Of a DNA stretch of 64,000 bases, positions 1 to 64,000 are shown one piece after another. Positions within the stretch are counted from its first letter, which is position 1. The number at the start of each line of letters is the position of its first letter. The stretch covers positions 4,154,001 through 4,218,000 of the forward strand of contig NZ_AP024235.1 of assembly GCF_016756315.1 (NCBI RefSeq). Direction: 5' to 3'. The DNA comes from Alteromonas sp. KC3. Lineage in GTDB: Bacteria; Pseudomonadota; Gammaproteobacteria; Enterobacterales; Alteromonadaceae. The position numbers were made by a program, and so were the translations under genes. The notes under the pieces were generated by a model. That model ran no database searches, was not told the origin of the DNA, and worked only from the letters and a program-made list of their open reading frames with translations.

Positions 1-174
1 CGCTGCTTTGATGACCTTAAGATCACTGGTATCGGTGGCGCGAGAGCGTTCTAGCACCGAAGTTAGACGCTCTTTTTCTGCTTTAGACTCACTAAGCTGA
101 TGCTGGTAGCTAGAAAATTTATATCCCGCTACCCCAATAAAGGCCACCAACAATAGTAAAAACCACCGCTTCAT
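1..174 (-). CDS. Partial membrane-anchored hypothetical protein (N-terminal 58 residues)
   Basis: The window edge cuts this minus-strand gene, so only its first 58 codons are visible. It starts at an ATG (172-174) six bases after a good ribosome site (AAGGA). The product opens with a short basic stretch and one hydrophobic segment (residues about 4-17, MKRWFLLLLVAFIGVAGYKF), followed by a charged stretch rich in Glu, Lys and Gln that could be the start of a coiled coil. It looks like a single-pass inner membrane protein with most of its mass in the periplasm. It lies just downstream of hemE on the same strand and may be co-transcribed. I do not recognise the family. Confidence 0.6.
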   Translation of the reverse strand, partial: MKRWFLLLLVAFIGVAGYKFSSYQHQLSESKAEKERLTSVLERSRATDTSDLKVIKAA

Positions 175-198
175 CCAGTTTCCTTGTTGCCTTAGTAC

Positions 199-1290
199 TT
201 ATTTGTGGTACTGCTGGCTTAATTTGTGAACTGCATTGACAAATACACCGGCGTTTTCTGGCGGAACGTCAAGGTGGATACCGTGTCCTAAGTTAAAGAC
301 ATGCCCAGTACCTTCTCCATAACCCGCTAAGATAGAGCCTACTTCTTCTTCAATTCGAGCTGCAGGTGCGTAAAGCATTGACGGGTCCATATTGCCCTGC
401 AAAGCCACTTTATCGCCAATACGTGCGCGGGCTTCTTTAATATCGATTGTCCAGTCAAGGCCAACCGCGTCACAACCTGTTGCAGCAATAGATTCAAGCC
501 ACATTCCACCGTTTTTGGTAAACAAGGTTACTGGCACTTTACGCCCTTCGCTTTCGCGTGTAAGACCATTTACAATGCGTTCCATGTATTGCAAAGAAAA
601 TTCTTTGTAGTCACGCGGTGATAGCACACCACCCCACGTGTCAAATACCATTACAGACTGCGCGCCAGCTGCAATTTGCGCGTTAAGGTATTCAGTAACT
701 GAGTCAGCAAGTTTTGCAAGAAGCGCATGAAGGGTTGCTGGCTCCGCAAAAGCCATTTTCTTGATTTTGGTAAACGCTTTGCTTGAACCGCCTTCAACCA
801 TATAGGTCGCCAACGTCCACGGACTACCAGAAAAACCGATTAGCGGTACTTCACCTTTTAGTTCTCGACGAATAGTACGAACAGCATTCATCACATATTG
901 CAATTCACCCTCTGGATCGGGCAAACCAATTTTATCTACGTCTGCTTTACACGTAATCGGGTTTTTAAAACGAGGACCTTCGCCAGTTTCAAAATATAAC
1001 CCTAGCCCCATAGCATCAGGGATTGTAAGAATATCTGAAAACAAAATGGCGGCATCAAGGGGATAACGACGCAGTGGTTGCAGTGTCACTTCGCAAGCTA
1101 ATTCAGCATTTTTGCATAAAGACATAAAGTCACCTGCAACTGCGCGTGTCGCTTTATACTCTGGCAAGTAACGTCCAGCCTGTCGCATCATCCATACGGG
1201 TGTCATGTCAACCGGCTGTTTAAGTAACGCACGTAAATAACGATCGTTCTTCAACGCGGGTTTATCAACACTGGGAATATTTTGCGACAT
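199..1290 (-). CDS. hemE: Uroporphyrinogen decarboxylase
   Basis: HemE removes the four acetate carboxyl groups of uroporphyrinogen III to give coproporphyrinogen III in cytosolic haem synthesis. The family's N-terminal arginine motif is present ([15 protein letters not shown], near residue 35), as are a conserved core segment [13 protein letters not shown] and a C-terminal NLGHGI stretch. The length, 363 residues, is normal. I place the start at the ATG at 1288-1290 because AGGTGA lies five bases before it; an in-frame GTG three codons upstream would have the ribosome site overlapping it. nudC lies upstream on the same strand and rsd beyond it, the order known from E. coli and relatives. Confidence 0.97.
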
Positions 1291-1455
1291 ATAGCTCACC
1301 TAAATAACTGTAGATAGAATAGACAAAAGGCAATAGCAGCCTGAACGCGGGAGTATACCAGTATTATTCACGGCGTGTGCTAAAACCTAATGGAAAAAAT
1401 TTGACTTGCGACATACTGTCGACAAATAAAGACGAATAATACTTGAATTTGTAAC

Positions 1456-1484
1456 TTGCACTTAAAGTGAGTGTTTGCTATTAC
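1456..1484 (+). promoter_or_regulatory. Possible orphan sigma-70 promoter between nudC and hemE
   Basis: TTGCAC (1456-1461), a 17-base spacer and TATTAC (1479-1484) form a fair sigma-70 promoter on the plus strand. No plus-strand gene follows, but an intrinsic terminator does about 55 bases downstream. This is a sequence match only. Confidence 0.35.
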
Positions 1485-1490
1485 TATACA

Positions 1491-1563
1491 CGTTAACTAA
1501 AAAGAAGCCCTACACGGGACCGTGCTAATCTTATTGAAACCCTGCTTCGGCAGGGTTTTTTAT
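1491..1563 (+). ncRNA. Candidate small RNA of about 70 nt
   Basis: A plus-strand transcript from the promoter at 1456-1484 would run about 70 bases and end at the strong terminator at 1537-1562. It contains a small stem (CACG-GGAC-CGTG, 1513-1524) and no open reading frame of note. Hfq-dependent sRNAs often have this shape, a short body followed by a terminator hairpin and a U run. I do not recognise the family. The alternative is that the hairpin simply blocks antisense transcription into nudC. Confidence 0.3.
1537..1562 (+). terminator. Intrinsic terminator with UUCG tetraloop, plus-strand direction
   Basis: AAACCCTG and CAGGGTTT pair around C-TTCG-G and are followed by seven T residues. 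The T run is on the plus strand, whereas both flanking genes are on the minus strand; the nudC stop codon overlaps the T run. It therefore terminates something other than nudC or hemE. Confidence 0.7.
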
Positions 1564-2393
1564 TTGTTGCCAATTAGCGACACCGTTTCTGCAATGAGTT
1601 GGCCTGCAATCGACACTTTAGGTGGAATATTTGGCAACCTATCAATATCAAACCACTGTGCGTCGTCTATTTCATTTTCCTGACAGCGAATCTCTCCCCC
1701 TGCGTATTCAGCAATAAAGCCAACCATGAGTGAATGGGGAAACGGCCAAGGCTGACTGTTAAAGTAACGCAAGTTTTTTACCTTTACGCCAACTTCTTCA
1801 AAAATCTCTCGATGGACTGCTTCTTCAAGGCTCTCGCCACTTTCGACAAATCCCGCTAGTGTTGAATACATATTGGCTTCTTTATGGCGTACGCCTTTTG
1901 CCAATAAGATTTGTTCGTTATTGTGGATAGATACAATCACACAAGGCGACACGCGTGGGTAGCTGCGATGCTGACAACGGTGACAGTGCATTGCCATTTC
2001 CCAATCAACACGTTCTGCTTTCGCGCCACATTGACCACAAAATTGATGAGTACGTAGGAAATGCGTGTACTGCCAAGCCCTTCCAATGACTGAAAAAGCA
2101 ATATCCTGTGCACTAACCAGCAACTGTCTTAGGGAAACACGCTCCCACTCTGCAGCCTCTAAATGCTCAGCCCCCATATCGACTACAAAAACAGGTAACT
2201 CCTGATGCGCACTCTCGTTCAACGGGGGAAGCTGATGAATATCATCAATGTAAGACGACAAAAACGGTAGTTCCGTCAAGTGGGCTACAGGGAGCATTTG
2301 TGACTTTGCATCAACCACTAACTTTCCACGGCTGAAAACCACCCACATTGCTTTTTGCGTTTTTAAACGGCTTTCGTCCTGTCGTATCATCAT
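1560..2393 (-). CDS. nudC: NAD(+)/NADH diphosphatase, Nudix family
   Basis: NudC cleaves NADH to NMNH and AMP; in E. coli it also removes NAD caps from RNA. The 277-residue protein has the family's zinc ribbon (CGQCGAK and CHRC, about residues 118-138), a full Nudix box (GFVESGESLEEAVHREIFEE, about 180-203), and the SQPWPFPHSLM motif just after it that marks NudC within the Nudix superfamily. An SD sequence GAGGT lies seven bases before the ATG. The gene is divergent from rsd, as in E. coli. Confidence 0.95.
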   Translation of the reverse strand: MMIRQDESRLKTQKAMWVVFSRGKLVVDAKSQMLPVAHLTELPFLSSYIDDIHQLPPLNESAHQELPVFVVDMGAEHLEAAEWERVSLRQLLVSAQDIAFSVIGRAWQYTHFLRTHQFCGQCGAKAERVDWEMAMHCHRCQHRSYPRVSPCVIVSIHNNEQILLAKGVRHKEANMYSTLAGFVESGESLEEAVHREIFEEVGVKVKNLRYFNSQPWPFPHSLMVGFIAEYAGGEIRCQENEIDDAQWFDIDRLPNIPPKVSIAGQLIAETVSLIGNK

Positions 2394-2540
2394 TGTCGTT
2401 ACCTCACATCTAATTTCATCACGATAACATATAATTAGCGCCCATTTATCTTTGTATTGAGCAAAAGAATTGCCATACTCTTACATGTCTCAAAATTGAG
2501 ACAGTAATTGGCGTGATAGTGAGGATATTGTGCGCAAAAT

Positions 2541-2568
2541 TTGTGTCGCTATGGCACAGTGTTATACT
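2541..2568 (+). promoter_or_regulatory. Predicted sigma-70 promoter of rsd
   Basis: TTGTGT (2541-2546), a 16-base spacer and TATACT (2563-2568) lie 36 bases upstream of the rsd start codon. Confidence 0.5.
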
Positions 2569-2604
2569 GATCAAGAATATCGCTAGGCAGGTAGCAAAAT
2601 TATC

Positions 2605-3051
2605 ATGTTGCAGCAATTGGAAAGCGTTAAATCGAAATGGGGCGGAAAGAGCCACGTTATAGATAAATGGTTGCTTGAAAGGCAGGCGTTGTTAGTGTCG
2701 TATTGCAGTTTAGCGGGCATTAATCAACAAACCGAATGCCTACCTGATGCGGATGAAATTTCTGATTTTTGTAGTGCGCTTTTGGACTATTTGTCTGCTG
2801 GACACTTTGAAATATTCGAATTACTTGTCGAGAACGACGAAAAAGGGCAGCAATTAAAAGAAGATCTTTACCCTCAATTGACAAAAACTACTGACGCCGC
2901 GCTGTCGTTTAATGATAAATTTGCAGAAGCAGTTAGCGCAGAACAAGCATCGGGTTTTGATGTTGCACTTGCAACGCTTGGGGAAACACTCGAGGAGCGG
3001 TTCGCCCTTGAAGATGAACTAATTGCTCACGTACACACGCACAAAGCGTGA
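2605..3051 (+). CDS. rsd: Regulator of sigma D (anti-sigma-70), Rsd/AlgQ family
   Basis: Rsd binds free sigma-70 and favours alternative sigma factors as growth slows. The 148-residue protein matches the all-helical Rsd/AlgQ family: the early KWLLERQALLVSYCSLAG segment, a middle LLDYLSAGHFEIFELL segment, and an acidic helix-rich C-terminus. It is slightly shorter than E. coli Rsd. Its place divergent from nudC is the conserved arrangement and supports the call. The ribosome site (AGG, about 15 bases upstream) is weak. Confidence 0.9.
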   Translation: MLQQLESVKSKWGGKSHVIDKWLLERQALLVSYCSLAGINQQTECLPDADEISDFCSALLDYLSAGHFEIFELLVENDEKGQQLKEDLYPQLTKTTDAALSFNDKFAEAVSAEQASGFDVALATLGETLEERFALEDELIAHVHTHKA

Positions 3052-3105
3052 TCCATACATGGCGCTTTATTATAACAATGAAAGTCGAGTTTACGGTTTC
3101 AATTC

Positions 3106-3579
3106 ATGAATAAAACCACACTTATCCACAAAGCCCGCGCATATTGCGAACAGCGCGGTGCACGATTCACTCCGCTTCGAGAGAAAGTGTACGAAATTCT
3201 CGTTTCAAAGCACGGCCCGATGGGCGCTTATGAGCTTCTCGACTCACTGAAAGAAACAGAATCAAGCGCTAAACCCGCTACCGTATATCGCGCATTAGAT
3301 TTTTTGCTCGACTTCGGCTTTATTCATCGATTGGAATCAACAAACGCATTCGTTGCATGTTACCACTTTGGGTGTAATCACCCAGTGCAATTTCTTATCT
3401 GTGATAGCTGCGGCGATGTGGCAGAAATTCAATCTGAAGGTCTTCAAGAGACCTTGGAAAACCAAGCTCAACAGCATGGTTTTCGAGTATCAAAACAAAC
3501 AATAGAAGCACACGGCCTATGCGCTGATTGCCAAAAAACGGAAGACTCATCTCTTAAGGAGAATGTACATGAATGCTGA
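3106..3579 (+). CDS. zur: Zinc uptake regulator Zur, Fur family
   Basis: This is a 157-residue Fur-family repressor. It has an N-terminal winged helix (residues about 1-85, with ARFTPLREKVYEIL and the recognition region KPATVYRALDFLLDFGFIHR) and a C-terminal metal-binding and dimerisation domain with two CxxC pairs (CDSCGD and CADC). The sequence HPVQFLICDSCGDVAEI separates Zur from Fur. Zur with zinc represses zinc import genes in the cytosol. A Zur-box-like palindrome is present about 15 kb away in front of a His-rich ABC transporter (18837-18851). The gene overlaps the following cheX-like gene by 11 bases, so the two are probably co-transcribed. Confidence 0.93.
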   Translation: MNKTTLIHKARAYCEQRGARFTPLREKVYEILVSKHGPMGAYELLDSLKETESSAKPATVYRALDFLLDFGFIHRLESTNAFVACYHFGCNHPVQFLICDSCGDVAEIQSEGLQETLENQAQQHGFRVSKQTIEAHGLCADCQKTEDSSLKENVHEC

Positions 3580-4033
3580 TTTTGTGAACCCGTTCATTTC
3601 TGGTTTACTGAATGTAATGGAAACCATGGCGCAAACTAAACTGACGCCTGGTAAACCCAAGCGTAAGCAAAGTGACGTTGCCAAAGGTGACGTATCAGGT
3701 CTTATCGGTATGGTTGGTCCCAACGTTCGAGGCTCAATGTCTATCACATTTGATGAAGCGCTAGCCTTAACTATCATGGAACGCATGGTAGGGGAACGCC
3801 CAGAAAAGTTAGACGCTGAAGTAGGCGATATGGTTGGTGAGGTTACCAACATGATTTGCGGCAACGCAAAGCGCGATCTCGCAGAGCGAGGCTATGAATT
3901 CGGTATGGCTACGCCAATCGTAGTATCAGGCAAGCAGCACACCATAAGTCATCAGGTTGACGGAGCAAAAATCATTTTGCCATTTATGTGCGATGAAGGC
4001 TTAGCGCATTTGGAAATCTGCTTTGACAAATAA
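3569..4033 (+). CDS. CheX-like CheY-P phosphatase
   Basis: A 154-residue single-domain protein of the CheC/CheX/FliY phosphatase superfamily. The signature is present: an acidic residue followed by ExxN ([11 protein letters not shown], around residues 89-99), in which Glu and Asn act on phosphorylated CheY-type receivers. The start is the ATG at 3569, with AAGGAG seven bases upstream; an earlier in-frame ATG at 3563 lies too close to that site. It overlaps the ends of both zur and yjbQ, so translation may be coupled. No chemotaxis operon is adjacent, though chemoreceptors occur at 21-25.5 kb. Which response regulator it serves cannot be seen. Confidence 0.85.
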
Positions 4034-4460
4034 TTTCTGGCAGTCTGAAAAAATTACACTGCCCAGTTACCCCCGAGGGTTTCACCTTATAACTAACGAC
4101 GTTATTGCCGCACTTCCATCTATTAAAGTCGTGGAAGTGGGCTTGCTCCACTTATGGCTTCAACACACAAGTGCGAGCTTAACCATTAATGAAAATGCTG
4201 ACCCCACGGTTCGCCAAGATATGGAAGCGTTTTTTAATTACAGCGTCAAAGAGGAACTTTCCCTTTATACCCATACGTATGAAGGAAAAGATGATATGCC
4301 AGCGCATATAAAATCAAGTATACTGGGGTGCCAAATTACCATACCCGTTCAGCAAGGCAGACTTGCGCTGGGCACATGGCAGGGTATCATGCTCGGTGAA
4401 CACCGAGATCATGGTGGTAGACGAACAATTGTAGCCACATTACAAGGGATTGCATCTTAG
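4023..4460 (+). CDS. yjbQ: YjbQ family (UPF0047) protein
   Basis: A 145-residue protein of the YjbQ/UPF0047 family, annotated in some databases as secondary thiamine-phosphate synthase. Family hallmarks are [18 protein letters not shown] (about residues 43-60) and the C-terminal [18 protein letters not shown], whose His and Glu residues are thought to bind metal. The only plausible start is TTG at 4023, inside the end of the cheX-like gene with GGAAA upstream; no in-frame ATG occurs before the conserved core. The real cellular role of the family is unsettled. Confidence 0.85.
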
Positions 4461-4481
4461 CCCATATTATAAATGGCACAA

Positions 4482-4511
4482 TTTGTGCTGGTTAATTTAA
4501 CCAAGCACAAA
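4482..4511. repeat. Long inverted repeat downstream of yjbQ
   Basis: TTTGTGCT-GGTTA-ATT-TAACC-A-AGCACAAA can form a 13-pair hairpin with one bulged A. No T run follows, so it is a poor intrinsic terminator. It may be a processed 3' end of the zur operon or an operator for the OmpA-type gene that starts 51 bases on. Confidence 0.5.
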
Positions 4512-4562
4512 CTATAAAATTATCAAAATCGATAATCACTCAACGTTAAACAGGATGTGACT

Positions 4563-5759
4563 ATGAAACAACAATTCAAAATGGCAGCGCTATCGTTAGC
4601 GGTAATGGCCTCAACTAATGCCTTTGCACAGGACTCATCAGAACCAGCATATCAAAGCTGGGGTGGTATCTCAGGTATGTATTATAATACTGACGAATCA
4701 CGTCCACTTGAGTTAACGCAAGGCGGTACCATTGATAACGGTCAAGGTATTACTTTCGAATATGGCTTCCGCTTTACACAAAGCTGGGCTGCGCGTGTTG
4801 AATTTACTGCACTAGACCTAGACTACTCTGCCGCAGGCGACGAAAGTGGTGAAATGACTGGCGTTGACGCTATGTACTTCCTACCAGACGACATGTGGTA
4901 CCTATTCGGTGGTGTTAAGCGCCAGGCTGTTCTTGAATCTACTACTCTGGGTAATTTAGGTATTGGTAAACACTGGGATATCCACGAAAATGTAAAACTA
5001 ATTACAGAAGTAGCGGCGTACCATGATTTCGGTGAAGACTACAACGATTACAGCGTAAAAGTTGGTCTTGCGATCCCTTTCGGTCAGCGTACTCCATCTG
5101 CGCCTAAAGACAGCGACAACGATGGCGTAATGGATAATAAAGACCAGTGCCCAATGACACCAGCAGGTGTTCGTGTTGACGCTACAGGTTGCTCGGTAGA
5201 TAACGACAATGACGGCGTACTAAACAACGTTGATCAGTGTCCTAACACGCCAGCAGGCACACAAGTTGACGCAACAGGTTGTGCACTTAAAGATGCAGAC
5301 AACGACGGCGTAGTAGACAGCAAAGACATGTGCCCTGACACACCAGCTGGCGTTAAAGTTGATGCGAAAGGTTGTACTTTGTTTGACGAAGAAACCGTAG
5401 AAATTACACTACGCGTTCTTTTCGATAACGAAAGTGCTGTTGTTAAAATGCCTAAAGATCCAGAAATTTCTGAATTTGCACAATTCATGAAAGAATATCC
5501 GTCTACTACTGCGGTAATCGAAGGTCACACTTCTGCACCAGGTGCTGAAGCATACAACATGGGCCTTTCAGAGCGTCGCGCAGCTAGCTTCAAAGAAGTA
5601 ATGGTAGACATGTACGGTATCGATTCATCTCGCCTTGAAACGGTAGGTTACGGTGAGTCACAACTACTAGACACAGCGAACAACGCAGAAGCGCACCGTG
5701 TTAACCGTCGTATCTCAGTGACGGTTAAAGGTACAGTTAAAGTTGCTGAAGAAAAATAA
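4563..5759 (+). CDS. OmpA-family outer membrane protein with thrombospondin type 3 calcium repeats
   Basis: A 398-residue outer membrane protein that links the outer membrane to peptidoglycan. Order of parts: signal peptide ending ...NAFA (about residue 22), an OmpA-like beta-barrel (about 25-175), three thrombospondin type 3 calcium-binding repeats with DxDxDG loops and paired cysteines (DSDNDGVMDNKDQCP and two more, about 178-270), and an OmpA C-terminal peptidoglycan-binding domain (about 280-395, with IEGHTS, LSERRA and GYGES). The start is the ATG at 4563 with AGGA seven bases upstream; an in-frame GTG two codons earlier overlaps that site. It is flanked by a strong shared terminator. 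Confidence 0.92.
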   Translation: MKQQFKMAALSLAVMASTNAFAQDSSEPAYQSWGGISGMYYNTDESRPLELTQGGTIDNGQGITFEYGFRFTQSWAARVEFTALDLDYSAAGDESGEMTGVDAMYFLPDDMWYLFGGVKRQAVLESTTLGNLGIGKHWDIHENVKLITEVAAYHDFGEDYNDYSVKVGLAIPFGQRTPSAPKDSDNDGVMDNKDQCPMTPAGVRVDATGCSVDNDNDGVLNNVDQCPNTPAGTQVDATGCALKDADNDGVVDSKDMCPDTPAGVKVDAKGCTLFDEETVEITLRVLFDNESAVVKMPKDPEISEFAQFMKEYPSTTAVIEGHTSAPGAEAYNMGLSERRAASFKEVMVDMYGIDSSRLETVGYGESQLLDTANNAEAHRVNRRISVTVKGTVKVAEEK

Positions 5760-5781
5760 GTCAGTAACGAGATAATAAGAA

Positions 5782-5814
5782 AAGGCGCCGCTCTTTCGAG
5801 ACGGCGCCTTTTTT
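5782..5814. terminator. Bidirectional terminator between the ompA-like gene and dnaB
   Basis: AAGGCGCCG and CGGCGCCTT pair around an 11-base loop, with T runs in both directions. It lies between convergent genes and can serve both. Confidence 0.85.
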
Positions 5815-5824
5815 GTTTCTGATG

Positions 5825-7210
5825 TTAATACTCATCGGCAATTGCAGGTCCAGCGTAATTATCGAAACGTGAGAACTGCCCTTGGAACGTTAAGCGACAT
5901 GTGCCGATTGGGCCGTTACGCTGCTTACCAATAATAATTTCAGCTATACCTTTATACTCACTGTTTTCGTGATACACCTCATCACGATAAATAAACATAA
6001 TAAGGTCGGCATCCTGCTCGATTGATCCTGATTCACGGAGGTCAGAGTTAACTGGGCGTTTATCTGCTCTTTGCTCTAGCGTACGGTTTAGCTGTGACAA
6101 TGCGACCACAGGAACCTCTAGCTCCTTTGCTAGCGCCTTAAGTGAGCGTGATATTTCCGCGATTTCCAAAGTACGGTTATCGCTAAGTGAAGGCACACGC
6201 ATTAGCTGAAGGTAATCCACCATAATAAGGCTGATACCACCGCGTTCACGAGCCAACTTTCTCGCTCTAGAGCGCACATCCATTGGTGTTAGACCCGACG
6301 AATCATCCACAAATAAACAATCTTTATCTTTAAGCATTGCCATAGTGTTAGAAATTCGCGCCCAGTCTTCATCATCAAGCTGAGCAGTACGAATTTTTGT
6401 TTGGTCAACGCGACTTAGTGACGCAAGCATACGCATCATGATTTGCTCTGAAGGCATCTCAAGGCTGAACACTAACACTGGTTTATCTTCTGCCATCATG
6501 GCATTTTCGACCAAGTTCATTGCGAATGTGGTTTTACCCATTGATGGACGTGCTGCCACAATGATCAAATCTGAAGGCTGAAGACCACTGGTCATCTTGT
6601 CCAAATCGGTAAACCCAGTGGTAACACCGGTTACCTCTTTATTGGTTTTGACCAACTCTTCAAGGCGGTCAATAGTTTTACTTAAGATGGATTCTACGCC
6701 GCGAGGACCTTCGTTTTCGCCGGTTCTACGTTCGGCAATCTCGAACACTTTGCTTTCGGCAAGGTCTAGAATATCTGCACTATCTCTACCTTCAGGGTTA
6801 TAGCCCACTTCGGCAATTTCATGAGCCACCCCAATAAGTTCACGAGTGATCGCGCGCTCACTAATAATTTGTGCATAAGAAACTACGTTAGCTGAACTCG
6901 GCGTATTCTTTGCGAGCTCGCCTAGGTAAGCAAAACCACCTGCATCATCGAGTTCATCGTGCTTTTCTAACTCTTCTGAGACCGTAATAAGGTCAATAGG
7001 ATTACTGGCATTAAGTAAACGAGTAATCGCGCGGAAAATTATTTGGTGGGAGCGATTATAGAAGTCGGTGTCGGTAACGAGTTCTGCAACTTTGTCCCAA
7101 CTATCTGGATCGATAAGCATGCTACCTAAAACAGACTGCTCAGCCTCAATACTATGAGGAGGAACCTTCAATTTCTCTACATTCTTATCGCTTTTAGGAG
7201 CAGAAGCCAC
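5825..7210 (-). CDS. dnaB: Replicative DNA helicase DnaB
   Basis: DnaB is the hexameric 5'-3' helicase of the replication fork. The 461-residue protein has the N-terminal helical domain (PPHSIEAEQSVLG, about 14-120) and the RecA-like C-terminal domain with Walker A (ARPSMGKTT, about 213), the LIMVDYLQLM Walker B region and the QLNRTLEQR motif. I prefer the GTG at 7208-7210 because AAAGGG lies seven bases upstream; an in-frame TTG six codons earlier has no SD. In many gammaproteobacteria dnaB follows rplI directly; here about 9.9 kb of envelope genes lie between them. No intein is present. Confidence 0.96.
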   Translation of the reverse strand: MASAPKSDKNVEKLKVPPHSIEAEQSVLGSMLIDPDSWDKVAELVTDTDFYNRSHQIIFRAITRLLNASNPIDLITVSEELEKHDELDDAGGFAYLGELAKNTPSSANVVSYAQIISERAITRELIGVAHEIAEVGYNPEGRDSADILDLAESKVFEIAERRTGENEGPRGVESILSKTIDRLEELVKTNKEVTGVTTGFTDLDKMTSGLQPSDLIIVAARPSMGKTTFAMNLVENAMMAEDKPVLVFSLEMPSEQIMMRMLASLSRVDQTKIRTAQLDDEDWARISNTMAMLKDKDCLFVDDSSGLTPMDVRSRARKLARERGGISLIMVDYLQLMRVPSLSDNRTLEIAEISRSLKALAKELEVPVVALSQLNRTLEQRADKRPVNSDLRESGSIEQDADLIMFIYRDEVYHENSEYKGIAEIIIGKQRNGPIGTCRLTFQGQFSRFDNYAGPAIADEY

Positions 7211-7248
7211 AAAACAACCCTTTACCAATCTTCAAAAGTCAGTTGGTT

Positions 7249-7277
7249 ATTATGCGCTTTTAACGCTTAACCCTCAA
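7249..7277 (-). promoter_or_regulatory. Predicted sigma-70 promoter of dnaB
   Basis: On the minus strand TTGAGG (7277-7272), a 17-base spacer and CATAAT (7254-7249) lie about 40 bases upstream of the dnaB GTG. A dedicated promoter fits the separation of dnaB from the ribosomal protein operon. Confidence 0.5.
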
Positions 7278-7290
7278 CAAACGAACAACC

Positions 7291-7316
7291 AGAATTATGC
7301 TAAAAGCATAAATTCT
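7291..7316 (-). terminator. Weak stem-loop downstream of the lipoprotein gene
   Basis: AGAATTATGC and GCATAAATTCT pair with one bulge around TAAAA. It lies between the lipoprotein stop codon and the dnaB promoter. The T-rich tail is poor, so it is a weak terminator or a folded leader element. Confidence 0.35.
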
Positions 7317-7343
7317 GACTTGATATGGTTTTGTGGATAACGC

Positions 7344-7814
7344 TTACAGTGTTTTTTCTAATTTAAAGAAGACACCATCAATGGTGGTATATGCATACGT
7401 ATTTTCTTGGAACAGCAAGGTCGCACCAAGTGGCTTATCGAGACTTGCACAATCCAGCTGCACTTGAGTAATCGTGTCATCTGAAAAACCAAGCGCCTGT
7501 GCAGAAACGTGATACTGACGTTGTAGCTCCTCTACATTCAAATCTTCTGAAGCATAAGTTGGCGTATCACATTGATACTGATCGAGCTTGGCGAAACTGG
7601 CCTCATAAGTAATGGAGCGGCCTAAGATACGCTTTGTTTCAAGTCCAGAGCCTGAATCTGCACCTGATTGATAAGATTCAGTCACTACCCATGTGCCTTC
7701 ATAAAAAGCGGGCTCTTGTACGGCGCAACCTAGTGTCAGTACTGAAATGCTCATTGCGCCTAAAATTAGGCCATGAAAACGCCAAAACCGTTTGAAGTGT
7801 CCTGAGATACTCAA
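7344..7814 (-). CDS. Hypothetical lipoprotein
   Basis: A 156-residue protein with a lipoprotein signal: basic N-terminus, hydrophobic stretch and lipobox LTLGC (Cys about residue 30). The mature part (about 126 residues) is probably anchored in the outer membrane on the periplasmic side. It contains a GTWVVTESYQSG segment and two further cysteines that could form a disulfide (QCDT and LDCAS). The start is TTG at 7812-7814; the SD AAGGAG six bases upstream is the strongest signal in the area and no suitable ATG exists. I do not recognise the family. It stands alone upstream of dnaB. Confidence 0.7.
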   Translation of the reverse strand: MSISGHFKRFWRFHGLILGAMSISVLTLGCAVQEPAFYEGTWVVTESYQSGADSGSGLETKRILGRSITYEASFAKLDQYQCDTPTYASEDLNVEELQRQYHVSAQALGFSDDTITQVQLDCASLDKPLGATLLFQENTYAYTTIDGVFFKLEKTL

Positions 7815-7940
7815 TGTTTTCTCCTTAAAAACGTGCCTTACCTTCTAACATGATTCAACGACATATGTGGAAAAACATAGAGCAGTAAAAACAGAATTTG
7901 TTGTGTAATTGCGCTCAATTACCACGCCTTTACGATGAAA

Positions 7941-7968
7941 AGAAAAAGCTGCTTAGAGAAGCAGCTTT
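7941..7968 (-). terminator. Intrinsic terminator of the ECF sigma operon
   Basis: AAAGCTGCTT and AAGCAGCTTT pair around a four-base loop, with a T-rich tail on the minus strand. It lies about 80 bases beyond the stop of the DUF4097 gene and ends that operon. Confidence 0.75.
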
Positions 7969-8045
7969 ATGACTCATTGATTAATAAATGTGGACTAAAA
8001 CACTTTTTTCAACCCACAACAACGATTGCGTTGACTATAGCTTAT

Positions 8046-9032
8046 TCATTTTTCGTCTACTACGATGCGACCGTGAACTGTCGAGATATCTACATTTGCT
8101 GCACCGCCATTATTGATAAAACGTAACCAGCTGCTAGGTCCATACTTAGGCTCTTTAGCTTTTTCATCGCTGATTTTGTTGATGATGTCGCCACCAGCAT
8201 GGGCTTCAATATCGAACTGCGCAGACACATCTTTCTGGAACACTAACTCAATCGTGCCGCCAACTGAATTTGCTTTAACACTACCGTTATCATTAACCGA
8301 CAAACTTGCATAAGTGCGTCCATTTACCGTATTGATGTGAAGAGTATCAACCTCTTGCAAGTTTAGCTCAATGCGACCGTTAACCGTTTCTACCTGTACG
8401 TCTGGGCTGTTAGATTCAACGCTCACTTTGCCATTTACTGTGGCAACAGACACCTCTTCTTTACCCGTATGCTTCGCGTCGATGTCACCATTCACCGCTT
8501 CCGCTTCAAGTCGCCCACGCACATTTGTCATTGAAATATCACCGTTGACCGATTCCACCTCAACTTTTTCGCCTACATCGTTAATTGACACATCACCATT
8601 AACAACTTCAATATTCACCGAACGCTTGATACCCTCGGCTTTTACGTCTGCATTGACCGCTTCATAGTGCAAATCACTGTCAGCTGGAATGAAGATAGTG
8701 AGGTCATCACCGTCTTTACTCTTTTTGTACCAACTCTTGTTACTGCGCTCTACTTCAACGTGGATAACGACAACATCACCGCGCTTTTCAAATACAAACT
8801 CTTCTGTATCATCACCCAATTCGCCTGTAACCCTTACCTGAGACTTGTCCCACACGCGAATGTCTGCCTTACCATTGACGTGCTCAATATCGACTTTAGG
8901 TGACGAAGAAGTATCAAGGGTTTTGTCTACTTTCTCCCCTGCGCTCACACTAAGTGCGATTGTTAGTAACACCGTTGCGCCAAACGCCTTTGTCATCATT
9001 TTAGATAGTTCCGTCATTTTCTTACTCATCAT
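8046..9032 (-). CDS. DUF4097-type beta-repeat protein, secreted
   Basis: A 328-residue protein with a signal peptide (MMSKKMTELSK..., hydrophobic to ...SVSA, about residue 32). The mature part is a ladder of about ten short beta repeats, each centred on a V-N-G or variant (HVNG, VVNGD, SVNGD, AVNGD, TVNGK, TVNGR, TVNGR, SVGG, TVHGR), typical of DUF4097/putative auto-transporter adhesin-like families that fold as a beta-solenoid. Its location is probably periplasmic or envelope. The ATG at 9032 has AAGGG seven bases upstream. It is the third gene of an operon with an ECF sigma factor and a putative anti-sigma factor, so it is likely an effector or sensor of that envelope response. The actual function is unknown. 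Confidence 0.8.
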   Translation of the reverse strand: MMSKKMTELSKMMTKAFGATVLLTIALSVSAGEKVDKTLDTSSSPKVDIEHVNGKADIRVWDKSQVRVTGELGDDTEEFVFEKRGDVVVIHVEVERSNKSWYKKSKDGDDLTIFIPADSDLHYEAVNADVKAEGIKRSVNIEVVNGDVSINDVGEKVEVESVNGDISMTNVRGRLEAEAVNGDIDAKHTGKEEVSVATVNGKVSVESNSPDVQVETVNGRIELNLQEVDTLHINTVNGRTYASLSVNDNGSVKANSVGGTIELVFQKDVSAQFDIEAHAGGDIINKISDEKAKEPKYGPSSWLRFINNGGAANVDISTVHGRIVVDEK

Positions 9033-9045
9033 TGTCTTACCCTTA

Positions 9046-9552
9046 TTAAATTTGCTGCCACTTTGGCGCGTGCACTCGCTCAATTAAGGCAATTTGCTGT
9101 TGATATACGTGATGTAACATTTTGATTAGCGCCGAATTATCAGGATCTTCCTTCAACGCGGCTTTAATGGCATCTGCTGCATCATCTAATTCTTTTAATT
9201 GCTGTTGCCAGTCTTCAGTTAACGCTGGCGTACTTTGGTAACTTGCTAGCAAGCTACTGACTTGTTGTTGCTGCTGCGTACTCATTGCATCGATTAAGGC
9301 GTAATTGTCACTGCGCGGGTCATCAGGCTTAAAAGCAAAAGGCGCCGAAAACCACAATACCGTAACTAGGCACACACTTGCGGCAATGGCCATCCACTGC
9401 TTGGGCGTAACGCCTTGATTATTGGTATTTGCCTCGCTATCTCTTTGCGCTTCAATACCCAGTTCAATTCCGCGAAATAAATCACGCTCGGGTTGTTTTT
9501 CTTTGTTCAGTTCAGCGATATGTCGCGCGAGTTGTTCATCAAAATTACTCAT
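9046..9552 (-). CDS. Putative anti-sigma factor, single-pass membrane protein
   Basis: A 168-residue protein with an acidic and basic N-terminal cytoplasmic region (MSNFDEQLARHIAELNKEKQ), one membrane helix (about residues 53-72, WMAIAASVCLVTVLWFSAPF) and a Gln-rich, probably helical periplasmic part. The gene starts inside the 3' end of the ECF sigma gene, the usual setting for a cognate anti-sigma factor. The ATG at 9552 has GGGG seven bases upstream; another ATG at 9558 lies too close to that site. No zinc-binding HxxxCxxC anti-sigma motif is present, so the assignment rests on topology and context. Confidence 0.7.
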   Translation of the reverse strand: MSNFDEQLARHIAELNKEKQPERDLFRGIELGIEAQRDSEANTNNQGVTPKQWMAIAASVCLVTVLWFSAPFAFKPDDPRSDNYALIDAMSTQQQQQVSSLLASYQSTPALTEDWQQQLKELDDAADAIKAALKEDPDNSALIKMLHHVYQQQIALIERVHAPKWQQI

Positions 9553-10120
9553 TGTCATACCCCATAAATTCTTTCAAAAGCTGCTTTGCGCGAAAAAACT
9601 GCGCTTTACTTGATCCCACCGCCATGTTCAGCATATTTGCAATATCTTCGTGGCGATAACCTTCCAATGCATGCAGTACAAACACCATTCGTGCGCGCTC
9701 TGGCAACCGTACAACAAGTGCTTCTAAATCAATGTCAGTGCTATCTGACTCAGCCGTCATCTCATGGATGCCACTCGCTTCAAGATTGAACATGCGTTGG
9801 ACCCATCCTTTTTGCTTACGAATGTAAGAAATGGTTATGTTTGCCGTTACGCTATGTAGCCACGTTGAAAATTGACTTTGACCATCGAAATTTTCAAGCT
9901 TTCGCCACAGCTGAATAAACACCTCCTGAGAAGCATCTTCAGCCATTCCTTTGTCACCTGTAAGTCGATAGCATAAGGCGTAGACTCTACCAATATGTTT
10001 GTCGTACAGCTGGCGAAACGCGTGCTTGTTACCCTGCTTCGCCGACGCGATCAAACTCTCTTCGTCTTTGCTACCAAACACCACATTGGCGTGTACAACA
10101 CGTTGTTGTGTGTGTTCCAT
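9545..10120 (-). CDS. ECF-type RNA polymerase sigma factor
   Basis: A 191-residue sigma-70 family protein with only regions 2 and 4, as in the ECF group. Region 2 is about residues 28-98 (FRQLYDKHIGRVYALCYRLTGD, AEDASQEVFIQLW, FSTWLHSVTANI) and region 4 about 130-185 (LPERARMVFVLHALEGYRHEDIANML and the GSSKAQFFRAKQ recognition helix). It is the first gene of an operon with an anti-sigma candidate and a secreted beta-repeat protein, pointing to an envelope signal. Its own promoter is not obvious by eye. It is divergent from yiiM. Confidence 0.92.
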   Translation of the reverse strand: MEHTQQRVVHANVVFGSKDEESLIASAKQGNKHAFRQLYDKHIGRVYALCYRLTGDKGMAEDASQEVFIQLWRKLENFDGQSQFSTWLHSVTANITISYIRKQKGWVQRMFNLEASGIHEMTAESDSTDIDLEALVVRLPERARMVFVLHALEGYRHEDIANMLNMAVGSSKAQFFRAKQLLKEFMGYDNE

Positions 10121-10216
10121 GTTGTTCTCTTAATCGTTATATGGATTAGCGCCTTTTTTATCGTGGCACTTGTTAGTGTTATAAGGTTAGTCGTACCCTA
10201 TAGGAGAAAGGTTTAA

Positions 10217-10261
10217 ATGCACAAAATTTTTTTTTGGAGAAACCATGACGTCATCGTTTAA
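10217..10261 (+). CDS. Possible 14-codon upstream ORF overlapping the yiiM start
   Basis: ATG at 10217 follows AGGAG by ten bases and opens a short frame (MHKIFFWRNHDVIV) that ends at 10261, after the yiiM start codon at 10245. It crosses a run of nine T residues (10227-10235). If one T were lost by slippage in transcription, this frame would join yiiM in phase. It may be a leader peptide that couples or limits yiiM translation. Evidence is limited to the ribosome site and geometry. Confidence 0.3.
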   Translation: MHKIFFWRNHDVIV

Positions 10262-10883
10262 AGTGAATGGACTTTTTGCTGGGAAGCCACAACCACTAGG
10301 GCCTAGAGGTGCACCCAGTAGTATTATAAAAAGTGCAGTAAATACATTAACCGTCAATATAGATAGCACTGATGAAGATGAGCAAGCGAATCTACGTCTT
10401 CATGGTGGACCTGAGAAGGTACTTCACCAATTCTGTCCAACTAACTATCTTACCCTTGCAAAACATTTTCCCGATGGCGAATTTTTTGTGGGTAGTATCG
10501 GTGAAAACATCAGTGTTGAAGGCATGGATGATGCGACTGTCTGCATTGGCGATATATGGCAGTTTGGCGACGTGGAATTGCAAGTGAGCGCGCCTCGCGC
10601 GCCATGTAACAAGATATCGCTGCGCTATGGTATCGCTAATCTGGATCGCTTTGTGGGCGAGCGAGGTATAACGGGTTGGTACTATCGCGTCATTAAAACC
10701 GGCACTATTAGTGTAGGTGACACAGTCACTCTCCTGCACCGAGAGCCTGACACTGTTGATGTGCATACGTTAATGCAATGCGCGCATACAAAAGTCGATG
10801 CTGCACTGGCAGCTAGGCTTGCTGCTCTGCCTACGCTGGACGATGAATGGCGTTTAAAGTGTGAGAAAATAGCAAATAAATAG
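10245..10883 (+). CDS. yiiM: MOSC-domain protein, YiiM type
   Basis: A 212-residue MOSC-domain protein close to E. coli YiiM, a molybdenum-cofactor-dependent enzyme linked to reduction of N-hydroxylated base analogues such as 6-hydroxylaminopurine. The MOSC core has the RLHGGPEKVLHQF segment (about residues 52-64), GSIGENISVEG, and the conserved cysteine in APRAPCNKIS (about residue 121) that ligates molybdenum in this family. A C-terminal helical extension follows. GGAG lies six bases before the ATG. It converges on, and overlaps by 53 bases, a hypothetical gene on the other strand. Confidence 0.88.
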   Translation: MTSSFKVNGLFAGKPQPLGPRGAPSSIIKSAVNTLTVNIDSTDEDEQANLRLHGGPEKVLHQFCPTNYLTLAKHFPDGEFFVGSIGENISVEGMDDATVCIGDIWQFGDVELQVSAPRAPCNKISLRYGIANLDRFVGERGITGWYYRVIKTGTISVGDTVTLLHREPDTVDVHTLMQCAHTKVDAALAARLAALPTLDDEWRLKCEKIANK

Positions 10884-11271
10884 TACTGTCTAACCAGTTT
10901 TGCGGTGCCCCCGCTTCTTCTTTGATAAGTGGGGAGAACTGCTTGTTAACTGCCTGTAATAGGGGCGCAAGCTGCGATGGTGCGTTAACGTATATAGACA
11001 GCGCACAATAATGCTCTGAACACGTTAAATAATAACCCACCTCTTCTTGGCGATATTTTTCAAATATCGACTTTACTGTACCTTTGAAGACGTATTGTTC
11101 TGAGGGGTAGGCAACCGAGTATTCAACTGTTGTTGTACAACTCTGTATACACACGTTAAATGGCGCTGGCTGTGTGACAGGCGCTTGTTTCAAAAAGTAG
11201 CTGCAAGCGCCTATATAACCGAACAGGCTAAAAGCAAAAAATAAGACGACTTCCTTGCGCGTTGTGAGCAT
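10831..11271 (-). CDS. Hypothetical envelope protein, possible lipoprotein
   Basis: A 146-residue protein of unknown function. It has an N-terminal hydrophobic segment (VVLFFAFSLFGYIGAC, about residues 8-23) ending in IGAC, an acceptable though not ideal lipobox. The mature part has four more cysteines in two pairs (CIQSC, CSEHYC), which fits an oxidised periplasmic protein. The ATG at 11271 is preferred, with AGGGA six bases upstream; an ATG nine codons earlier lacks any SD. Its 3' end overlaps the 3' end of yiiM by 53 bases in antisense. Confidence 0.55.
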   Translation of the reverse strand: MLTTRKEVVLFFAFSLFGYIGACSYFLKQAPVTQPAPFNVCIQSCTTTVEYSVAYPSEQYVFKGTVKSIFEKYRQEEVGYYLTCSEHYCALSIYVNAPSQLAPLLQAVNKQFSPLIKEEAGAPQNWLDSTIYLLFSHTLNAIHRPA

Positions 11272-11345
11272 ATTCAATCCCTGAATGTAAAGCTGCATTG
11301 AAGAAACTGGAGAAATATTAGTCCAAACTTACGTACTCTACAAGA

Positions 11346-12482
11346 TTAAAATTTCACCGACTCTCCTTCATTTAACACATACCACGGCACATCAGTATTT
11401 AGCTGTTCTTTCATATGTAGCAATCGAAATAAGGCTGAATGTGATGTTTTATCTCCCATTCGCCAGCTAGCATTGCCATACCCCCAAGGGATCACAACCT
11501 TACAGCTGAGCTCTTGAGCGGCAATAATCGCATCTTCTGGCGTTGTATGTACTTTTCGATACCACCTAGGGGATTCTTCACTGAAATACGACGCGATAGG
11601 TAAAAGACACACATCAATGGGTCCATAGCGTTCATTGATGTCTTTAAAGTGCGGTGAGTAGCCAGTGTCGCCAGCAAAAAATAATGTGTTTCCGTTATTC
11701 TCTAGCACCCATCCGCCCCACAGCGTAGCGTTGTTGTCTTCGTGAATAAAGGGAACCCAAATGCGATTACTAAAATGGTGAGCTGGCACGAAGTGCGCCG
11801 TTGTGCGGTTTATTTGTTGCGAACTAAACCACGCCATTTCTTTAATGGCATAGCCGTTATCCTCGAAATGCTCGGCAAACCCCAAAGGCACAAGGTAAGT
11901 GGGCTGATTACCAAGTTCACTTATATCGGCTTTGTTAAAGTGGTCATAGTGAATATGGGAATATAACACCGCATCCGTATTCGCTAACTCTTCATCAGTT
12001 AGCAATGAAGCTGGCTTTCGATTGAAGCCTTCAGACAGCCTAAATGCCCAGTTAACAGGCCAATCGAATTGTCCAAATACGGGGTCGATAAGAAATTGCT
12101 CACCACTGTCTGTGGTAATTGCAAAACTAGCATGTCCAAGCCATTTGATCGAAAAACCAGTATTTAAGTTTATCGACGGGCGATCCCCTTGGTACTGACA
12201 ATGCTGCATAGTATCCTCGCACACAATATCTTTTGTGGCAGGGTAACAATCGCCTTCACACGTTACGGGGTAGTCTTTGAAATCATCATAGATATTGCTG
12301 AATCTGTCTTCGTAGCCTTCAACGTCAGTGTATGTGATGACAGAATTTTCACCCACAACACGCTCTACATTATTTTGCGTTGCACATCCAACTAATATAC
12401 CCACTGATAATGTGAGCGCACTGGCCTTTATTGCTGTACTTGCGTTGCGATATAAACGGGTGCTGACTATTTTTTGCTTCAC
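11346..12482 (-). CDS. MBL-fold metallo-hydrolase lipoprotein, RomA/NAPE-PLD-like
   Basis: A 378-residue metallo-beta-lactamase-fold protein. The N-terminus carries a lipoprotein signal with lipobox LVGC (about residue 33). The zinc site is intact: SHIHYDHFNKADI (HxHxDH motif), a later VPAHHFSNR and FAGDTGYSPHF. The segment KWLGHASFAI and the GGWVLE stretch place it with the RomA/NAPE-PLD-like (UlaG-type) branch, whose known members act on phosphodiesters or lactones. The substrate here is unknown; a phospholipid-related one would fit the envelope location. The start is GTG at 12480-12482 with AGGT seven bases upstream. Confidence 0.82.
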   Translation of the reverse strand: MKQKIVSTRLYRNASTAIKASALTLSVGILVGCATQNNVERVVGENSVITYTDVEGYEDRFSNIYDDFKDYPVTCEGDCYPATKDIVCEDTMQHCQYQGDRPSINLNTGFSIKWLGHASFAITTDSGEQFLIDPVFGQFDWPVNWAFRLSEGFNRKPASLLTDEELANTDAVLYSHIHYDHFNKADISELGNQPTYLVPLGFAEHFEDNGYAIKEMAWFSSQQINRTTAHFVPAHHFSNRIWVPFIHEDNNATLWGGWVLENNGNTLFFAGDTGYSPHFKDINERYGPIDVCLLPIASYFSEESPRWYRKVHTTPEDAIIAAQELSCKVVIPWGYGNASWRMGDKTSHSALFRLLHMKEQLNTDVPWYVLNEGESVKF

Positions 12483-12566
12483 TAAACATACCTGATAAAC
12501 ACCATTAATAATCAGGCACTTTACCTAATTTGTGGGGCAACTGCCCCACTTAAGCGTAAGAAATTA

Positions 12567-13655
12567 TTAATTTTTGGCGGTTAGCGTACTGTTTGTTTCT
12601 TCGAATCTTACTTTCTGACCTTCGCGTAGACGCTCTGCGCCACGCACTACCACATACTGGGATGGATTAACTTCACCGAACACTTCAATACGTTCGCCTA
12701 GGCCAACACCCGTGCGAACTTTGACCTGCTGAGCTTCGTTATTTTCATTGAGCTGATAAATGTAAGTCCCTGATTTTCTCAGTACCAGTGCGTCGCGAGG
12801 GATCGTAACGCCGTCATGGGTATCGCTACTGGGAATCGCGACCCTCACTGCGCTGCCTATTGGAAAGTCGCCGGGTTTTATTGCTATGCGTAGCTCCATC
12901 ATTCTGGAGTTAGCGTTACCCACAGGCACAATGGCTCTAATCGCTTCTTCTACCTGGTGCGTTTTACTTTGCACACTGACAGCCATACCACTTTCAATAT
13001 AAGGCAAAACAGTGAGTGGTGCGCGTACCTGTACTTCTACGTTATCTGGATTCACTACACGTAACAGGGTTTGCCCAACACCTGTATATTCACCGGGTGA
13101 TTGAAGTCGTTCAACAACCAATGCGGTAAAAGGCGCTTTTACCCTGCTTTGAGCAAGTTGGTATTCGGTAAACGACAAGTCGAGCTTTGCTTGTGCCAAC
13201 TCTTGCTTTGCATTCTCTAAATCAGCCTCAACAGCATCAAGTTCTCCCTGCGACATGTTGTTATTGGCTTTAAGGTTTTCATAACGCGCTAGACGCTTTT
13301 CAAACAACGTAACTTGAGACTGCCATTGCGCTATGTTCGATTTGTTTTGGTTTAATGTGATGTTTAGGCGCGTATCATCTAAAACGACAAGCGGTTCACC
13401 TGCGCGGATAATATCCCCTACTTCAGCCATCCACGTAATGCGACCGTCGACTTCAGAAGCCAAGTTCGCATCAGTTTGACTTAGAATAGTACCTGGTACC
13501 CACGTGAGTTGAGATATAGCTTGTTCACGGGCCTCATCAACTTGCACTAGCACCGGCGGTGGAGCGCTATTTTCCTGTGCCAATGATGCCTGCGAGAAGG
13601 AAACTAACGTCAATGCTGACATACCCAAAACAACTGAACGCGTTAATGTTTTCAT
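12567..13655 (-). CDS. RND efflux periplasmic adaptor (membrane fusion) protein
   Basis: A 362-residue adaptor of the HlyD/AcrA family that bridges an RND pump to an outer membrane channel. It has a signal peptide (MKTLTRSVVLG... to ...SLAQ), a split biotinyl-lipoyl domain (VDGRITWMAEVGDIIRAGEPLV and SRVKAPFTALVVERL), a coiled-coil hairpin between them (about residues 90-155), and beta-barrel and membrane-proximal domains. No lipobox is present. The ATG at 13655 has AAGGA nine bases upstream. It follows the pump gene by 13 bases; in most such operons the adaptor comes first. No outer membrane factor or regulator gene is adjacent. Confidence 0.93.
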   Translation of the reverse strand: MKTLTRSVVLGMSALTLVSFSQASLAQENSAPPPVLVQVDEAREQAISQLTWVPGTILSQTDANLASEVDGRITWMAEVGDIIRAGEPLVVLDDTRLNITLNQNKSNIAQWQSQVTLFEKRLARYENLKANNNMSQGELDAVEADLENAKQELAQAKLDLSFTEYQLAQSRVKAPFTALVVERLQSPGEYTGVGQTLLRVVNPDNVEVQVRAPLTVLPYIESGMAVSVQSKTHQVEEAIRAIVPVGNANSRMMELRIAIKPGDFPIGSAVRVAIPSSDTHDGVTIPRDALVLRKSGTYIYQLNENNEAQQVKVRTGVGLGERIEVFGEVNPSQYVVVRGAERLREGQKVRFEETNSTLTAKN

Positions 13656-13668
13656 GAGACTAAATCCT

Positions 13669-16600
13669 TTATAAATGATCACTGTGTTTGTTTAGTTTCA
13701 CTGCTCTAGGTGTAATACCTCCCACAGTGTCATGTGAAATTGGGGTGACGGCTTTGCTGCCCGTCATTCTCAACAACGTAGGCAGAAGCAATAAAGTGAA
13801 CACGGTACTCACGGTCATTCCACCAACGATTACGGCAGCCAAACCGCGGTATATCACACTGCCTGCACCAGGCATAAGTAACAGGGGCAACATGCCAAAT
13901 ATTGATGTCAGCGTGCTCATAAAGATGGGGCGCAGGCGCAGTTCAATGGCTTGCTCAACGGCTGCGTCACGACTTAGCCCCTTCTGTTCACCAAGTCGGG
14001 TTTGATGCACGAGCAAGATGGCGTTGTTCACCACCAAGCCTAATAAAATAATGAAGCCAATCATGGTTAATAAATCCATGGGTTGGAACATGAAGGTATT
14101 CATTATGCGTATCGCTACCACACCACCCACAGTGGCCAGAGGAATAGACAGTACAACCAACACACTATCTTTCAATGACTTAAATAGCCCTGCCATTAGC
14201 AGTAATAATAGAATCATGGCAAAGAGGAAGTTATCAGCCATTGATGAAATAGCGCCTTTAAGGCTATCTGCGCTACCACCATAGTTGATGGCACCGTCAG
14301 ATGGCATCATGCTCATGATGACGGGCTCTACCTCTGACTTAATGACATTCATGGCTTGTTCAAGACTCATTCCTTCGGGCGGATTGACGTTTATCGTCAA
14401 CGTACGACGACCTTCAATACGCTGAATTCGACTTGGACCTACCGCGCGTTCAATTTCAACCAAATCAGCTAGTTGCACCACTTCACCAACTGGCGTCATG
14501 ATGGGGGTGCTACCTAAATCTTCAGGTGTTTGCCACGGTTCAGAGCGAAAAATAATGTTCATGCGCTTTATGCCATCGAAGTACTCGCCCACATACATAC
14601 CGTCGCCCATAGCACGCACGAGGTTACCCATGCCGCCGCGATTAAGTCCGACTTCCATCATTCTGCTATCGTTTGGATAAAAACGCAGTTCAGGTTCAGC
14701 CTGTTCTAGCGGCGGATTAGAGCGCGCATTGGCATTGGGAAAGACTTCTCGAAGCTTATCTAAACCAGCTTGTGCGGCAATACCCAACATATCTTGGTCA
14801 GTACCTTGCAGATGAATAGCAATGGAGCGCCCATTACCAAAACCGCCAAACAAGTTACCTTGTTGGGCAAAGGCCTGCGTATCAGGAAGATCTTTAAGGA
14901 TTTCATCACGCACGATAGTTTCAAGTTCTTTCACTTTGGACTGGTCTTTCGCCCGCACCCCTAATGTACCGCCATTAGGCCAGGTGATAATGTAGTAATT
15001 TTTTAGGGCAGGCTGCTTCTCACCATTCATGTAGGGCTTTAGTCGTTCAACAACAATCGGGATAACTTCTTCTGAAATGAAATTTTCACTGGCACCTGCT
15101 GGCAGACTTAAGAAGGCGTCGACAGCATCGCGCTTCACTGGCGGCAGATAGTCCATCGAAGGCATTAATAGCATGCTTCCCGTAATAGGAATGCCCATTA
15201 ATGTAGCGACCATAACAACCCTTCTTAGTGGTGTTGAAGACAGACGCATTATCGTCTGGGTTATTTTTTCCCAAACACGTTTCAAACTATCTTCAGGCAT
15301 ATCGCCTTGTAGATAACGGGCCGCCACAACGGGTAGTACCGTAACCGCCACAATTAACGACATACATACCGCGATGGCAATAGTAAGCGCTAGGTCCGCA
15401 AATAGCTGTCCTTCTACATCTTCGAGAAACATAACCGGAATAAATATAGCTACTGTTGTGGCTGTTGACGCCATCAGTGCACCAAACACTTCTTTAGTGC
15501 CCTTATGTGCACTTTCTTCGTCGCTACCTACGCTCTTTCGCGTACGTACTATGTTTTCAAGCACGACAATGGCCGCATCGAGTACCATGCCAACGGCAAA
15601 TGCAAGCCCTGCCAATGAGATAATATTTAATGAGCGCCCCGTCATTTGAAGCACGACAAAGGTACTTAGAAGCGAGATTGGGATAGCCAATGCCACAATG
15701 AGTGTTGCGCGAAGCTGTCTCATAAATAGCCACAGCACACCAATAGCAAGTGCCACACCTATAAACAGGTTACTTGTTACTAACTGCACCGCGCGATAAA
15801 TAAATACTGATGCGTCAAAGCTTTGTGCCATCACCAATTGCTGCGCAGCAAGATCATTGCGATTAATTTCGTCGACCTTTGCCTTAACCGCCTCAAGCGT
15901 TGCCAGTACGTTGGCATCATTTTGTCTGTCAACGCGAATAGAAATTGCTGGGTTGCCGTTTTGTACGCTTGCGTTATTGCCATCAGCACGTGTAATTTTT
16001 ATCACAGCAATATCATTTAACGTTATCGGGCTACCGTCACGCCATTCAAGGATCATCTCACCCATTTGAGTAGGTTGATAACGCCCTTCAAAGCGCAGTG
16101 TGTAACGTCTGCGACCAACATCGACGAACCCGCCAGAAATATCATTGGCGCGACCAAGTTCATTGGCAACTGCACTTAGGTTAATACCCAGTTGTGCAGC
16201 TTTAAATGGGTCAAAAACAATTTGGAATTCTTCAACGCCACCAACGCCACTTTCCATCCTTGCTCGTGCTACGCCAGGAATAGATTCTAGCTGCGGCTTA
16301 ATTACATCAGTGAAATAAGTAACGTAAGTATTAATTTCATTAGGGTTGCCGGGCAAGCGTTGTAAGAAGAAATAGGTAAGCGCGGGGGCATCACCACCGC
16401 TGCCAGCAAGCATTATGTTGGGCGATAGGGCATCCCGTGGAAGAGGTGGAACACGGTTCATGCGACTAATCACTTCAATAAGCGTTTTTTGCATGTCCGT
16501 ACCTAAACCAAACTCAAGGTTTATCCATGCATTACCTTGGTTTGCCCATGCGCTCATCGACTCAAGCCCAGGTATACCCTGCAGAACCTCTTCTTGAGGC

Positions 16601-16794
16601 TCTATAATCTCTGATTCTATTTCTTGCGGGGACGCAGCCCGCCACGAAGTTTGAATATTGATATAGGGGCGATCAATATCGGGAAATAACTGAACGGGTA
16701 AATTAAATAGACTGTAAAGCCCAAGAAATACCAGCAATGTAATGCCGATACCTACCCCAGTTGCGTTTTTTATTGCTGCACGAGTGATGTCCAT
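13669..16794 (-). CDS. RND efflux transporter permease
   Basis: A 1041-residue inner membrane pump of the AcrB superfamily with the usual twelve helices and two large periplasmic loops (after TM1 and TM7). It begins MDITRAAIKNATGVGIGI and has the FPDIDRPYINIQTSW segment after TM1. In TM4 the proton-relay region reads GMVLDAAIVVLENI, with a single Asp followed by Ala where AcrB has two Asp; this DAAIV form is known from CusA-type metal pumps, but the rest resembles HAE-1 drug pumps. The substrate cannot be told. The ribosome site is weak. It is the first gene of a two-gene operon with the adaptor. Confidence 0.93.
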   Translation of the reverse strand: MDITRAAIKNATGVGIGITLLVFLGLYSLFNLPVQLFPDIDRPYINIQTSWRAASPQEIESEIIEPQEEVLQGIPGLESMSAWANQGNAWINLEFGLGTDMQKTLIEVISRMNRVPPLPRDALSPNIMLAGSGGDAPALTYFFLQRLPGNPNEINTYVTYFTDVIKPQLESIPGVARARMESGVGGVEEFQIVFDPFKAAQLGINLSAVANELGRANDISGGFVDVGRRRYTLRFEGRYQPTQMGEMILEWRDGSPITLNDIAVIKITRADGNNASVQNGNPAISIRVDRQNDANVLATLEAVKAKVDEINRNDLAAQQLVMAQSFDASVFIYRAVQLVTSNLFIGVALAIGVLWLFMRQLRATLIVALAIPISLLSTFVVLQMTGRSLNIISLAGLAFAVGMVLDAAIVVLENIVRTRKSVGSDEESAHKGTKEVFGALMASTATTVAIFIPVMFLEDVEGQLFADLALTIAIAVCMSLIVAVTVLPVVAARYLQGDMPEDSLKRVWEKITQTIMRLSSTPLRRVVMVATLMGIPITGSMLLMPSMDYLPPVKRDAVDAFLSLPAGASENFISEEVIPIVVERLKPYMNGEKQPALKNYYIITWPNGGTLGVRAKDQSKVKELETIVRDEILKDLPDTQAFAQQGNLFGGFGNGRSIAIHLQGTDQDMLGIAAQAGLDKLREVFPNANARSNPPLEQAEPELRFYPNDSRMMEVGLNRGGMGNLVRAMGDGMYVGEYFDGIKRMNIIFRSEPWQTPEDLGSTPIMTPVGEVVQLADLVEIERAVGPSRIQRIEGRRTLTINVNPPEGMSLEQAMNVIKSEVEPVIMSMMPSDGAINYGGSADSLKGAISSMADNFLFAMILLLLLMAGLFKSLKDSVLVVLSIPLATVGGVVAIRIMNTFMFQPMDLLTMIGFIILLGLVVNNAILLVHQTRLGEQKGLSRDAAVEQAIELRLRPIFMSTLTSIFGMLPLLLMPGAGSVIYRGLAAVIVGGMTVSTVFTLLLLPTLLRMTGSKAVTPISHDTVGGITPRAVKLNKHSDHL

Positions 16795-17046
16795 AACGTG
16801 GTACTTATGCTTTTTATAGTTCGATTTACTATAGGTCGCAGAAGTGACAGAAAAAGTTTAAAACCGTGATACGAAGATTTTTAGCGATAATTAACATTTC
16901 TTTTAAATGTGGCTTAAAAACCGCTATTTATCGCAGATAAGTGGACTTGGATTTTAGGTTATTGGTCGAGATTGTAATTAATTTGTTACATTTAACGCAG
17001 CCGTATGACATACGAGTATCAGCGCGTAATGACAAACAGGCACAAA

Positions 17047-17072
17047 AAAGCCGCTCAAAAGAGCGGCTTTTT
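17047..17072 (-). terminator. Terminator of the rpsF-rpsR-rplI operon
   Basis: AAAGCCGCTC and GAGCGGCTTT pair around AAAA, with T runs on both sides (six on the minus strand). It lies 15 bases beyond the rplI stop codon. The rest of the gap up to the RND gene start (16795-17046) shows no gene. Confidence 0.85.
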
Positions 17073-17087
17073 CAAATACGTCAGCGA

Positions 17088-17540
17088 TTACGCTTCAGCA
17101 ATGATGATCACTTTGATTGAAGTGATAACGTCAGAGTGAAGTTGTAAGTCGATGTCATACTCACCAGTCTCACGAAGAGTACCAGTAGGTAGTTTAACTT
17201 CTGCTTTTTGTACTTCAACGCCAGCTGCAGTGATTGCATCAGCGATGTCACGAGTACCAACAGAACCAAACAGTTTACCTTCGTCACCAGCTGGTGCTGC
17301 GATTGTAACTTCAGCAAGCTCAGCAATTTTCTCACCGCGTGCGTTAGCAGCAGCTAGTTGCTCAGCAATTTTCGCTTCAAGTTCAGCACGACGTGCTTCG
17401 AACTTTTCAACGTTGTCTTTAGTTGCAGGAACCGCTTTACCCTGTGGGAAAAGGAAGTTACGAGCGTAACCAGACTTTACAGTCACTTGGTCGCCCAGGC
17501 CGCCAAGGTTGGCGATTTTATCTAGTAGGATGATATTCAT
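17088..17540 (-). CDS. rplI: 50S ribosomal protein L9
   Basis: A 150-residue protein with the bL9 N-terminal domain ([30 protein letters not shown], split by eye), the long connecting helix (about residues 45-75) and the C-terminal RNA-binding domain with [12 protein letters not shown]. The length is that of E. coli L9. It is the third gene of the S6-S18-L9 operon. Confidence 0.98.
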
Positions 17541-17566
17541 CTTAGCTAACCCTTATTTTCGCCAAA

Positions 17567-17794
17567 TTACTTGTGTGAATCAGTGTACGGAAGCAACGCA
17601 AGGAAACGTGCGCGCTTGATCGCAGAAGACAGCTGACGCTGATATTTTGCGCTTGTACCAGTAATACGGCTAGGGACAATTTTACCGCTCTCAGTGATGT
17701 AGTTCTTAAGAGTAGCGATATCTTTGTAATCGATTTCAGTCACACCTTCTGCAGTGAAACGGCAGAACTTACGACGTCTGAAAAAACGAGCCAT
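17567..17794 (-). CDS. rpsR: 30S ribosomal protein S18
   Basis: A 75-residue bS18, starting [17 protein letters not shown] and ending in the conserved helical RNA-binding part ([19 protein letters not shown]). S18 pairs with S6 on the 30S platform. It follows rpsF by only 11 bases; priB, which sits between them in E. coli, is absent. Confidence 0.98.
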
Positions 17795-17805
17795 GGGTGA
17801 TCTCC

Positions 17806-18207
17806 TTAAGCGTTGTCTTCAGTGGTTTCAGTTTTCTTTTCCGCGCGGTCTTGGCGAGGAGCAGAATCGTCACGACGCTCACGACGAGGCTCTTCTTTCA
17901 TCATTGGAGAAGGCTCAGTCACAGCAGTCTTAGTGCGCATAACCATGTTACGTAGGATCACGTCGTTGAAACGGAAAGCATTTTCCAATTCATCAACAGC
18001 TTCTGCAGACGCTTCAGCATTGATTAGTACGTAGTGGGCTTTGTGCAGCTTTTCAATTGGGTAAGCCAGTTGACGACGGCCCCAATCTTCTAAACGATGA
18101 ATCTGACCACCGTCTTGCTTTAGGATTGTGGTATAACGCTCGATCATACCAGGTACTTGTTCACTCTGATCAGGGTGAACCATAAATACGATTTCGTAAT
18201 GACGCAT
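17806..18207 (-). CDS. rpsF: 30S ribosomal protein S6
   Basis: A 133-residue bS6, beginning [19 protein letters not shown], with the conserved [23 protein letters not shown] core. The C-terminal tail is long, charged and Glu-rich, ending ...ETTEDNA; in E. coli such a tail is glutamylated by RimK. AAGGAG lies five bases upstream of the ATG. It is the first gene of the operon, with a strong promoter and a structured leader. Confidence 0.98.
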
Positions 18208-18285
18208 TATAGCTCCTTACGGTTGTAGCCTCGACAGTACAGCCGACTGTATGGAGACAAGGAACGAATTGGGATGGCTGTAAGG
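18208..18285 (-). promoter_or_regulatory. rpsF 5' leader, candidate S6:S18 autoregulatory RNA
   Basis: The predicted transcript start near 18285 leaves a leader of about 78 bases. It can form a stem from ACAGT and ACTGT around CGGCTGT, followed by a CCG just before the SD sequence. Many bacterial rpsF leaders carry a structure bound by the S6:S18 dimer with an essential CCG. I see the elements but could not fold or align the leader, so this is tentative. Confidence 0.35.
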
Positions 18286-18291
18286 GCGCGC

Positions 18292-18320
18292 ATTATACGC
18301 AGCGGTTACCAATTGCACAA
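18292..18320 (-). promoter_or_regulatory. Strong sigma-70 promoter of the rpsF operon with GC-rich discriminator
   Basis: On the minus strand TTGTGC (18320-18315), a 17-base spacer and a perfect TATAAT (18297-18292) are followed by GCGCGCCC. A GC-rich discriminator is typical of promoters under stringent (ppGpp) control. Confidence 0.75.
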
Positions 18321-18388
18321 GCATTAATCACCTTTAAAACGGCTTGTTACCCTTCTCTCACTACTAAAACTCAAACATTTAATTAAAA

Positions 18389-18408
18389 TACTGTTTATTT
18401 ATACAGTA
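18389..18408 (+). promoter_or_regulatory. LexA (SOS) box upstream of yebG
   Basis: TACTGTTTATTTATACAGTA contains a perfect CTGT-N8-ACAG with matching flanking TA pairs, 46 bases upstream of the yebG start codon. A second short palindrome, ACTGTACAGT (18413-18422), follows and may strengthen binding. Confidence 0.9.
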
Positions 18409-18453
18409 AATTACTGTACAGTTTTTGCGTCTTTAATAAACAGGGGACCTACC

Positions 18454-18741
18454 ATGGCCATTACCACACAGTATGTTGTTACGCACAAAGGGGTAGAAAA
18501 ATTGGTAACTACCGACAAAAAAGAAGCCGATCAGTACGACAAAATGCTCGACGCAGCAGACAACCTTGCCGACTACATTCATGCGAAGGGCATCAAGCTA
18601 GATGACAGCGTAGTGGAAGAACTGACAATTATGCTGTCAAAAAACAAAGATAAAATTAGCAAAATCTTTAAAGGTGCTACTGCAGAAAGCGTGTTAGAAG
18701 ACGAAAGCGCAGAAGTGGTGAAGCTACAGGCTAATGGTTAA
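18454..18741 (+). CDS. yebG: YebG family SOS-induced protein
   Basis: A 95-residue protein matching the YebG family: YVVTHKGVEKLVTTDKKEADQYDKMLDAAD is the conserved N-terminal half (positions 8-37), followed by a short helical and acidic C-terminus. YebG is a LexA-regulated protein of unclear biochemical role in gammaproteobacteria. The perfect LexA box 46 bases upstream supports the call. Confidence 0.93.
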   Translation: MAITTQYVVTHKGVEKLVTTDKKEADQYDKMLDAADNLADYIHAKGIKLDDSVVEELTIMLSKNKDKISKIFKGATAESVLEDESAEVVKLQANG

Positions 18742-18823
18742 CGTTTTAAGCTAGAACACACCCAAAATACAAAGCTGCACTCGACAACTTAACTCGTTTC
18801 TGCGAGCAAAAACTTATCTGATA

Positions 18824-18865
18824 CTGTAGTCGCGATTGTTATTTGATAACATAACGCGACTACAG
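18824..18865. promoter_or_regulatory. Nested dyad with a Zur-box-like core upstream of the His-rich ABC transporter
   Basis: An 11-pair outer inverted repeat (CTGTAGTCGCG / CGCGACTACAG) encloses the palindrome TGTTATTTGATAACA (18837-18851). The 15-base core fits the gammaproteobacterial Zur consensus TGTTATA-N-TATAACA except at the central bases. It lies about 220 bases upstream of the ABC ATPase. A zur gene is in this window. The core is a good match; the outer arms are unexplained. Apart from the 13-bp repeats, the remaining gap 18742-19068 shows no gene I would support. Confidence 0.55.
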
Positions 18866-18903
18866 CGCTTAGGTCCAAACCTTTATTATTTTTTACACGG
18901 CTT

Positions 18904-18968
18904 TTATGGTTTATTCTTGTGATTTGGCCTTGTGGTTTAGCTGTGTGGTTTTGCCATATGGTATTGAG
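18904..18968. repeat. Degenerate tandem repeat, 13-bp period, about five units
   Basis: Successive 13-base units read TTATGGTTTATTC, TTGTGATTTGGCC, TTGTGGTTTAGCT, GTGTGGTTTTGCC and ATATGGTATTGAG. They share a TGGTTT-like core at the same phase. The array lies between the Zur-like dyad and the ABC ATPase start. Confidence 0.5.
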
Positions 18969-19068
18969 AACACGCTGTAATTTGAGCGAGCTGAAAAACA
19001 TAGTGCTAAGCTAAAAGCGCTTTAGTTCACTGCTATTAGGTTGTCAGAAATAACGGGTTTAAAAGAGT

Positions 19069-19812
19069 GTGATAGAAAACGAATTGCCGATAGTCCACAA
19101 CGCGCCAGCCATCGAAGTAAACCAGATGCGGTTTGCTTACAACAAATCAGTGTCACCAATACTGGCCATAGACAAATGGCAAGTTGCAGAGGGCGAACAT
19201 ATTTTTCTCTCGGGCCCCTCAGGCAGTGGTAAAAGTACATTGCTCAACTTACTAAGCGGCACACTCACACCAACAAGTGGCGAAATATCCTTACTCGACC
19301 GCCCATTTTCAACATTATCAAATCGTCAGCGAGATAATTTTAGGGCACAGCATATCGGTGTTGTATTTCAACAGTTCAATTTAATTCCCTATCTAACAGT
19401 CGAACAAAATATTCGTGCTGCTGCTTACTTTGCCAAAAACACATTAGGTAGTGACGCCCTCAGCCAGAAAATTCAACGCTTAATCGAAAAGCTCCAATTA
19501 CCCAATAATGTGTTAAGCACACAAGCTGATGCTTTGAGCATTGGACAGCAACAACGCGTCGCTATTGCACGAGCACTTGTCAACGCGCCACAAATTTTAG
19601 TTGTAGATGAACCAACGTCTGCGTTAGATGTAGCCGCGCGAGATAGTTTCATGTCTTTACTTAAAGAAGTTGCAAAAGACAGCACCTTATTGTTTGTCAG
19701 TCACGATCCAGCAATGGCCGCCTATTTCAAAACGCATTTAGACATTAAGGAACTACTTGCCAGCAGCACTAAAAGGCAGGGTAATGCGGGTGAAGGAGCG
19801 GGTCAATGCTAA
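19069..19812 (+). CDS. ABC transporter ATP-binding protein, LolD/MacB type
   Basis: A 247-residue ABC ATPase: Walker A GPSGSGKST (about residues 44-52), Q-loop FQQFNLIPYLT, signature LSIGQQQRVAIARAL and Walker B ILVVDEPTSALD. It belongs to the LolD/MacB/FtsE branch, which partners with FtsX-like permeases rather than importers. The start is GTG at 19069; the ribosome site is poor, but the first conserved strand (IEVNQMRFAY) requires a start in this region. It overlaps the permease gene by seven bases. The His-rich permease and upstream Zur-like box suggest a zinc-linked role, as proposed for the zinc-regulated Zrg-type cluster of Vibrio. Confidence 0.9.
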   Translation: MIENELPIVHNAPAIEVNQMRFAYNKSVSPILAIDKWQVAEGEHIFLSGPSGSGKSTLLNLLSGTLTPTSGEISLLDRPFSTLSNRQRDNFRAQHIGVVFQQFNLIPYLTVEQNIRAAAYFAKNTLGSDALSQKIQRLIEKLQLPNNVLSTQADALSIGQQQRVAIARALVNAPQILVVDEPTSALDVAARDSFMSLLKEVAKDSTLLFVSHDPAMAAYFKTHLDIKELLASSTKRQGNAGEGAGQC

Positions 19813-21155
19813 CGACAATTGCACTAGCGAGTTTAAAACGACGCAAGCACACCGCATTGCTGACCCTGTTAAGTATCACCATTAGCGTTTGTCTTTTGCT
19901 CACGGTTGATATTGTGCGTACTCAAGTTAAAACCAGCTTCACACGCACGGTCTCGGGTGTTGACTTAATTGTTGGCGCACCAAGCGGGCAGCTTAATTTG
20001 TTACTTTCGTCGGTTTTCAACGTTGGCACACCATCTAAAGGGATCCCATGGAATAGCGTTGCATCGCTTGAGTCGAACAAGCAAGTGGCATGGATAATTC
20101 CATTGTCTTTGGGCGACACCCACAAAGGGTTTCGTGTTATAGGCACAAACAATCAATTTTTTACGCACTTTAAGTATGGTGATAAGCAAGCGCTTGCTTT
20201 CGCCCATGGAAGCAACTTCACCCAACCTCTGTCTACCGTGGTAGGTGCCGATATTGCGCAAACGCTCGGCTATAAGGTAGGCGACAAAATCGTAATATCC
20301 CATGGCTTGGGTAACGTGTCGTTCAATAATCACGATACCCACCCATTTGTCATAGCTGGGGTCCTTGAAAAGACAGGCACACCTGTCGATAAGGCCGTTT
20401 ATGTTACCCTTGAAGGGTTAGAAAAAGCGCACAGCCACCAAACTGGGGGCAAAAATAGTTCAATGCGTTCTATTAGCAAGCCCAAACTCGATGAGCATGA
20501 GCATGAGCATGAGCATGAGCATGAGCATGAGCATGAGCATGATGAGAGTAATATAACTAAACATGGCGCAACTGAAATTCGCTACAACAGTAATGAGTTC
20601 GCACCACAGCAAGTGTCTGTGGTTATGTTGGGGCTAAAAAACCGTGTTACCGCGCTTCAACTGCAATACCAATTAAATCAGAATAACAACACACCGTTAA
20701 TGGCAATTTTACCGGGTATGGCGCTTGCTGAGTTATGGCAAATTATGGGGAATATCGAAGCCTTGCTGCTAGGCTTATCATCTATCATTGTGATTAGTGC
20801 GTTAGTTGGTTTAGCAACAATGCTATTGGCGAGTATGCGCGAGCGCTATCAAGAAATAGCCGTGCTACGCACTATTGGCGCTGGGCCTTTTACTTTATTA
20901 CTGCTTATTCAATTGGAAGCGCTATTTATTACGCTTGTCAGTCTGATACTCAGTGTAGTTTTGGTAGCGGGGCTAATCACAGCGATAAAGCCATGGCTTA
21001 GCAGTGAATATGGTTTGTTCATCACTGGGCAACTTTTTGGTCAAAGCAGTGCAATTATCGGCTCACTTGTGCTTGTTAGTACTTATATCGTTTCATTATT
21101 CCCAGCAATTGCCGCTTATAGACGTGGCTTACATGCAGGTCTAAATAGCAAATAG
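19806..21155 (+). CDS. FtsX/MacB-type ABC permease with a poly(His-Glu) loop
   Basis: A 449-residue permease with the MacB/LolC topology: one N-terminal helix (about residues 17-37), a large periplasmic domain, and three C-terminal helices (about 317-445, with the LATMLLASMRERYQEIAVLRTIGA motif of the FtsX domain). The periplasmic domain contains eight consecutive Glu-His pairs (about residues 230-245), an obvious divalent metal-binding tract. It is encoded by eight exact copies of GAGCAT, so its length can change in frame by slippage. The pair with the ATPase is probably a zinc-responsive envelope system. Confidence 0.88.
   Translation: MLTTIALASLKRRKHTALLTLLSITISVCLLLTVDIVRTQVKTSFTRTVSGVDLIVGAPSGQLNLLLSSVFNVGTPSKGIPWNSVASLESNKQVAWIIPLSLGDTHKGFRVIGTNNQFFTHFKYGDKQALAFAHGSNFTQPLSTVVGADIAQTLGYKVGDKIVISHGLGNVSFNNHDTHPFVIAGVLEKTGTPVDKAVYVTLEGLEKAHSHQTGGKNSSMRSISKPKLDEHEHEHEHEHEHEHEHDESNITKHGATEIRYNSNEFAPQQVSVVMLGLKNRVTALQLQYQLNQNNNTPLMAILPGMALAELWQIMGNIEALLLGLSSIIVISALVGLATMLLASMRERYQEIAVLRTIGAGPFTLLLLIQLEALFITLVSLILSVVLVAGLITAIKPWLSSEYGLFITGQLFGQSSAIIGSLVLVSTYIVSLFPAIAAYRRGLHAGLNSK
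20493..20540 (+). repeat. (GAGCAT)8 hexanucleotide repeat within the permease gene
   Basis: Eight exact tandem copies of GAGCAT encode Glu-His pairs. Because the unit is six bases, copy-number change alters the metal-binding tract without breaking the frame. Confidence 0.95.
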
Positions 21156-21174
21156 GCGGGTTGCCCCGCCTATT
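21151..21174. terminator. GC-rich stem-loop between convergent genes
   Basis: AATAGGCGGG and CCCGCCTATT pair around TTGC directly at the permease stop codon and just before the end of the chemoreceptor gene. There is no T run, so termination efficiency is uncertain. Confidence 0.5.
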
Positions 21175-21178
21175 CAAG

Positions 21179-22762
21179 TTATTCGCCTACGCGCTTGTTG
21201 GTACTAAAACGTAAAATGAGCTCATGAACTTGATTAACCGTGTTTTTCAAGTCGTTACTTGCTGCCAGTGACGCTTCAGAAGAACGCTGCGTTTCCGCTG
21301 CACCATCAGCAACTTCTACGAGTTGTTGGTTTATATGTTCGGCCACCGTACTTTGCTCTTCAACAGCAGATGACATTTCAACGGTGGCATCGGCTATCCC
21401 TTTAACCGCATTGTTGATTTCAAACAGGGCTCCTCGGGTTTCTTCAACAATATTACTGCCGTGCTCAGCAGACGCTAGTCCTTCTGTGGATACGCGAACG
21501 GCTCGGTCTGAGCGTTCGGCAAGCTCGCTGATTATATTGTGAATTTTGTCGGTAGACTCACGGGTTTTTGATGCCAGCGTACGTACTTCATCCGCTACCA
21601 CAGCGAAGCCTCGACCTTGTTCGCCTGCGCGCGCTGCTTCAATGGCTGCATTTAGTGCAAGTAAGTTTGTCTGCTCAGCAATGGTAGAAATTATGTTGGC
21701 TGCCTCGCCGATGTCGCTGGTGGATTGCGCTAGCTCTGTGACGGTTTCCGAGATCGACTCAACCGCTTTTCTCAATGAGACAATGGCCTGCATAGCCTCT
21801 TCGGCTTTTTGATTACCAGTACTGACATTTTCAGCGGCAGAGCGCGCACTTTTTGCGTTACTCTCTACTCGCTCAGCGACTTCTTGTATAGCTTGGCTCA
21901 TTTGCGTTACCGCAGAGGCTATTTGTTGTGTCGCTTGATTTTGCTGAACGACCGCCGCACTTGTACTTTCAGCTTGCTCATGCGTCGTATTTGAAATGGC
22001 TTCCAACCCAGCAGAAGCGTCTTTAATACGCGTTAGCGCCGTTCGCGTCCTTGCAAGCTCGCAACCAAGGGCCAATTTAGCTTGCGCCACGTGTTTCGCA
22101 TCAGGAAAATAAGTTTGCGCCACAATGTCGTTGCTGTAGCTTTCAGGGCTCAATGAAAGTACCCCATTCCACTCGCTGCGCGATTTTGCATCTTGGGCAA
22201 AAGTAGATATGAGAAGTGCGCCCAATGCAATTAGTGCTGGCATTAGTCCACTGGTCGCGCCTAACGATATGACCAGTAACACACCTATCAACAACGTTGG
22301 CCACAAACGGCCTATCATTTGACTTAGCTGTGTCGTGGCAGGAATAGGCGATTTGCCACTTTGTAAGCGGGCGTACACTTCACTTGCACGTGCTATTTCG
22401 CCTTCAAGTGCAGGAACACGAACTGACTCGTAGCCTGAAATACTGTTACCTTCGTAAACGGGTGTTACAAACGCCGACACCCAATAATGGTCGCCGTTTT
22501 TACGTCTATTCTTTACTAATCCAAGCCAGCTTTGGCCTGATTCCAGTGTACGCCACATCTCTTTGAAAACAGGGGGGGGCATATCTGGGTGACGGATCAA
22601 GTTGTGGTTTTTCCCGATAAGTTCGTCCCGGGAGTATCCACTCGCTTCAATAAATTCTTGGTTACAATGCTTAATAACACCGCGTTTATCGGTCGACGAA
22701 ATCAGCCTGTGATGTTTGGGGAATTTATATTCTTTTTGGGTAACCGGCTGGTTGTTTCTCAT
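21179..22762 (-). CDS. Methyl-accepting chemotaxis protein with N-terminal PAS domain (Aer-like)
   Basis: A 527-residue receptor. A PAS domain occupies about residues 10-125 ([51 protein letters not shown]), a hydrophobic membrane segment about 150-195, and the signalling domain the C-terminal half, with its hairpin tip [20 protein letters not shown]. This is the Aer layout: a cytoplasmic PAS sensor, often FAD-bound, anchored to the membrane and reporting redox or oxygen state to CheA. The ATG at 22762 follows GGAGAG by eight bases. It lies downstream of a histidine kinase and another receptor on the same strand. Confidence 0.9.
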
Positions 22763-22915
22763 AAAATGCTCTCTCCGTTCAGCAATGTCATATTCCATCA
22801 GAAAACTGAACATGTACCTTGTTAAGACTAGATCAAAAAACCGACACGTCTAGCCAAAACGAAAAATCGTAGAACGTTACTATTTTTCAGAGAGTTATAG
22901 CAAGCACTTTATACT

Positions 22916-24418
22916 TTAGACTAATGGCAAAATAAGCGTTATTTGCGTGCCCTTACCTTCTTCACTTTGTATACAAATTTCGCCATTGTGTTCTTCAACT
23001 ATGGTCATGGAAATGGACATGCCTAGCCCGGTGCCATCACCGGGCGGTTTGGTGGTAAAAAAAGGCGTAAACACTTTCTGCAAGACATCGTCAGACATAC
23101 CTATTCCTTCATCTTCGACGATGAGTAGTGCTTTATCAACACGCTTTTCAACTTTTAGATAGATATGCTTTCCTTCCGGAGTTGCGTAAATAGCGTTAGT
23201 TAAAAAATTCACTAACACTTGCTGAATCTGCCCGGCATTTCCCATAAATGCCACATCGCCGTGCTCGGCCACCAATGACACTTGGTTTTTATAGCGATGT
23301 AGATTGTTGGTGAGTTTCATGGCTGAATTCATAGACTCAATGGCACTTAACTTCACGTGTTTTCCAGAGCCCGGGTAGGAGAAACTTCTCAGCGCTTTCA
23401 CTATTTCAATGATGCGCTCAATACCCTCTAGCGACTCATCAAACATTTCCTTTATCTCAGCTGCACTCTCCTTTAACGAGTAGCCTTTTTCACATTCGTG
23501 AAACTTATCCTTTAGCACGCCCCCGGCCTCGTTACATAGTCTGCCTATGTCCTCTAATGCATGTTGATAGTCGTTGAAAATCTCCTTAGCTACAACAGTG
23601 TTACTTCTTACGTAACCGATAGGATTATTAATTTCGTGAGCTATACCTGCGGCAAGTTGTCCTAACATTGCCATCTTGTCTGCACTAACTAATCTCGCTT
23701 CCAATGAATCACGATCTTTTTTGATAGAGCTCAGTTCATCTTGCTGATGGGTAAGCAAACTTTTTTTACTTTGATAACGAGAGTTAAAGTTGATGTAGTG
23801 CTTTGTGGTGTCCAGCACAAATAACATTTCTTCATCAAGGCTATCATCGTTGGTCAACAAGGCTAACCAGGCAAATTCCCCCTTAGTTACCTCGTGCATA
23901 AAATGCAACACGCGAGCCTCTTGTTTAGTGTCAGGCCTCTCTACCACACTGATACACCAGTGCTCATAGCTTTCCTCTAAATGTAAAGGCAATGTCTCGC
24001 GAAACAATGCGCTAATGTCAGTATTGCTTTGCCACTTACCTTTGCCCATTAAGATGCTGTCGTCATCTCCGACAACGATTTTTTTATCCTTAACAATGAG
24101 AGCTTTGCCACAATAAGCGCCACTGAATTCAACCGCAGATGACAATGCAGAATGAATAAACCCCTTAGAGCTCTGCGACTTGGTAAGTTCTGCTGCGGTG
24201 CGATTGAGATAAAGAAGTTCACGCTCTCGCTTTTTCGAGTCGCTTAGCGACTTGCGAAGCGCTTGATTTGCCAGATAGGCATCTTGAGAATAACTTTCTA
24301 GAAAGGACTCTGCATTTTTTCGTGCAATTTTTTGACGTTTTAGCTGACGCTCTAACGAATTGACCCGAGCTTCAAGCGAAGCAATTCTCTCTTGCTCTGC
24401 AGAATAGGAACCACTCAC
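22916..24418 (-). CDS. Soluble sensor histidine kinase with N-terminal coiled coil
   Basis: A 500-residue cytoplasmic kinase. The first 75 residues are a coiled coil (SLEARVNSLERQLKRQK), followed by a region without recognisable motifs that may be a GAF-like sensor (about 80-220), a second coiled coil, then the H-box GIAHEINNPIGYV (about residue 262), N-box NAIYATPEG, G1 DEGIGMS and F/G2 boxes FFTTKPPGDGTGLGMS. No membrane segments are seen. No partner response regulator is adjacent. The start is GTG at 24418 with AAGGGG six bases upstream. It sits 48 bases after the zinc-binding chemoreceptor, probably in one operon. Confidence 0.88.
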   Translation of the reverse strand: MSGSYSAEQERIASLEARVNSLERQLKRQKIARKNAESFLESYSQDAYLANQALRKSLSDSKKRERELLYLNRTAAELTKSQSSKGFIHSALSSAVEFSGAYCGKALIVKDKKIVVGDDDSILMGKGKWQSNTDISALFRETLPLHLEESYEHWCISVVERPDTKQEARVLHFMHEVTKGEFAWLALLTNDDSLDEEMLFVLDTTKHYINFNSRYQSKKSLLTHQQDELSSIKKDRDSLEARLVSADKMAMLGQLAAGIAHEINNPIGYVRSNTVVAKEIFNDYQHALEDIGRLCNEAGGVLKDKFHECEKGYSLKESAAEIKEMFDESLEGIERIIEIVKALRSFSYPGSGKHVKLSAIESMNSAMKLTNNLHRYKNQVSLVAEHGDVAFMGNAGQIQQVLVNFLTNAIYATPEGKHIYLKVEKRVDKALLIVEDEGIGMSDDVLQKVFTPFFTTKPPGDGTGLGMSISMTIVEEHNGEICIQSEEGKGTQITLILPLV

Positions 24419-24466
24419 TCAAAGCCCCTTTAGTCAATGGCGCATCAGCCGATGCGCCCCAGTATG

Positions 24467-25546
24467 TTAGCCTGCCAACCTATCTAGCAATGCCATCACA
24501 CGATGACTGGCCTGCTCCATTTCTAAGAGCTTGGCATCAGCCTCGGCAGTATTGCCATTAAGTTTTGCTTGCATAGCAGCGATACCGTGTTTGTGAACTG
24601 CTGCATGCGGCGCTTCCAACTCTCTAAATGCAGCGTTCTGTGAAACTGGCTTGCCTGAATTTTCACTATACCAACGGCCAAGACGACAGCTTGTATGATC
24701 GCCAAAGTCAGATACCGCTTTTTGGCTGTAGCCACACAACACCGCATATACGTCGGCTTTCCACACAACGTGATCAAGCTTCACAGTTTGAATAAATGTG
24801 CTCAACGCGCCATCGTTAATGGTGTTTTTCATGCTGTCACAATGCTGAACCATGCTTTCATAGCTACCGTTCAGCTCATTGATACCAGCCTCAAGCTGCT
24901 CATTGTTACCACGTAATTCATTAACACCTGATACCGCTTTTGACGTTGACTGGATGATGCCGTTAACGAGTTCAGATACTTCTGTTGCCGACTTATTGGT
25001 TTCAGTAGCAAGTGCTCGTACTTCATCTGCCACAACACTAAACCCACGGCCTGCATCACCAGCTCGCGCCGCTTCAATTGCCGCATTAAGTGCAAGTAGG
25101 TTTGTTTGGTCAGAAATACTGGTAATTGTGGTTACAAATTTATTGATGTTGTCAGCCGTTGTCGACAGGCCAGAAATACGTTCGCTCATGCTGCCCATTT
25201 GAACATTAAGACCGCTCATGTCACTCACAATTTTCTTTAACGTGGCTGCTGACGAGCTAAAAATGTCATTAATGTCGGCACTAGATTGATTCTCAGCATC
25301 TATGCGTTCATATGTGGCCAACACAGTTTCGCGGATACCTGCCATTTGCGACAACGCATCTACCGCACATTTCATCACAACAGAATCGTTCTGCACGCTT
25401 TTTTGCGCAGCCGATTCAACAGATGCCAAAAGCTCAGCATTTTCTGCTTCTAACGCTGCAACTTTGTCCATAGCGTCTTGTACGCGCGCTTCTAGCTGAC
25501 GAACCTGCGCTTCTTTTTCTTCATATTTACTGCGAGAAACAAACAT
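24467..25546 (-). CDS. Soluble chemoreceptor with C-terminal CZB (zinc-binding) domain
   Basis: A 359-residue cytoplasmic receptor: N-terminal coiled coil (about 1-45), a short MCP signalling hairpin with [24 protein letters not shown] (about 150-175), and a C-terminal chemoreceptor zinc-binding domain (about 240-355). The CZB ligands are present: His in [17 protein letters not shown], Cys in CRLGRWY, and two His in the HAAVHKHG region. In known CZB proteins zinc sensed here responds to zinc level or to HOCl. A flagellar sigma-28-type promoter lies upstream, and downstream are the histidine kinase and the PAS receptor. Confidence 0.92.
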
Positions 25547-25719
25547 AAGTATTTACCAGTATTGTTGTCGTTATAAGTACTACTAGTCAGATTAACAGAA
25601 TTATGAGTAACTTAACCATTAGTCTGAAGTAGAGTTATTAGAACATTTGAGCTTTGCAATTGTTATTAGTAACAAAAAAATAACAAGGAAAGCCAGTAAT
25701 AATTAGAGCGTGTTATCGT

Positions 25720-25746
25720 TTATCGGCAAAGATAAGAAAAAGCTGA
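25720..25746 (-). promoter_or_regulatory. Predicted sigma-28 (FliA) promoter of the CZB chemoreceptor
   Basis: On the minus strand GCCGATAA (25727-25720) is a perfect FliA -10 element. Eleven bases upstream of it, TCAGCTTT (25746-25739) matches five of eight positions of the -35 consensus TAAAGTTT. The leader to the ATG would be about 165 bases. Flagellar-class control of a chemoreceptor is expected. Confidence 0.5.
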
Positions 25747-25750
25747 CAAT

Positions 25751-26131
25751 TTATTTCGGCAAAAGATGGGGGACTAGAGGTGGACGTCTCGCAGAAACTT
25801 TAGGGCCATACCATGTCGACAAATAATCGAGAATATCTTCTTCTGCATCGCCCAGTGGCCACAACTTTTGGGTTTCTTGCATCCAACGTATGGTTTCCAG
25901 CCAACGTTCTCTGCTCATAGCGTTTTGCGTGATAAGTGATGGTGAGTGACACGCACTGCAGTGGGCTTGAACCAGACTCATACCCTTAGCTACTACAAGC
26001 CCAGATTGAGGGTCGATGCTTTGGGTTGAATTGACTATCTCCGCGCTGTTGTCGGCGGCCACAGCATGCACTGACGGGGACAGTAAACACAGCGTTAATG
26101 TACAAACATAGGAAAGAATGCGAAAAGTCAT
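25751..26131 (-). CDS. Monohaem cytochrome c subunit of sulfite dehydrogenase (SorB-like)
   Basis: A 126-residue periplasmic cytochrome c: a signal peptide (to about residue 23, ...VHA) and one haem site CSACH (58-62). The small size and placement two bases after the sulfite oxidase gene match SorB, the electron acceptor subunit of the SorAB sulfite:cytochrome c oxidoreductase. It is the last gene of a five-gene minus-strand operon that begins with an aldo/keto reductase. Confidence 0.85.
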   Translation of the reverse strand: MTFRILSYVCTLTLCLLSPSVHAVAADNSAEIVNSTQSIDPQSGLVVAKGMSLVQAHCSACHSPSLITQNAMSRERWLETIRWMQETQKLWPLGDAEEDILDYLSTWYGPKVSARRPPLVPHLLPK

Positions 26132-26133
26132 GC

Positions 26134-27432
26134 CTACACCACTTTAAGTGCTATACGGTGACATGCATTATTCAAATACCCTTTAGGGTTCCATCCTGGT
26201 AACACCATGGGTTGCGCTTTACCTTGCTTATCTACAGCTTTCGCCCACACCTCGTAATACCCTTGCTGAGGAAAGCGAAGCTTAGCGTCAAAGTGTTGCC
26301 ATGCGTGTTTATTTACCGGGGCGGTCAAGGTAGTAGCTTGCCACGTTTGCCCAAAGTCGATAGACACGTGTACGTTATCTACCGCACTCTCACCACACCA
26401 TGCATGCCCTCTTATTTTCAGTGGTTCAGACACATTGTGGGTACTTCCTGATTGAGGGAAAGTGATGAGCGATTTCACCGGCATCGCTTCAATAATACAC
26501 ATGTCTTCGTCGGCAACAGACGCACCCGGCGCTACAGGTTTGCACGGGACGCGGTAGGCTTTACCAAGCATTTTCGCGCCGTCGTGAACTTTATTGCGTA
26601 CGACTATTTTTTTAAGCCACTTTCCGGAAGTTGAAGCGGGCCAGCCGCCAAACACCAATCGCAGCGGGTAGCCATTCATCAGCGGTAAGGGCTCACCATT
26701 CATTTCCCACGCTATTAACGACTCATCTTCCATGGCTTTATGAATAGGTACACCTCGGGATATTGCTGCTTTCCCTGGTGTGCGACTCAAGTGCTGATCG
26801 TCTCCGTAGTAGCCAATGTACACTGCATCTTCTTTTACACCGACAGCCTGTAGAACGTCTTTCAAACGAACTCCCGTCCATCTAGGACACCCTACCGCTC
26901 CCGTTGTCCACTGATTACCTGTTGCAGCGGGAGAGAATTCTGCACGACCATTGCCACCACACTCTAATGTAAGTTGATAGGTGTAATGCGTAAATTCGGC
27001 TTTCAACTCGTCAAGGGTGAAGGTTCGCGACTGCTTTGCAGATTCCCCTTCGATTGTAAGTGACCATGAATTGGCATTGGGGTTTGGTGGCACTATGCCG
27101 TTGTTGCGCACGAAAAAGTGTTTTGCAGGCGTAACCGCATCGTCAAGTAAATGCGCGGGCGTTTCTGCATTGACAGGTCGGTCATTGAGTACAACTAATC
27201 CTTCCTTACCTTCAATCGTAAATGGCGAGTCACTTTGGGCAAACGCAGCGGGAATAAGACCTGCTGGCATAAAGCGTCCGTATACCACTTCGGCCCCAAG
27301 TAAAATAGATAACCCTTTTAGTCCCGAGAGAAATCCTCTACGTGTTAACGTATCACTTGTTCTGCCAAAAACAGCTTTGTCAGCTTCTATAGGATTTTCA
27401 GCATAAAGCTCATGAAGACCGCGCTTTTTCAT
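26134..27432 (-). CDS. Sulfite dehydrogenase molybdopterin subunit (SorA/SoxC-like)
   Basis: A 432-residue oxidoreductase of the sulfite oxidase family. It has a twin-arginine signal (TRRGFLSG, about residues 30-37) for folded export, the molybdenum-ligating cysteine in LTLECGGNGR (about residue 158), and a C-terminal dimerisation domain (from about 325). It oxidises sulfite to sulfate in the periplasm and passes electrons to the adjacent cytochrome c. The ATG at 27432 is preferred (GAGGT seven bases upstream) over an in-frame GTG one codon earlier. Its position in an operon with a desulfonating-type dioxygenase suggests it detoxifies sulfite released from an organosulfonate. Confidence 0.93.
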   Translation of the reverse strand: MKKRGLHELYAENPIEADKAVFGRTSDTLTRRGFLSGLKGLSILLGAEVVYGRFMPAGLIPAAFAQSDSPFTIEGKEGLVVLNDRPVNAETPAHLLDDAVTPAKHFFVRNNGIVPPNPNANSWSLTIEGESAKQSRTFTLDELKAEFTHYTYQLTLECGGNGRAEFSPAATGNQWTTGAVGCPRWTGVRLKDVLQAVGVKEDAVYIGYYGDDQHLSRTPGKAAISRGVPIHKAMEDESLIAWEMNGEPLPLMNGYPLRLVFGGWPASTSGKWLKKIVVRNKVHDGAKMLGKAYRVPCKPVAPGASVADEDMCIIEAMPVKSLITFPQSGSTHNVSEPLKIRGHAWCGESAVDNVHVSIDFGQTWQATTLTAPVNKHAWQHFDAKLRFPQQGYYEVWAKAVDKQGKAQPMVLPGWNPKGYLNNACHRIALKVV

Positions 27433-27455
27433 CACTCACACCTCTTAACCAAACA

Positions 27456-27493
27456 CCACAATGACAGTGTGGTAAACACCACGCTTATTGTGG
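27456..27493 (-). repeat. Two-tier inverted repeat between yeiH-like and sorA-like genes
   Basis: CCACAAT / ATTGTGG encloses GTGGT-AAAC-ACCAC. The element fills the 70-base gap before sorA within the operon. It could stabilise or cut the mRNA and set the ratio of upstream and downstream products. There is no T run. Confidence 0.45.
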
Positions 27494-27505
27494 GCGCCAA
27501 AACGC

Positions 27506-28510
27506 CTAAATTAGAAACAAATAACCCAGAATGAGTAACGCTATCCAAAGCGTTTCTGTGATAATCATAACGATGGGTAAGACGCCAACTTCGGCCAGCT
27601 TTCCTAAATTAGATTTCATGCCAATAGCGGTTATCGATACCACCAAAAAAAAGCGAGAGACCTGTGTACCGGTTTCAACCACCACAGTGGGCAAGGACAC
27701 AAAACTGTTCAACAGCATCAATAAGATAAAGCCAACAAGAAACATTGGCATTTTGGGAATATCCCCCTCACCCGCATTGGCGTCTGCTTTATAAAAGCGT
27801 TTAATCACCAACATCATGATAAGTACCACCGGCATCAGCATCGCGACGCGAACTAACTTTGTCAGTGTCGCCATATCACCAGCACTATCAGACACTGAAT
27901 AACCCGCGCCGACCACCTGGGCGACATCGTGAATGGTGCCCCCAAGAAATATGCCGGCGTCGGTATCGTTCATGCCTAATTGAGCAGATAAAATGGGGTA
28001 CAAAATCATGGCAATTGTGGACATGGCAGTCACACCAATAACGGTCAGTAAGGTATCTCGCTCGTGATTTTGGCCTTTAGGAAGAATAGTGGATATCGCC
28101 AGAGCCGCAGAAGCGCCACAAATGGCAACAGAGCCACCCGTTAATGCCCCGAAGCGTTTTTGTAAGCCTAGCGACTTTGCAAGAAAAACACCCAAAACAA
28201 TCGTTGTAAAAATTGCAAAAGCGAGCATTAAGGCAGTTTGCCAGCCGAGTACTGCAAGATCGCCAAGCGCTATCCGCAGCCCCAGTAAAACAACACCGGC
28301 TCGCAACAATGTGCTGGCGGTAAAATCAATGCCACACGCACACGGCGTATCGTTCTGATAAAGAAACGACACTGCCATACCTAGCAGTAGCGCAAATAAC
28401 ATGGCCGGCGCATTGTAATGCTCACTAAGAAAGAGTGCTGCCATTCCTGTAATGGTTGCAATACCCAACCCCGGCCAAATATTTTTGCACTTAACGGCTA
28501 AGTCATTCAT
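27506..28510 (-). CDS. YeiH/UPF0324 family transporter (putative sulfate or sulfite exporter)
   Basis: A 334-residue, all-membrane protein with about ten hydrophobic segments, matching the UPF0324/YeiH family (pfam Cons_hypoth698). Family features visible are LLRAGVVLLGLRIALGDL, the glycine- and serine-rich GGSVAICGASAALAISTILP segment and GGTIHDVAQVVGAGY. Family members occur next to sulfonate degradation genes and are proposed to export sulfate or sulfite; this is not well tested. It lies five bases after the TauD-like gene and upstream of sorA, which fits moving sulfite or sulfate out of the cytosol. Confidence 0.85.
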   Translation of the reverse strand: MNDLAVKCKNIWPGLGIATITGMAALFLSEHYNAPAMLFALLLGMAVSFLYQNDTPCACGIDFTASTLLRAGVVLLGLRIALGDLAVLGWQTALMLAFAIFTTIVLGVFLAKSLGLQKRFGALTGGSVAICGASAALAISTILPKGQNHERDTLLTVIGVTAMSTIAMILYPILSAQLGMNDTDAGIFLGGTIHDVAQVVGAGYSVSDSAGDMATLTKLVRVAMLMPVVLIMMLVIKRFYKADANAGEGDIPKMPMFLVGFILLMLLNSFVSLPTVVVETGTQVSRFFLVVSITAIGMKSNLGKLAEVGVLPIVMIITETLWIALLILGYLFLI

Positions 28511-28515
28511 TTCAA

Positions 28516-29523
28516 TTATCGCTCTGAGGCTACCAATGCCACAAGAACTACGCGCTTTCTTTCGCCCGAATAGGGACGTCGACCATGCATTGCGCGATAG
28601 TTATCAACAATGGCTACATCACCGTCTTGCCACTCTAGGTCAAAGGTAAAATCTTCTGCCAATTCAGACACTCGCTCTAAGCCGTCTTTTGGAATAGCAC
28701 TGCCGTCACCAAATGTAATGGCTGACGAGGGTTTTTCTCGAACACCTTTCCACCCCATGTAGGCAGCAATTAGCTGATTGTAAAACACTTCAGCACCATC
28801 ATCTAACTCGATCACCGCAGGTAAGACAGGAGTTACCGCTCTTAAGCTTCCATCTTCCAGCCACTGCCAGCTGTAGCCTAACTCTTGTAGTTTCGCTTCA
28901 GCTTCTTCAAGTGTCTCAACACTTAGTGTGCTTTTCCAACTTCTACCTTGGCCAGAATTAGCGTCATTCGCAGCCGGCATTGTTGTGGTGTATTTCAACC
29001 CTTTTTCTTTGAAATCGCTGGCAAGTGATGGGTTCTCTACCTTTAGGGCTTCAAACAATTTGTCCGAACGACAAAGAGGCGTAGCACCGCCCTGCTCTGC
29101 AGCAGACTGACAAAAGAAAAACAGCTTGCTGGGCGAAATGGGAGTTTGCGCCATTTCGTGATGCAGGAAAATCTCTACGTCTTTGGGCGCTTCGTTGGCG
29201 GTAAAAACACGTTCGGTAAAGTTGATGCGTACCGCGTTAGATAAAGACTCTTGATAAGTGAAATTTGGATAGCCAAACCCAGCAGAAAAAACGTCAAAGG
29301 CCTCAGCGGAGTCAATGGGGAAGCCGCGAAACAGAAGTGCTCCAGCCTTGGCAAGCTTGGCTTCTAGCTCAGTTTGATTGGCGTTTACAAATGCCACTGT
29401 ATCAGCCACTGTTTTGCATTGCCCGTTATTTACCACGATTTGAGGAAACACATCATCATTGTAATGATGCTGAGTGGCGACATTTGCATACTCAACACTT
29501 GAGGTCTGGTTGACGTTTTTCAT
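28516..29523 (-). CDS. TauD/TfdA-family Fe(II)/2-oxoglutarate dioxygenase
   Basis: A 335-residue dioxygenase of the TauD/TfdA (clavaminate synthase-like) superfamily. The iron triad is visible as H121-x-E123 (FLHHEMAQTP) and H313 (AMHGRRPY), with R324 as the likely 2-oxoglutarate-binding Arg. Glu in place of the more usual Asp in the HxD motif is seen in this sub-branch. TauD enzymes hydroxylate the carbon bearing a sulfonate, releasing sulfite. With SorAB, two sulfur-oxyanion exporter candidates and an aldose-reductase-type enzyme in the same regulon, a sulfonated sugar is the attractive substrate, but this is inference. AGGAG lies six bases before the ATG. Confidence 0.87.
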   Translation of the reverse strand: MKNVNQTSSVEYANVATQHHYNDDVFPQIVVNNGQCKTVADTVAFVNANQTELEAKLAKAGALLFRGFPIDSAEAFDVFSAGFGYPNFTYQESLSNAVRINFTERVFTANEAPKDVEIFLHHEMAQTPISPSKLFFFCQSAAEQGGATPLCRSDKLFEALKVENPSLASDFKEKGLKYTTTMPAANDANSGQGRSWKSTLSVETLEEAEAKLQELGYSWQWLEDGSLRAVTPVLPAVIELDDGAEVFYNQLIAAYMGWKGVREKPSSAITFGDGSAIPKDGLERVSELAEDFTFDLEWQDGDVAIVDNYRAMHGRRPYSGERKRVVLVALVASER

Positions 29524-29532
29524 GTTTTACTC

Positions 29533-30486
29533 CTAGTCGTAAATAGGGTGGAAGCGATTGAAAGCAGCTTCACAGAAGTGACCTGGGTCATTAAATCTGC
29601 GGTTAACGTTCAATCCAGAAATTGCCTGCATTTCATCATCGCTAAGGGTGAAATCGAACAATGCAAGATTCTCTTTCATACGTTCAACTTTCGACGTTTT
29701 AGGAATGATGGCATTGCCACGTTGAATCCCCCAACGCAACACAATCTGCGCTGGTGTTTTACCGTGGGCCTTTGCCGCTGCTTTTACGACACTCTGCTCT
29801 AACACAGACTCGGTTTGATCAGCCATTTCTAATTCCAAATACGATAAAGCGCCAAGTGGTGAGAACGCTGTTACAGCAAGGCCATAATCTTTGGCTAAGC
29901 GAATTAACCTTTCTTGAGTTAGGTAAGGGTGTGATTCAATTTGTAGCATAGCGGGCTTGATGCGCGCGTAGGCCATAAGATCATGGATGAGGCCTGTATT
30001 GTAGTTACACACACCAATCTGCTTTACTTTACCTGCATCAGCTAATGATTCCATTGCTCCCCACGTCTGATAAAGCGGGACAGGGGCAAGTTCCATCTTA
30101 GGCTCGTCGGCCTCAGGGTCGGCAAACCACTCTGGCGGGTAGCGTGTCTCAATAGGGACAAATTTTTGCGCTATAGGAAAATGGATAAGATACAAATCAA
30201 GATAATCCAACTGCAAATCAGCCAGTGTTTTGTCTAGTGCCAACTCCACATGCTCTGGCGCATGAAAGGTGTTCCAGAGCTTTGACGTTATCCAAAGTTC
30301 ATCTCGGGTACAAAGACCATCTTCAATGGCGCGCTTAATACCCGCACCCACCTCTTTCTCGTTGCCATAATCAGACGCACAATCTAAATGGCGATAGCCC
30401 GCCTTAATCGCTTCATAAGCAGTATCGGCACAAATCGCCTTATCTACTTTCCAAAAGCCAAAGCCTACTTCTGGTATTTTATCCAT
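29533..30486 (-). CDS. Aldo/keto reductase, aldose (xylose) reductase type
   Basis: A 317-residue NAD(P)H-dependent reductase with the AKR barrel motifs: GYRHLDCASDYGNE (catalytic Asp and Tyr), the catalytic Lys in WITSKLW, the His in LYLIHFP, and the cofactor-binding IPKTSKVERMKENL. The C-terminus RRFNDPGHFC resembles fungal xylose and plant aldose-6-phosphate reductases. The start is taken as the ATG at 30486 because an operator and promoter occupy the DNA upstream (30546-30590), which would lie inside the gene if the ATG at 30561 were used. It is the first gene of an operon with the TauD-like dioxygenase, where it could reduce the aldehyde left after desulfonation. Confidence 0.88.
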   Translation of the reverse strand: MDKIPEVGFGFWKVDKAICADTAYEAIKAGYRHLDCASDYGNEKEVGAGIKRAIEDGLCTRDELWITSKLWNTFHAPEHVELALDKTLADLQLDYLDLYLIHFPIAQKFVPIETRYPPEWFADPEADEPKMELAPVPLYQTWGAMESLADAGKVKQIGVCNYNTGLIHDLMAYARIKPAMLQIESHPYLTQERLIRLAKDYGLAVTAFSPLGALSYLELEMADQTESVLEQSVVKAAAKAHGKTPAQIVLRWGIQRGNAIIPKTSKVERMKENLALFDFTLSDDEMQAISGLNVNRRFNDPGHFCEAAFNRFHPIYD

Positions 30487-30545
30487 CGCGTATTCAACCT
30501 TAGTTATCTGTTGTTGAGATAAAGTAAGTTTATCACTACACTTTA

Positions 30546-30559
30546 GTCTTGTATAAGAC
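30546..30559. promoter_or_regulatory. GntR-type operator in front of the reductase-dioxygenase-SorAB operon
   Basis: GTCTTGTATAAGAC differs by one base from the perfect palindrome GTCTTATATAAGAC found upstream of the GH31 gene. It begins two bases after the -10 element at 30567-30562, so a bound repressor would block transcription start. Confidence 0.65.
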
Positions 30560-30561
30560 AT

Positions 30562-30590
30562 AAGTTATTATAGCGACCAAACATTGTCAA
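30562..30590 (-). promoter_or_regulatory. Promoter of the aldo/keto reductase operon
   Basis: TTGACA (30590-30585), a 17-base spacer and TAACTT (30567-30562) on the minus strand. The same boxes with the same spacing, followed by the same AT and operator, occur in front of the GH31 gene. The wider gap (30487-30777) contains only this and a weak stem-loop after gntR. Confidence 0.6.
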
Positions 30591-30777
30591 CAAAGTGTTA
30601 ACAAACTTATTGAGATACGACAAAAAGCCGCAAGTGGAGCCTAGATAGCTACAACTTGTTGGGCGATAGAATGTGACTGAGAGTAGGTAGAGAGGAATAA
30701 CTCGGCTAATCAATAGGATTTGACCAGCCGTTTATCAAAGACAAACACAGAATCATTTTGAAGAAATGATGAACGCG

Positions 30778-31527
30778 TTAATCCAACTCAACTTGATAGT
30801 GATAATGATCGGTGCGGCATTTACTCTCTCGATACTCGATAAGCTTACCGTCGATAGATTCGGTTACGCGCGTGACTAAAAGTAATGGTGCACCTTTTTC
30901 AACAGAAAGGCTTTTTGCATCACTCTTTGTTGCCAGCACAGCTTTGATACTGTCTCGCGTTTTAAATACGGTTTGGTTGTAATCAGTTTGGTAGAAGTGA
31001 TAAAGCGTATGCGGAATATCTTCGCGCTTATCAATATCGGCGAATAACTTACTTGGTAGATAAATGGTTTCTAACATACAGAATTCATTATCTAAAATAC
31101 GTCTTCGCTTAAGCTTTATCACTTTGTCTTTTGCTGAAATAGCCAGCGCTTCTTGAACTGCTTCAGTAGGCTCAATTTGTTCTTTACTGAGCAACTCTGC
31201 TTTTGGCAGGTCAGCACCTTTGCCATCAGCTTGCAGAGGAAAAAAGCGAAAGAGTGCATCTTGGGCGGTGTGCTCAGACACGAAGGTACCGACGCCTTGT
31301 CGACGGGTCACAATTTTTGTATCAGTGAGCAACGTAAGCGCCTTTCTCACCGTTCCCTGACTCACTTTAAATTCGTCGGCAAGTTTAAATTCACTGGGTA
31401 ACATCTCGCCAGGTTGCCACCTACGCTCTACAATAAGTTGCTTTATATACTCGGCAACCTGTTGGTACAAAGGCTGGAAAGCAAGACTTGGACCGCCAAG
31501 CTTGTGGTCAAATTGAGATGTCGACAT
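30778..31527 (-). CDS. GntR family transcriptional regulator with UTRA domain (HutC subfamily)
   Basis: A 249-residue regulator: an N-terminal winged helix (about residues 17-85, PLYQQVAEYIKQLIVERRWQPGEMLPSE and VSQGTVRKALTLL) and a C-terminal UTRA ligand-binding domain (about 105-245, ending YRESKCRTDHYHYQVELD). HutC-type members usually sense sugars, amino acids or their phosphates and repress neighbouring genes. It sits at the centre of the putative sulfonated-glycoside block. Palindromes GTCTTATATAAGAC near three flanking transcription units are its probable binding sites; none is obvious at its own promoter. Confidence 0.9.
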   Translation of the reverse strand: MSTSQFDHKLGGPSLAFQPLYQQVAEYIKQLIVERRWQPGEMLPSEFKLADEFKVSQGTVRKALTLLTDTKIVTRRQGVGTFVSEHTAQDALFRFFPLQADGKGADLPKAELLSKEQIEPTEAVQEALAISAKDKVIKLKRRRILDNEFCMLETIYLPSKLFADIDKREDIPHTLYHFYQTDYNQTVFKTRDSIKAVLATKSDAKSLSVEKGAPLLLVTRVTESIDGKLIEYRESKCRTDHYHYQVELD

Positions 31528-31627
31528 GAAACCGTAACCTAATGCTTATTATTCTGTTGTTATATCATACACAAGAGTTATAGCGCATTTTTGATTTAAA
31601 TCACATACATCGTAGGAATTACACTAG

Positions 31628-32380
31628 ATGCTACTGGAAACACTCGTGACCATGTTTGCCCTGTTAGGTCTCGCTACCGTACTACAAACGCTTAGCGGCT
31701 TTGGGTTTGGCTTGATGGTAGTATCTAGCTTTACGTTATTTAATATTATGCCGCTGACAGCCACCACGTTTTTAGTCAGTTTCTTGAGCCTATTTAACTC
31801 TGTATCGCTTGTGATTAAGAACACACACCAAGTGAACAAGCGTGCCTTCTCAATAATGTTGTTAAGTGGTGTGCCATTTATGGCAGTCGGCTATGCGTTA
31901 TTGGAGTATCTCTCTAGCAACATGACAACTTGGCTAAACTTATTACTCGGTATTGCCATACTCAGCTGTTGTTTGTTGCTTTTGATTAAAAGAACAAAAG
32001 CGCCCGCTTCTGGCCGAGACTCTGGTTTTGCGATAGCCGGCACTGTTGGCGGGCTTTTAGGCGGGTTGTTTTCGACATTTGGCCCTCCTGTTGTTTTCCA
32101 GTGTTATAGACAGAATTGGCCAATCAACGAAATTCGCTTTACGTTATTAGCGGTATTTAGTGTTACCGCACTTATTCGCCTATGTATTGTTCCTTTTGGC
32201 ACACTACCTACTTATGACGTTGTGATCGCCTGCGCTTGTTCCATCCCGGTCATCCTGATTTTTACTCGCGTTGGTCGATTACTTGCCGCTAAAGTAGAAC
32301 CTAAAACCGTTCGCGCCATCGCCCTTGCTATGCTTGCTATCAGCGGCCTGACTTTAATCGTACAAAATGCCCCTACCTAA
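31628..32380 (+). CDS. TSUP family (TauE/SafE) transporter
   Basis: A 250-residue membrane protein with about eight hydrophobic segments and the TauE/SafE family layout: an N-terminal QTLSGFGFGLMVVSSFTLF segment and the repeat GTVGGLLGGLFSTFGPPVV in the second half. Such proteins export sulfite, sulfoacetate or related anions. It starts 100 bases from the divergent gntR. With TauD- and SorAB-like genes close by, sulfite export to the periplasm is likely. AGGA lies ten bases before the ATG. Confidence 0.87.
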   Translation: MLLETLVTMFALLGLATVLQTLSGFGFGLMVVSSFTLFNIMPLTATTFLVSFLSLFNSVSLVIKNTHQVNKRAFSIMLLSGVPFMAVGYALLEYLSSNMTTWLNLLLGIAILSCCLLLLIKRTKAPASGRDSGFAIAGTVGGLLGGLFSTFGPPVVFQCYRQNWPINEIRFTLLAVFSVTALIRLCIVPFGTLPTYDVVIACACSIPVILIFTRVGRLLAAKVEPKTVRAIALAMLAISGLTLIVQNAPT

Positions 32381-32459
32381 CACCAATCCATATAGGCGAT
32401 TGTCTTTTCAGCAGCGCTCACTGGCTTTTAGATTATTGTTATAAAATACCAAATGCACA

Positions 32460-32488
32460 TTGACACCAAAGTTACATTTCATTAACTT
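32460..32488 (+). promoter_or_regulatory. Promoter of the GH31-symporter unit
   Basis: TTGACA (32460-32465), a 17-base spacer and TAACTT (32483-32488), directly abutting the operator palindrome. It copies the layout in front of the aldo/keto reductase operon. Confidence 0.65.
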
Positions 32489-32508
32489 ATGTCTTATATA
32501 AGACATAA
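32487..32508. promoter_or_regulatory. Perfect 22-bp palindromic operator of the GH31 gene
   Basis: The palindrome has core GTCTTATATAAGAC (32491-32504), flanked by TTAT and ATAA, and overlaps the -10 element. It ends 14 bases before the GH31 start codon. GTCT...AGAC dyads are typical of HutC-type GntR proteins. Confidence 0.75.
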
Positions 32509-32522
32509 AGAGTAGTGTACTA

Positions 32523-34592
32523 ATGAGCAATGCCTTTAACACAGTAGAGCCAGACTGGAACAGCATAGAACCCGCGGATATTGTCCAGACACCTTATTTA
32601 GCAAGTGATGATATGCTTGTTGTACCTACTCAATATGGTCAACTTAAGCTATCAATCAGTCAGTTTGGTCTGCGTATTCAAAACACTGATGACGACCAAC
32701 ACGTCTACGGCATGCTCACTGGCAAGTGTGAAAATGAGACACTGGTATTGTCTGGCGATAAAGATCACTGCACATTACTTGGTGGTGACTATCGTCTCGA
32801 GTTGTTCGCTTCTCCGCTTCACTTTAAGCTCTACAAAAACGATGAACTTGTACAGCAAAGTGCGACTGATGGGCATTTTGTGCGACAGCACCGCCTTCCC
32901 CCTTTTGCTAAAACTGATGGTCAATGGATTGTGTGTCTTGAACTTGGCTATGATGAAGCGGTATACGGCCTTGGGGAAAAATGGGCTAAGCTGGACAAAC
33001 GCGGCCAGCTCGTTCGGTCATACAATCATGATGCGCTCGGTGTGAATGCCGAAAAATCTTATAAAAACACACCATATGCGTGGAGCCCGCAAGGCTGGAA
33101 TTTATTTATCCATACCCCTGCGCCTGTTACTCACGGTGCGGGTTACGCCCTATGGTCGCAGCGCGCTTATGTGTGCGTTGTTGAAGATGCACTATTAGAT
33201 ATGTTCCTTTACCACGAGGCGACACCAGCTAAAAGCATTCATACTTACAGTCAACTTACCGGCTTCGCTCCTACACCACCGACATGGAGCTTAGGCGTTA
33301 TTCTCTCAAAAGCATATTACAAAGACGCCGAAGAACTCTTGGCAGTTGCACGAGAAGTGCGCGAGAAAGAAATGCCTTGTGACGTAATCACCTTAGATGG
33401 CAGAGCGTGGCAGGATACTGATACGCGCTTCGCTTTTGAGTGGGACCCGAAACGTTACGCAGATCCAAAACCCGTCATTGACGAGCTAAAAGCGCTAGGC
33501 TTCAAGATTTGTGTGTGGGAATACCCGATGATTTCGGTCAAAAACCCACTCTTTAAAAAAGCAGCAGACAACGGTTGGCTGATTAAAGATAAGCGAACGG
33601 GTGAAGCCTATCGCTATGAGTGGGATTTAAGCCCGTTTGGCGAAGTGCTTACGCCCCTTCCCGACTCAGGTATTCTGGACTTCACGCACCCAGAGGCCTA
33701 CGAGTTTTGGCGAGAGTCACATAAGCCTTTGTTTGAGTTGGGTGTCGATATGATTAAAGCCGATTTTGGTGAGCAAATCGAAGATGACAACATGCTTTCA
33801 TACAGTGGCGACTCAGGTAATCGCCTACATAATGTTTATAGTAAGTTGTACAACCAATGCGTTTATGAGGCTGCTCAGAAATATTGTAAAACCGGCCCCT
33901 TTCTTTTTAGTCGTTCAGCGTGGACAGGAAGTCAGCGCTATCCTTCACAATGGGGAGGCGATCCGCAAGCTGATTGGCACGGCCTCTCGGCGAGTATCCG
34001 AGGTAGTTTGTCTTGGGGCATGTCAGGCGGTCCTTTTTTTGCCACTGATATAGGCGGCTTTTATAAAGATACTCGCGATGCAGAGCTATATGTGCGCTGG
34101 ACTCAAGCTTCTGTATTCAGTGCTCACATGCGTCTTCACGGCATAGGCCCTCGCGAACCCTGGTCGTATGGCGACGCTGCGTCAGCCGCTGTGTTTGAAG
34201 CATTGAAGCTGCGCTACCGATTAATTCCCTATTTACAAAAAACAGCCGAGCAAGCTTCAGTATCTGGCTTACCAGTGCAAAGAGCTATGGCGTTGGCATT
34301 TCCCGACGAACCGTTAGCGCATGCTTTCGAACAGCAATTTATGTGTGGCGATGACCTGTTGGTTGTACCCTGTGTCGTACCCGGTGGCAAAATAAAGTAC
34401 TACTTACCCAAGGGCGAATGGGTGCGCCTTGGCACGAATGAGGTGTTAACCGGTGGCGATTATAAAGAAGCCATACTGGCGCTAAATGAAATGGCAGTGT
34501 TTATACCCAAAGGTAAGCACATTACTTTTGGACCAGAGGTTCAACACACCGATATGGACATGTCTGACACCACTGTGTGGCCAGCGCAGTAG
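32523..34592 (+). CDS. GH31 family alpha-glycosidase (alpha-xylosidase/glucosidase or sulfoquinovosidase type)
   Basis: A 689-residue, signal-less and therefore cytoplasmic GH31 enzyme. An N-terminal beta-sandwich (about 1-235) precedes the catalytic barrel. The nucleophile is D414 (MIKADFGEQ) and the acid/base D480 (SQWGGDPQADW); RLHG and DIGGF motifs are also present. The overall sequence is closest, from memory, to YicI-type alpha-xylosidases and related alpha-glucosidases. E. coli sulfoquinovosidase YihQ binds sulfonate through an Arg and a Trp three residues on; here the aligned segment is TRFAFEW, keeping the Arg (R302) but with Phe at the Trp place. The substrate therefore stays open. 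The gene opens a unit with the symporter, behind a GntR-type operator. Confidence 0.9.
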   Translation: MSNAFNTVEPDWNSIEPADIVQTPYLASDDMLVVPTQYGQLKLSISQFGLRIQNTDDDQHVYGMLTGKCENETLVLSGDKDHCTLLGGDYRLELFASPLHFKLYKNDELVQQSATDGHFVRQHRLPPFAKTDGQWIVCLELGYDEAVYGLGEKWAKLDKRGQLVRSYNHDALGVNAEKSYKNTPYAWSPQGWNLFIHTPAPVTHGAGYALWSQRAYVCVVEDALLDMFLYHEATPAKSIHTYSQLTGFAPTPPTWSLGVILSKAYYKDAEELLAVAREVREKEMPCDVITLDGRAWQDTDTRFAFEWDPKRYADPKPVIDELKALGFKICVWEYPMISVKNPLFKKAADNGWLIKDKRTGEAYRYEWDLSPFGEVLTPLPDSGILDFTHPEAYEFWRESHKPLFELGVDMIKADFGEQIEDDNMLSYSGDSGNRLHNVYSKLYNQCVYEAAQKYCKTGPFLFSRSAWTGSQRYPSQWGGDPQADWHGLSASIRGSLSWGMSGGPFFATDIGGFYKDTRDAELYVRWTQASVFSAHMRLHGIGPREPWSYGDAASAAVFEALKLRYRLIPYLQKTAEQASVSGLPVQRAMALAFPDEPLAHAFEQQFMCGDDLLVVPCVVPGGKIKYYLPKGEWVRLGTNEVLTGGDYKEAILALNEMAVFIPKGKHITFGPEVQHTDMDMSDTTVWPAQ

Positions 34593-34609
34593 TTCACAAG
34601 GAGTAGTTC

Positions 34610-36340
34610 ATGGATATCACCCTCACCCTTTTATCATGCATCGCGTTTATGGCGCTCGTTGCTGTTATCTCTTACATGAAAACAAGAGGCGAGGTAAATA
34701 CACAAGATGGGTATTTCCTTGCGGGGCGGGGGCTGACTGGTACCTTTATTGCCGGCTCCATGATTTTAACAAACCTTTCAGCCGAACAACTTATTGGTCT
34801 CAATGGCTCGGCGTTTGGCTACAACCTAAGCGCAATGGCATGGGAAGTCACCGCGGGCGTTTCAACCATTATCATGGCGCTTATCTTTCTACCTCGCTAT
34901 TTAGCTGGTGCATTTTCAACGCTGCCAGAATTTTTACGCGATCGCTTTGACGATAGTGTGCGTCGAATGACAGTGGTACTGTTTATGGTTGGCTACTCGC
35001 TTGTCACCATTCCTTCTGTGCTTTACTCAGGCTCAATTGCGGTGCTTCGCTTATTTGATGTGCCAGGGCTTTTCAACATAAGTTATGAAGCCAGTCTGAT
35101 TCTCACAATTGTTATAGTTGGCACTATTGGTGCGCTTTACGCCATATTCGGCGGCCTTAAGGCAGTGGCAGTGTCTGACACTATTAACGGCATTGGCCTG
35201 CTTATCGTTGGATTACTTGTCCCTGTTTTAGGGCTTATTGCCTTGGGAGAAGGTAATTTCAGCGATGGTCTTGCAACCATTGCCACCACTGAAACGGAAA
35301 AGCTAAATGCCATAGGCAGCGCGGAAGACCCTGTGCCTTTTGGCACCATATTTACGGGTATGATTTTGGCTAACCTTTTTTATTGGGGAACAAATCAGTA
35401 CGTTATCCAACGAACGCTGGGTGCAAAGAACCTTGTTGAGGGTCAAAAAGGCGTTCTATTTTCAGGTTATTTCAAAGTGCTAGTGCCCTTTATGATGATG
35501 CTTCCCGGTGTCATTGCCTACCATCTTTATCAAGACGACAACTTACAAACTATCGACTTGGCATACCCGCACTTAGTGAAAGATGTGCTTCCACAATACC
35601 TATCTGGTTTCTTTCTAGCGGTTTTATTGGGCGCGGTCTTCAGCTCATTTAATTCTCTGCTTAACAGCGCGGCAACTTTGTTTTGCTTAGATGTCTACAA
35701 GCCACTTAAGAAAGATAAGGTAAGTGATGAAAAACTTATCCGCGTAGCCAAGATAACAAGCTTGGTTATCGCCATTCTTTCGTTTATTACTGCGCCGCTA
35801 TTAATGTTAGCACCCGAGGGCTTGTGGCAAATAATTCGAATATTCACCGGCTTTTATAATATTCCGGTTATCACTATTGTACTTGTTGGACTATTTACGA
35901 AACGCGTGCCAGCGCTAGCTGCCAAGGTCGCCATTGTGTTTCATGTAATCGCTTATGGTCTATTGAAGTTTGTTTGGGACGTTGAGATAAACTTCATCCA
36001 CATCTACGCCATTTTGTTTGCAATTGAGTTGGCCATTATGCTGGTTATAGGCAAACTCTACCCTATGGCGACACCATGGCAATTTATCCCCAAAGCCGAA
36101 GTTAATATGACGCCGTGGCGATACGCTATTCCTTGCGCTATTGTGCTTGTGAGCCTAATTGCCACACTCTACCTAATGTTTTCTCCTATCGGCTTTGTGG
36201 GAGGCTTAAGTAGTGCTTTCACTCCCATTTTATTAACACTTTGGGCCACTTGCTTTATTGCAGTGGGTGTAAGTCTCAAGTGGTGGAGAGTGAAGTATGA
36301 GAACGGCTTAAAGCGACTGGCGAGCGCCACGTCGCAATAA
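34610..36340 (+). CDS. Sodium:solute symporter (SSS/SLC5 family)
   Basis: A 576-residue inner membrane symporter with about 14 hydrophobic segments. The SSS family signs are the YFLAGRGLTGTFIAGSM segment after TM1, SAEQLIGLNGSAFGY, and GGLKAVAVSDTINGIGLLI in the middle. Members of this sugar-transporting branch (SglT-like) use the Na+ gradient to import glycosides. It lies 17 bases after the GH31 gene, with AAGGAG-like SD, and presumably feeds it a small glycoside delivered to the periplasm by the downstream TonB-dependent receptor. Confidence 0.92.
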   Translation: MDITLTLLSCIAFMALVAVISYMKTRGEVNTQDGYFLAGRGLTGTFIAGSMILTNLSAEQLIGLNGSAFGYNLSAMAWEVTAGVSTIIMALIFLPRYLAGAFSTLPEFLRDRFDDSVRRMTVVLFMVGYSLVTIPSVLYSGSIAVLRLFDVPGLFNISYEASLILTIVIVGTIGALYAIFGGLKAVAVSDTINGIGLLIVGLLVPVLGLIALGEGNFSDGLATIATTETEKLNAIGSAEDPVPFGTIFTGMILANLFYWGTNQYVIQRTLGAKNLVEGQKGVLFSGYFKVLVPFMMMLPGVIAYHLYQDDNLQTIDLAYPHLVKDVLPQYLSGFFLAVLLGAVFSSFNSLLNSAATLFCLDVYKPLKKDKVSDEKLIRVAKITSLVIAILSFITAPLLMLAPEGLWQIIRIFTGFYNIPVITIVLVGLFTKRVPALAAKVAIVFHVIAYGLLKFVWDVEINFIHIYAILFAIELAIMLVIGKLYPMATPWQFIPKAEVNMTPWRYAIPCAIVLVSLIATLYLMFSPIGFVGGLSSAFTPILLTLWATCFIAVGVSLKWWRVKYENGLKRLASATSQ

Positions 36341-36347
36341 GTCAAAC

Positions 36348-36365
36348 GCGAGGCGTCTGCCTCGC
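36348..36365 (+). terminator. Stem-loop after the symporter gene
   Basis: GCGAGGC and GCCTCGC pair around GTCT, followed by a pyrimidine-rich stretch TCCCCTT. It is a plausible but weak terminator. Confidence 0.5.
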
Positions 36366-36455
36366 TCCCCTTATCAATTTCTGCGCTGTATAGAAAAAAC
36401 ACAAAAAAATTAACATAGCGTTTGCAAATCACTTAACAATTGTTTAACTTAATCA

Positions 36456-36469
36456 CTCTTATATAAGAC
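36456..36469. promoter_or_regulatory. GntR-type operator upstream of the TonB-dependent receptor
   Basis: CTCTTATATAAGAC has one mismatch to the perfect palindrome before the GH31 gene. It lies 190 bases upstream of the receptor start. Apart from this, the second palindrome and the terminator, the gap 36341-36645 shows nothing. Confidence 0.6.
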
Positions 36470-36486
36470 ATTAGACGCAAGATAAC

Positions 36487-36500
36487 TCTTATACATAAGA
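36487..36500. promoter_or_regulatory. Second operator-like palindrome upstream of the TonB-dependent receptor
   Basis: TCTTATACATAAGA is a perfect half-site pair with two extra central bases compared with the other sites. Its centre is 31 bases from the first site, near three helical turns, which could let dimers interact. Confidence 0.4.
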
Positions 36501-36645
36501 CCGTTTATTTAAAATGAAAATCGCGTAGCGCTGTACCCTACGCCGCGACAATAAAAACCAAGCACTTTTTACCTTCATACGTTCACGCCTTGCTTGATAC
36601 CGAAGGATGAAAAGCGCGATAAGCGAAACACCCCTGGAGAACAAC

Positions 36646-39066
36646 ATGAAAACAAGAAGGTCGATTGTAAGCCGAGCGGTTACGCTCGCAATGACATCTG
36701 GATTACTCGTAAGTGCACATGGTTATGCGCAAGACGCAGAACAAACCGAAGCGCAAAACGATGAAAAATCATTTGAACAAATTGTCGTTACATCGCAAAA
36801 GCGCGTTCAGAGTATCAGCGATGTGCCTGTTGCTGTTTCGGTATTGCGCGGTGATCAAATTGAATCGGCCTTCGCCAATAATGTTGAAAACTTGCAAGCA
36901 CTTGTACCCTCAGTAAGCTTTAGAAAAGGAACAACTACCCGTAATTCAGCACTTACTGTTCGTGGTATTGGTACTATTTCATTTAGTATTGCCGCCGAGC
37001 CTAGTGTTGCTACAGTCGTTGATGGGGTTGTGTTAGGTCGTTCAGGCCAAGCATTTGCCGACCTATATGATGTGGATAGAATTGAAGTGCTACGTGGCCC
37101 GCAAGGAACGCTTTTTGGTAAAAACGCCTCTGCGGGCGTGGTTAACATTACCACAAAAGATCCTTCTCAAGAGCTGACTGGCAGCTTATCTACCGAGTTT
37201 TATCAAGACAATGAATATCGTTTAAAAGGTACCGTAAGTGGCGGCCTAACCGATGAGCTTTCAGCAAGCTTGACGTTATTCCAAGGTAAGTTCGATGGTT
37301 ACATCGACAATGTATATAACAACGAAAAGGTTAATGGCTACGATCGCGAAGGTGCTCGCGCAGTCGTGCTATATGAGCCCGCAGACGACTTGACCGTTAA
37401 ATTTATCGGTGAATTCTATAGTGCAGATGATGATTGCTGTGCTGATTTAGAAGGTCTCCCAAGTGGCAGAAACCCTGACTCTAAAGCTGCACCAAACAGC
37501 AATGGCATCGTTGATGGCGTTGCCGATATAGACCTTGACCAGCGTCGAATCGATCATGATTTTGAGTCTCGTACTATTGATGATCATTCAGCGTTCTCTG
37601 TACAGGTAGATAAAACGGTAGGTGACTACACGTACACATCAATTACTGCACAGCGTTCGTGGGAAAACACCGAATACCGAGAGGGTGACTTTACGTCTAT
37701 CGCGGGCGACAGCAACGAACCTGTATTTGGCGTACCTTTTCAATTACACGATGTAGGCCCTCAAGAGTGGAGCCAGTTTTCTCAAGAGTTCCGCGTAGCA
37801 TCTAATTTAGACGGTCCGTTTAATTTCTTGGCAGGCCTTTTCTACTGGAACATGGACTCTGAGCGTAACTTTACGCGTGATGCGAGCTGTCAAAATAACA
37901 ACGGGCAACTTGATCAAGCCCTTACATTTTACGCAGAGAATAATTTATCAGGTGACGCACTAAGCACTGCACTTGGTGATTTAGACGCTTATGCCGCTTC
38001 ACTAGGTGTAAGTTGTAATGCAAATGATATTGTCTCAGCAACGGCGTATATGAGCACCGAGTTTAATAACTGGGCACTTTATGGCGATGGCACCTATGAC
38101 ATTAGCGATGACATGCGTCTTATTTTCGGCTTGCGCTATACCGACGACGAAGTGTCTTACACCCATCGTCGTGTCAATAACGACGAGTATGGTCGCCGTG
38201 GCGTAGGTGTGCGTCCGGCTACTGAAAATACTGACACTCAGGGCAGCGTAGATGAAACCAATCTATCAGGACGTATTGGTATTCAATATGATGTCGCCCA
38301 AGGGCAGATGATTTATGGTATGTACTCTCAGGGTTATAAAGGCCCTGGCTTCAACGTTTACTATAACTTCAATCCCGCAAATGATGGGCGTCCTATCGGC
38401 GCAGAAGAGTCAGATGCATTTGAAATTGGGTACAAATACGCTAGCCGCGATGTACTATTTAACGTTGCATTATTTACCACTGACATTGAAGGTTTCCAAG
38501 CGAATAACTTCGATTGTTCAGACGGTGCCTGTATTACACGTTTAACCAATGCCGGAAATGTTACTACACAAGGTATTGAAGTTGATTTCATGTGGAATGC
38601 TACGGAAAACCTAACCTTAATCGGTGGTGCAGCTTACACGAAGGCAGAAATCGACGAATTTAATTGCCCGGTAGAAGTAGACCCTGACGCATGTACTGAC
38701 CGTTCAGGTCTTGATGTGCCGTTCTCACCTGATATGAAGTACTCCTTATCAGCAGAATACTTTATGGAAACGTCACACGGTTTTGACGTGTATTACAACG
38801 CATCATACGTGTATACCGATGAGCAATATTCTGACCTGCCAGGTAATACCGGTAACTTCAACCCCGCATCGCTGTTGCCAGATTACAACATGCTTAATGC
38901 GAGCATAGGCTTGTCGTTCAAAGATGATGCGTTCCGCGTGTCATTGATAGCTAAGAACTTGTTGGATGACAGCTATGCTACTACGTATAGCGGTGACAAT
39001 TTCCGTTACCAAATTCCGCGTGATGCAGACCGTTATTTCGGTGTGGCGTTTAAAGCACAGTTCTAA
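36646..39066 (+). CDS. TonB-dependent outer membrane receptor of the putative sulfonated-glycoside locus
   Basis: An 806-residue receptor: signal peptide (MKTRRSIVSRAVTLAMTSG... to ...GYAQ), TonB-box region EQIVVTSQKR (about residue 43), plug domain (DVPVAVSVLRGDQ, LRGPQGTLFGKNASAG) and a 22-strand-type barrel ending in a terminal Phe (FKAQF). It imports a ligand across the outer membrane using TonB energy. I use the ATG at 36646, with GGAG six bases upstream; an in-frame ATG at 36607 has no such site and would bury the signal peptide. Operators and neighbours tie it to the GH31 gene and symporter. A strong terminator follows. Confidence 0.92.
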   Translation: MKTRRSIVSRAVTLAMTSGLLVSAHGYAQDAEQTEAQNDEKSFEQIVVTSQKRVQSISDVPVAVSVLRGDQIESAFANNVENLQALVPSVSFRKGTTTRNSALTVRGIGTISFSIAAEPSVATVVDGVVLGRSGQAFADLYDVDRIEVLRGPQGTLFGKNASAGVVNITTKDPSQELTGSLSTEFYQDNEYRLKGTVSGGLTDELSASLTLFQGKFDGYIDNVYNNEKVNGYDREGARAVVLYEPADDLTVKFIGEFYSADDDCCADLEGLPSGRNPDSKAAPNSNGIVDGVADIDLDQRRIDHDFESRTIDDHSAFSVQVDKTVGDYTYTSITAQRSWENTEYREGDFTSIAGDSNEPVFGVPFQLHDVGPQEWSQFSQEFRVASNLDGPFNFLAGLFYWNMDSERNFTRDASCQNNNGQLDQALTFYAENNLSGDALSTALGDLDAYAASLGVSCNANDIVSATAYMSTEFNNWALYGDGTYDISDDMRLIFGLRYTDDEVSYTHRRVNNDEYGRRGVGVRPATENTDTQGSVDETNLSGRIGIQYDVAQGQMIYGMYSQGYKGPGFNVYYNFNPANDGRPIGAEESDAFEIGYKYASRDVLFNVALFTTDIEGFQANNFDCSDGACITRLTNAGNVTTQGIEVDFMWNATENLTLIGGAAYTKAEIDEFNCPVEVDPDACTDRSGLDVPFSPDMKYSLSAEYFMETSHGFDVYYNASYVYTDEQYSDLPGNTGNFNPASLLPDYNMLNASIGLSFKDDAFRVSLIAKNLLDDSYATTYSGDNFRYQIPRDADRYFGVAFKAQF

Positions 39067-39094
39067 TTATTTTTGTAAACCGTGTGTGTTCATT

Positions 39095-39119
39095 AGGGGC
39101 GTCTAACGCCCCTTTTTTT
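39095..39119 (+). terminator. Intrinsic terminator of the TonB-dependent receptor gene
   Basis: AGGGGCG and CGCCCCT pair around TCTAA and are followed by seven T residues. Confidence 0.9.
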
Positions 39120-39123
39120 ATTA

Positions 39124-40074
39124 CTAGGTGAGTTCGTCGTGCTGATGATCATGCGCATGGGTATGAAGATTGTCCGGCTCATCACGACAAGGCTCTCCAG
39201 GCAATTCAAACTCAATCGTTGTGTGAGCAAGATTGAATGGCGCCAACAGAGAATTTACTTGGCGCTTCAGTTCGCGAAGCGTGTCGTTACTAATACTGCA
39301 GTCAATAACAACATGCGCAGTTAACACATGCTGCTCCCCATCTAACGACCAAAAGTGTACGTGGTGAATCTCATCAACGTGTTTTATCGACAGTAGCGCT
39401 TTGCTGATCGCTTCCCTCACTTTTATATCTGGCACACCTTGCAGGAATAGTCCCATCGTTTGCACTACGTATCGCACCACATTAATTAGAATGAAGAGTG
39501 TAAAGACAATAGAAAGGATAGGATCAAGAATGGGCCAATGGACAAAGTGCAATACAATCGCGACAACCAACACTGCCACCCACCCCATGGTGTCTTCAAT
39601 TAAATGCCAATTGAGCACTTTCTCATTCATAGAATGACCGCCGTGGAGTTTGTACGCGGCAAAACCATTGACCGCAATACCCAGTATTGCAAGTCCAATC
39701 ATGCCTTGTGTCATTGGCATTTCAGGTTCCATTAATCGAGGAATCGCCTCAGATAGCACCCAAACAGAACCTATCACTAAGATAACACCGTTAATCATAG
39801 CGCCCATTAAGCTCAAACGTTTAAAGCCATAGGAATATTTTTGTGTGGCCGCTTTTTTGCCAAGCTTACTTAAGTACCACGCTAAACCAATGGACAAAGA
39901 ATCACCTAAGTCATGTACGGCATCAGCCATAATGGCGACACTGTTGGTTAGCCAACCACCTACGAACTCGATAATGGTGAAAATAAAGTTCAGCCAAAAT
40001 GCCCAACCAATACGCGTTGTGTCGGCATTGTCAACGTCATGAGTATGTGCATGGGAATGATGATGGTGATGCAT
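39124..40074 (-). CDS. Cation diffusion facilitator (zinc exporter, ZitB/CzcD type)
   Basis: A 316-residue CDF transporter. His-rich N-terminus (MHHHHHSHAHTHD) and C-terminus (LHTHAHDHQHD) flank six membrane helices. The zinc site residues occur in TM2 (MADAVHDLGDS, HxxxD) and TM5 (LIEDTMGW), and a cytoplasmic domain with HHVHFWSLDGEQHVLTAHV follows. The protein exports Zn2+ or a similar metal in exchange for protons. It is convergent with the TonB-dependent receptor. No metal operator was identified upstream. Confidence 0.92.
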   Translation of the reverse strand: MHHHHHSHAHTHDVDNADTTRIGWAFWLNFIFTIIEFVGGWLTNSVAIMADAVHDLGDSLSIGLAWYLSKLGKKAATQKYSYGFKRLSLMGAMINGVILVIGSVWVLSEAIPRLMEPEMPMTQGMIGLAILGIAVNGFAAYKLHGGHSMNEKVLNWHLIEDTMGWVAVLVVAIVLHFVHWPILDPILSIVFTLFILINVVRYVVQTMGLFLQGVPDIKVREAISKALLSIKHVDEIHHVHFWSLDGEQHVLTAHVVIDCSISNDTLRELKRQVNSLLAPFNLAHTTIEFELPGEPCRDEPDNLHTHAHDHQHDELT

Positions 40075-40183
40075 GGTTAATTCTCTGCAAAGGGAATGCT
40101 ACAGCATACACAAAAAAGCGCATTTGGCCCTAATACACGGTAGATAAAGCCCAAAGCTTCCTCTAGCCCAAGGAGATTGCTCT

Positions 40184-40243
40184 ATGGATTGTTATTATCA
40201 ATTAACACTGGACACGATAATTTGTAAACAGTGCGTGAACTGA
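40184..40243 (+). CDS. Possible 19-residue microprotein
   Basis: An ATG at 40184 follows AAGGAG by eight bases, an ideal ribosome site, and opens a 19-codon frame (MDCYYQLTLDTIICKQCVN) ending TGA at 40243. Three cysteines include a CKQC pair. It lies alone in the 441-base gap between the divergent CDF gene and the GH16 gene. The rest of that gap holds two LacI-type operators and AT-rich DNA. No promoter was checked; it could be a chance frame. Confidence 0.3.
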   Translation: MDCYYQLTLDTIICKQCVN

Positions 40244-40393
40244 GCAACACCAAATTTTAAACTTTTGGATAAAATAACGCTGAAGGCCTTTAAAAATAAT
40301 GAGCACAAGCAAATTTTTCAGAAAAAACGCATTTTGCAAATGTTAAAATTTTGAGAACAGTATTGATCTTTACGTGTCAGTGGCTTAATGTAA

Positions 40394-40407
40394 TGTAAGC
40401 GCTTTCA
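40394..40407. promoter_or_regulatory. LacI-type operator 1 upstream of the GH16 gene
   Basis: TGTAAGCGCTTTCA is a near-perfect palindrome around GCGC. Its centre is 41 bases (about four helical turns) from operator 2. Confidence 0.75.
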
Positions 40408-40434
40408 AAACAGCCGTTTTTATTTAACCCAATT

Positions 40435-40448
40435 TGTAAGCGCTTACA
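40435..40448. promoter_or_regulatory. LacI-type operator 2 upstream of the GH16 gene
   Basis: TGTAAGCGCTTACA is a perfect palindrome and identical to a site at 52684-52697. It lies 67 bases upstream of the GH16 start codon. The LacI-family gene at 54190 is the probable regulator. Confidence 0.8.
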
Positions 40449-40515
40449 AAACGCTTTTTACGTGGCCATCGCCGCAACATAACAACCTAATTTCTTTGGA
40501 TCAGGGCTGAAAATA

Positions 40516-43194
40516 ATGACTAAAAAAGCAACTCAACTTACGCGGATAGCTGCCGCGTTATCAGTCACAACCCTATTTGGCTGCGGTGGTGGATCAACCA
40601 CTTCCACCGATATCAACGTTGTCGACCCAGTAGAGCCAGTATCAGACTGGCAACTCGTGTGGGCTGATGAATTTGACGGTACCAGTATTGATGATGATAA
40701 CTGGACACACGAAGTTAACTGCGACGGTGGCGGTAATAACGAAGCGCAATGTTATACCGACAGTGCAGATAACTCATATGTATCAGAAGGTAGCTTAAAA
40801 ATTGTTGCCTTGCCAGCTGAGGAAGGTGCACAAAAACCTTATACGTCAGCACGCTTAAACACTCGCTACAAAGCAGATTTCAAATATGGCCGTATTGAAA
40901 TGCGCGCTAAAATGCCATCAGGTCAAGGCAGCTGGCCAGCGTTCTGGATGATGCCTACTGATGAAGTATATGGCGGATGGCCTCGTTCTGGTGAAATCGA
41001 CATTGTTGAGGCAGTTAACCTAAAAGCTGCTGATATCGATGGTAATCCAGAAAACCACATTTACGGTACGTTGCATTATGGTCAGGAATGGCCAAATAAC
41101 GACAGTTCAGGACAAGCCTACTCATTGCCAAGCGGCGCGAACCCTGCCGACGATTTCCATACTTATGCTATTGAATGGCAAGAAGGTGAAATTCGCTGGT
41201 ATATGGATGGCTATCTATATGCAACGCAACGTCGCTCAGAAGTTCGTTACAACGCCAATGGTGATGCAACCGGTTTATCGCATCGCGGTTGGTATGCTGA
41301 GTACTATGAGCAAGGTACTGGTGAGCTTACAACGCATTGGGACAATGCCCCTTTCGACCAAGAATTCCATTTAATTCTTAACTTAGCGGTTGGCGGTGCA
41401 TGGCCGGAAGCGGTGAATGAAACTGGTATTGATGCTGCTGCTTTTGCAGACGGTCAGACTTATGAAATTGATTACGTTCGCGTATACGAATGTGCGTCTG
41501 ATCCAGAAACTGGCAAAGGTTGTGAGACCGTTCGTCCTGGATACGATTCACTGGAAGATGCACTTGTAGAAGGCGCTGCTCCTATTCCTACGCCACCATC
41601 AACAGGTATTGCCCAAGACCTTACCATATTCGACGGCACACCGAACCCGAACTGGCCGGCATGGGATTGCTGTGGTGGCACAACGCCAGCACTTGTTGAA
41701 GACGCAGACGAAGGTCAAGTTTACGAATTCTCTATTGGCGAAGCGCCAACCGTAATGGGCTTTATTAGCCGCGCTCAATTCATTACCGATCCAGAAGGTG
41801 AAGCGTCACCGTTTGATGCATCGCCTATGGAAGAAACTGGTAGCGTTAAGTTCGACTTGAAAGTTGTTTCACTACCGAACAATGCAACAACTAACTGGTT
41901 GTTCAAAATTGAAAGTAGTGAAGGCTCTACTGCGGCTGAGCTGCCATTGATGGATGGTTATGTTGGCCCAGCAGACGTAGCCGGTGCAACACCAGAACAA
42001 GGTGTATGGGAGTCGTACGAGTTCCCACTGAGCACACTAGCAGCAGCGGGCTTGGATACAAGTGCAATTGACGTAATCATGGTATTTCCTGCGTGGGATA
42101 CAGGTAACGGCGCAACGTATCGCATGACCAATGTTGAAATTTCACAAGAAGGCGGCGCTAGCTACCCAGAGCTTGTTATCTTTGAAGACGGTCAAAACCC
42201 AGACTGGCCAATGTGGGATTGCTGCGGTGGTTCTACACCAACAGAAGAAATGGATGACGAAGACCACGGTCTAACTGCTGAGTTTAGAATTGGCGCAGAT
42301 CCTACAGTAATGGGCTTCATTACTCGTCCAGCAGCAGGTGGTGGCGATACACCGTTTGACGCAACGGCACTAACTGATGGCGGTCTACTACAATTTGAAA
42401 TGCGTGTTGTTAATGCACCAAGCAACCCTGATGCTTCATGGTTATTTAAAATTGAATCTAATGACGCCGCGACAGCTGTTGAGCTTCCTCTTGCAGAAAG
42501 TGTTGAAGGTCAAGCACCTGTAGAGGGTGAGTGGCAGACTTACACATTCACGCTGTCAGATCTACAAGCACGTGGACTAGATGTAAGCGCGATTGACGTC
42601 ATCATGGTATTCCCAGCTTGGGGTACAGGTGAAGGTGCAGTATACCGCCTAGACAACGTTAAGTTTTTCCACCCTGATAGCGGTGAAGCACCAGCGGGCG
42701 GCATTACGTTGTTTGCTGATACTGCCGCTGACCAATGGTCAATTTGGGATTGCTGTGGTGGTTCTACACCAACTGAAGAGGTCGACGATGCCGATCACGG
42801 TACAGTTGCCGAATTCCGTATCGGCGGTACGCCAACGGTAATGGGCTTCCTTGCTGATGAAGGTACTTCATATGATGCATCAGCACTGCTATCAACTGGC
42901 GTAGTTCGCTTTGAAATGAAAGTCAGCGCTATGCCAAATGATGCATCAGCACCGTGGTTATTCAAGATTGAGTCGATAGGCGCATCTACTGCGGTTGAGT
43001 TGGCTATGTCAGCCAGTGTGGAAGGTGCAGACCCTGTTGAAGGTGAATGGCAGACTTATACATTCCCACTTCAAACGCTATACGATGCAGGCTTAGACAT
43101 CAGTGCTATCAACGTGATCATGATGTTCCCAGCTTGGGGACAGGGTGAAGGCGCAGTCTATCGTGTGGACAACCTTGAAATAGCAGCGCAGTAA
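40516..43194 (+). CDS. Secreted GH16 endo-beta-1,3-glucanase (laminarinase) lipoprotein with three tandem C-terminal modules
   Basis: An 892-residue outer membrane or surface lipoprotein (lipobox LFGC, C23). The GH16 domain covers about 40-328; its catalytic motif is E160-I-D162-I-V-E165 (SGEIDIVEAV), as in bacterial laminarinases. Three copies of a domain of about 170 residues follow, each opening with a WPxWDCCGGxTP motif (WDCCGG at about 383, 567 and 744) and closing with AVYRxDNV. Copies 2 and 3 are very alike. They are probably beta-sandwich glucan-binding modules, similar in pattern to the C-terminal domain of ExoP-type GH3 enzymes. The gene heads an operon with a TonB-dependent receptor, behind paired LacI-type operators. 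Confidence 0.92.
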   Translation: MTKKATQLTRIAAALSVTTLFGCGGGSTTSTDINVVDPVEPVSDWQLVWADEFDGTSIDDDNWTHEVNCDGGGNNEAQCYTDSADNSYVSEGSLKIVALPAEEGAQKPYTSARLNTRYKADFKYGRIEMRAKMPSGQGSWPAFWMMPTDEVYGGWPRSGEIDIVEAVNLKAADIDGNPENHIYGTLHYGQEWPNNDSSGQAYSLPSGANPADDFHTYAIEWQEGEIRWYMDGYLYATQRRSEVRYNANGDATGLSHRGWYAEYYEQGTGELTTHWDNAPFDQEFHLILNLAVGGAWPEAVNETGIDAAAFADGQTYEIDYVRVYECASDPETGKGCETVRPGYDSLEDALVEGAAPIPTPPSTGIAQDLTIFDGTPNPNWPAWDCCGGTTPALVEDADEGQVYEFSIGEAPTVMGFISRAQFITDPEGEASPFDASPMEETGSVKFDLKVVSLPNNATTNWLFKIESSEGSTAAELPLMDGYVGPADVAGATPEQGVWESYEFPLSTLAAAGLDTSAIDVIMVFPAWDTGNGATYRMTNVEISQEGGASYPELVIFEDGQNPDWPMWDCCGGSTPTEEMDDEDHGLTAEFRIGADPTVMGFITRPAAGGGDTPFDATALTDGGLLQFEMRVVNAPSNPDASWLFKIESNDAATAVELPLAESVEGQAPVEGEWQTYTFTLSDLQARGLDVSAIDVIMVFPAWGTGEGAVYRLDNVKFFHPDSGEAPAGGITLFADTAADQWSIWDCCGGSTPTEEVDDADHGTVAEFRIGGTPTVMGFLADEGTSYDASALLSTGVVRFEMKVSAMPNDASAPWLFKIESIGASTAVELAMSASVEGADPVEGEWQTYTFPLQTLYDAGLDISAINVIMMFPAWGQGEGAVYRVDNLEIAAQ

Positions 43195-43201
43195 CAAAGC
43201 A

Positions 43202-43231
43202 ACTGCCGCTTGTAACAGTGCAGGCGGCAGT
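43202..43231 (+). repeat. Stem-loop between the GH16 and TonB-dependent receptor genes
   Basis: ACTGCCGC and GCGGCAGT pair around a 14-base loop in the 67-base intercistronic gap. There is no T run, so it more likely tunes mRNA stability or partial termination within the operon. Confidence 0.5.
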
Positions 43232-43261
43232 CTTGAATTGATAAGAATTAGTAGGGCAATT

Positions 43262-46207
43262 ATGAAACGCACAACTTTTAAAAAGACCCAGCTTGCCACA
43301 TCAATGGCTTTGTTGATGGGCTCATCCCTTGCATTTCCTACCTTTGCACAAGAAGCAGAAACAGCTGAACCGTCTGAAGGTGAAGTAGAAGTTATCCAGG
43401 TTAGCGGTATACGCGGTAGTATGATGCGCTCGATGGATCTTAAGCGCAGTTCTAATGGTGTTGTTGATGCTATCTCTGCAGAAGAACTGGGTAAGTTTCC
43501 AGACACCAACCTTGCAGAAGCACTGCAACGTATAACCGGTGTGACAATAAGCCGTAACAATGGTGAAGGTAGCCAAATCACTGTTCGTGGTTTTGGTCCA
43601 GAATTCAACCTAGTTACACTAAACGGCCGCCAAATGCCGGGTACAGGTTTCACCCGTTCATTTGATTTGGCCAACTTGTCTTCAGAAGGCGTGAACACGC
43701 TTGAGTTACAGAAGACAGCACGCGCTGAAAACCCCAGTGGTGGTCTAGGTGCGACAGTGAATATCATCACTATGAAGCCGCTTTCTCAACCTGGCCAAAA
43801 TGCAACCATCTCTGTGAAAGGCATTTATGACTCGTCCAACGAAGAAGGCGACGATGTAACACCTGAAATTGCGGGTGTATACAGCAACACCTTTGCCGAC
43901 GATATGTTTGGTTTTGGTTTGTCTTTCTCACATCAAGAGCGTGACTTCCAACAACAATCTGCAAATATTCAAGGCTGGCAGCTACAAGAAAATAGTGCGC
44001 TTCCAGAACTTGATGCGGCAAACGTTATTGATAATCGTACGAACCTTACCGATGTCGCTTTCTTCCCGAAAGATATGAACTATGGTATCAGCGACGTACA
44101 GCGTGAGCGTCAAAATGCGCAAGCGACATTCCAATTCCGTCCTGTAGATAACTTCACTGCGACCGTTGATTACACAGCATCACGTGCCACTACTGGTACT
44201 AACTCTGTGGGTTGGGGTATCTGGAACAACTTCGGTGCTAACATTAATGCTTATGAGCTAGATGAAAACGGCACTGCAGTTTATGCTGATATTAGTGGTG
44301 ATGACGGTTCATTCACTGCAAGCCGCAACACAACACGCGTAGATGCTCGCTCATTAGGTGTAAACCTAGACTGGATGGTAAACGACGACTGGCACTTCAA
44401 GCTTGACTACCATGACTCGTATAACAAAACAGACAATGGTTATGACAAAGGTCTAGGCAGTGCTGGACAAGTTATTCTTGGCTCTAATCAGCTAGAATCA
44501 AAAGTGTACGACTTCCGTTCAGGCGAAATCCCACAAGTTTTCGTAAACTGGAACAACGGTACCAACGAAATTCTACCTAGCGAGATTGACTCAAACTTCA
44601 GTCAATTCATCTACTCGCCTGGTCGCTCTGATATTGAACAACTTCAACTTGATGGTACGTGGTACAACTCTGCGTTCGATATCCCGCTTGTTAAAGTCGA
44701 CTTTGGAGTTGCACGCACTGAACAAGCGCTTAGCGGCTTTACTGCGTGGAGCGGTTTACGTGGTGGTCCGGGCTTTAACCCATCATTTACACAAATTTTC
44801 CCTGATAGCATGTTTATTCGCAACGACACCTCAGGCTTCTTAGATGCCTTTGACGGTGGCGGTGCAGGTATGAATCCAGGGTACTACTATACCTTCAACT
44901 TTGATGAAGCCATTGCCCGTCAGTTGGCGTTTATCACTGCTGACGTAGTAGGTGAAGGCAACGCTTACTCTATTGACCCATACTTTATGGGTGCACCGTC
45001 AGTCAGCAATGTTGAAGAGATCACAGACTCAATATACGTACAAACTGAGTGGGATTTCGAAGTAGGTGACTACCTTGTGCAAATTAATGCAGGTGTTCGC
45101 TACGAAGAAACCGAAGTACCAAGTTCTGCGGAAGTACGTGTACCAGTTCAGGTTAACTGGGTAGCGGCGTCTGAGTGGATCACGCAGTTTGAAGATGACT
45201 TGCAGTTACAAGACTTCACCGGTGAGTACGACGTTGTATTACCAATGTTCGACGTAAAAGTAGATGTAACCGACGACATCGTGGCGCGATTCTCGTGGGG
45301 TAAATCAATTACGCGTGCTCCGATTGGTCTACTGCAAGGCGGTCTATCGTTTAGCGGAAGCCCGAAAATTGGCGCGCGTACCGCATCAGCAGGCAACACA
45401 AGTCTATTGCCATTCGAGTCGAGCAACATAGACCTATCGTTAGAATGGTACTACGACGATGCAAGCTATGCGGCTGTAGGCTTATTCAGAAAGTCTGTTG
45501 AAAACTATATTACAACAACAGGCCAAGACAGGCAGTTCGAAGGACTACGTGATATCTATCAAGGTCCTCGCTGGAACGAAGCGGTAAGTGCGCTGGAAGC
45601 TGCCGGTGAACAAGCTACTGATAGCGCCATCTACGATTACTTTGTTCAAAATGGCTATGCCGATGAAAATGGTGTTGTGACGCCAAATGCTGATGATCCG
45701 CTAATTACGTGGCGTACCACTCAGCCTGGTAACTCAAGTGACTCTAAGACGGTTGAGGGTATCGAACTTGCTATTCAACATACGTTTGGCGACACCGGCT
45801 TCGGCTTTGGTGCAAACGCTACGCTTGTTGACGGTGATGTGGAGTACGACCCATATAACCTTGGTGAGCAAGATCCGCTAGTAGGTATCAGTGACTCGGC
45901 TAACTTCCAAGTTTTCTATGAAAAAGAGGGTCTGTCAGTAAAAGTTACCTATGCGTGGCGTTCAGACTATGTCGTTGGTATTGGTCAAGCGCAAGGTTCA
46001 TCTGACAACCCTGCCACCCAATTTGATACGTTTGGCCAAGTTGACGCAAGCATCAACTATGACGTAAACGAAAACCTAACGGTATTCCTTGAAGGTGTGA
46101 ACATCAACGATGAAACCGAACGTGGTTACGGCCGCTTTGAAGAGCAATTCTTGTTTGCTCGTCAATACGGACCTCGTTATACCTTAGGTGCCAGATATAC
46201 CTTTTAA
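43262..46207 (+). CDS. TonB-dependent receptor of the beta-glucan locus
   Basis: A 981-residue receptor of the large 'Xanthomonas/Caulobacter' oligosaccharide class. It has a signal peptide (MKRTTFKKTQLATSMALLMG... to ...TFAQ), a TonB box and start of plug VIQVSGIRGSMMRSMDLKR (about residues 43-62), plug motifs FPDTNLAEALQRITGVTISR and TVRGFGPEFNLVTLNGRQMPG (read in parts), and a barrel ending in Phe (GARYTF). It should import laminari-oligosaccharides made by the GH16 enzyme encoded just upstream. The ATG at 43262 has AGGG five bases upstream; the ATG eight codons earlier has none. A strong terminator follows. Confidence 0.93.
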   Translation: MKRTTFKKTQLATSMALLMGSSLAFPTFAQEAETAEPSEGEVEVIQVSGIRGSMMRSMDLKRSSNGVVDAISAEELGKFPDTNLAEALQRITGVTISRNNGEGSQITVRGFGPEFNLVTLNGRQMPGTGFTRSFDLANLSSEGVNTLELQKTARAENPSGGLGATVNIITMKPLSQPGQNATISVKGIYDSSNEEGDDVTPEIAGVYSNTFADDMFGFGLSFSHQERDFQQQSANIQGWQLQENSALPELDAANVIDNRTNLTDVAFFPKDMNYGISDVQRERQNAQATFQFRPVDNFTATVDYTASRATTGTNSVGWGIWNNFGANINAYELDENGTAVYADISGDDGSFTASRNTTRVDARSLGVNLDWMVNDDWHFKLDYHDSYNKTDNGYDKGLGSAGQVILGSNQLESKVYDFRSGEIPQVFVNWNNGTNEILPSEIDSNFSQFIYSPGRSDIEQLQLDGTWYNSAFDIPLVKVDFGVARTEQALSGFTAWSGLRGGPGFNPSFTQIFPDSMFIRNDTSGFLDAFDGGGAGMNPGYYYTFNFDEAIARQLAFITADVVGEGNAYSIDPYFMGAPSVSNVEEITDSIYVQTEWDFEVGDYLVQINAGVRYEETEVPSSAEVRVPVQVNWVAASEWITQFEDDLQLQDFTGEYDVVLPMFDVKVDVTDDIVARFSWGKSITRAPIGLLQGGLSFSGSPKIGARTASAGNTSLLPFESSNIDLSLEWYYDDASYAAVGLFRKSVENYITTTGQDRQFEGLRDIYQGPRWNEAVSALEAAGEQATDSAIYDYFVQNGYADENGVVTPNADDPLITWRTTQPGNSSDSKTVEGIELAIQHTFGDTGFGFGANATLVDGDVEYDPYNLGEQDPLVGISDSANFQVFYEKEGLSVKVTYAWRSDYVVGIGQAQGSSDNPATQFDTFGQVDASINYDVNENLTVFLEGVNINDETERGYGRFEEQFLFARQYGPRYTLGARYTF

Positions 46208-46230
46208 AACGTGTGTTCTCGTGTGAGTTC

Positions 46231-46256
46231 AGGCCGCTTTATAGCGGCCTTTTTTT
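46231..46256 (+). terminator. Terminator of the GH16-TonB receptor operon
   Basis: AGGCCGCT and AGCGGCCT pair around TTAT and are followed by seven T residues. Confidence 0.9.
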
Positions 46257-46304
46257 ATTTACGCAGAACAGTCTATGTATTATTCTTGCTGCCTCAGTCA
46301 ATTT

Positions 46305-46320
46305 GCGCCTTAGGCGCTTT
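46305..46320 (+). terminator. Weak second stem-loop upstream of the DUF4105 gene
   Basis: GCGCC-TTA-GGCGC followed by TTTTATT, about 50 bases beyond the main terminator. It may be a back-up terminator. Confidence 0.35.
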
Positions 46321-46378
46321 TATTGAGCAGAGAAAGTTACGGCAATAATAACAATAATTACGGATGTCCCCTTAGTTC

Positions 46379-48196
46379 ATGGATGGAATAAAATTATTCC
46401 TCGCAGTTTCCATACTTCTTATTTCTCAATTGGTCTCAGCGAGTGAAACACGCCTATCTATCGAAGATGCAGCGCAGTCTCATCAATGGCGTGCGTTGCT
46501 TCACTATGAACGCGCTATATTCACAGATAATCAATCTGCGATTACGTCCTCAGACTTCTTTTTTTCAGATACAGGTCACATTGACCCCTTATCTGAACTG
46601 CGCGCAAGTTTAACGGCCTTTACCACTACGCCTGAATTGCAGTGTCAATTTCCTGCTCGCGCAAAATTTATCGACAATAATGTTACACAGCTTCCTACAG
46701 TTAAGTGCGCTGAGTTCGAAGACTTTGTTGCGACGGTGGGCGCCAAAAGTGTCAGTCTAATTTATGCGTCAGGGTATCTAGGCAACCCGGCCAGTATGTA
46801 TGGCCATGTCTTTTTAAAATTCAACGGTGCACAAAAAAGTGAGCTACTGGATAACACTTACAACTATGGCGCGCGCTATCCCAAAGACGAACACCCTATT
46901 CGCTATATTATTAATGGTATATTTGGTGGTTACGACGGTTACTTTGCCAACCAAAAGTTTCACCACCAAACGCTGACCTACAATGAATCAGAGTTACGCG
47001 ATTTATGGGAATATTCACTTAGTTTAGCGCAAGATGACATAACCCTTCTATTGGGGCACCTATGGGAACTAGAACAGGTTCCCATGACCTACTATTTCTT
47101 TAAACAAAATTGTGCGTATCAGATTGCTTATTTGCTTTCTATGATAACCGGCAAGTCTTATATTCCTGAGTCAAAATTATGGGTCATGCCATTTGATATC
47201 ATTACTCAAATTGAGCGCGTAGACCCTGCGTTAATAAGTAACGTATCTTTCCATCCTTCACGCCAAGAGGTCTTATATAGCCGGTTTGCACAATTGTCGT
47301 CACATGAGCGCGCTGTGTTTACAGAACTGTTGGAAGGCATCATTGAGCCATCTGATTTAGTTAGTATAGTTAGCGAGCAGAATGCCAAGAGAATCATTGA
47401 TAGCGCTTTTGATTATTTTGCCTACATAGAACAACGCGGCAGTATGACGCCTACAATGCAGACTCTACGAAAAACACTGGTGAACCTAAGGTTTTCACTG
47501 CCTGTGGGACAAAGTCGATTTGTAAAGCACACACCCAAAGCGCCACACCAAGCTCAAAATACGAGCTTGTTACAAGTATCCACCTATTACAATGAGACAC
47601 TTGATAAAGGGCTAGCTTTTCGCTTTCGCGCTAATTACTATGATTTGCTAACGCTGAACGCTGCGCGTATTCCTTTTTCTGAACTCAGCACGTTCGACCT
47701 AAATCTTAGAGTAGACGACAAAGCCAATATACATCTTGCTGATCTAACGTTACTGCGTATATTCAACCTCAATGCTGCGCAAACCGGCTTACCTCACGAC
47801 ACCGGATATGCATGGAAGCTTGCGACTGGATATCGAGAGATGAATCTAAGCGGCGAGACAGGCGCGTTTTACGTTGATGGTTTAGTGGGGAAAAGTACGC
47901 AAATTATACAAGATTTTGCCTTGTACGGCGGCCTTTCAGGCACGCTAACAAGCAAAGACAACCTTGGTGGCTACCTTGGAGTAGGTACTGAGATTGGTGG
48001 CGTGACAACAGTCACACCACAATATGCTATGTCCTTTAGCGTGGGACATCAGAGGTATGTAAACGCTTTTGATAAAAGCCGGACCTACGCAACGTGGGAA
48101 CAACGGTTTACGAATGAACAAACATTCGATTTCAGAACGTTATTACGCTATGACGATGCATTTGAATTTTCAATCGCATGGTCACACTACTTTTAA
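46379..48196 (+). CDS. DUF4105 (Lnb N-terminal-like) outer membrane protein
   Basis: A 605-residue exported protein. After a signal peptide (to about residue 21, ...LVSA) comes a DUF4105 domain (about 120-290, YASGYLGNPASMYGHVFLKF and YYFFKQNCAYQIAYLL), a papain/NlpC-like fold with apparent catalytic His and Cys (SMYGHVF and QNCAYQ). The C-terminal part (about 390-605) is rich in alternating beta strands and ends in an aromatic residue (HYF), so it may form an outer membrane barrel. The function is unknown; a protease, amidase or lipid-acyl role has been suggested for the superfamily. It is followed 38 bases later by a DUF3015 gene. Confidence 0.8.
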   Translation: MDGIKLFLAVSILLISQLVSASETRLSIEDAAQSHQWRALLHYERAIFTDNQSAITSSDFFFSDTGHIDPLSELRASLTAFTTTPELQCQFPARAKFIDNNVTQLPTVKCAEFEDFVATVGAKSVSLIYASGYLGNPASMYGHVFLKFNGAQKSELLDNTYNYGARYPKDEHPIRYIINGIFGGYDGYFANQKFHHQTLTYNESELRDLWEYSLSLAQDDITLLLGHLWELEQVPMTYYFFKQNCAYQIAYLLSMITGKSYIPESKLWVMPFDIITQIERVDPALISNVSFHPSRQEVLYSRFAQLSSHERAVFTELLEGIIEPSDLVSIVSEQNAKRIIDSAFDYFAYIEQRGSMTPTMQTLRKTLVNLRFSLPVGQSRFVKHTPKAPHQAQNTSLLQVSTYYNETLDKGLAFRFRANYYDLLTLNAARIPFSELSTFDLNLRVDDKANIHLADLTLLRIFNLNAAQTGLPHDTGYAWKLATGYREMNLSGETGAFYVDGLVGKSTQIIQDFALYGGLSGTLTSKDNLGGYLGVGTEIGGVTTVTPQYAMSFSVGHQRYVNAFDKSRTYATWEQRFTNEQTFDFRTLLRYDDAFEFSIAWSHYF

Positions 48197-48234
48197 AGTG
48201 AAAATAATAAATCTAAAAAAATGGAGTTAAAACA

Positions 48235-48666
48235 ATGAAAAAGATTGCATCTATTGCAGTAGCTGTTGCGGCGTTATCTTCTAACGCATTTGCTCAAGAT
48301 AGCGTTGAAGCGGTTAACCCGTGGAAACACTGTGGTATTGGCGCGGCTATCTTTGACGACAACGGTACTGCGGCTGCACTTTCTAACATCATTTGGGACT
48401 TGGGTACTACAGCTATTACATCAAAAGTGTCTTCTGAAGATTCTTGTTCTGGCAAGCGCACTAAAGTTGCAATGTTCATTCAAGACAACTTTGACGCAGT
48501 ACTAGAGCAAACTGCTATGGGTGAAGGCGAGCACGTAAATGCAATGCTAGACATCCTTGAAGTAGCGAACGAAAACAAAGCTGCTGTAGTAGCTGCGGTT
48601 CGTGGTTCAGTAAATGCTGAGACGCAACCAGAAGCGTATTACAACGCAGTTATCGCTGCTATCTAA
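48235..48666 (+). CDS. DUF3015 family secreted protein
   Basis: A 143-residue periplasmic protein of the DUF3015 family: signal peptide (MKKIASIAVAVAALSSNAFAQ), then a conserved NPWKHCGIGAAIF segment and a second cysteine in SEDSCSGKR, likely paired in a disulfide. The C-terminal half is helical and acidic. GGAG lies eight bases before the ATG. It forms a pair with the upstream DUF4105 gene, a linkage seen in other gammaproteobacteria as far as I recall; the function is unknown. Confidence 0.85.
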   Translation: MKKIASIAVAVAALSSNAFAQDSVEAVNPWKHCGIGAAIFDDNGTAAALSNIIWDLGTTAITSKVSSEDSCSGKRTKVAMFIQDNFDAVLEQTAMGEGEHVNAMLDILEVANENKAAVVAAVRGSVNAETQPEAYYNAVIAAI

Positions 48667-48683
48667 TACATAGAGCGCAAACA

Positions 48684-48722
48684 AAAATGCCGCTTAGTCT
48701 TTAAGACTTAGCGGCATTTTTT
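48684..48722. terminator. Bidirectional terminator between the DUF3015 and GH3 genes
   Basis: AATGCCGCTTAGTCTT pairs with AAGACTTAGCGGCATT (one mismatch) and is followed by T runs on both strands. It lies between convergent genes. Confidence 0.88.
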
Positions 48723-48751
48723 ATAGTTTAGTTTCGCTTATAGGCTAATGG

Positions 48752-51340
48752 CTACTGACAAGAAATTTCAGCCTCATTGGCCATATCAGGCGTAAATTGG
48801 ATATCAGCCACACTCAAGCTTGCCTTTCCGGCGCTGCCTAACTCGAATGGCACTACAAGCCCGGTAAAATCAATACCTTCTTCAACAAAGCACTGTAAAT
48901 CGATGCTTAATGTTGACCATGTATCACGTGGTAAAGCCTTTAGTTGCTCACTAATATCGATATTAGTAGAACAACTACCTGCTGCATCGCCTTCGCCTTC
49001 GCAGTTCATCGCAAGATTCACTGGCGCATTTATCTCAGAGTGACGATTTACACTGAATGTGAGCGCCGCATTATTGAGTAATTGCGCACTAAGATCTTCA
49101 CGGAAGAAACTCTTGCTCGCAAAGCGCATTGCGCCATACGCACTGCCATCAAAACTCACTTTACGGGCATCCTCTTGAACTTCTTTATCCACCGTGCGAT
49201 AGCTCACAGCGCCAACGGTATGCGTGCTCGCATTTACTGACAAAGACTCTTCACCAGAATATAACCATAGCACCCAAGGCGCTTGCACCGACCCATTTAG
49301 AATTGCCATAGGCGCTTCATTCTCGCTGCTTACTTCAACTTTGGTGTTAAGTGAATCACCCAGTACATCTTCATCACTCAATGTCAGACCAAAGCCGTAG
49401 GGTAGAAGTGGCGCGTAATCGTCATCGCCTACATTCACAATTTGTTGCGGTGTCGCAGGCCAAGAAAACGGTAGCTTTCCTTTAAAATCTTGCTTACCAA
49501 AAAGAACGTCAGCAACCGCTGCACCTTCAGAACCTGGTAGCCACGCGGCAACAAATGCATCTGATGCATTTAACTCAGCGTTAACCCACATAGGGCGACC
49601 ACTTATAAAAACAGAAACAACAGGAATACCTTGTTCTTTCAATTTATTAAGTAGTGCGAGGTCGCGCTTGTTACCGTACTGATAAATCAGTGTTTCTCTG
49701 TCGCCGTGCCCTTCTGCATAAGGCTCTTCACCAAATACAACAATAGCGACATCGGGTTTCGCATCAAACTCACCATCCACCGATAATACCGCTTCACCGC
49801 CTGCTTGCTCAGCGTGCTGTTTAATACCATCGAAAATAGACGTACCACCGGGGAAGTCATCATTGGTGTTGTTAGTACCTTGCCAGGTAATTGACCAACC
49901 ACCTGATTGCTTACCAATATTATCAGCGGCGTCACCAGCGACTAAAATACGCTTTGCGCCATCAAGCGGTAACGTCTTTGCCTTGTTTTTAAGCAACACT
50001 AAGGATTCTCTTACCGCTTGCTTCGCCACATCTCTATGGCTGTCTTTCCCAATAAGAGAGCGGTCACCTGATAAAGGCCTGTTGGCCGGGCTTGGTTTTT
50101 CAAATAACCCAGCACGCACTTTTACGCGTAAGATACGACGAACAGCATCATCAATTCGCGACATCGCGATAGTACCATCTTTAACTTGAGCGAGGGTATT
50201 TTCATACAGTGCTTTCCAGTCGTTCGGCACCATAAAGATATCCAAGCCGGCATTTATGGCTTGTGCACAGTCTTCGTTATTGCATCCCGCCACTTGGCCA
50301 TGACCATTCCAGTCGCCCACAACAAACCCATCAAACCCCATTTGCTCTTTCAATACATTAGTTAGCAAGTACTTGTGGCCGTGAAGTTTTTCGCCGTGCC
50401 AGCTGTTAAATGAGGCCATAACAGACTGCGCACCTGCAGTGAGACCACCTACATAACCTTGCGCATGAATATCAAAGAGTTCTTGTTCAGTCGCGATGTT
50501 GTCACCTTGGTCATCGCCAGCAACCGTACCACCGTCACCGACAAAATGTTTAACAGTGCTAATTACGCGTTGGTCGCTTAAAAAGTCTTTATCAGCTGCC
50601 CCTTGTAAGCCTTTTACAACAGATGCAGCATAGTCACGCACAATGGCAGGGTCTTCTGAATAACTTTCATAAGTGCGCCCCCATCTATCATCACGCACAA
50701 CAGCCACCGTAGGGGCGAATACCCAATCAATACCGGTTGCCATTACCTCTTTCGCTGTAATGTGCGCAATCTGTTCCATCAATTCTGGGTTGTTTGCTGC
50801 TCCAAGCCCAATGTTGTGGGGAAACAGCGTGGCACCAATCACGTTATTATGACCGTGTACCGCATCTGTTCCCCACATGGTGGGAATCGTTGAACCATCT
50901 AAACTATCGTCTACCGAAGCCTGATAAAGCGCTTCTGCTAATGCTACCCAATCGTCAGGCGTGGCATGTTTGTCATTATTAGGAAATGCGCCACCGCCGT
51001 TTAGGTACGACCCAAAGCCATACTTTCGCATATCTTCCACGGTGATATTGCGAATTTCTGGCTGAATCATTTGAGCAATTTTTTGCTCTAATGTCATAGA
51101 CGCCATGATGTCTGACACCTTCGCCTCAACACTTGCATCAGGCTTTACTTCTATATCAAGCTTTGGCCATATGGCAGCAGCATTTTCTGCAGCTTGAGAT
51201 GGCGATTTATCACTGGCGGCTTCTTGTTTAGGTATTGAGCTACTCGGACTCTCAGGTGATGAACACGCACTAAGCATTGTGCCCGTTAACGCGCCAATTA
51301 GCGCCGTCGTAACAATGTTGGCGAGTTTTGTTTTTCGCAT
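48752..51340 (-). CDS. GH3 exo-beta-glucosidase lipoprotein (ExoP-like)
   Basis: An 862-residue GH3 enzyme with a lipoprotein signal (lipobox LSAC, C26). It has the (beta/alpha)8 domain with nucleophile D343 (GFVVGDWNG), the KHFVGDGGT and GTDAVHGHNN motifs, then the alpha/beta sandwich domain with the likely acid/base Glu in GEEPYAEGHGD. A C-terminal beta-sandwich (about 690-862) matches the extra domain of marine ExoP-type exo-1,3/1,4-beta-glucanases. It releases glucose from beta-glucan oligomers in the periplasm or at the surface. The gene follows the GluP-type transporter by two bases, so both respond to the LacI-type operators at 52652-52697. Confidence 0.93.
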   Translation of the reverse strand: MRKTKLANIVTTALIGALTGTMLSACSSPESPSSSIPKQEAASDKSPSQAAENAAAIWPKLDIEVKPDASVEAKVSDIMASMTLEQKIAQMIQPEIRNITVEDMRKYGFGSYLNGGGAFPNNDKHATPDDWVALAEALYQASVDDSLDGSTIPTMWGTDAVHGHNNVIGATLFPHNIGLGAANNPELMEQIAHITAKEVMATGIDWVFAPTVAVVRDDRWGRTYESYSEDPAIVRDYAASVVKGLQGAADKDFLSDQRVISTVKHFVGDGGTVAGDDQGDNIATEQELFDIHAQGYVGGLTAGAQSVMASFNSWHGEKLHGHKYLLTNVLKEQMGFDGFVVGDWNGHGQVAGCNNEDCAQAINAGLDIFMVPNDWKALYENTLAQVKDGTIAMSRIDDAVRRILRVKVRAGLFEKPSPANRPLSGDRSLIGKDSHRDVAKQAVRESLVLLKNKAKTLPLDGAKRILVAGDAADNIGKQSGGWSITWQGTNNTNDDFPGGTSIFDGIKQHAEQAGGEAVLSVDGEFDAKPDVAIVVFGEEPYAEGHGDRETLIYQYGNKRDLALLNKLKEQGIPVVSVFISGRPMWVNAELNASDAFVAAWLPGSEGAAVADVLFGKQDFKGKLPFSWPATPQQIVNVGDDDYAPLLPYGFGLTLSDEDVLGDSLNTKVEVSSENEAPMAILNGSVQAPWVLWLYSGEESLSVNASTHTVGAVSYRTVDKEVQEDARKVSFDGSAYGAMRFASKSFFREDLSAQLLNNAALTFSVNRHSEINAPVNLAMNCEGEGDAAGSCSTNIDISEQLKALPRDTWSTLSIDLQCFVEEGIDFTGLVVPFELGSAGKASLSVADIQFTPDMANEAEISCQ

Positions 51341-51342
51341 TG

Positions 51343-52605
51343 TTATTCCTTAATCGAGTTAGTTTGTGATACACGGCTGCCCACAAGACCATAGTAAGCA
51401 ATGTACAAGTAACAAGAAGCCGGTAGTAAGAAAGACAGTGTTACCCCAATACTGTCAGCTAGCATCCCTTGTAAAAGTGGGACAATTGCACCGCCAACGA
51501 TCGCCAAGCAAAGAATGCCTGAGCCTTGTGGCGTGTCTTTACCTAGCTGCTGAAGCGCCAAGCTAAAGATGGTTGGGAACATAATTGAGTTAAACAGTCC
51601 AACAGCAAGCACACTGTAAAGTGCCATATCGCCTGTGGTCGATATTGAAATCAAAATAAGCACAATGGCAAAGAATGCGTTAAAGGCTAGCACTAAACCG
51701 CCAGACACCTTTTGCATAACAAGGGCACCAATGAAGCGACCTACCATGGCTCCGCCCCAGTAATAGGCAAGCAATTTAGACGCTTTCGCTTCTGTTAAAT
51801 TCGCTACACTCGGGCTGGCCAGATAGTTTACGAGCATGCTGCCGATGGCAACTTCAGCGCCGACGTACATGAAAATACCTACTGCCCCAAGCACTAGGTG
51901 TTTGTGTTGCCATGCGCCACCTTTGAAAACGCCCGTATTCGCGCTGGTATGGTTGAGTGTTGGCAACTTTAAAAACAAAAAGACAAGAGCGAGTAACAAA
52001 AGCGCAGCAGCAAGAATAAGGTAAGGAACCTGAACATCAGAAGCTGAGGCGGTTGCCATACTATGTTCACCAGTTGCACCGTACATAAGGTATGAGCCAA
52101 AGAAAGGCGCAACCGTTGTGCCTAATGAGTTAAACGCTTGTGTCATTGTCAAACGCGATGACGCTGTTTTAGGATCCCCAAGCGCCGTCACGTAAGGATT
52201 AGCCGACACTTGCAAAATAGTGATCCCAGATGCGAGTACAAACAGGGCAAGGAGGAAGATACCGTATACTTGACTGGCAGCGGCGGGGAAAAACAATACA
52301 CACCCCAAACATGCGATGCCGAGTCCAAGCACGATGCCTTTTTGGTAACCTATTCGAGAAACCACCATACCTGCAGGCAAAGACACAATAAAATACGCAC
52401 TGAAAAAGCAAAACTGAATAAGCATTGCTTGTGTAAATGTAAGGTTAAATGCGCCTTTTAAGTAAGGAATTAGGATGTCGTTCAGACATGTAATAAATCC
52501 CCACATAAAGAACAGTGTAGTAAGTGAGATAAGCGCAAAGCGGTATCCCCCCTTGTCTTCGGCTTGATAAGCAGTTGTCGTATTCGGTTGCGCTGGTGTT
52601 TCCAC
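51343..52605 (-). CDS. Sugar MFS transporter, FucP/GluP family
   Basis: A 420-residue, 12-helix major facilitator of the fucose/glucose-galactose:H+ symporter family. Motifs include [20 protein letters not shown] in TM1 and [24 protein letters not shown] after TM4 (read in parts), typical of GluP. It probably imports glucose or small glucosides released by the GH3 enzyme encoded downstream. The start is GTG at 52603-52605 with GAGGT upstream. It is divergent from the GH1 gene and shares the operator region with it. Confidence 0.9.
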
Positions 52606-52651
52606 GAGTAACCTCTATTGCTATTTTTTTAATTAATGATAAATTTACATT

Positions 52652-52665
52652 TGAAAGCGCTTACA
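52652..52665. promoter_or_regulatory. LacI-type operator 1 between the GluP-type and GH1 genes
   Basis: TGAAAGCGCTTACA, a near-palindrome around GCGC, lies 47 bases upstream of the transporter start. Its centre is 32 bases (about three turns) from operator 2. Confidence 0.75.
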
Positions 52666-52683
52666 TCATAATACGAATAAATT

Positions 52684-52697
52684 TGTAAGCGCTTACA
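52684..52697. promoter_or_regulatory. LacI-type operator 2 between the GluP-type and GH1 genes
   Basis: TGTAAGCGCTTACA is a perfect palindrome identical to the one at 40435-40448. Placed in a divergent intergenic region, it can control both the GH3/transporter and the GH1/LacI/porter units. Confidence 0.8.
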
Positions 52698-52812
52698 TTT
52701 ATCGAATAATTACACGAAGTGTTGCCGAATTCAATGTAAAAATCATGTTATTTCGATAAACCTAATTGCTTTGCGAATTTGAAATGTTTGTTAATTGCAG
52801 GACAGTAGAACG

Positions 52813-54171
52813 ATGCACAAAATTACCCTCCCCGCTAATTCCTTGATGTTAACCAAGGATTTTGTCTACGGAGTAGCGACATCTAGCTTTCAAATTGAAG
52901 GCGACCGGAAAGGTCGACTTGACTGCATTTGGGATACATTTTGTTCACAACCGGGTACTATCGAAGACGGAAGTAATGGCGATATAGCCTGTAAACATGT
53001 TGAATACTACTTACAAGATGTTGAACTAATTTCATCTCTTGGCGTTGATGCGTACCGCCTATCAATTTCATGGCCACGCGTAATGAACGAAGATGGCAGC
53101 GTCAACGAACTGGGCATGCGTTTTTACATCAACCTTGTTGATGCGCTATTGCAACGAAAAATGAAGGTGTTTGTTACCCTCTACCATTGGGACTTACCGC
53201 AACATCTTGAAGATAAAGGTGGCTGGCTAAATCGAGGCACTGCCTACGCATTTCAGCGCTATGCCGCCGCTGTCGCCAATGCACTAGGTGGTAAAGTGCA
53301 TGCCTATGCCACACTTAATGAGCCGTTTTGCTCAGCTTATTTAGGCTATGAGACAGGTATACATGCACCTGGGAAAACAGGCGTTGGCAATGGCCGAAAA
53401 GCAGCACATCACTTATTGCTTGCCCATGGTTTAGCACTACAAGCACTTCGTCAATTATGCCCTAACAGTCAGCACGGTATCGTACTCAATTTCAGTACCT
53501 GTCATGCCAACACAGATACAGAGCAAGACAAGCAGGCTGCTAAGTGGGCTGATGAATATCACAATCAGTGGTACCTAAAACCGTTAATGGACGCGTGTTA
53601 CCCCTGCGTTATAGAAAAGCTGAGCAATGAAGAACGCCCCGATATTCTTGAGGGCGACATGGAGATTATTTCCCAGCCTATCGATTATTTGGGCATTAAC
53701 TTTTATACCCGCACCGTTTATGAAGCCAATGAGAAAAATTGGTTTAACGTCGTTCCGCCTGTTGATACACCGTTAACGGCTATGGGTTGGGAAATTACAC
53801 CTGACGCTTTCACTGAACTCTTGGTGGATTTGCACAACGAATACACACTACCTCCCATTTACATCACTGAAAATGGGGCGGCAATGAACGATGAGTTAAT
53901 TGATGGCGAAGTTAAAGACGATGATCGTACAGAATACTTCCACACCCACCTTAACGCGGTTAATGAAGCCATTGAGCAAGGTGTGGATATTAAAGGGTAC
54001 TTCGCATGGAGCCTGATGGACAATTTTGAGTGGGCGCTGGGATATTCTAAACGTTTTGGCATTGTTCACGTTGACTATGAAACGCAAAAAAGAACAATAA
54101 AGCAAAGTGGTAATGCCTACGCAGAACTGGTTAAGAGCAGAATTAATAGGTACATTAGCGGTATAAAATAA
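52813..54171 (+). CDS. GH1 beta-glucosidase
   Basis: A 452-residue cytoplasmic GH1 enzyme. The acid/base is E170 (TLNEPF) and the nucleophile E353 (YITENGAA); the substrate-binding GVATSSFQIEG and the aglycone-side SLMDNFEWALGYSKRFG motif are both intact. It hydrolyses imported beta-glucosides such as laminaribiose or cellobiose to glucose. No signal peptide is present. I use the ATG at 52813 (AGGA ten bases upstream); an in-frame TTG six codons earlier is a poor start. The lacI-like and porter genes follow in the same unit. Confidence 0.94.
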   Translation: MHKITLPANSLMLTKDFVYGVATSSFQIEGDRKGRLDCIWDTFCSQPGTIEDGSNGDIACKHVEYYLQDVELISSLGVDAYRLSISWPRVMNEDGSVNELGMRFYINLVDALLQRKMKVFVTLYHWDLPQHLEDKGGWLNRGTAYAFQRYAAAVANALGGKVHAYATLNEPFCSAYLGYETGIHAPGKTGVGNGRKAAHHLLLAHGLALQALRQLCPNSQHGIVLNFSTCHANTDTEQDKQAAKWADEYHNQWYLKPLMDACYPCVIEKLSNEERPDILEGDMEIISQPIDYLGINFYTRTVYEANEKNWFNVVPPVDTPLTAMGWEITPDAFTELLVDLHNEYTLPPIYITENGAAMNDELIDGEVKDDDRTEYFHTHLNAVNEAIEQGVDIKGYFAWSLMDNFEWALGYSKRFGIVHVDYETQKRTIKQSGNAYAELVKSRINRYISGIK

Positions 54172-54189
54172 GGAACAATACCGAAGAGT

Positions 54190-55191
54190 ATGGCAACAAT
54201 TTACGAAGTATCTGAAGCGGCTGGCGTATCACTTGCTACCGTTTCTCGCGTTATGAACGGAAACGCTAAAGTTAGCGATCGCACGCGAAAAAAAGTTGAA
54301 GACGCTATGATTTCATTGGGATATCAGCCCAATGCGATTGCGCAATCTCTCGCCTCTAACCGCACCAATAGCGTTGGTTTATTGGTGTCTGAGCTGCACG
54401 GCTCTTATTTTGGTGACTTAATGAGTACCGTTGAGCAAGTACTTAAGCAAAATGGTAAGCACGTTATCATTACCGCAGGTCATACCGATGAAAAACGTGA
54501 GCATGACGCTATAGAGTTTCTTAAAAGCCGCCGATGTGATGCGCTCATTTTACATGCAGAGGCTGTTTCTGATGAATATCTTCAAAAACTCGTTAGTGAA
54601 AAGTTACCCGTTGTCATAATTAACCGTAAAGTCGATAAGCTTGATGAGAACTGCTTTGTTGTAGATAACGAACAAGGTGGCTATCTGGCTACGCAAGCTG
54701 CTCTCGAACAAGGTCATAAGAATATTGGTTACATCAGTGGTCCTTTATTTAAAAAGGATGCCAACGACCGATTACTCGGTCACAAACGCGCGCTGAAAGA
54801 AGCAGGCATAGCGTTTAATGAAAACGCCTTATTTGAAGGCGACTTTCATGAATCATCAGGTCAAGAAGGGATGCATCACATGCTAGCGCAATTCAAGGAC
54901 ATGACAGCCTTGGTGTGTGCAAATGATGAAATGGCTTCTGGCGCGATGACCGCGGCAAGAGAAGCCGGTTTTGATATTCCAACACAGCTTTCAATTGTTG
55001 GATTCGATAACGTGCTGTTTTCCCGCTATCTTTATCCTAAGTTAACAACCATAAACAACCCCATTCACGCTATGGGCGAAATGGCTGCTCACTGGGTACT
55101 ACAGCATGTTTACAACATTAAAAGTAGCCTACCTATCGAGCATTTATTTGAGCCTGAAATCGTGATGAGAGACACATTAGGCACACTATAA
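54190..55191 (+). CDS. LacI family transcriptional repressor of the beta-glucan locus
   Basis: A 333-residue LacI/GalR regulator: N-terminal helix-turn-helix and hinge (ATIYEVSEAAGVSLATVSRVMNG in parts, hinge NAIAQSLASNRTNSVG) and a periplasmic-binding-protein-like effector domain (about 60-330). The recognition helix SLATVSRVMN is of the type that reads palindromes with a central GCGC. Such sites (TGTAAGCGCTTACA) occur in pairs before the GH16 gene and before this unit, so local and autogenous control is likely. The effector is probably glucose or a small beta-glucoside. The porter gene follows at once. Confidence 0.93.
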   Translation: MATIYEVSEAAGVSLATVSRVMNGNAKVSDRTRKKVEDAMISLGYQPNAIAQSLASNRTNSVGLLVSELHGSYFGDLMSTVEQVLKQNGKHVIITAGHTDEKREHDAIEFLKSRRCDALILHAEAVSDEYLQKLVSEKLPVVIINRKVDKLDENCFVVDNEQGGYLATQAALEQGHKNIGYISGPLFKKDANDRLLGHKRALKEAGIAFNENALFEGDFHESSGQEGMHHMLAQFKDMTALVCANDEMASGAMTAAREAGFDIPTQLSIVGFDNVLFSRYLYPKLTTINNPIHAMGEMAAHWVLQHVYNIKSSLPIEHLFEPEIVMRDTLGTL

Positions 55192-56766
55192 ATGAATAAA
55201 GCGCTATCGCCGTCGTTGTATTACACCCTCATAGTCTCGTTGGGAGGCTTCATTTTTGGTTTTGATGCCAGTGTAATTTCAGGTGCGATAGGCTTTATTG
55301 ACGCACAATTTTCATTAAGTGAATGGGAACAAGGCTTCGTGGTTAGCTCGCCTACACTCGGCGCACTATTTGCGATGCTATTTGCAGGGGCTGTAAGTGA
55401 TGCCATAGGGCGGCGAAAAGCGCTGATCATTGTTGCAGCACTTTACCTTGTCTCATCGGTGTGCTCAGCCTTGGCACCAAATTACTTAACCTTAGTTTTT
55501 GCTCGCTTTATTGGCGGTATTGCGTTTTGCTCACTCATTATTGCGCCTGTTTATATTTCTGAGATTAGTTCTCCTGAAAATCGCGGTAAAATGGTATCGG
55601 TTAATCAACTTAATATCGTTTTCGGTTTTGCACTGTCGTATTTCAGTAATTATTACTTCTTGCAGCTAAGTAGCAGTAATCTTGATTGGGTTGTCGCGCT
55701 GGGCATAGACACACAAACCTGGCGCTATATGTTGGGCCTTGAGGCCATTCCTGCACTGCTGTGGTTATGTTTACTATTTACCGTACCGCGCAGTCCTCGC
55801 TGGTTAGTGATGAAAGGGTATAAAGCCGAAGCAGAAAGTACCATTAAAACACTGTTTAGCCAGCATCAGGCTAGCGCACAACTGAGTGAAATTAAGTCGT
55901 CCTTAAAACAAAAAACATGGTCACTTAAAGAAAGACTAGGCTTTGTCACCGCAAAGAGCATGCGCTATCCCTTAATGGTTGGCGTCATACTGGCCATCGC
56001 ACAACAAATTACCGGTATAAATGTTATTTTTTTCTACGCACCCACTATTTTTGAGCAAAGTGGCGTGGGAACCGATGCGGCTTTCATGCAAGCTGTGTGG
56101 ATAGGCTTGGTTAACGTTGCTTTCACTATTATCGCAATGCTTACGATCGACAGGTGGGGTAGAAAACCCCTGCTTATTATTGGATTGACTGGCGTTATCA
56201 TCAGTATGTCCATTTGTGCCTACGGATTTAAACAAGCTACCTACCAACTAAACAATGAGACCATCGCCGAAGTCAGTGAATTAGATGAATCATTATCAGT
56301 TTCGCTTTCAAGTATGGGCAATGAAGTGTTTCGCTCTGACGTTGCTTTTAAGAATGCTCTTAAAGCAACGCTAAGTGAAGCACAGTACCAAGCTCACCAG
56401 AAAACACTCTTAAATGCGGCAATTTCGATGAATGCACCCTTAGTGTTATTTGGCATTATTGCCTTTGTCGCCTCATTTGCAATGTCACTTGGGCCGGTTA
56501 TGTGGGCCATGCTGGCAGAGATATTTCCCAATCAAGCCCGCGCCCTTGCCATCTCACTGGTTGGCGTAATAAATTCATTAACCAGCTTTTCAGTACAGCT
56601 AGTGTTTCCGTGGGAATTAGCAACACTGGGAGCCGCAATGACCTTTGCGATTTATGGTGCATTTGCGGTGATCGGGTTGATATGTGTCGTTACGCTGTTT
56701 CCGGAAACCAAAGGGCGCTCTTTAGAGCAAATTGCGCAAGAGCTAACACCACAGTCTAAGTCGTAA
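55192..56766 (+). CDS. Sugar porter (MFS, SP family)
   Basis: A 524-residue, 12-helix sugar porter of the XylE/GalP family. Signatures: GFIFGFDASVISGA in TM1, the loop DAIGRRKAL, YISEISSPENRGKMVS after TM4, PRSPRWLV before the central loop, QQITGINVIFFYAPTIF in TM7, DRWGRKPL, and PETKGRSLEQI at the end. A longer than usual loop lies between TM9 and TM10 (about residues 347-400). The start codon abuts the lacI-like stop codon. It probably imports glucose or a disaccharide. It overlaps the end of cydC on the other strand by 11 bases. Confidence 0.92.
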   Translation: MNKALSPSLYYTLIVSLGGFIFGFDASVISGAIGFIDAQFSLSEWEQGFVVSSPTLGALFAMLFAGAVSDAIGRRKALIIVAALYLVSSVCSALAPNYLTLVFARFIGGIAFCSLIIAPVYISEISSPENRGKMVSVNQLNIVFGFALSYFSNYYFLQLSSSNLDWVVALGIDTQTWRYMLGLEAIPALLWLCLLFTVPRSPRWLVMKGYKAEAESTIKTLFSQHQASAQLSEIKSSLKQKTWSLKERLGFVTAKSMRYPLMVGVILAIAQQITGINVIFFYAPTIFEQSGVGTDAAFMQAVWIGLVNVAFTIIAMLTIDRWGRKPLLIIGLTGVIISMSICAYGFKQATYQLNNETIAEVSELDESLSVSLSSMGNEVFRSDVAFKNALKATLSEAQYQAHQKTLLNAAISMNAPLVLFGIIAFVASFAMSLGPVMWAMLAEIFPNQARALAISLVGVINSLTSFSVQLVFPWELATLGAAMTFAIYGAFAVIGLICVVTLFPETKGRSLEQIAQELTPQSKS

Positions 56767-58348
56767 TAGTTTCGTTTGTGCTGTCGGTCATCGTTAGCGT
56801 TTGCGCAACACACAACCTCTTAGGTAGTACATGAGATGCAACAATAACCAATGCATGTTGAGCGAAGGCATTAATTACACTACAAACTGCTTGTTGACTG
56901 ATAGCATCTAGCCCTTCAAAGGGTTCATCAATTAGTAACACAGAGGGCTTTGCAAGTACGGCACGTCCTAGGGCTAAGCGCTTTCGCTCTCCACCTGATA
57001 GCGACCGGCCGGCTTTACCTACCCAAGTATTAAGTGCTAGAGATTCAAGCCCTAGATCGCAGAGGATTTGCTGCATGTCGCGTTTAGCGTATGGGACACC
57101 TGCTACATCTAGGTTCATTTGTATGCTTGCGGCAAGCACAATCGGTTCTTGCTCTACATAGATCCAATTTGAGGGCACACCGTTTGGCAGACCAACACCG
57201 TCCACTTGCCTATGCCCTGTAGAAGGAAGTAAACCTGCAATCCCTTGAAGTAGCGTAGACTTTCCGCACCCCGAGGGCCCCTTCAGTACAACTACGCCAC
57301 TGGCCGGCAGTGTAGTTGAAGTAGGATTTACTTTTCTGCCTTTAACTCGCAGCGCATCAAGTATCAGGCTCTCACTTGGTGATTTGCGAGGCAAAATATG
57401 AATAGGCGACGTCGATAAGTGTTTAAGTGCTTTTTCGCTTTGCTTATATTGTGCGAACTTAGGAATCGCTAAAAATGAAGGGCTCACCCAGTCTGGTGAT
57501 GCCAATAGGACCATGGGAATGACTATGGCGATAGGTGCAAATGTCAGTACAGCCCCCAGTGTTGTAGTAAGCTCAGAATTATTTGACGAGGTCGTCATTC
57601 CAATACCCGCTAACAGTGATACTACAGCAAGGTAAGCAACGCCTTGAAACCACCAGCTCGCGCGCCATGCGAGCTTTTTTTGATCTAATGAGCATCTCCA
57701 CAATGCGCTCGCAGAAGGATAGATTTCCGCGTTGGGTGTATAGCTGACACGTGAATAAAGGTGCCATATTGCACTGGCCTTTAAAAAGCTAGTAGCGTTT
57801 TGCCTGAAGTGTGAAGATTGCTGTGTATATTCATTTGCCAAACCGAGTGCTTTAAGCGCCTGAATCACCACTGCTATCAGCCACACAACAAAAACCAAAC
57901 AGAGATAGAAAGCCCCAGGAACGCCCATAACAATTGCCACACTGCACGATAGTGTGAACACAATAGTGACACTTGAAAGTGGCGCTACCCATGCTACCCA
58001 TTTACTGGCAAGCGCTTCCGTATGTTGTGCTAATGCTTCTGTCATTCCAACGCTGCTATTAAGGCGTTGATTGTGTAATTGCTTAAATAAGCTCAACCTA
58101 GTACTAGCAATGCGCGTGAGCAAGTCATTGTGTCCCACCCACATACTGCCATACCCTGATGCTATGCGAAGTAAAGCCAGTGCGCGTATAACTACAGCAG
58201 GAATGACATAGTTAAAGCCTGGTAGCGCTACCGCGCTAATGGCAATAAACCAACTTGCGATCACAAGTAAAGTCACACCCGTCAACCCATGCAATAACGC
58301 CAAAATGAGGGTAATGTATGCTGGTCGACGTGTTTGAACATTAGGCAT
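56756..58348 (-). CDS. cydC: Heterodimeric ABC exporter subunit CydC
   Basis: A 530-residue fused permease and ATPase. About six membrane helices (residues 8-300) precede an ABC domain with Walker A KGPSGCGKST, signature LSGGERKRLALGRAV and Walker B VLLIDEPFEGLD. With CydD it exports glutathione and cysteine, and binds haem, to allow assembly of cytochrome bd. The ATG at 58348 lies inside the cydD 3' end and has GGAAGG five bases upstream, so the two are translationally coupled; upstream in-frame starts lack an SD. Confidence 0.93.
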   Translation of the reverse strand: MPNVQTRRPAYITLILALLHGLTGVTLLVIASWFIAISAVALPGFNYVIPAVVIRALALLRIASGYGSMWVGHNDLLTRIASTRLSLFKQLHNQRLNSSVGMTEALAQHTEALASKWVAWVAPLSSVTIVFTLSCSVAIVMGVPGAFYLCLVFVVWLIAVVIQALKALGLANEYTQQSSHFRQNATSFLKASAIWHLYSRVSYTPNAEIYPSASALWRCSLDQKKLAWRASWWFQGVAYLAVVSLLAGIGMTTSSNNSELTTTLGAVLTFAPIAIVIPMVLLASPDWVSPSFLAIPKFAQYKQSEKALKHLSTSPIHILPRKSPSESLILDALRVKGRKVNPTSTTLPASGVVVLKGPSGCGKSTLLQGIAGLLPSTGHRQVDGVGLPNGVPSNWIYVEQEPIVLAASIQMNLDVAGVPYAKRDMQQILCDLGLESLALNTWVGKAGRSLSGGERKRLALGRAVLAKPSVLLIDEPFEGLDAISQQAVCSVINAFAQHALVIVASHVLPKRLCVAQTLTMTDSTNETITT

Positions 58349-60071
58349 GACAGCCTTCCTCATTACTGACGGGCATAGCACTCTCGAATTGGGAATCAAC
58401 ATGGTCAGCGACTGCCCCATTTTCCACTCGCCAACAGCCAGTAAACCAATTCACCGGTAACATTTTATGCGACGCCCATACCAGTGTTCGATCTTTGCCT
58501 AGTTCGTATATGAGTGATGCTAAGCGATGGTGTTGAACATCAGGTAAATGCGCAGTTGGTTCATCAAGAAGCCAAACCTGATGGTTACGCAATAGTATTC
58601 TGGCTAACGCTAAACGCTGTGCCTCGCCTCCAGACATACTGGGATACTCCGTCATCGGTGTGTCTAACCCATTGGGTAAGGTATAAAGCCAACTGGTAAG
58701 CTCAACTTGTTCTAGCACATTGCAAAGTTGACTGTCGTCAAAGTGCTCATCAAGACACAAATTTTCTCGTACAGTCCCCGCTAAAATTACGGGGTGTTGC
58801 GTTAGCCATGCCACTTGCGTTTTAAGTGTATGGGTTGCGGGCCGCTGTCCACTTAATGCTTCAAGTAGGATTGTTTTTCCGCTGCCAGAACGTCCATTGA
58901 GCAAGATTTTGTCACCCGCTTCTAGTATAAGTTTCGGGCAAGTGAGCAGGCTTTTACCTTCTTTTTTTGATTCGTTTGGTAGCGTTGAGTAACAAGAGTC
59001 AAAAATGCGCATATTGTGGGCTTCAAACCCATTAAACGAGGTATTCTTAACCGCGTTGTTGTCACTCTTTGATTGGACATGAAATAAAGGGCGTAGATCA
59101 TTGCATGCCGCTTCCGCTTGCGCTTTTTGGTGATAAACCTGTCCCAACTTTTTCATTTCGCTGAGTAAAAGCGGCACGACTAGCAGTATCCATAACCCCT
59201 GATGGAGTGATATTGACGGTCCAATCTGTAGCTCACCTAGCAAAGTAAAACCTATAAAAACAGCAACTAGTGCTACCGCAAGCGTGGCAAAAAAATCAAG
59301 TACGCTGGTAGAGAGAAATGCTACGCTCACTACTTTCATTGTTCGGCTGTTTAGATTATCGCTAGCGTTCGTTAAAAGCTCGGTTTGCTTATGATTGGCG
59401 TTAAAGCTACTTAGCATGGAAAGTGCACTTAACCTATCGGTAAACAGGCTTCCCAAACGCTCTAGCGCTACAAAATGTTTGCGATGTAACGCGGCAGCAC
59501 CTTTACCGACAATAATCATAAACAAAGGCACCACGGGTAATGTCAGAAGCAGTCCCAGGCCTATTATCGGGTTTACCGCAAAAATAACACCAAGGGCCAT
59601 TATTGGCACTATTAGCGCTACCCACTGCTGAACGCGATACTCCATTGCCCAGTCAGTAAACGCCTCCAGCTGATTGTGCCACAACACTTGCCAAAAATAG
59701 GGGGATTGCGTGCGCACTATTGCATGTTGACGTGTCAAAAGTGTAGACAGCAGCAGCTGCTCTAACATACCTAGCAATACGAATTTGCGTTGTAAGAAAA
59801 CATGATTAAATATGCCCTGCAACATCCACGCACTGCCAAGAGATAGTGCTAATAGTATAAGTACTTGTGACGACGCGGATGTACCTGTCACCACCCAGCT
59901 ATGGGCTATAGCTGCAAAAAAATAGAAGCCAATAAGCAAAGAAAAAAGAGACAAGCACTTAATAAATACCAGGGTTATTAACGATGCGCGCAGGCCAAGC
60001 TTATGCGCACTATCTAAATCCTTGCACCACGAATTAAGTACTTGCCTGTTGGGAAGCTTTTCTTTGTTCAC
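58341..60071 (-). CDS. cydD: Heterodimeric ABC exporter subunit CydD
   Basis: A 576-residue fused permease and ATPase, partner of CydC. The membrane domain spans about residues 25-330; the ABC domain has Walker A LNGRSGSGKTILL, signature MSGGEAQRLALARI and Walker B WLLDEPTAHLP. The start is GTG at 60069-60071 with GAGAT seven bases upstream. In E. coli cydDC is a separate operon; here it follows cydABX directly on the same strand with short gaps, so one transcript is likely. Confidence 0.93.
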   Translation of the reverse strand: MNKEKLPNRQVLNSWCKDLDSAHKLGLRASLITLVFIKCLSLFSLLIGFYFFAAIAHSWVVTGTSASSQVLILLALSLGSAWMLQGIFNHVFLQRKFVLLGMLEQLLLSTLLTRQHAIVRTQSPYFWQVLWHNQLEAFTDWAMEYRVQQWVALIVPIMALGVIFAVNPIIGLGLLLTLPVVPLFMIIVGKGAAALHRKHFVALERLGSLFTDRLSALSMLSSFNANHKQTELLTNASDNLNSRTMKVVSVAFLSTSVLDFFATLAVALVAVFIGFTLLGELQIGPSISLHQGLWILLVVPLLLSEMKKLGQVYHQKAQAEAACNDLRPLFHVQSKSDNNAVKNTSFNGFEAHNMRIFDSCYSTLPNESKKEGKSLLTCPKLILEAGDKILLNGRSGSGKTILLEALSGQRPATHTLKTQVAWLTQHPVILAGTVRENLCLDEHFDDSQLCNVLEQVELTSWLYTLPNGLDTPMTEYPSMSGGEAQRLALARILLRNHQVWLLDEPTAHLPDVQHHRLASLIYELGKDRTLVWASHKMLPVNWFTGCWRVENGAVADHVDSQFESAMPVSNEEGCHA

Positions 60072-60132
60072 TGCTATCTCGTTTAAGGGTTTACGCCACT
60101 ATCGCGCCATAAACCCCTTTATTGTCTAGTTA

Positions 60133-60246
60133 TCAGTCGGCGTCTTCAGGTCTATCCAGGTTCTCTGTAGACTCCAACCACATTGCGTTGATGATGCCAA
60201 AAGAGCACGCTAGCAACACACCTAAAATCCAAGCGAAATACCACAT
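60133..60246 (-). CDS. cydX: Cytochrome bd accessory subunit CydX
   Basis: A 37-residue single-helix membrane protein. The sequence opens MWYFAWILGVLLACSFGIIN and continues AMWLEST, the conserved CydX/YbgT pattern, then an acidic tail. CydX stabilises the haem b595/d site of cytochrome bd-I. AAGGAG lies nine bases before the ATG. Its place ten bases after cydB and before cydD is the usual one. Confidence 0.93.
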   Translation of the reverse strand: MWYFAWILGVLLACSFGIINAMWLESTENLDRPEDAD

Positions 60247-60256
60247 GACTCTCTCC

Positions 60257-61393
60257 TTAATAAATAGTGTGCGACTGATCTAAATCTTCGTTCTTAATTC
60301 GACCACGCATGACATAAAAGCTATATGCGGTATAGCTAAGCACGATAGGTACAAAGATACAGGCCACAATAAACATAACATTTAACGTAAGGTGACTTGA
60401 TGTGGCATCCCATACCGTTAAACTTGCCTGAGGCATAGTGATACTTGGCATCAAGAATGGAAACATCGAGAAACCTGCAGTTAAAATGACGCCTGCAATA
60501 AACAGCGCACTTGAGACAAACGCCATTCCAGCATTGCCTTTTTTAGAAAAGAAGGCGCACGCCAAGCCACTCACAACACCAAGTACAGGCGCAATCATCA
60601 TCAATGGATATTTAGAATAGTTATTCATCCATGCACCGGCTTCAACCGCTACATCTTTTTTAAGCGGGTTAGAGGTTGCCAGCGTGTCAACGGTTGAGGT
60701 AATGACGAAACCGTCTACACCGTAAGCTACCCATATACCGCCAACAACAAACAATACAACACCAACCAAACTTAGCACCACCGATACGGCGCGAGCGCGA
60801 ACCTCAATAAAGCCATCGGTTTTCATTTGCAGCCAGGTCGCACCATGGTTAAGCAAAATAGCAACTGACAGTAACCCGGTTAACAGCGCAAAGGGCGTAA
60901 GTAGGCCAAAGAACGAGCCCGTGTAGGTTGATTTAAGTGTAGTGTCTAACTCAAAAGGTACGCCAAGTAGCAGGTTCCCAAAGGCTACACCAAAGATAAG
61001 CGACGGGATAATGCCACCCGCAAACAGTGCCCAGTCCCAAGCCTTACGCCACTGAGGGTTAGGCAATTTGCTGCGATAGTCAAAACCAATTGGGCGCATC
61101 CAAAGTGCAATTAACGTTAGCGCCAATGCCAAGTAAAAGCCCGAGAACGCTGTGGCGTAAATCATCGGCCACGCAGCAAAAATAGCTCCACCTGCGGTAA
61201 TAAACCATACTTGATTTCCATCCCAGTGGGGCCCCACCGTATTAATCATCACACGGCGTTCTTTGTCGTTTTTTCCAATTAGTGTAAGTAAAGCACCAAC
61301 GCCCAGATCAAAGCCATCTGTAACAGCAAAACCGATTAGTAGCACACCTACCAAACACCACCAAATTACGCGTAGCAGTTCATAATCAATCAT
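60257..61393 (-). CDS. cydB: Cytochrome bd ubiquinol oxidase subunit II
   Basis: A 378-residue, nine-helix membrane protein. It begins MIDYELLRVIWWCLVGVLLIGFAVTDGFDLG (in parts), and has the conserved GPHWDGNQVWFITAGGA segment. It forms the quinol oxidase heterodimer with CydA. Its ATG overlaps the cydA stop codon (ATGA), which couples their translation. Confidence 0.97.
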   Translation of the reverse strand: MIDYELLRVIWWCLVGVLLIGFAVTDGFDLGVGALLTLIGKNDKERRVMINTVGPHWDGNQVWFITAGGAIFAAWPMIYATAFSGFYLALALTLIALWMRPIGFDYRSKLPNPQWRKAWDWALFAGGIIPSLIFGVAFGNLLLGVPFELDTTLKSTYTGSFFGLLTPFALLTGLLSVAILLNHGATWLQMKTDGFIEVRARAVSVVLSLVGVVLFVVGGIWVAYGVDGFVITSTVDTLATSNPLKKDVAVEAGAWMNNYSKYPLMMIAPVLGVVSGLACAFFSKKGNAGMAFVSSALFIAGVILTAGFSMFPFLMPSITMPQASLTVWDATSSHLTLNVMFIVACIFVPIVLSYTAYSFYVMRGRIKNEDLDQSHTIY

Positions 61394-62985
61394 GCGTTTG
61401 CTCCTTGTCCGTCTTTACCAAGATAATTGTCATCAATAAGGTCAAGTTCGCTTTCAGTGGGGTTAGCTGAGGGAGGAACTGGCCCTTTTTTGGCAAACTT
61501 TTTCATCAGATAGAAGCCAATAATGAACATCACGGTGTAGAACGCTGAATAAGCTACCAGAGTAATCACTACGTCACTTACAGCTAAGTTAGAAACTGAA
61601 GCGTGCACTGGCAGGACTTCTGCGATAGACCAAGGCTGGCGACCATATTCTGCGACAAACCAACCAGCCTCACTGGCCACCCAAGGTAACGGTAAGCTAA
61701 ATAGTGATGCTTTTAGTAACCAACGTGGCTTGGTTATTCTGTGCTTAGTGCTGTAATAGAACGCACATAAGAATAACGCTAGCATGATGAAACCTGATGC
61801 CACCATAAGACGGAAGCTCCAAAACAGTGGCGCAACCGGCGGAATGCTGTAATCCACAGCTTGTTTAAGTGCCGCGTCAGTGGGATTTGCCACATCTGTG
61901 GTGAAAGGTTCAAGCAGCATAGCGTAGCCCAAGCTGTCTTTGTGGGCTTCAAATGTGGCTCGCTCAGCTGCAGTGGCAGTGCCGTTGCGCACATCATCAA
62001 GTACTTCGTACGCTTTAATGCCTTCAAGTATGCGCACTTTATTTTCTTCTTTGAGCGCCTTAATGCCCTTCACTTCTTCTGTTAATGAGCGGGTTGCAAT
62101 GATCCCCATTGCCCATGGAATTTGAAGCGCATATTCGGTTTTTTCTTCTTCGTCATTGGGAATACCAAAAACAGTAAAAGGTGCGGGCGCTGGATGGGTA
62201 TCGTATTCGGCCTCAACCGCTGCCAGTTTTACTTTTTGAACGTCACCCAATTCGTAACCGCTCTCATCACCCAACACGATAACTGATAACGTTGCCGCTA
62301 AACCGAAGCTTGCCGCAATAGCGAACGAACGCCGGGCAAAGGCGATATGTTTATGATTTAAGAGATAGTAACTTGAAATTGCCAACACAAAGATAGCGCC
62401 TGTGACATACCCTGCTGACACCGTATGTACAAATTTAACTTGAGCGACTGGGTTAAAGATGACCTCAGCGAAGCTTGTCATTTCCATACGCATGGCTTCA
62501 AAGTTGAACTCAGCGCCTACTGGATATTGCATCCATCCGTTTGCAATTAAGATCCATAACGCCGAAAAGTTAGAACCAATTGCCACTAGCCATGTGGTAG
62601 CTAAATGTTTTTCCTTCGACATTTTGTCCCAACCGAAGAAAAACAGACCAACAAACGTAGATTCTAGGAAGAACGCCATAAGGCCTTCTATGGCAAGCGG
62701 TGCACCAAAAATATCGCCAACATAATGAGAATAATATGACCAGTTCATACCAAACTGGAATTCCATGGTTAAGCCCGTAGCAACACCAATGGCAAAGTTA
62801 ATACCAAACAGTTTTCCCCAAAATTGGGTCATCTGCTTGTAGACTTCCTTACCGGTCATTACATAAACCGATTCCATAATGGCCAGCAAGAAACTTAACC
62901 CCAACGTGAGGGGGACAAATATAAAGTGGAACATTGCAGTTAACGCAAATTGCCACCGCGATAGTTCTATTAACGTATCGCTCAT
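61390..62985 (-). CDS. cydA: Cytochrome bd ubiquinol oxidase subunit I
   Basis: A 531-residue haem subunit of the bd-type oxidase, which reduces O2 with quinol at high affinity. Haem ligand regions are visible: H20 (TAMFHFIF, haem b595), the His of KFVHTVSAGYVTG and the Met of FWSFRLMVASG (haem b558). GDESGYELGDVQ marks the start of the long, E. coli-type Q-loop. The ATG at 62985 has GGGAG seven bases upstream; an extended frame further upstream has no SD and no similarity. A sigma-54-type promoter lies about 100 bases upstream. Confidence 0.97.
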   Translation of the reverse strand: MSDTLIELSRWQFALTAMFHFIFVPLTLGLSFLLAIMESVYVMTGKEVYKQMTQFWGKLFGINFAIGVATGLTMEFQFGMNWSYYSHYVGDIFGAPLAIEGLMAFFLESTFVGLFFFGWDKMSKEKHLATTWLVAIGSNFSALWILIANGWMQYPVGAEFNFEAMRMEMTSFAEVIFNPVAQVKFVHTVSAGYVTGAIFVLAISSYYLLNHKHIAFARRSFAIAASFGLAATLSVIVLGDESGYELGDVQKVKLAAVEAEYDTHPAPAPFTVFGIPNDEEEKTEYALQIPWAMGIIATRSLTEEVKGIKALKEENKVRILEGIKAYEVLDDVRNGTATAAERATFEAHKDSLGYAMLLEPFTTDVANPTDAALKQAVDYSIPPVAPLFWSFRLMVASGFIMLALFLCAFYYSTKHRITKPRWLLKASLFSLPLPWVASEAGWFVAEYGRQPWSIAEVLPVHASVSNLAVSDVVITLVAYSAFYTVMFIIGFYLMKKFAKKGPVPPSANPTESELDLIDDNYLGKDGQGANA

Positions 62986-63082
62986 GGGTGCTCTCCCTTG
63001 TATCTTAAAGACGGCGTAAGCGCCTGACAGTAAACAATAATATTCGAACCAACGGGAAACCTTGGCTAATACCAAACGCTTT

Positions 63083-63100
63083 AAGCAGGATTAATGCCAA
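63083..63100 (-). promoter_or_regulatory. Predicted sigma-54 promoter of the cydABXDC operon
   Basis: On the minus strand TTGGCATTAATCCTGCTT carries GG at -24 and GC at -12, exactly ten bases apart, in good flanking context (consensus TGGCAC-N5-TTGC). Transcription would start near 63073 and leave a leader of about 88 bases before cydA. The gap 62986-63413 holds no gene besides this and a paired repeat. Confidence 0.6.
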
Positions 63101-63233
63101 GCGCATTGGGTGTGCAGAAAACACAAGGAATACCGGCAAACAGCAGAGATTTCTTACTGTGCGAGCAGAATTATTTCATGGCGAAAAGTTGTTCACTTTG
63201 ATCCAACGCAAGAGAATGGCCCAATAGCTTTGC

Positions 63234-63261
63234 CATTTTTGACACCTAAAAGACAAAAATG
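63234..63261. promoter_or_regulatory. Inverted repeat between cydA and the divergent sigma-54 activator, possible enhancer site
   Basis: CATTTTTG (63234-63241) and CAAAAATG (63254-63261) form an 8-base inverted repeat with a 12-base spacer; GACAAAAA is also directly repeated here. It lies about 135-160 bases upstream of the sigma-54 promoter, where activators usually bind. Confidence 0.4.
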
Positions 63262-63413
63262 ACAAAAACAGGGAGCGTAATAGGATCACTGAGGGGAATA
63301 GGTAAGCGTAAATGCGATTTTGTGCATTCTTTTTACTTTCTAAAACATGGTGTGACACTTTCTATGCCACTGTGATAATTTAATAAAGATTTTCTTATAT
63401 ACAGGAAAGCAGG

Positions 63414-64000
63414 ATGAATATTTCCATCGTGCAAGCCATGATTGACGCAATCGATAAACCCGCCATTTTTATCAATCAGAGCTATATCATTGAAGCTGTC
63501 AATAAACCCTATCGCGACACTTACCCTGTAGATATAAAGCTTGGCTATAGCACTTGCTACAGCGTTTCCCATCGCAATACAAAGCCTTGTGATCAATGCG
63601 GCGAGCAATGCCCCATAAAGGTCTGCCAAGATACTAAACGCCCCGCTAGCGTGGTGCATGTTCACGCCACAAATGAGGGGCAAAGCTATTGCGATATTTT
63701 CATGCGTCCTATCTATGACAGCACAGGTAGCTTACTGGGCTATCTTGAAATATTAGACAAGCTATCATTTGCATCAAATCGTCCCGCACCTGGGAAGATG
63801 GTCGGCGAGTCAAACGCATTTAAAATTATGCTTAACAAAATAAACCGTGCAGCCAGTGCAGATATTGCCGTGTTGCTTCACGGTGAGACGGGGACGGGAA
63901 AAGAGCTCGTATCCCGGGCACTTCACGATACAAGCGCTCGAGCTGAAAATCCCTTTGTGGTTATTGAGTGCACAGGCTTAACAGACAGCCTGTTTGAAAG
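63414..64000 (+). CDS. Sigma-54-dependent transcriptional activator with Cys-rich PAS-like sensor (N-terminal part)
   Basis: The first 195 codons of an enhancer-binding protein, cut by the window end. An N-terminal PAS-like domain (about 1-115, AIDKPAIFINQSYIIEAVN and GSLLGYLEILDK) contains four closely spaced cysteines, C59-x2-C62-x3-C66-x4-C71, with C48 nearby. From about residue 128 the AAA+ domain begins (MVGESNAFKIML), with Walker A GETGTGKE (about 155-162). Such proteins drive sigma-54 promoters; a sigma-54-type promoter faces the divergent cydA gene. The cysteines could bind an Fe-S cluster or zinc, or sense redox state. GCAGG lies just before the ATG at 63414, with AGGAAAG further up. 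Confidence 0.88.
   Translation, partial: MNISIVQAMIDAIDKPAIFINQSYIIEAVNKPYRDTYPVDIKLGYSTCYSVSHRNTKPCDQCGEQCPIKVCQDTKRPASVVHVHATNEGQSYCDIFMRPIYDSTGSLLGYLEILDKLSFASNRPAPGKMVGESNAFKIMLNKINRAASADIAVLLHGETGTGKELVSRALHDTSARAENPFVVIECTGLTDSLFE

What the first reader, a model, noticed from the sequence alone, without database searches (positions are those of the whole stretch)
25751..39066. Candidate sulfonated-glycoside (sulfoquinovoside?) utilisation regulon with oxygenolytic desulfonation
One GntR-centred block encodes every step needed to use a sugar sulfonate: TonB-dependent receptor, sodium symporter, cytoplasmic GH31 glycosidase, TauD-type dioxygenase, aldose-reductase-type AKR, TauE-type and YeiH-type exporters, and periplasmic SorAB sulfite dehydrogenase. 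Established knowledge: GH31 includes sulfoquinovosidases; some bacteria split the C-S bond of sulfoquinovose with an alkanesulfonate mono- or dioxygenase and reduce the 6-dehydroglucose formed with an AKR, releasing sulfite. The inference is that this locus is such a pathway with an outer membrane uptake step, SSS import and on-site sulfite oxidation. The dioxygenase route would be unusual in Alteromonas-like bacteria as far as I know.
Basis: partly seen in the sequence, partly recalled or inferred. Interest (0 to 1): 0.85.

Follow-up and report, generated by a model that had tools for sequence, protein, structure and literature searches.

The report
Sulfoquinovose-splitting regulon with shared operator
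A marine Alteromonas-type bacterium carries one co-regulated gene set that very probably takes up the abundant plant and algal sulfosugar, clips off its sulfonate with oxygen and burns the released sulfite to sulfate; the route is known, but its sugar-releasing enzyme belongs to an unexpected branch and its control site looks undescribed.

Summary
In detail: ten genes at the stated coordinates encode TBDT, SGLT-type symporter, GH31, TauD/TfdA-type dioxygenase, AKR, TauE, YeiH, a sulfite-dehydrogenase-like pair and a GntR regulator. Best reading: a sulfo-SDO (SqoD-type) sulfoquinovoside pathway ending in sulfate. The family's only member in Vibrio ulleungensis fits a published sulfo-SDO call; an AKR accompanies the dioxygenase in 71 of 80 related loci. 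The claim that the route is unusual here is wrong: a 2026 paper calls it characteristic of Alteromonadaceae. Two things look new within what I could search. (1) The GH31 is not YihQ-type: it lies nearer YicI, lacks YihQ's R301/W304/Y508 and has a conserved GRAWQDT..RF loop; in 59 same-genus genomes it is present with the dioxygenase in 23 and absent with it in 36. (2) A palindrome, consensus ATGTCTTATATAAGACAT, precedes the AKR, GH31 and TBDT units; its core TCTTRTATAAGA occurs at three places in the 4.56-Mb genome, all here, and a core pattern 109 times in 50 of 80 loci against once reversed. So the set is a real regulon. No biochemistry was possible; two key papers were not held.

The parts
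25751..26131 (-). SorB-like c-type cytochrome subunit (CxxCH)
26134..27435 (-). SorA-like periplasmic molybdenum sulfite dehydrogenase, Tat-like motif, LECGG at 157 (Cys159, presumed Mo ligand)
27506..28510 (-). YeiH-family (PF03601) putative sulfite/sulfate exporter
28516..29523 (-). SqoD-type TauD/TfdA dioxygenase (HxE...H: H121, E123, H313)
29533..30486 (-). aldo-keto reductase, predicted 6-dehydroglucose reductase (ORF open to 30561; Met26 start preferred)
30547..30558 (.). operator core TCTTGTATAAGA before the AKR-dioxygenase-YeiH-SorAB unit
30778..31527 (-). GntR/UTRA regulator, predicted to bind the operator
31565..31576 (-). degenerate operator-like site (2 mismatches, not above chance on its own) between GntR and TauE
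31628..32380 (+). TauE/SafE-family exporter, putative sulfite exporter
32492..32503 (.). operator core TCTTATATAAGA before GH31-SSS (full 18-bp consensus exact here)
32523..34592 (+). GH31 glycosidase of a YicI-side clade with GRAWQDT..RF loop; predicted alpha-sulfoquinovosidase; D414 nucleophile, D480 acid/base by alignment
34610..36340 (+). SGLT/YidK-type sodium symporter, predicted importer
36457..36468 (.). operator core TCTTATATAAGA before the TonB-dependent receptor
36487..36498 (-). second, degenerate operator-like site (2 mismatches, not above chance on its own)
36607..39066 (+). TonB-dependent receptor, predicted outer-membrane uptake

Best explanation
A dedicated regulon for alpha-sulfoquinovosides (most likely sulfoquinovosyl glycerol) by the sulfo-SDO route. 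The TonB receptor and SGLT-type symporter bring the glycoside in; the cytoplasmic GH31 frees sulfoquinovose; the 2-oxoglutarate dioxygenase oxidises C6 and releases sulfite and 6-dehydroglucose; the AKR reduces this to glucose; TauE and/or YeiH export sulfite; periplasmic SorAB oxidises it to sulfate. A GntR/UTRA repressor controls the AKR, GH31 and TBDT promoters through a palindrome of consensus ATGTCTTATATAAGACAT. Shown: gene content, conservation, operator, co-occurrence. Inferred: every substrate and reaction, which exporter acts, and that the GntR protein binds the operator.
For: Dioxygenase identity: the V. ulleungensis homologue (L076, 58% identical to the window's) is the only PF02668 protein found in that genome, and PMC13372026 lists V. 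ulleungensis as sulfo-SDO positive by BLASTp to an SQ dioxygenase plus oxidoreductase; hence the family very probably is SqoD. The dioxygenase is also the only PF02668 protein found in the window's genome. An AKR lies in 71 of 80 related loci, directly upstream by a strict gap test in 69; SquF is an AKR (PF00248) in PMC9594981 (passages). Sulfite handling: YeiH in 43, SorA in 23, TauE in 14 of 80 loci, some loci being cut by contig ends. Regulon: the three places with TCTTRTATAAGA in the whole genome all lie here; the core pattern TCTT[AG]TA[TC]AAGA has 109 sites in 50 of 80 loci against 1 for its reverse, and TCTTATATAAGA 83 against a mean of 0.17 (largest 2) for 29 permuted palindromes; 106 of 109 lie at the starts of AKR (46), TBDT (32), GH31 (24) or GntR (4); 34 of 35 loci with the GntR gene have a site. 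Genus: TCTTATATAAGA in 23 of 23 locus-bearing and 3 of 36 other genomes. In two genomes where the receptor with the site lies 18 and 35 kb from the GH31, a homologous receptor (59-60% identical) follows the site within about 135 bp (G080, G001).
Against: No characterised SqoD sequence was held, so the link to it is indirect, through one published species list whose strain I did not see. GH31 lacks the YihQ signature. SorA, SorB and YeiH score below NCBIfam cut-offs. 16 of 50 loci with a site show no GntR gene in the held stretch, so the binder is not proved. Of genes at least 50% identical with 300 bp of upstream context, 50 of 71 AKR, 23 of 37 GH31 and 31 of 32 TBDT have a site; the Vibrio loci L076 and L077 have none. 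The reversed operator pattern also has 2 forward and 1 reverse hits in the genome, so it is the clustering and conservation, not the bare count, that speaks. One genome (G356) has operator, TBDT, GH31 and TRAP genes but no dioxygenase found.
Confidence: 0.85

Rival explanations
1. The GH31 is an alpha-xylosidase or alpha-glucosidase and the block uses a plain oligosaccharide; the dioxygenase and AKR do something else.
Against: The AKR stays with the dioxygenase in loci without GH31 in the held stretch, e.g. Vibrio with TRAP genes; a sulfite exporter and SorAB share its operon; the GH31 orthologue and the dioxygenase are found in the same 23 of 59 genomes; it has an arginine about where YicI has C307-F308.
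Confidence: 0.08
2. Same chemistry on another sulfonated sugar glycoside (for example sulfofucose-like), not sulfoquinovose.
For: The glycosidase is not of the known YihQ type; sulfofucose catabolism exists (PMC12421959, search listing and start of abstract only).
Against: The dioxygenase family includes the V. ulleungensis gene that fits a published SQ-dioxygenase call; sulfoquinovose is very abundant (starts of abstracts), sulfofucose is called rare there.
Confidence: 0.05
3. A general sulfonate scavenging operon (taurine- or alkanesulfonate-type) for sulfur supply.
Confidence: 0.02

Closest known systems
Sulfo-SDO (sulfo-ASDO) pathway, SqoD + SquF (Ye et al. 2023, known here only from citing papers)
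   Same: Fe/2OG dioxygenase next to an oxidoreductase; sulfite and 6-dehydroglucose, then glucose
   Different: here sulfite is predicted to be oxidised on site by SorAB (review PMC12890257: sulfite excreted); non-YihQ GH31; TBDT and SGLT-type import; shared operator. Whether the described cluster has any of these I could not see
Sulfo-SMO cluster of Agrobacterium (gene make-up partly recalled)
   Same: AKR, GntR-type regulator, exporter and GH31 around an oxygenase
   Different: flavin monooxygenase and ABC importer there; 2OG dioxygenase and TBDT/SSS here
YihQ GH31 sulfoquinovosidases
   Different: R301, W304, Y508 replaced by D, F, F; different loop with two conserved Arg
YicI alpha-xylosidase
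   Different: YicI C307-F308 (DCFW) replaced by G-R-A (DGRAW); NCBIfam YicI cut-off not reached; no xylose gene recognised in the block

Membership tests
Sulfo-SDO pathway | dioxygenase homologous to characterised SqoD by direct comparison | not testable with these tools
   no SqoD sequence identified and the paper not held; indirect link through V. ulleungensis only
Sulfo-SDO pathway | SQ dioxygenase and oxidoreductase genes within 10 ORFs (criterion of PMC13372026) | tested here: met
   candidate genes adjacent in the window, 9-bp gap; AKR present in 71 of 80 related loci
Sulfo-SDO pathway | Fe(II) facial triad of the dioxygenase | tested here: met
   H121, E123, H313 invariant in the 30 rows of A3; HxE rather than TauD's HxD (latter recalled)
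Sulfo-SDO pathway | sulfite release from SQ | not testable with these tools
   needs assay
GH31 sulfoquinovosidase (YihQ group) | sulfonate-binding R301, W304, Y508 (residue roles recalled) | tested here: not met
   D, F, F in P0008; over 42 GH31 rows R301 is R in 1, W304 is W in 0, Y508 is Y in 0
GH31 sulfoquinovosidase (YihQ group) | membership of the monophyletic YihQ group (PMC13219744, passage) | tested here: inconclusive
   profile scores favour YicI: 414 vs 208, 399 vs 172; no tree with several sulfoquinovosidases was built
GH31 retaining glycosidase | catalytic Asp pair | tested here: met
   D414 and D480 align with YihQ D405 and D472
SorAB sulfite dehydrogenase | NCBIfam equivalog cut-offs | tested here: not met
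   SorA 245.5 of 600, SorB 27.8 of 93 bits
SorAB-like sulfite dehydrogenase | Mo-cofactor and dimer domains with Cys, partner with CxxCH | tested here: met
GntR/UTRA operator regulon | regulator binds the palindrome | not testable with these tools
   association only: 34 of 35 GntR loci have a site, 16 of 50 site loci show no GntR

The most novel reading that the evidence does not exclude
The GH31 is a second, convergently evolved lineage of GH31 sulfoquinovosidases outside the YihQ group, recognising the sulfonate with arginines of a GRAWQDT..RF loop at the C6-specificity position, and it belongs to a sulfosugar regulon marked across several gammaproteobacterial families by one conserved operator.
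Probability: 0.6. Interest if true: 0.65.

Novelty: new variant of a known kind. Interest (0 to 1): 0.52.

Why it matters
Sulfoquinovose is one of the largest organosulfur pools, and three of its pathways were found by mining gene clusters that contain YihQ (PMC9594981, passage). A GH31 outside that group, named alpha-xylosidase by database sources, would leave marine SQ degraders unseen in YihQ-based surveys. The operator offers a cheap marker for finding such regulons and for separating sulfoquinovosidases from true xylosidases, and the SorAB genes point to complete mineralisation to sulfate inside one cell.

Tried and rejected
Rejected: plain alpha-xyloside use, taurine use (see rivals). 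PDB entry 9yut, nearest sequence match of the dioxygenase, could not be identified; it is not among the rows of the structure comparison, whose library stops at April 2026. No Marinobacterium or Marinomonas locus is among the 80 of 524 relatives kept by the genome-contig scan, so no characterised cluster could be read. The GH31 model is weak around the catalytic loop (mean pLDDT 63, 55 and 76 for residues 291-300, 301-310, 311-320) and its coordinates were not at hand, so the arginine pocket rests on sequence alignment alone; there the loop has a one-residue length difference from YicI. The multiple alignment and the profile alignment place YihQ differently around residues 285-290.

Co-occurrence beyond the genus: order sample, dioxygenase in 9 of 295, GH31 clade in 7 of 295, all 7 among the 9. 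Class sample: GH31 in 6 of 369; of these G000 and G001 have the dioxygenase, and of the other four, three do (G492, G604, G699) and G356 does not. These counts are not phylogenetically independent.

The dioxygenase tree (81 rows) did not make the 9 rows without AKR one clade (6 changes), so adjacency does not define a sharp family boundary. With 2 mismatches allowed, operator-like sites are no more frequent in the window than in shuffles (10 against 10.05).

Literature: searches. 'Sulfoquinovosidase' with 'TonB' gave 0 papers; 'sulfoquinovose' with 'TonB-dependent' gave 4, of which passages of one were read and do not link the two; 'sulfoquinovose' with 'GntR' gave 9, seen as listing only, none naming this operator in title or start of abstract. 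Ma et al. 2025 (Nat Commun, sulfoquinovosidases of cosmopolitan marine bacteria) and Ye et al. 2023 were seen only as reference-list entries and could already cover the GH31 (not held). Of the papers cited I read passages only (PMC13372026, also part 1 of its reference list; PMC12890257; PMC13219744; PMC10755693; PMC9594981; PMC12246640).

Full report
Anatomy. The window lies in a single-contig 4.56-Mb genome whose dioxygenase groups with Alteromonas species. Leftward run GntR and, from their own start, AKR - dioxygenase - YeiH - SorA - SorB; rightward run TauE - GH31 - SSS and then a TonB-dependent receptor. The GH31 begins without an evident signal peptide (read by eye), so it is taken as cytoplasmic.

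Co-occurrence. In 59 genomes of the genus, the GH31 orthologue (80% identity or more; other hits 29% or less) is found in 23 and the dioxygenase in 23, the same 23. In the order sample the GH31 genomes (7 of 295) are a subset of the dioxygenase genomes (9 of 295). G356 is an exception with GH31, TBDT, TRAP genes and the operator but no dioxygenase found; its assembly is 96% complete.

The operator. TCTTRTATAAGA occurs at three places in the whole genome, all here: 30547, 32492 and 36457 (the reversed control gave 2 forward and 1 reverse hits). With 2 mismatches allowed the window has 10 hits against 10.05 expected, so only the exact sites are informative. In the 80 loci (1.48 Mb), TCTT[AG]TA[TC]AAGA occurs 109 times in 50 loci and its reverse once; TCTTATATAAGA occurs 83 times, while 29 permuted palindromes give a mean of 0.17 and a largest count of 2. 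The flanks extend the consensus to ATGTCTTATATAAGACAT, which is exact before the GH31 and partial before AKR and TBDT in the window. 106 of 109 lie at the start of AKR, TBDT, GH31 or GntR genes. Of the other three, the L045 site precedes a receptor cut by the stretch end, L051 has a like layout without a receptor match, and L060 lies near a contig end. In the genus 23 of 23 locus genomes and 3 of 36 others have TCTTATATAAGA (Fisher p 1.8e-13, ignoring kinship). In the two genomes I looked at where the second site lies 18 and 35 kb from the GH31, a homologous receptor (59-60% identical) starts just behind it. Sites also precede the AKR in Balneatrix and Pokkaliibacter and occur in Arenicella loci, but not in the Vibrio loci L076 and L077.

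Import. The window and many Alteromonas loci have the SGLT-type symporter (solved relatives are sodium/glucose cotransporters); a Glaciecola locus (L045) and V. ulleungensis (L076) have TRAP genes instead. TRAP systems usually carry anions (recalled), which fits a sulfonated sugar.

Known or new. The review PMC12890257 places the pathway in gammaproteobacteria with sulfite excreted (passages); PMC13372026 names Oceanospirillaceae and Alteromonadaceae; PMC12890257 names Marinobacterium aestuarii and PMC13219744 Marinomonas ushuaiensis as the described organism. So the pathway is known and this is a further member. The GH31 lineage, the operator and the SorAB ending are the parts I did not find described, with the caveat that Ma et al. 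2025 and Ye et al. 2023 were not held.

Noticed in passing
L082, L083, L091, L092, L098 (dioxygenase match in each): Dioxygenase-AKR pairs (56-59% and 59-60% identical) in Planctomycetota and Verrucomicrobiota metagenome bins, although the review read here lists sulfo-ASDO for gammaproteobacteria only.
   Followed up: partly
L117:8676-16328: Small (1.7 Mb) gammaproteobacterial genome with operator, TBDT, the same GH31 type and TRAP genes but no dioxygenase found.
   Followed up: partly
L045:1166-4058, L076:6473-8892: TRAP transporter genes stand in for the SSS symporter in a Glaciecola and a Vibrio cluster.
   Followed up: partly
window:30486-30561: The AKR ORF start overlaps the operator; the gene probably begins at Met26.
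   Followed up: partly
G010:C1:4524736-4526835 and G604:C6:124691-125659: One in-frame TAA each in the GH31 (G010) and the dioxygenase (G604): decay or sequencing error; not pursued.
   Followed up: no
window:24467-25546: A methyl-accepting-chemotaxis-type soluble protein beside the sulfite dehydrogenase genes (judged by eye).
   Followed up: no
PDB 9yut, 9yuu, 9yuv, 9yuw, 9yux: Five entries of an unnamed TauD/TfdA-like protein are the best sequence match of the dioxygenase; their function is not stated in what I could see.
   Followed up: partly
G030:C1:887376, G011:C1:431103, G085:C6:13018, G014:C1:483592: Four operator cores away from any locus gene; neighbouring ORFs match none of the pathway proteins, so probably chance.
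   Followed up: partly
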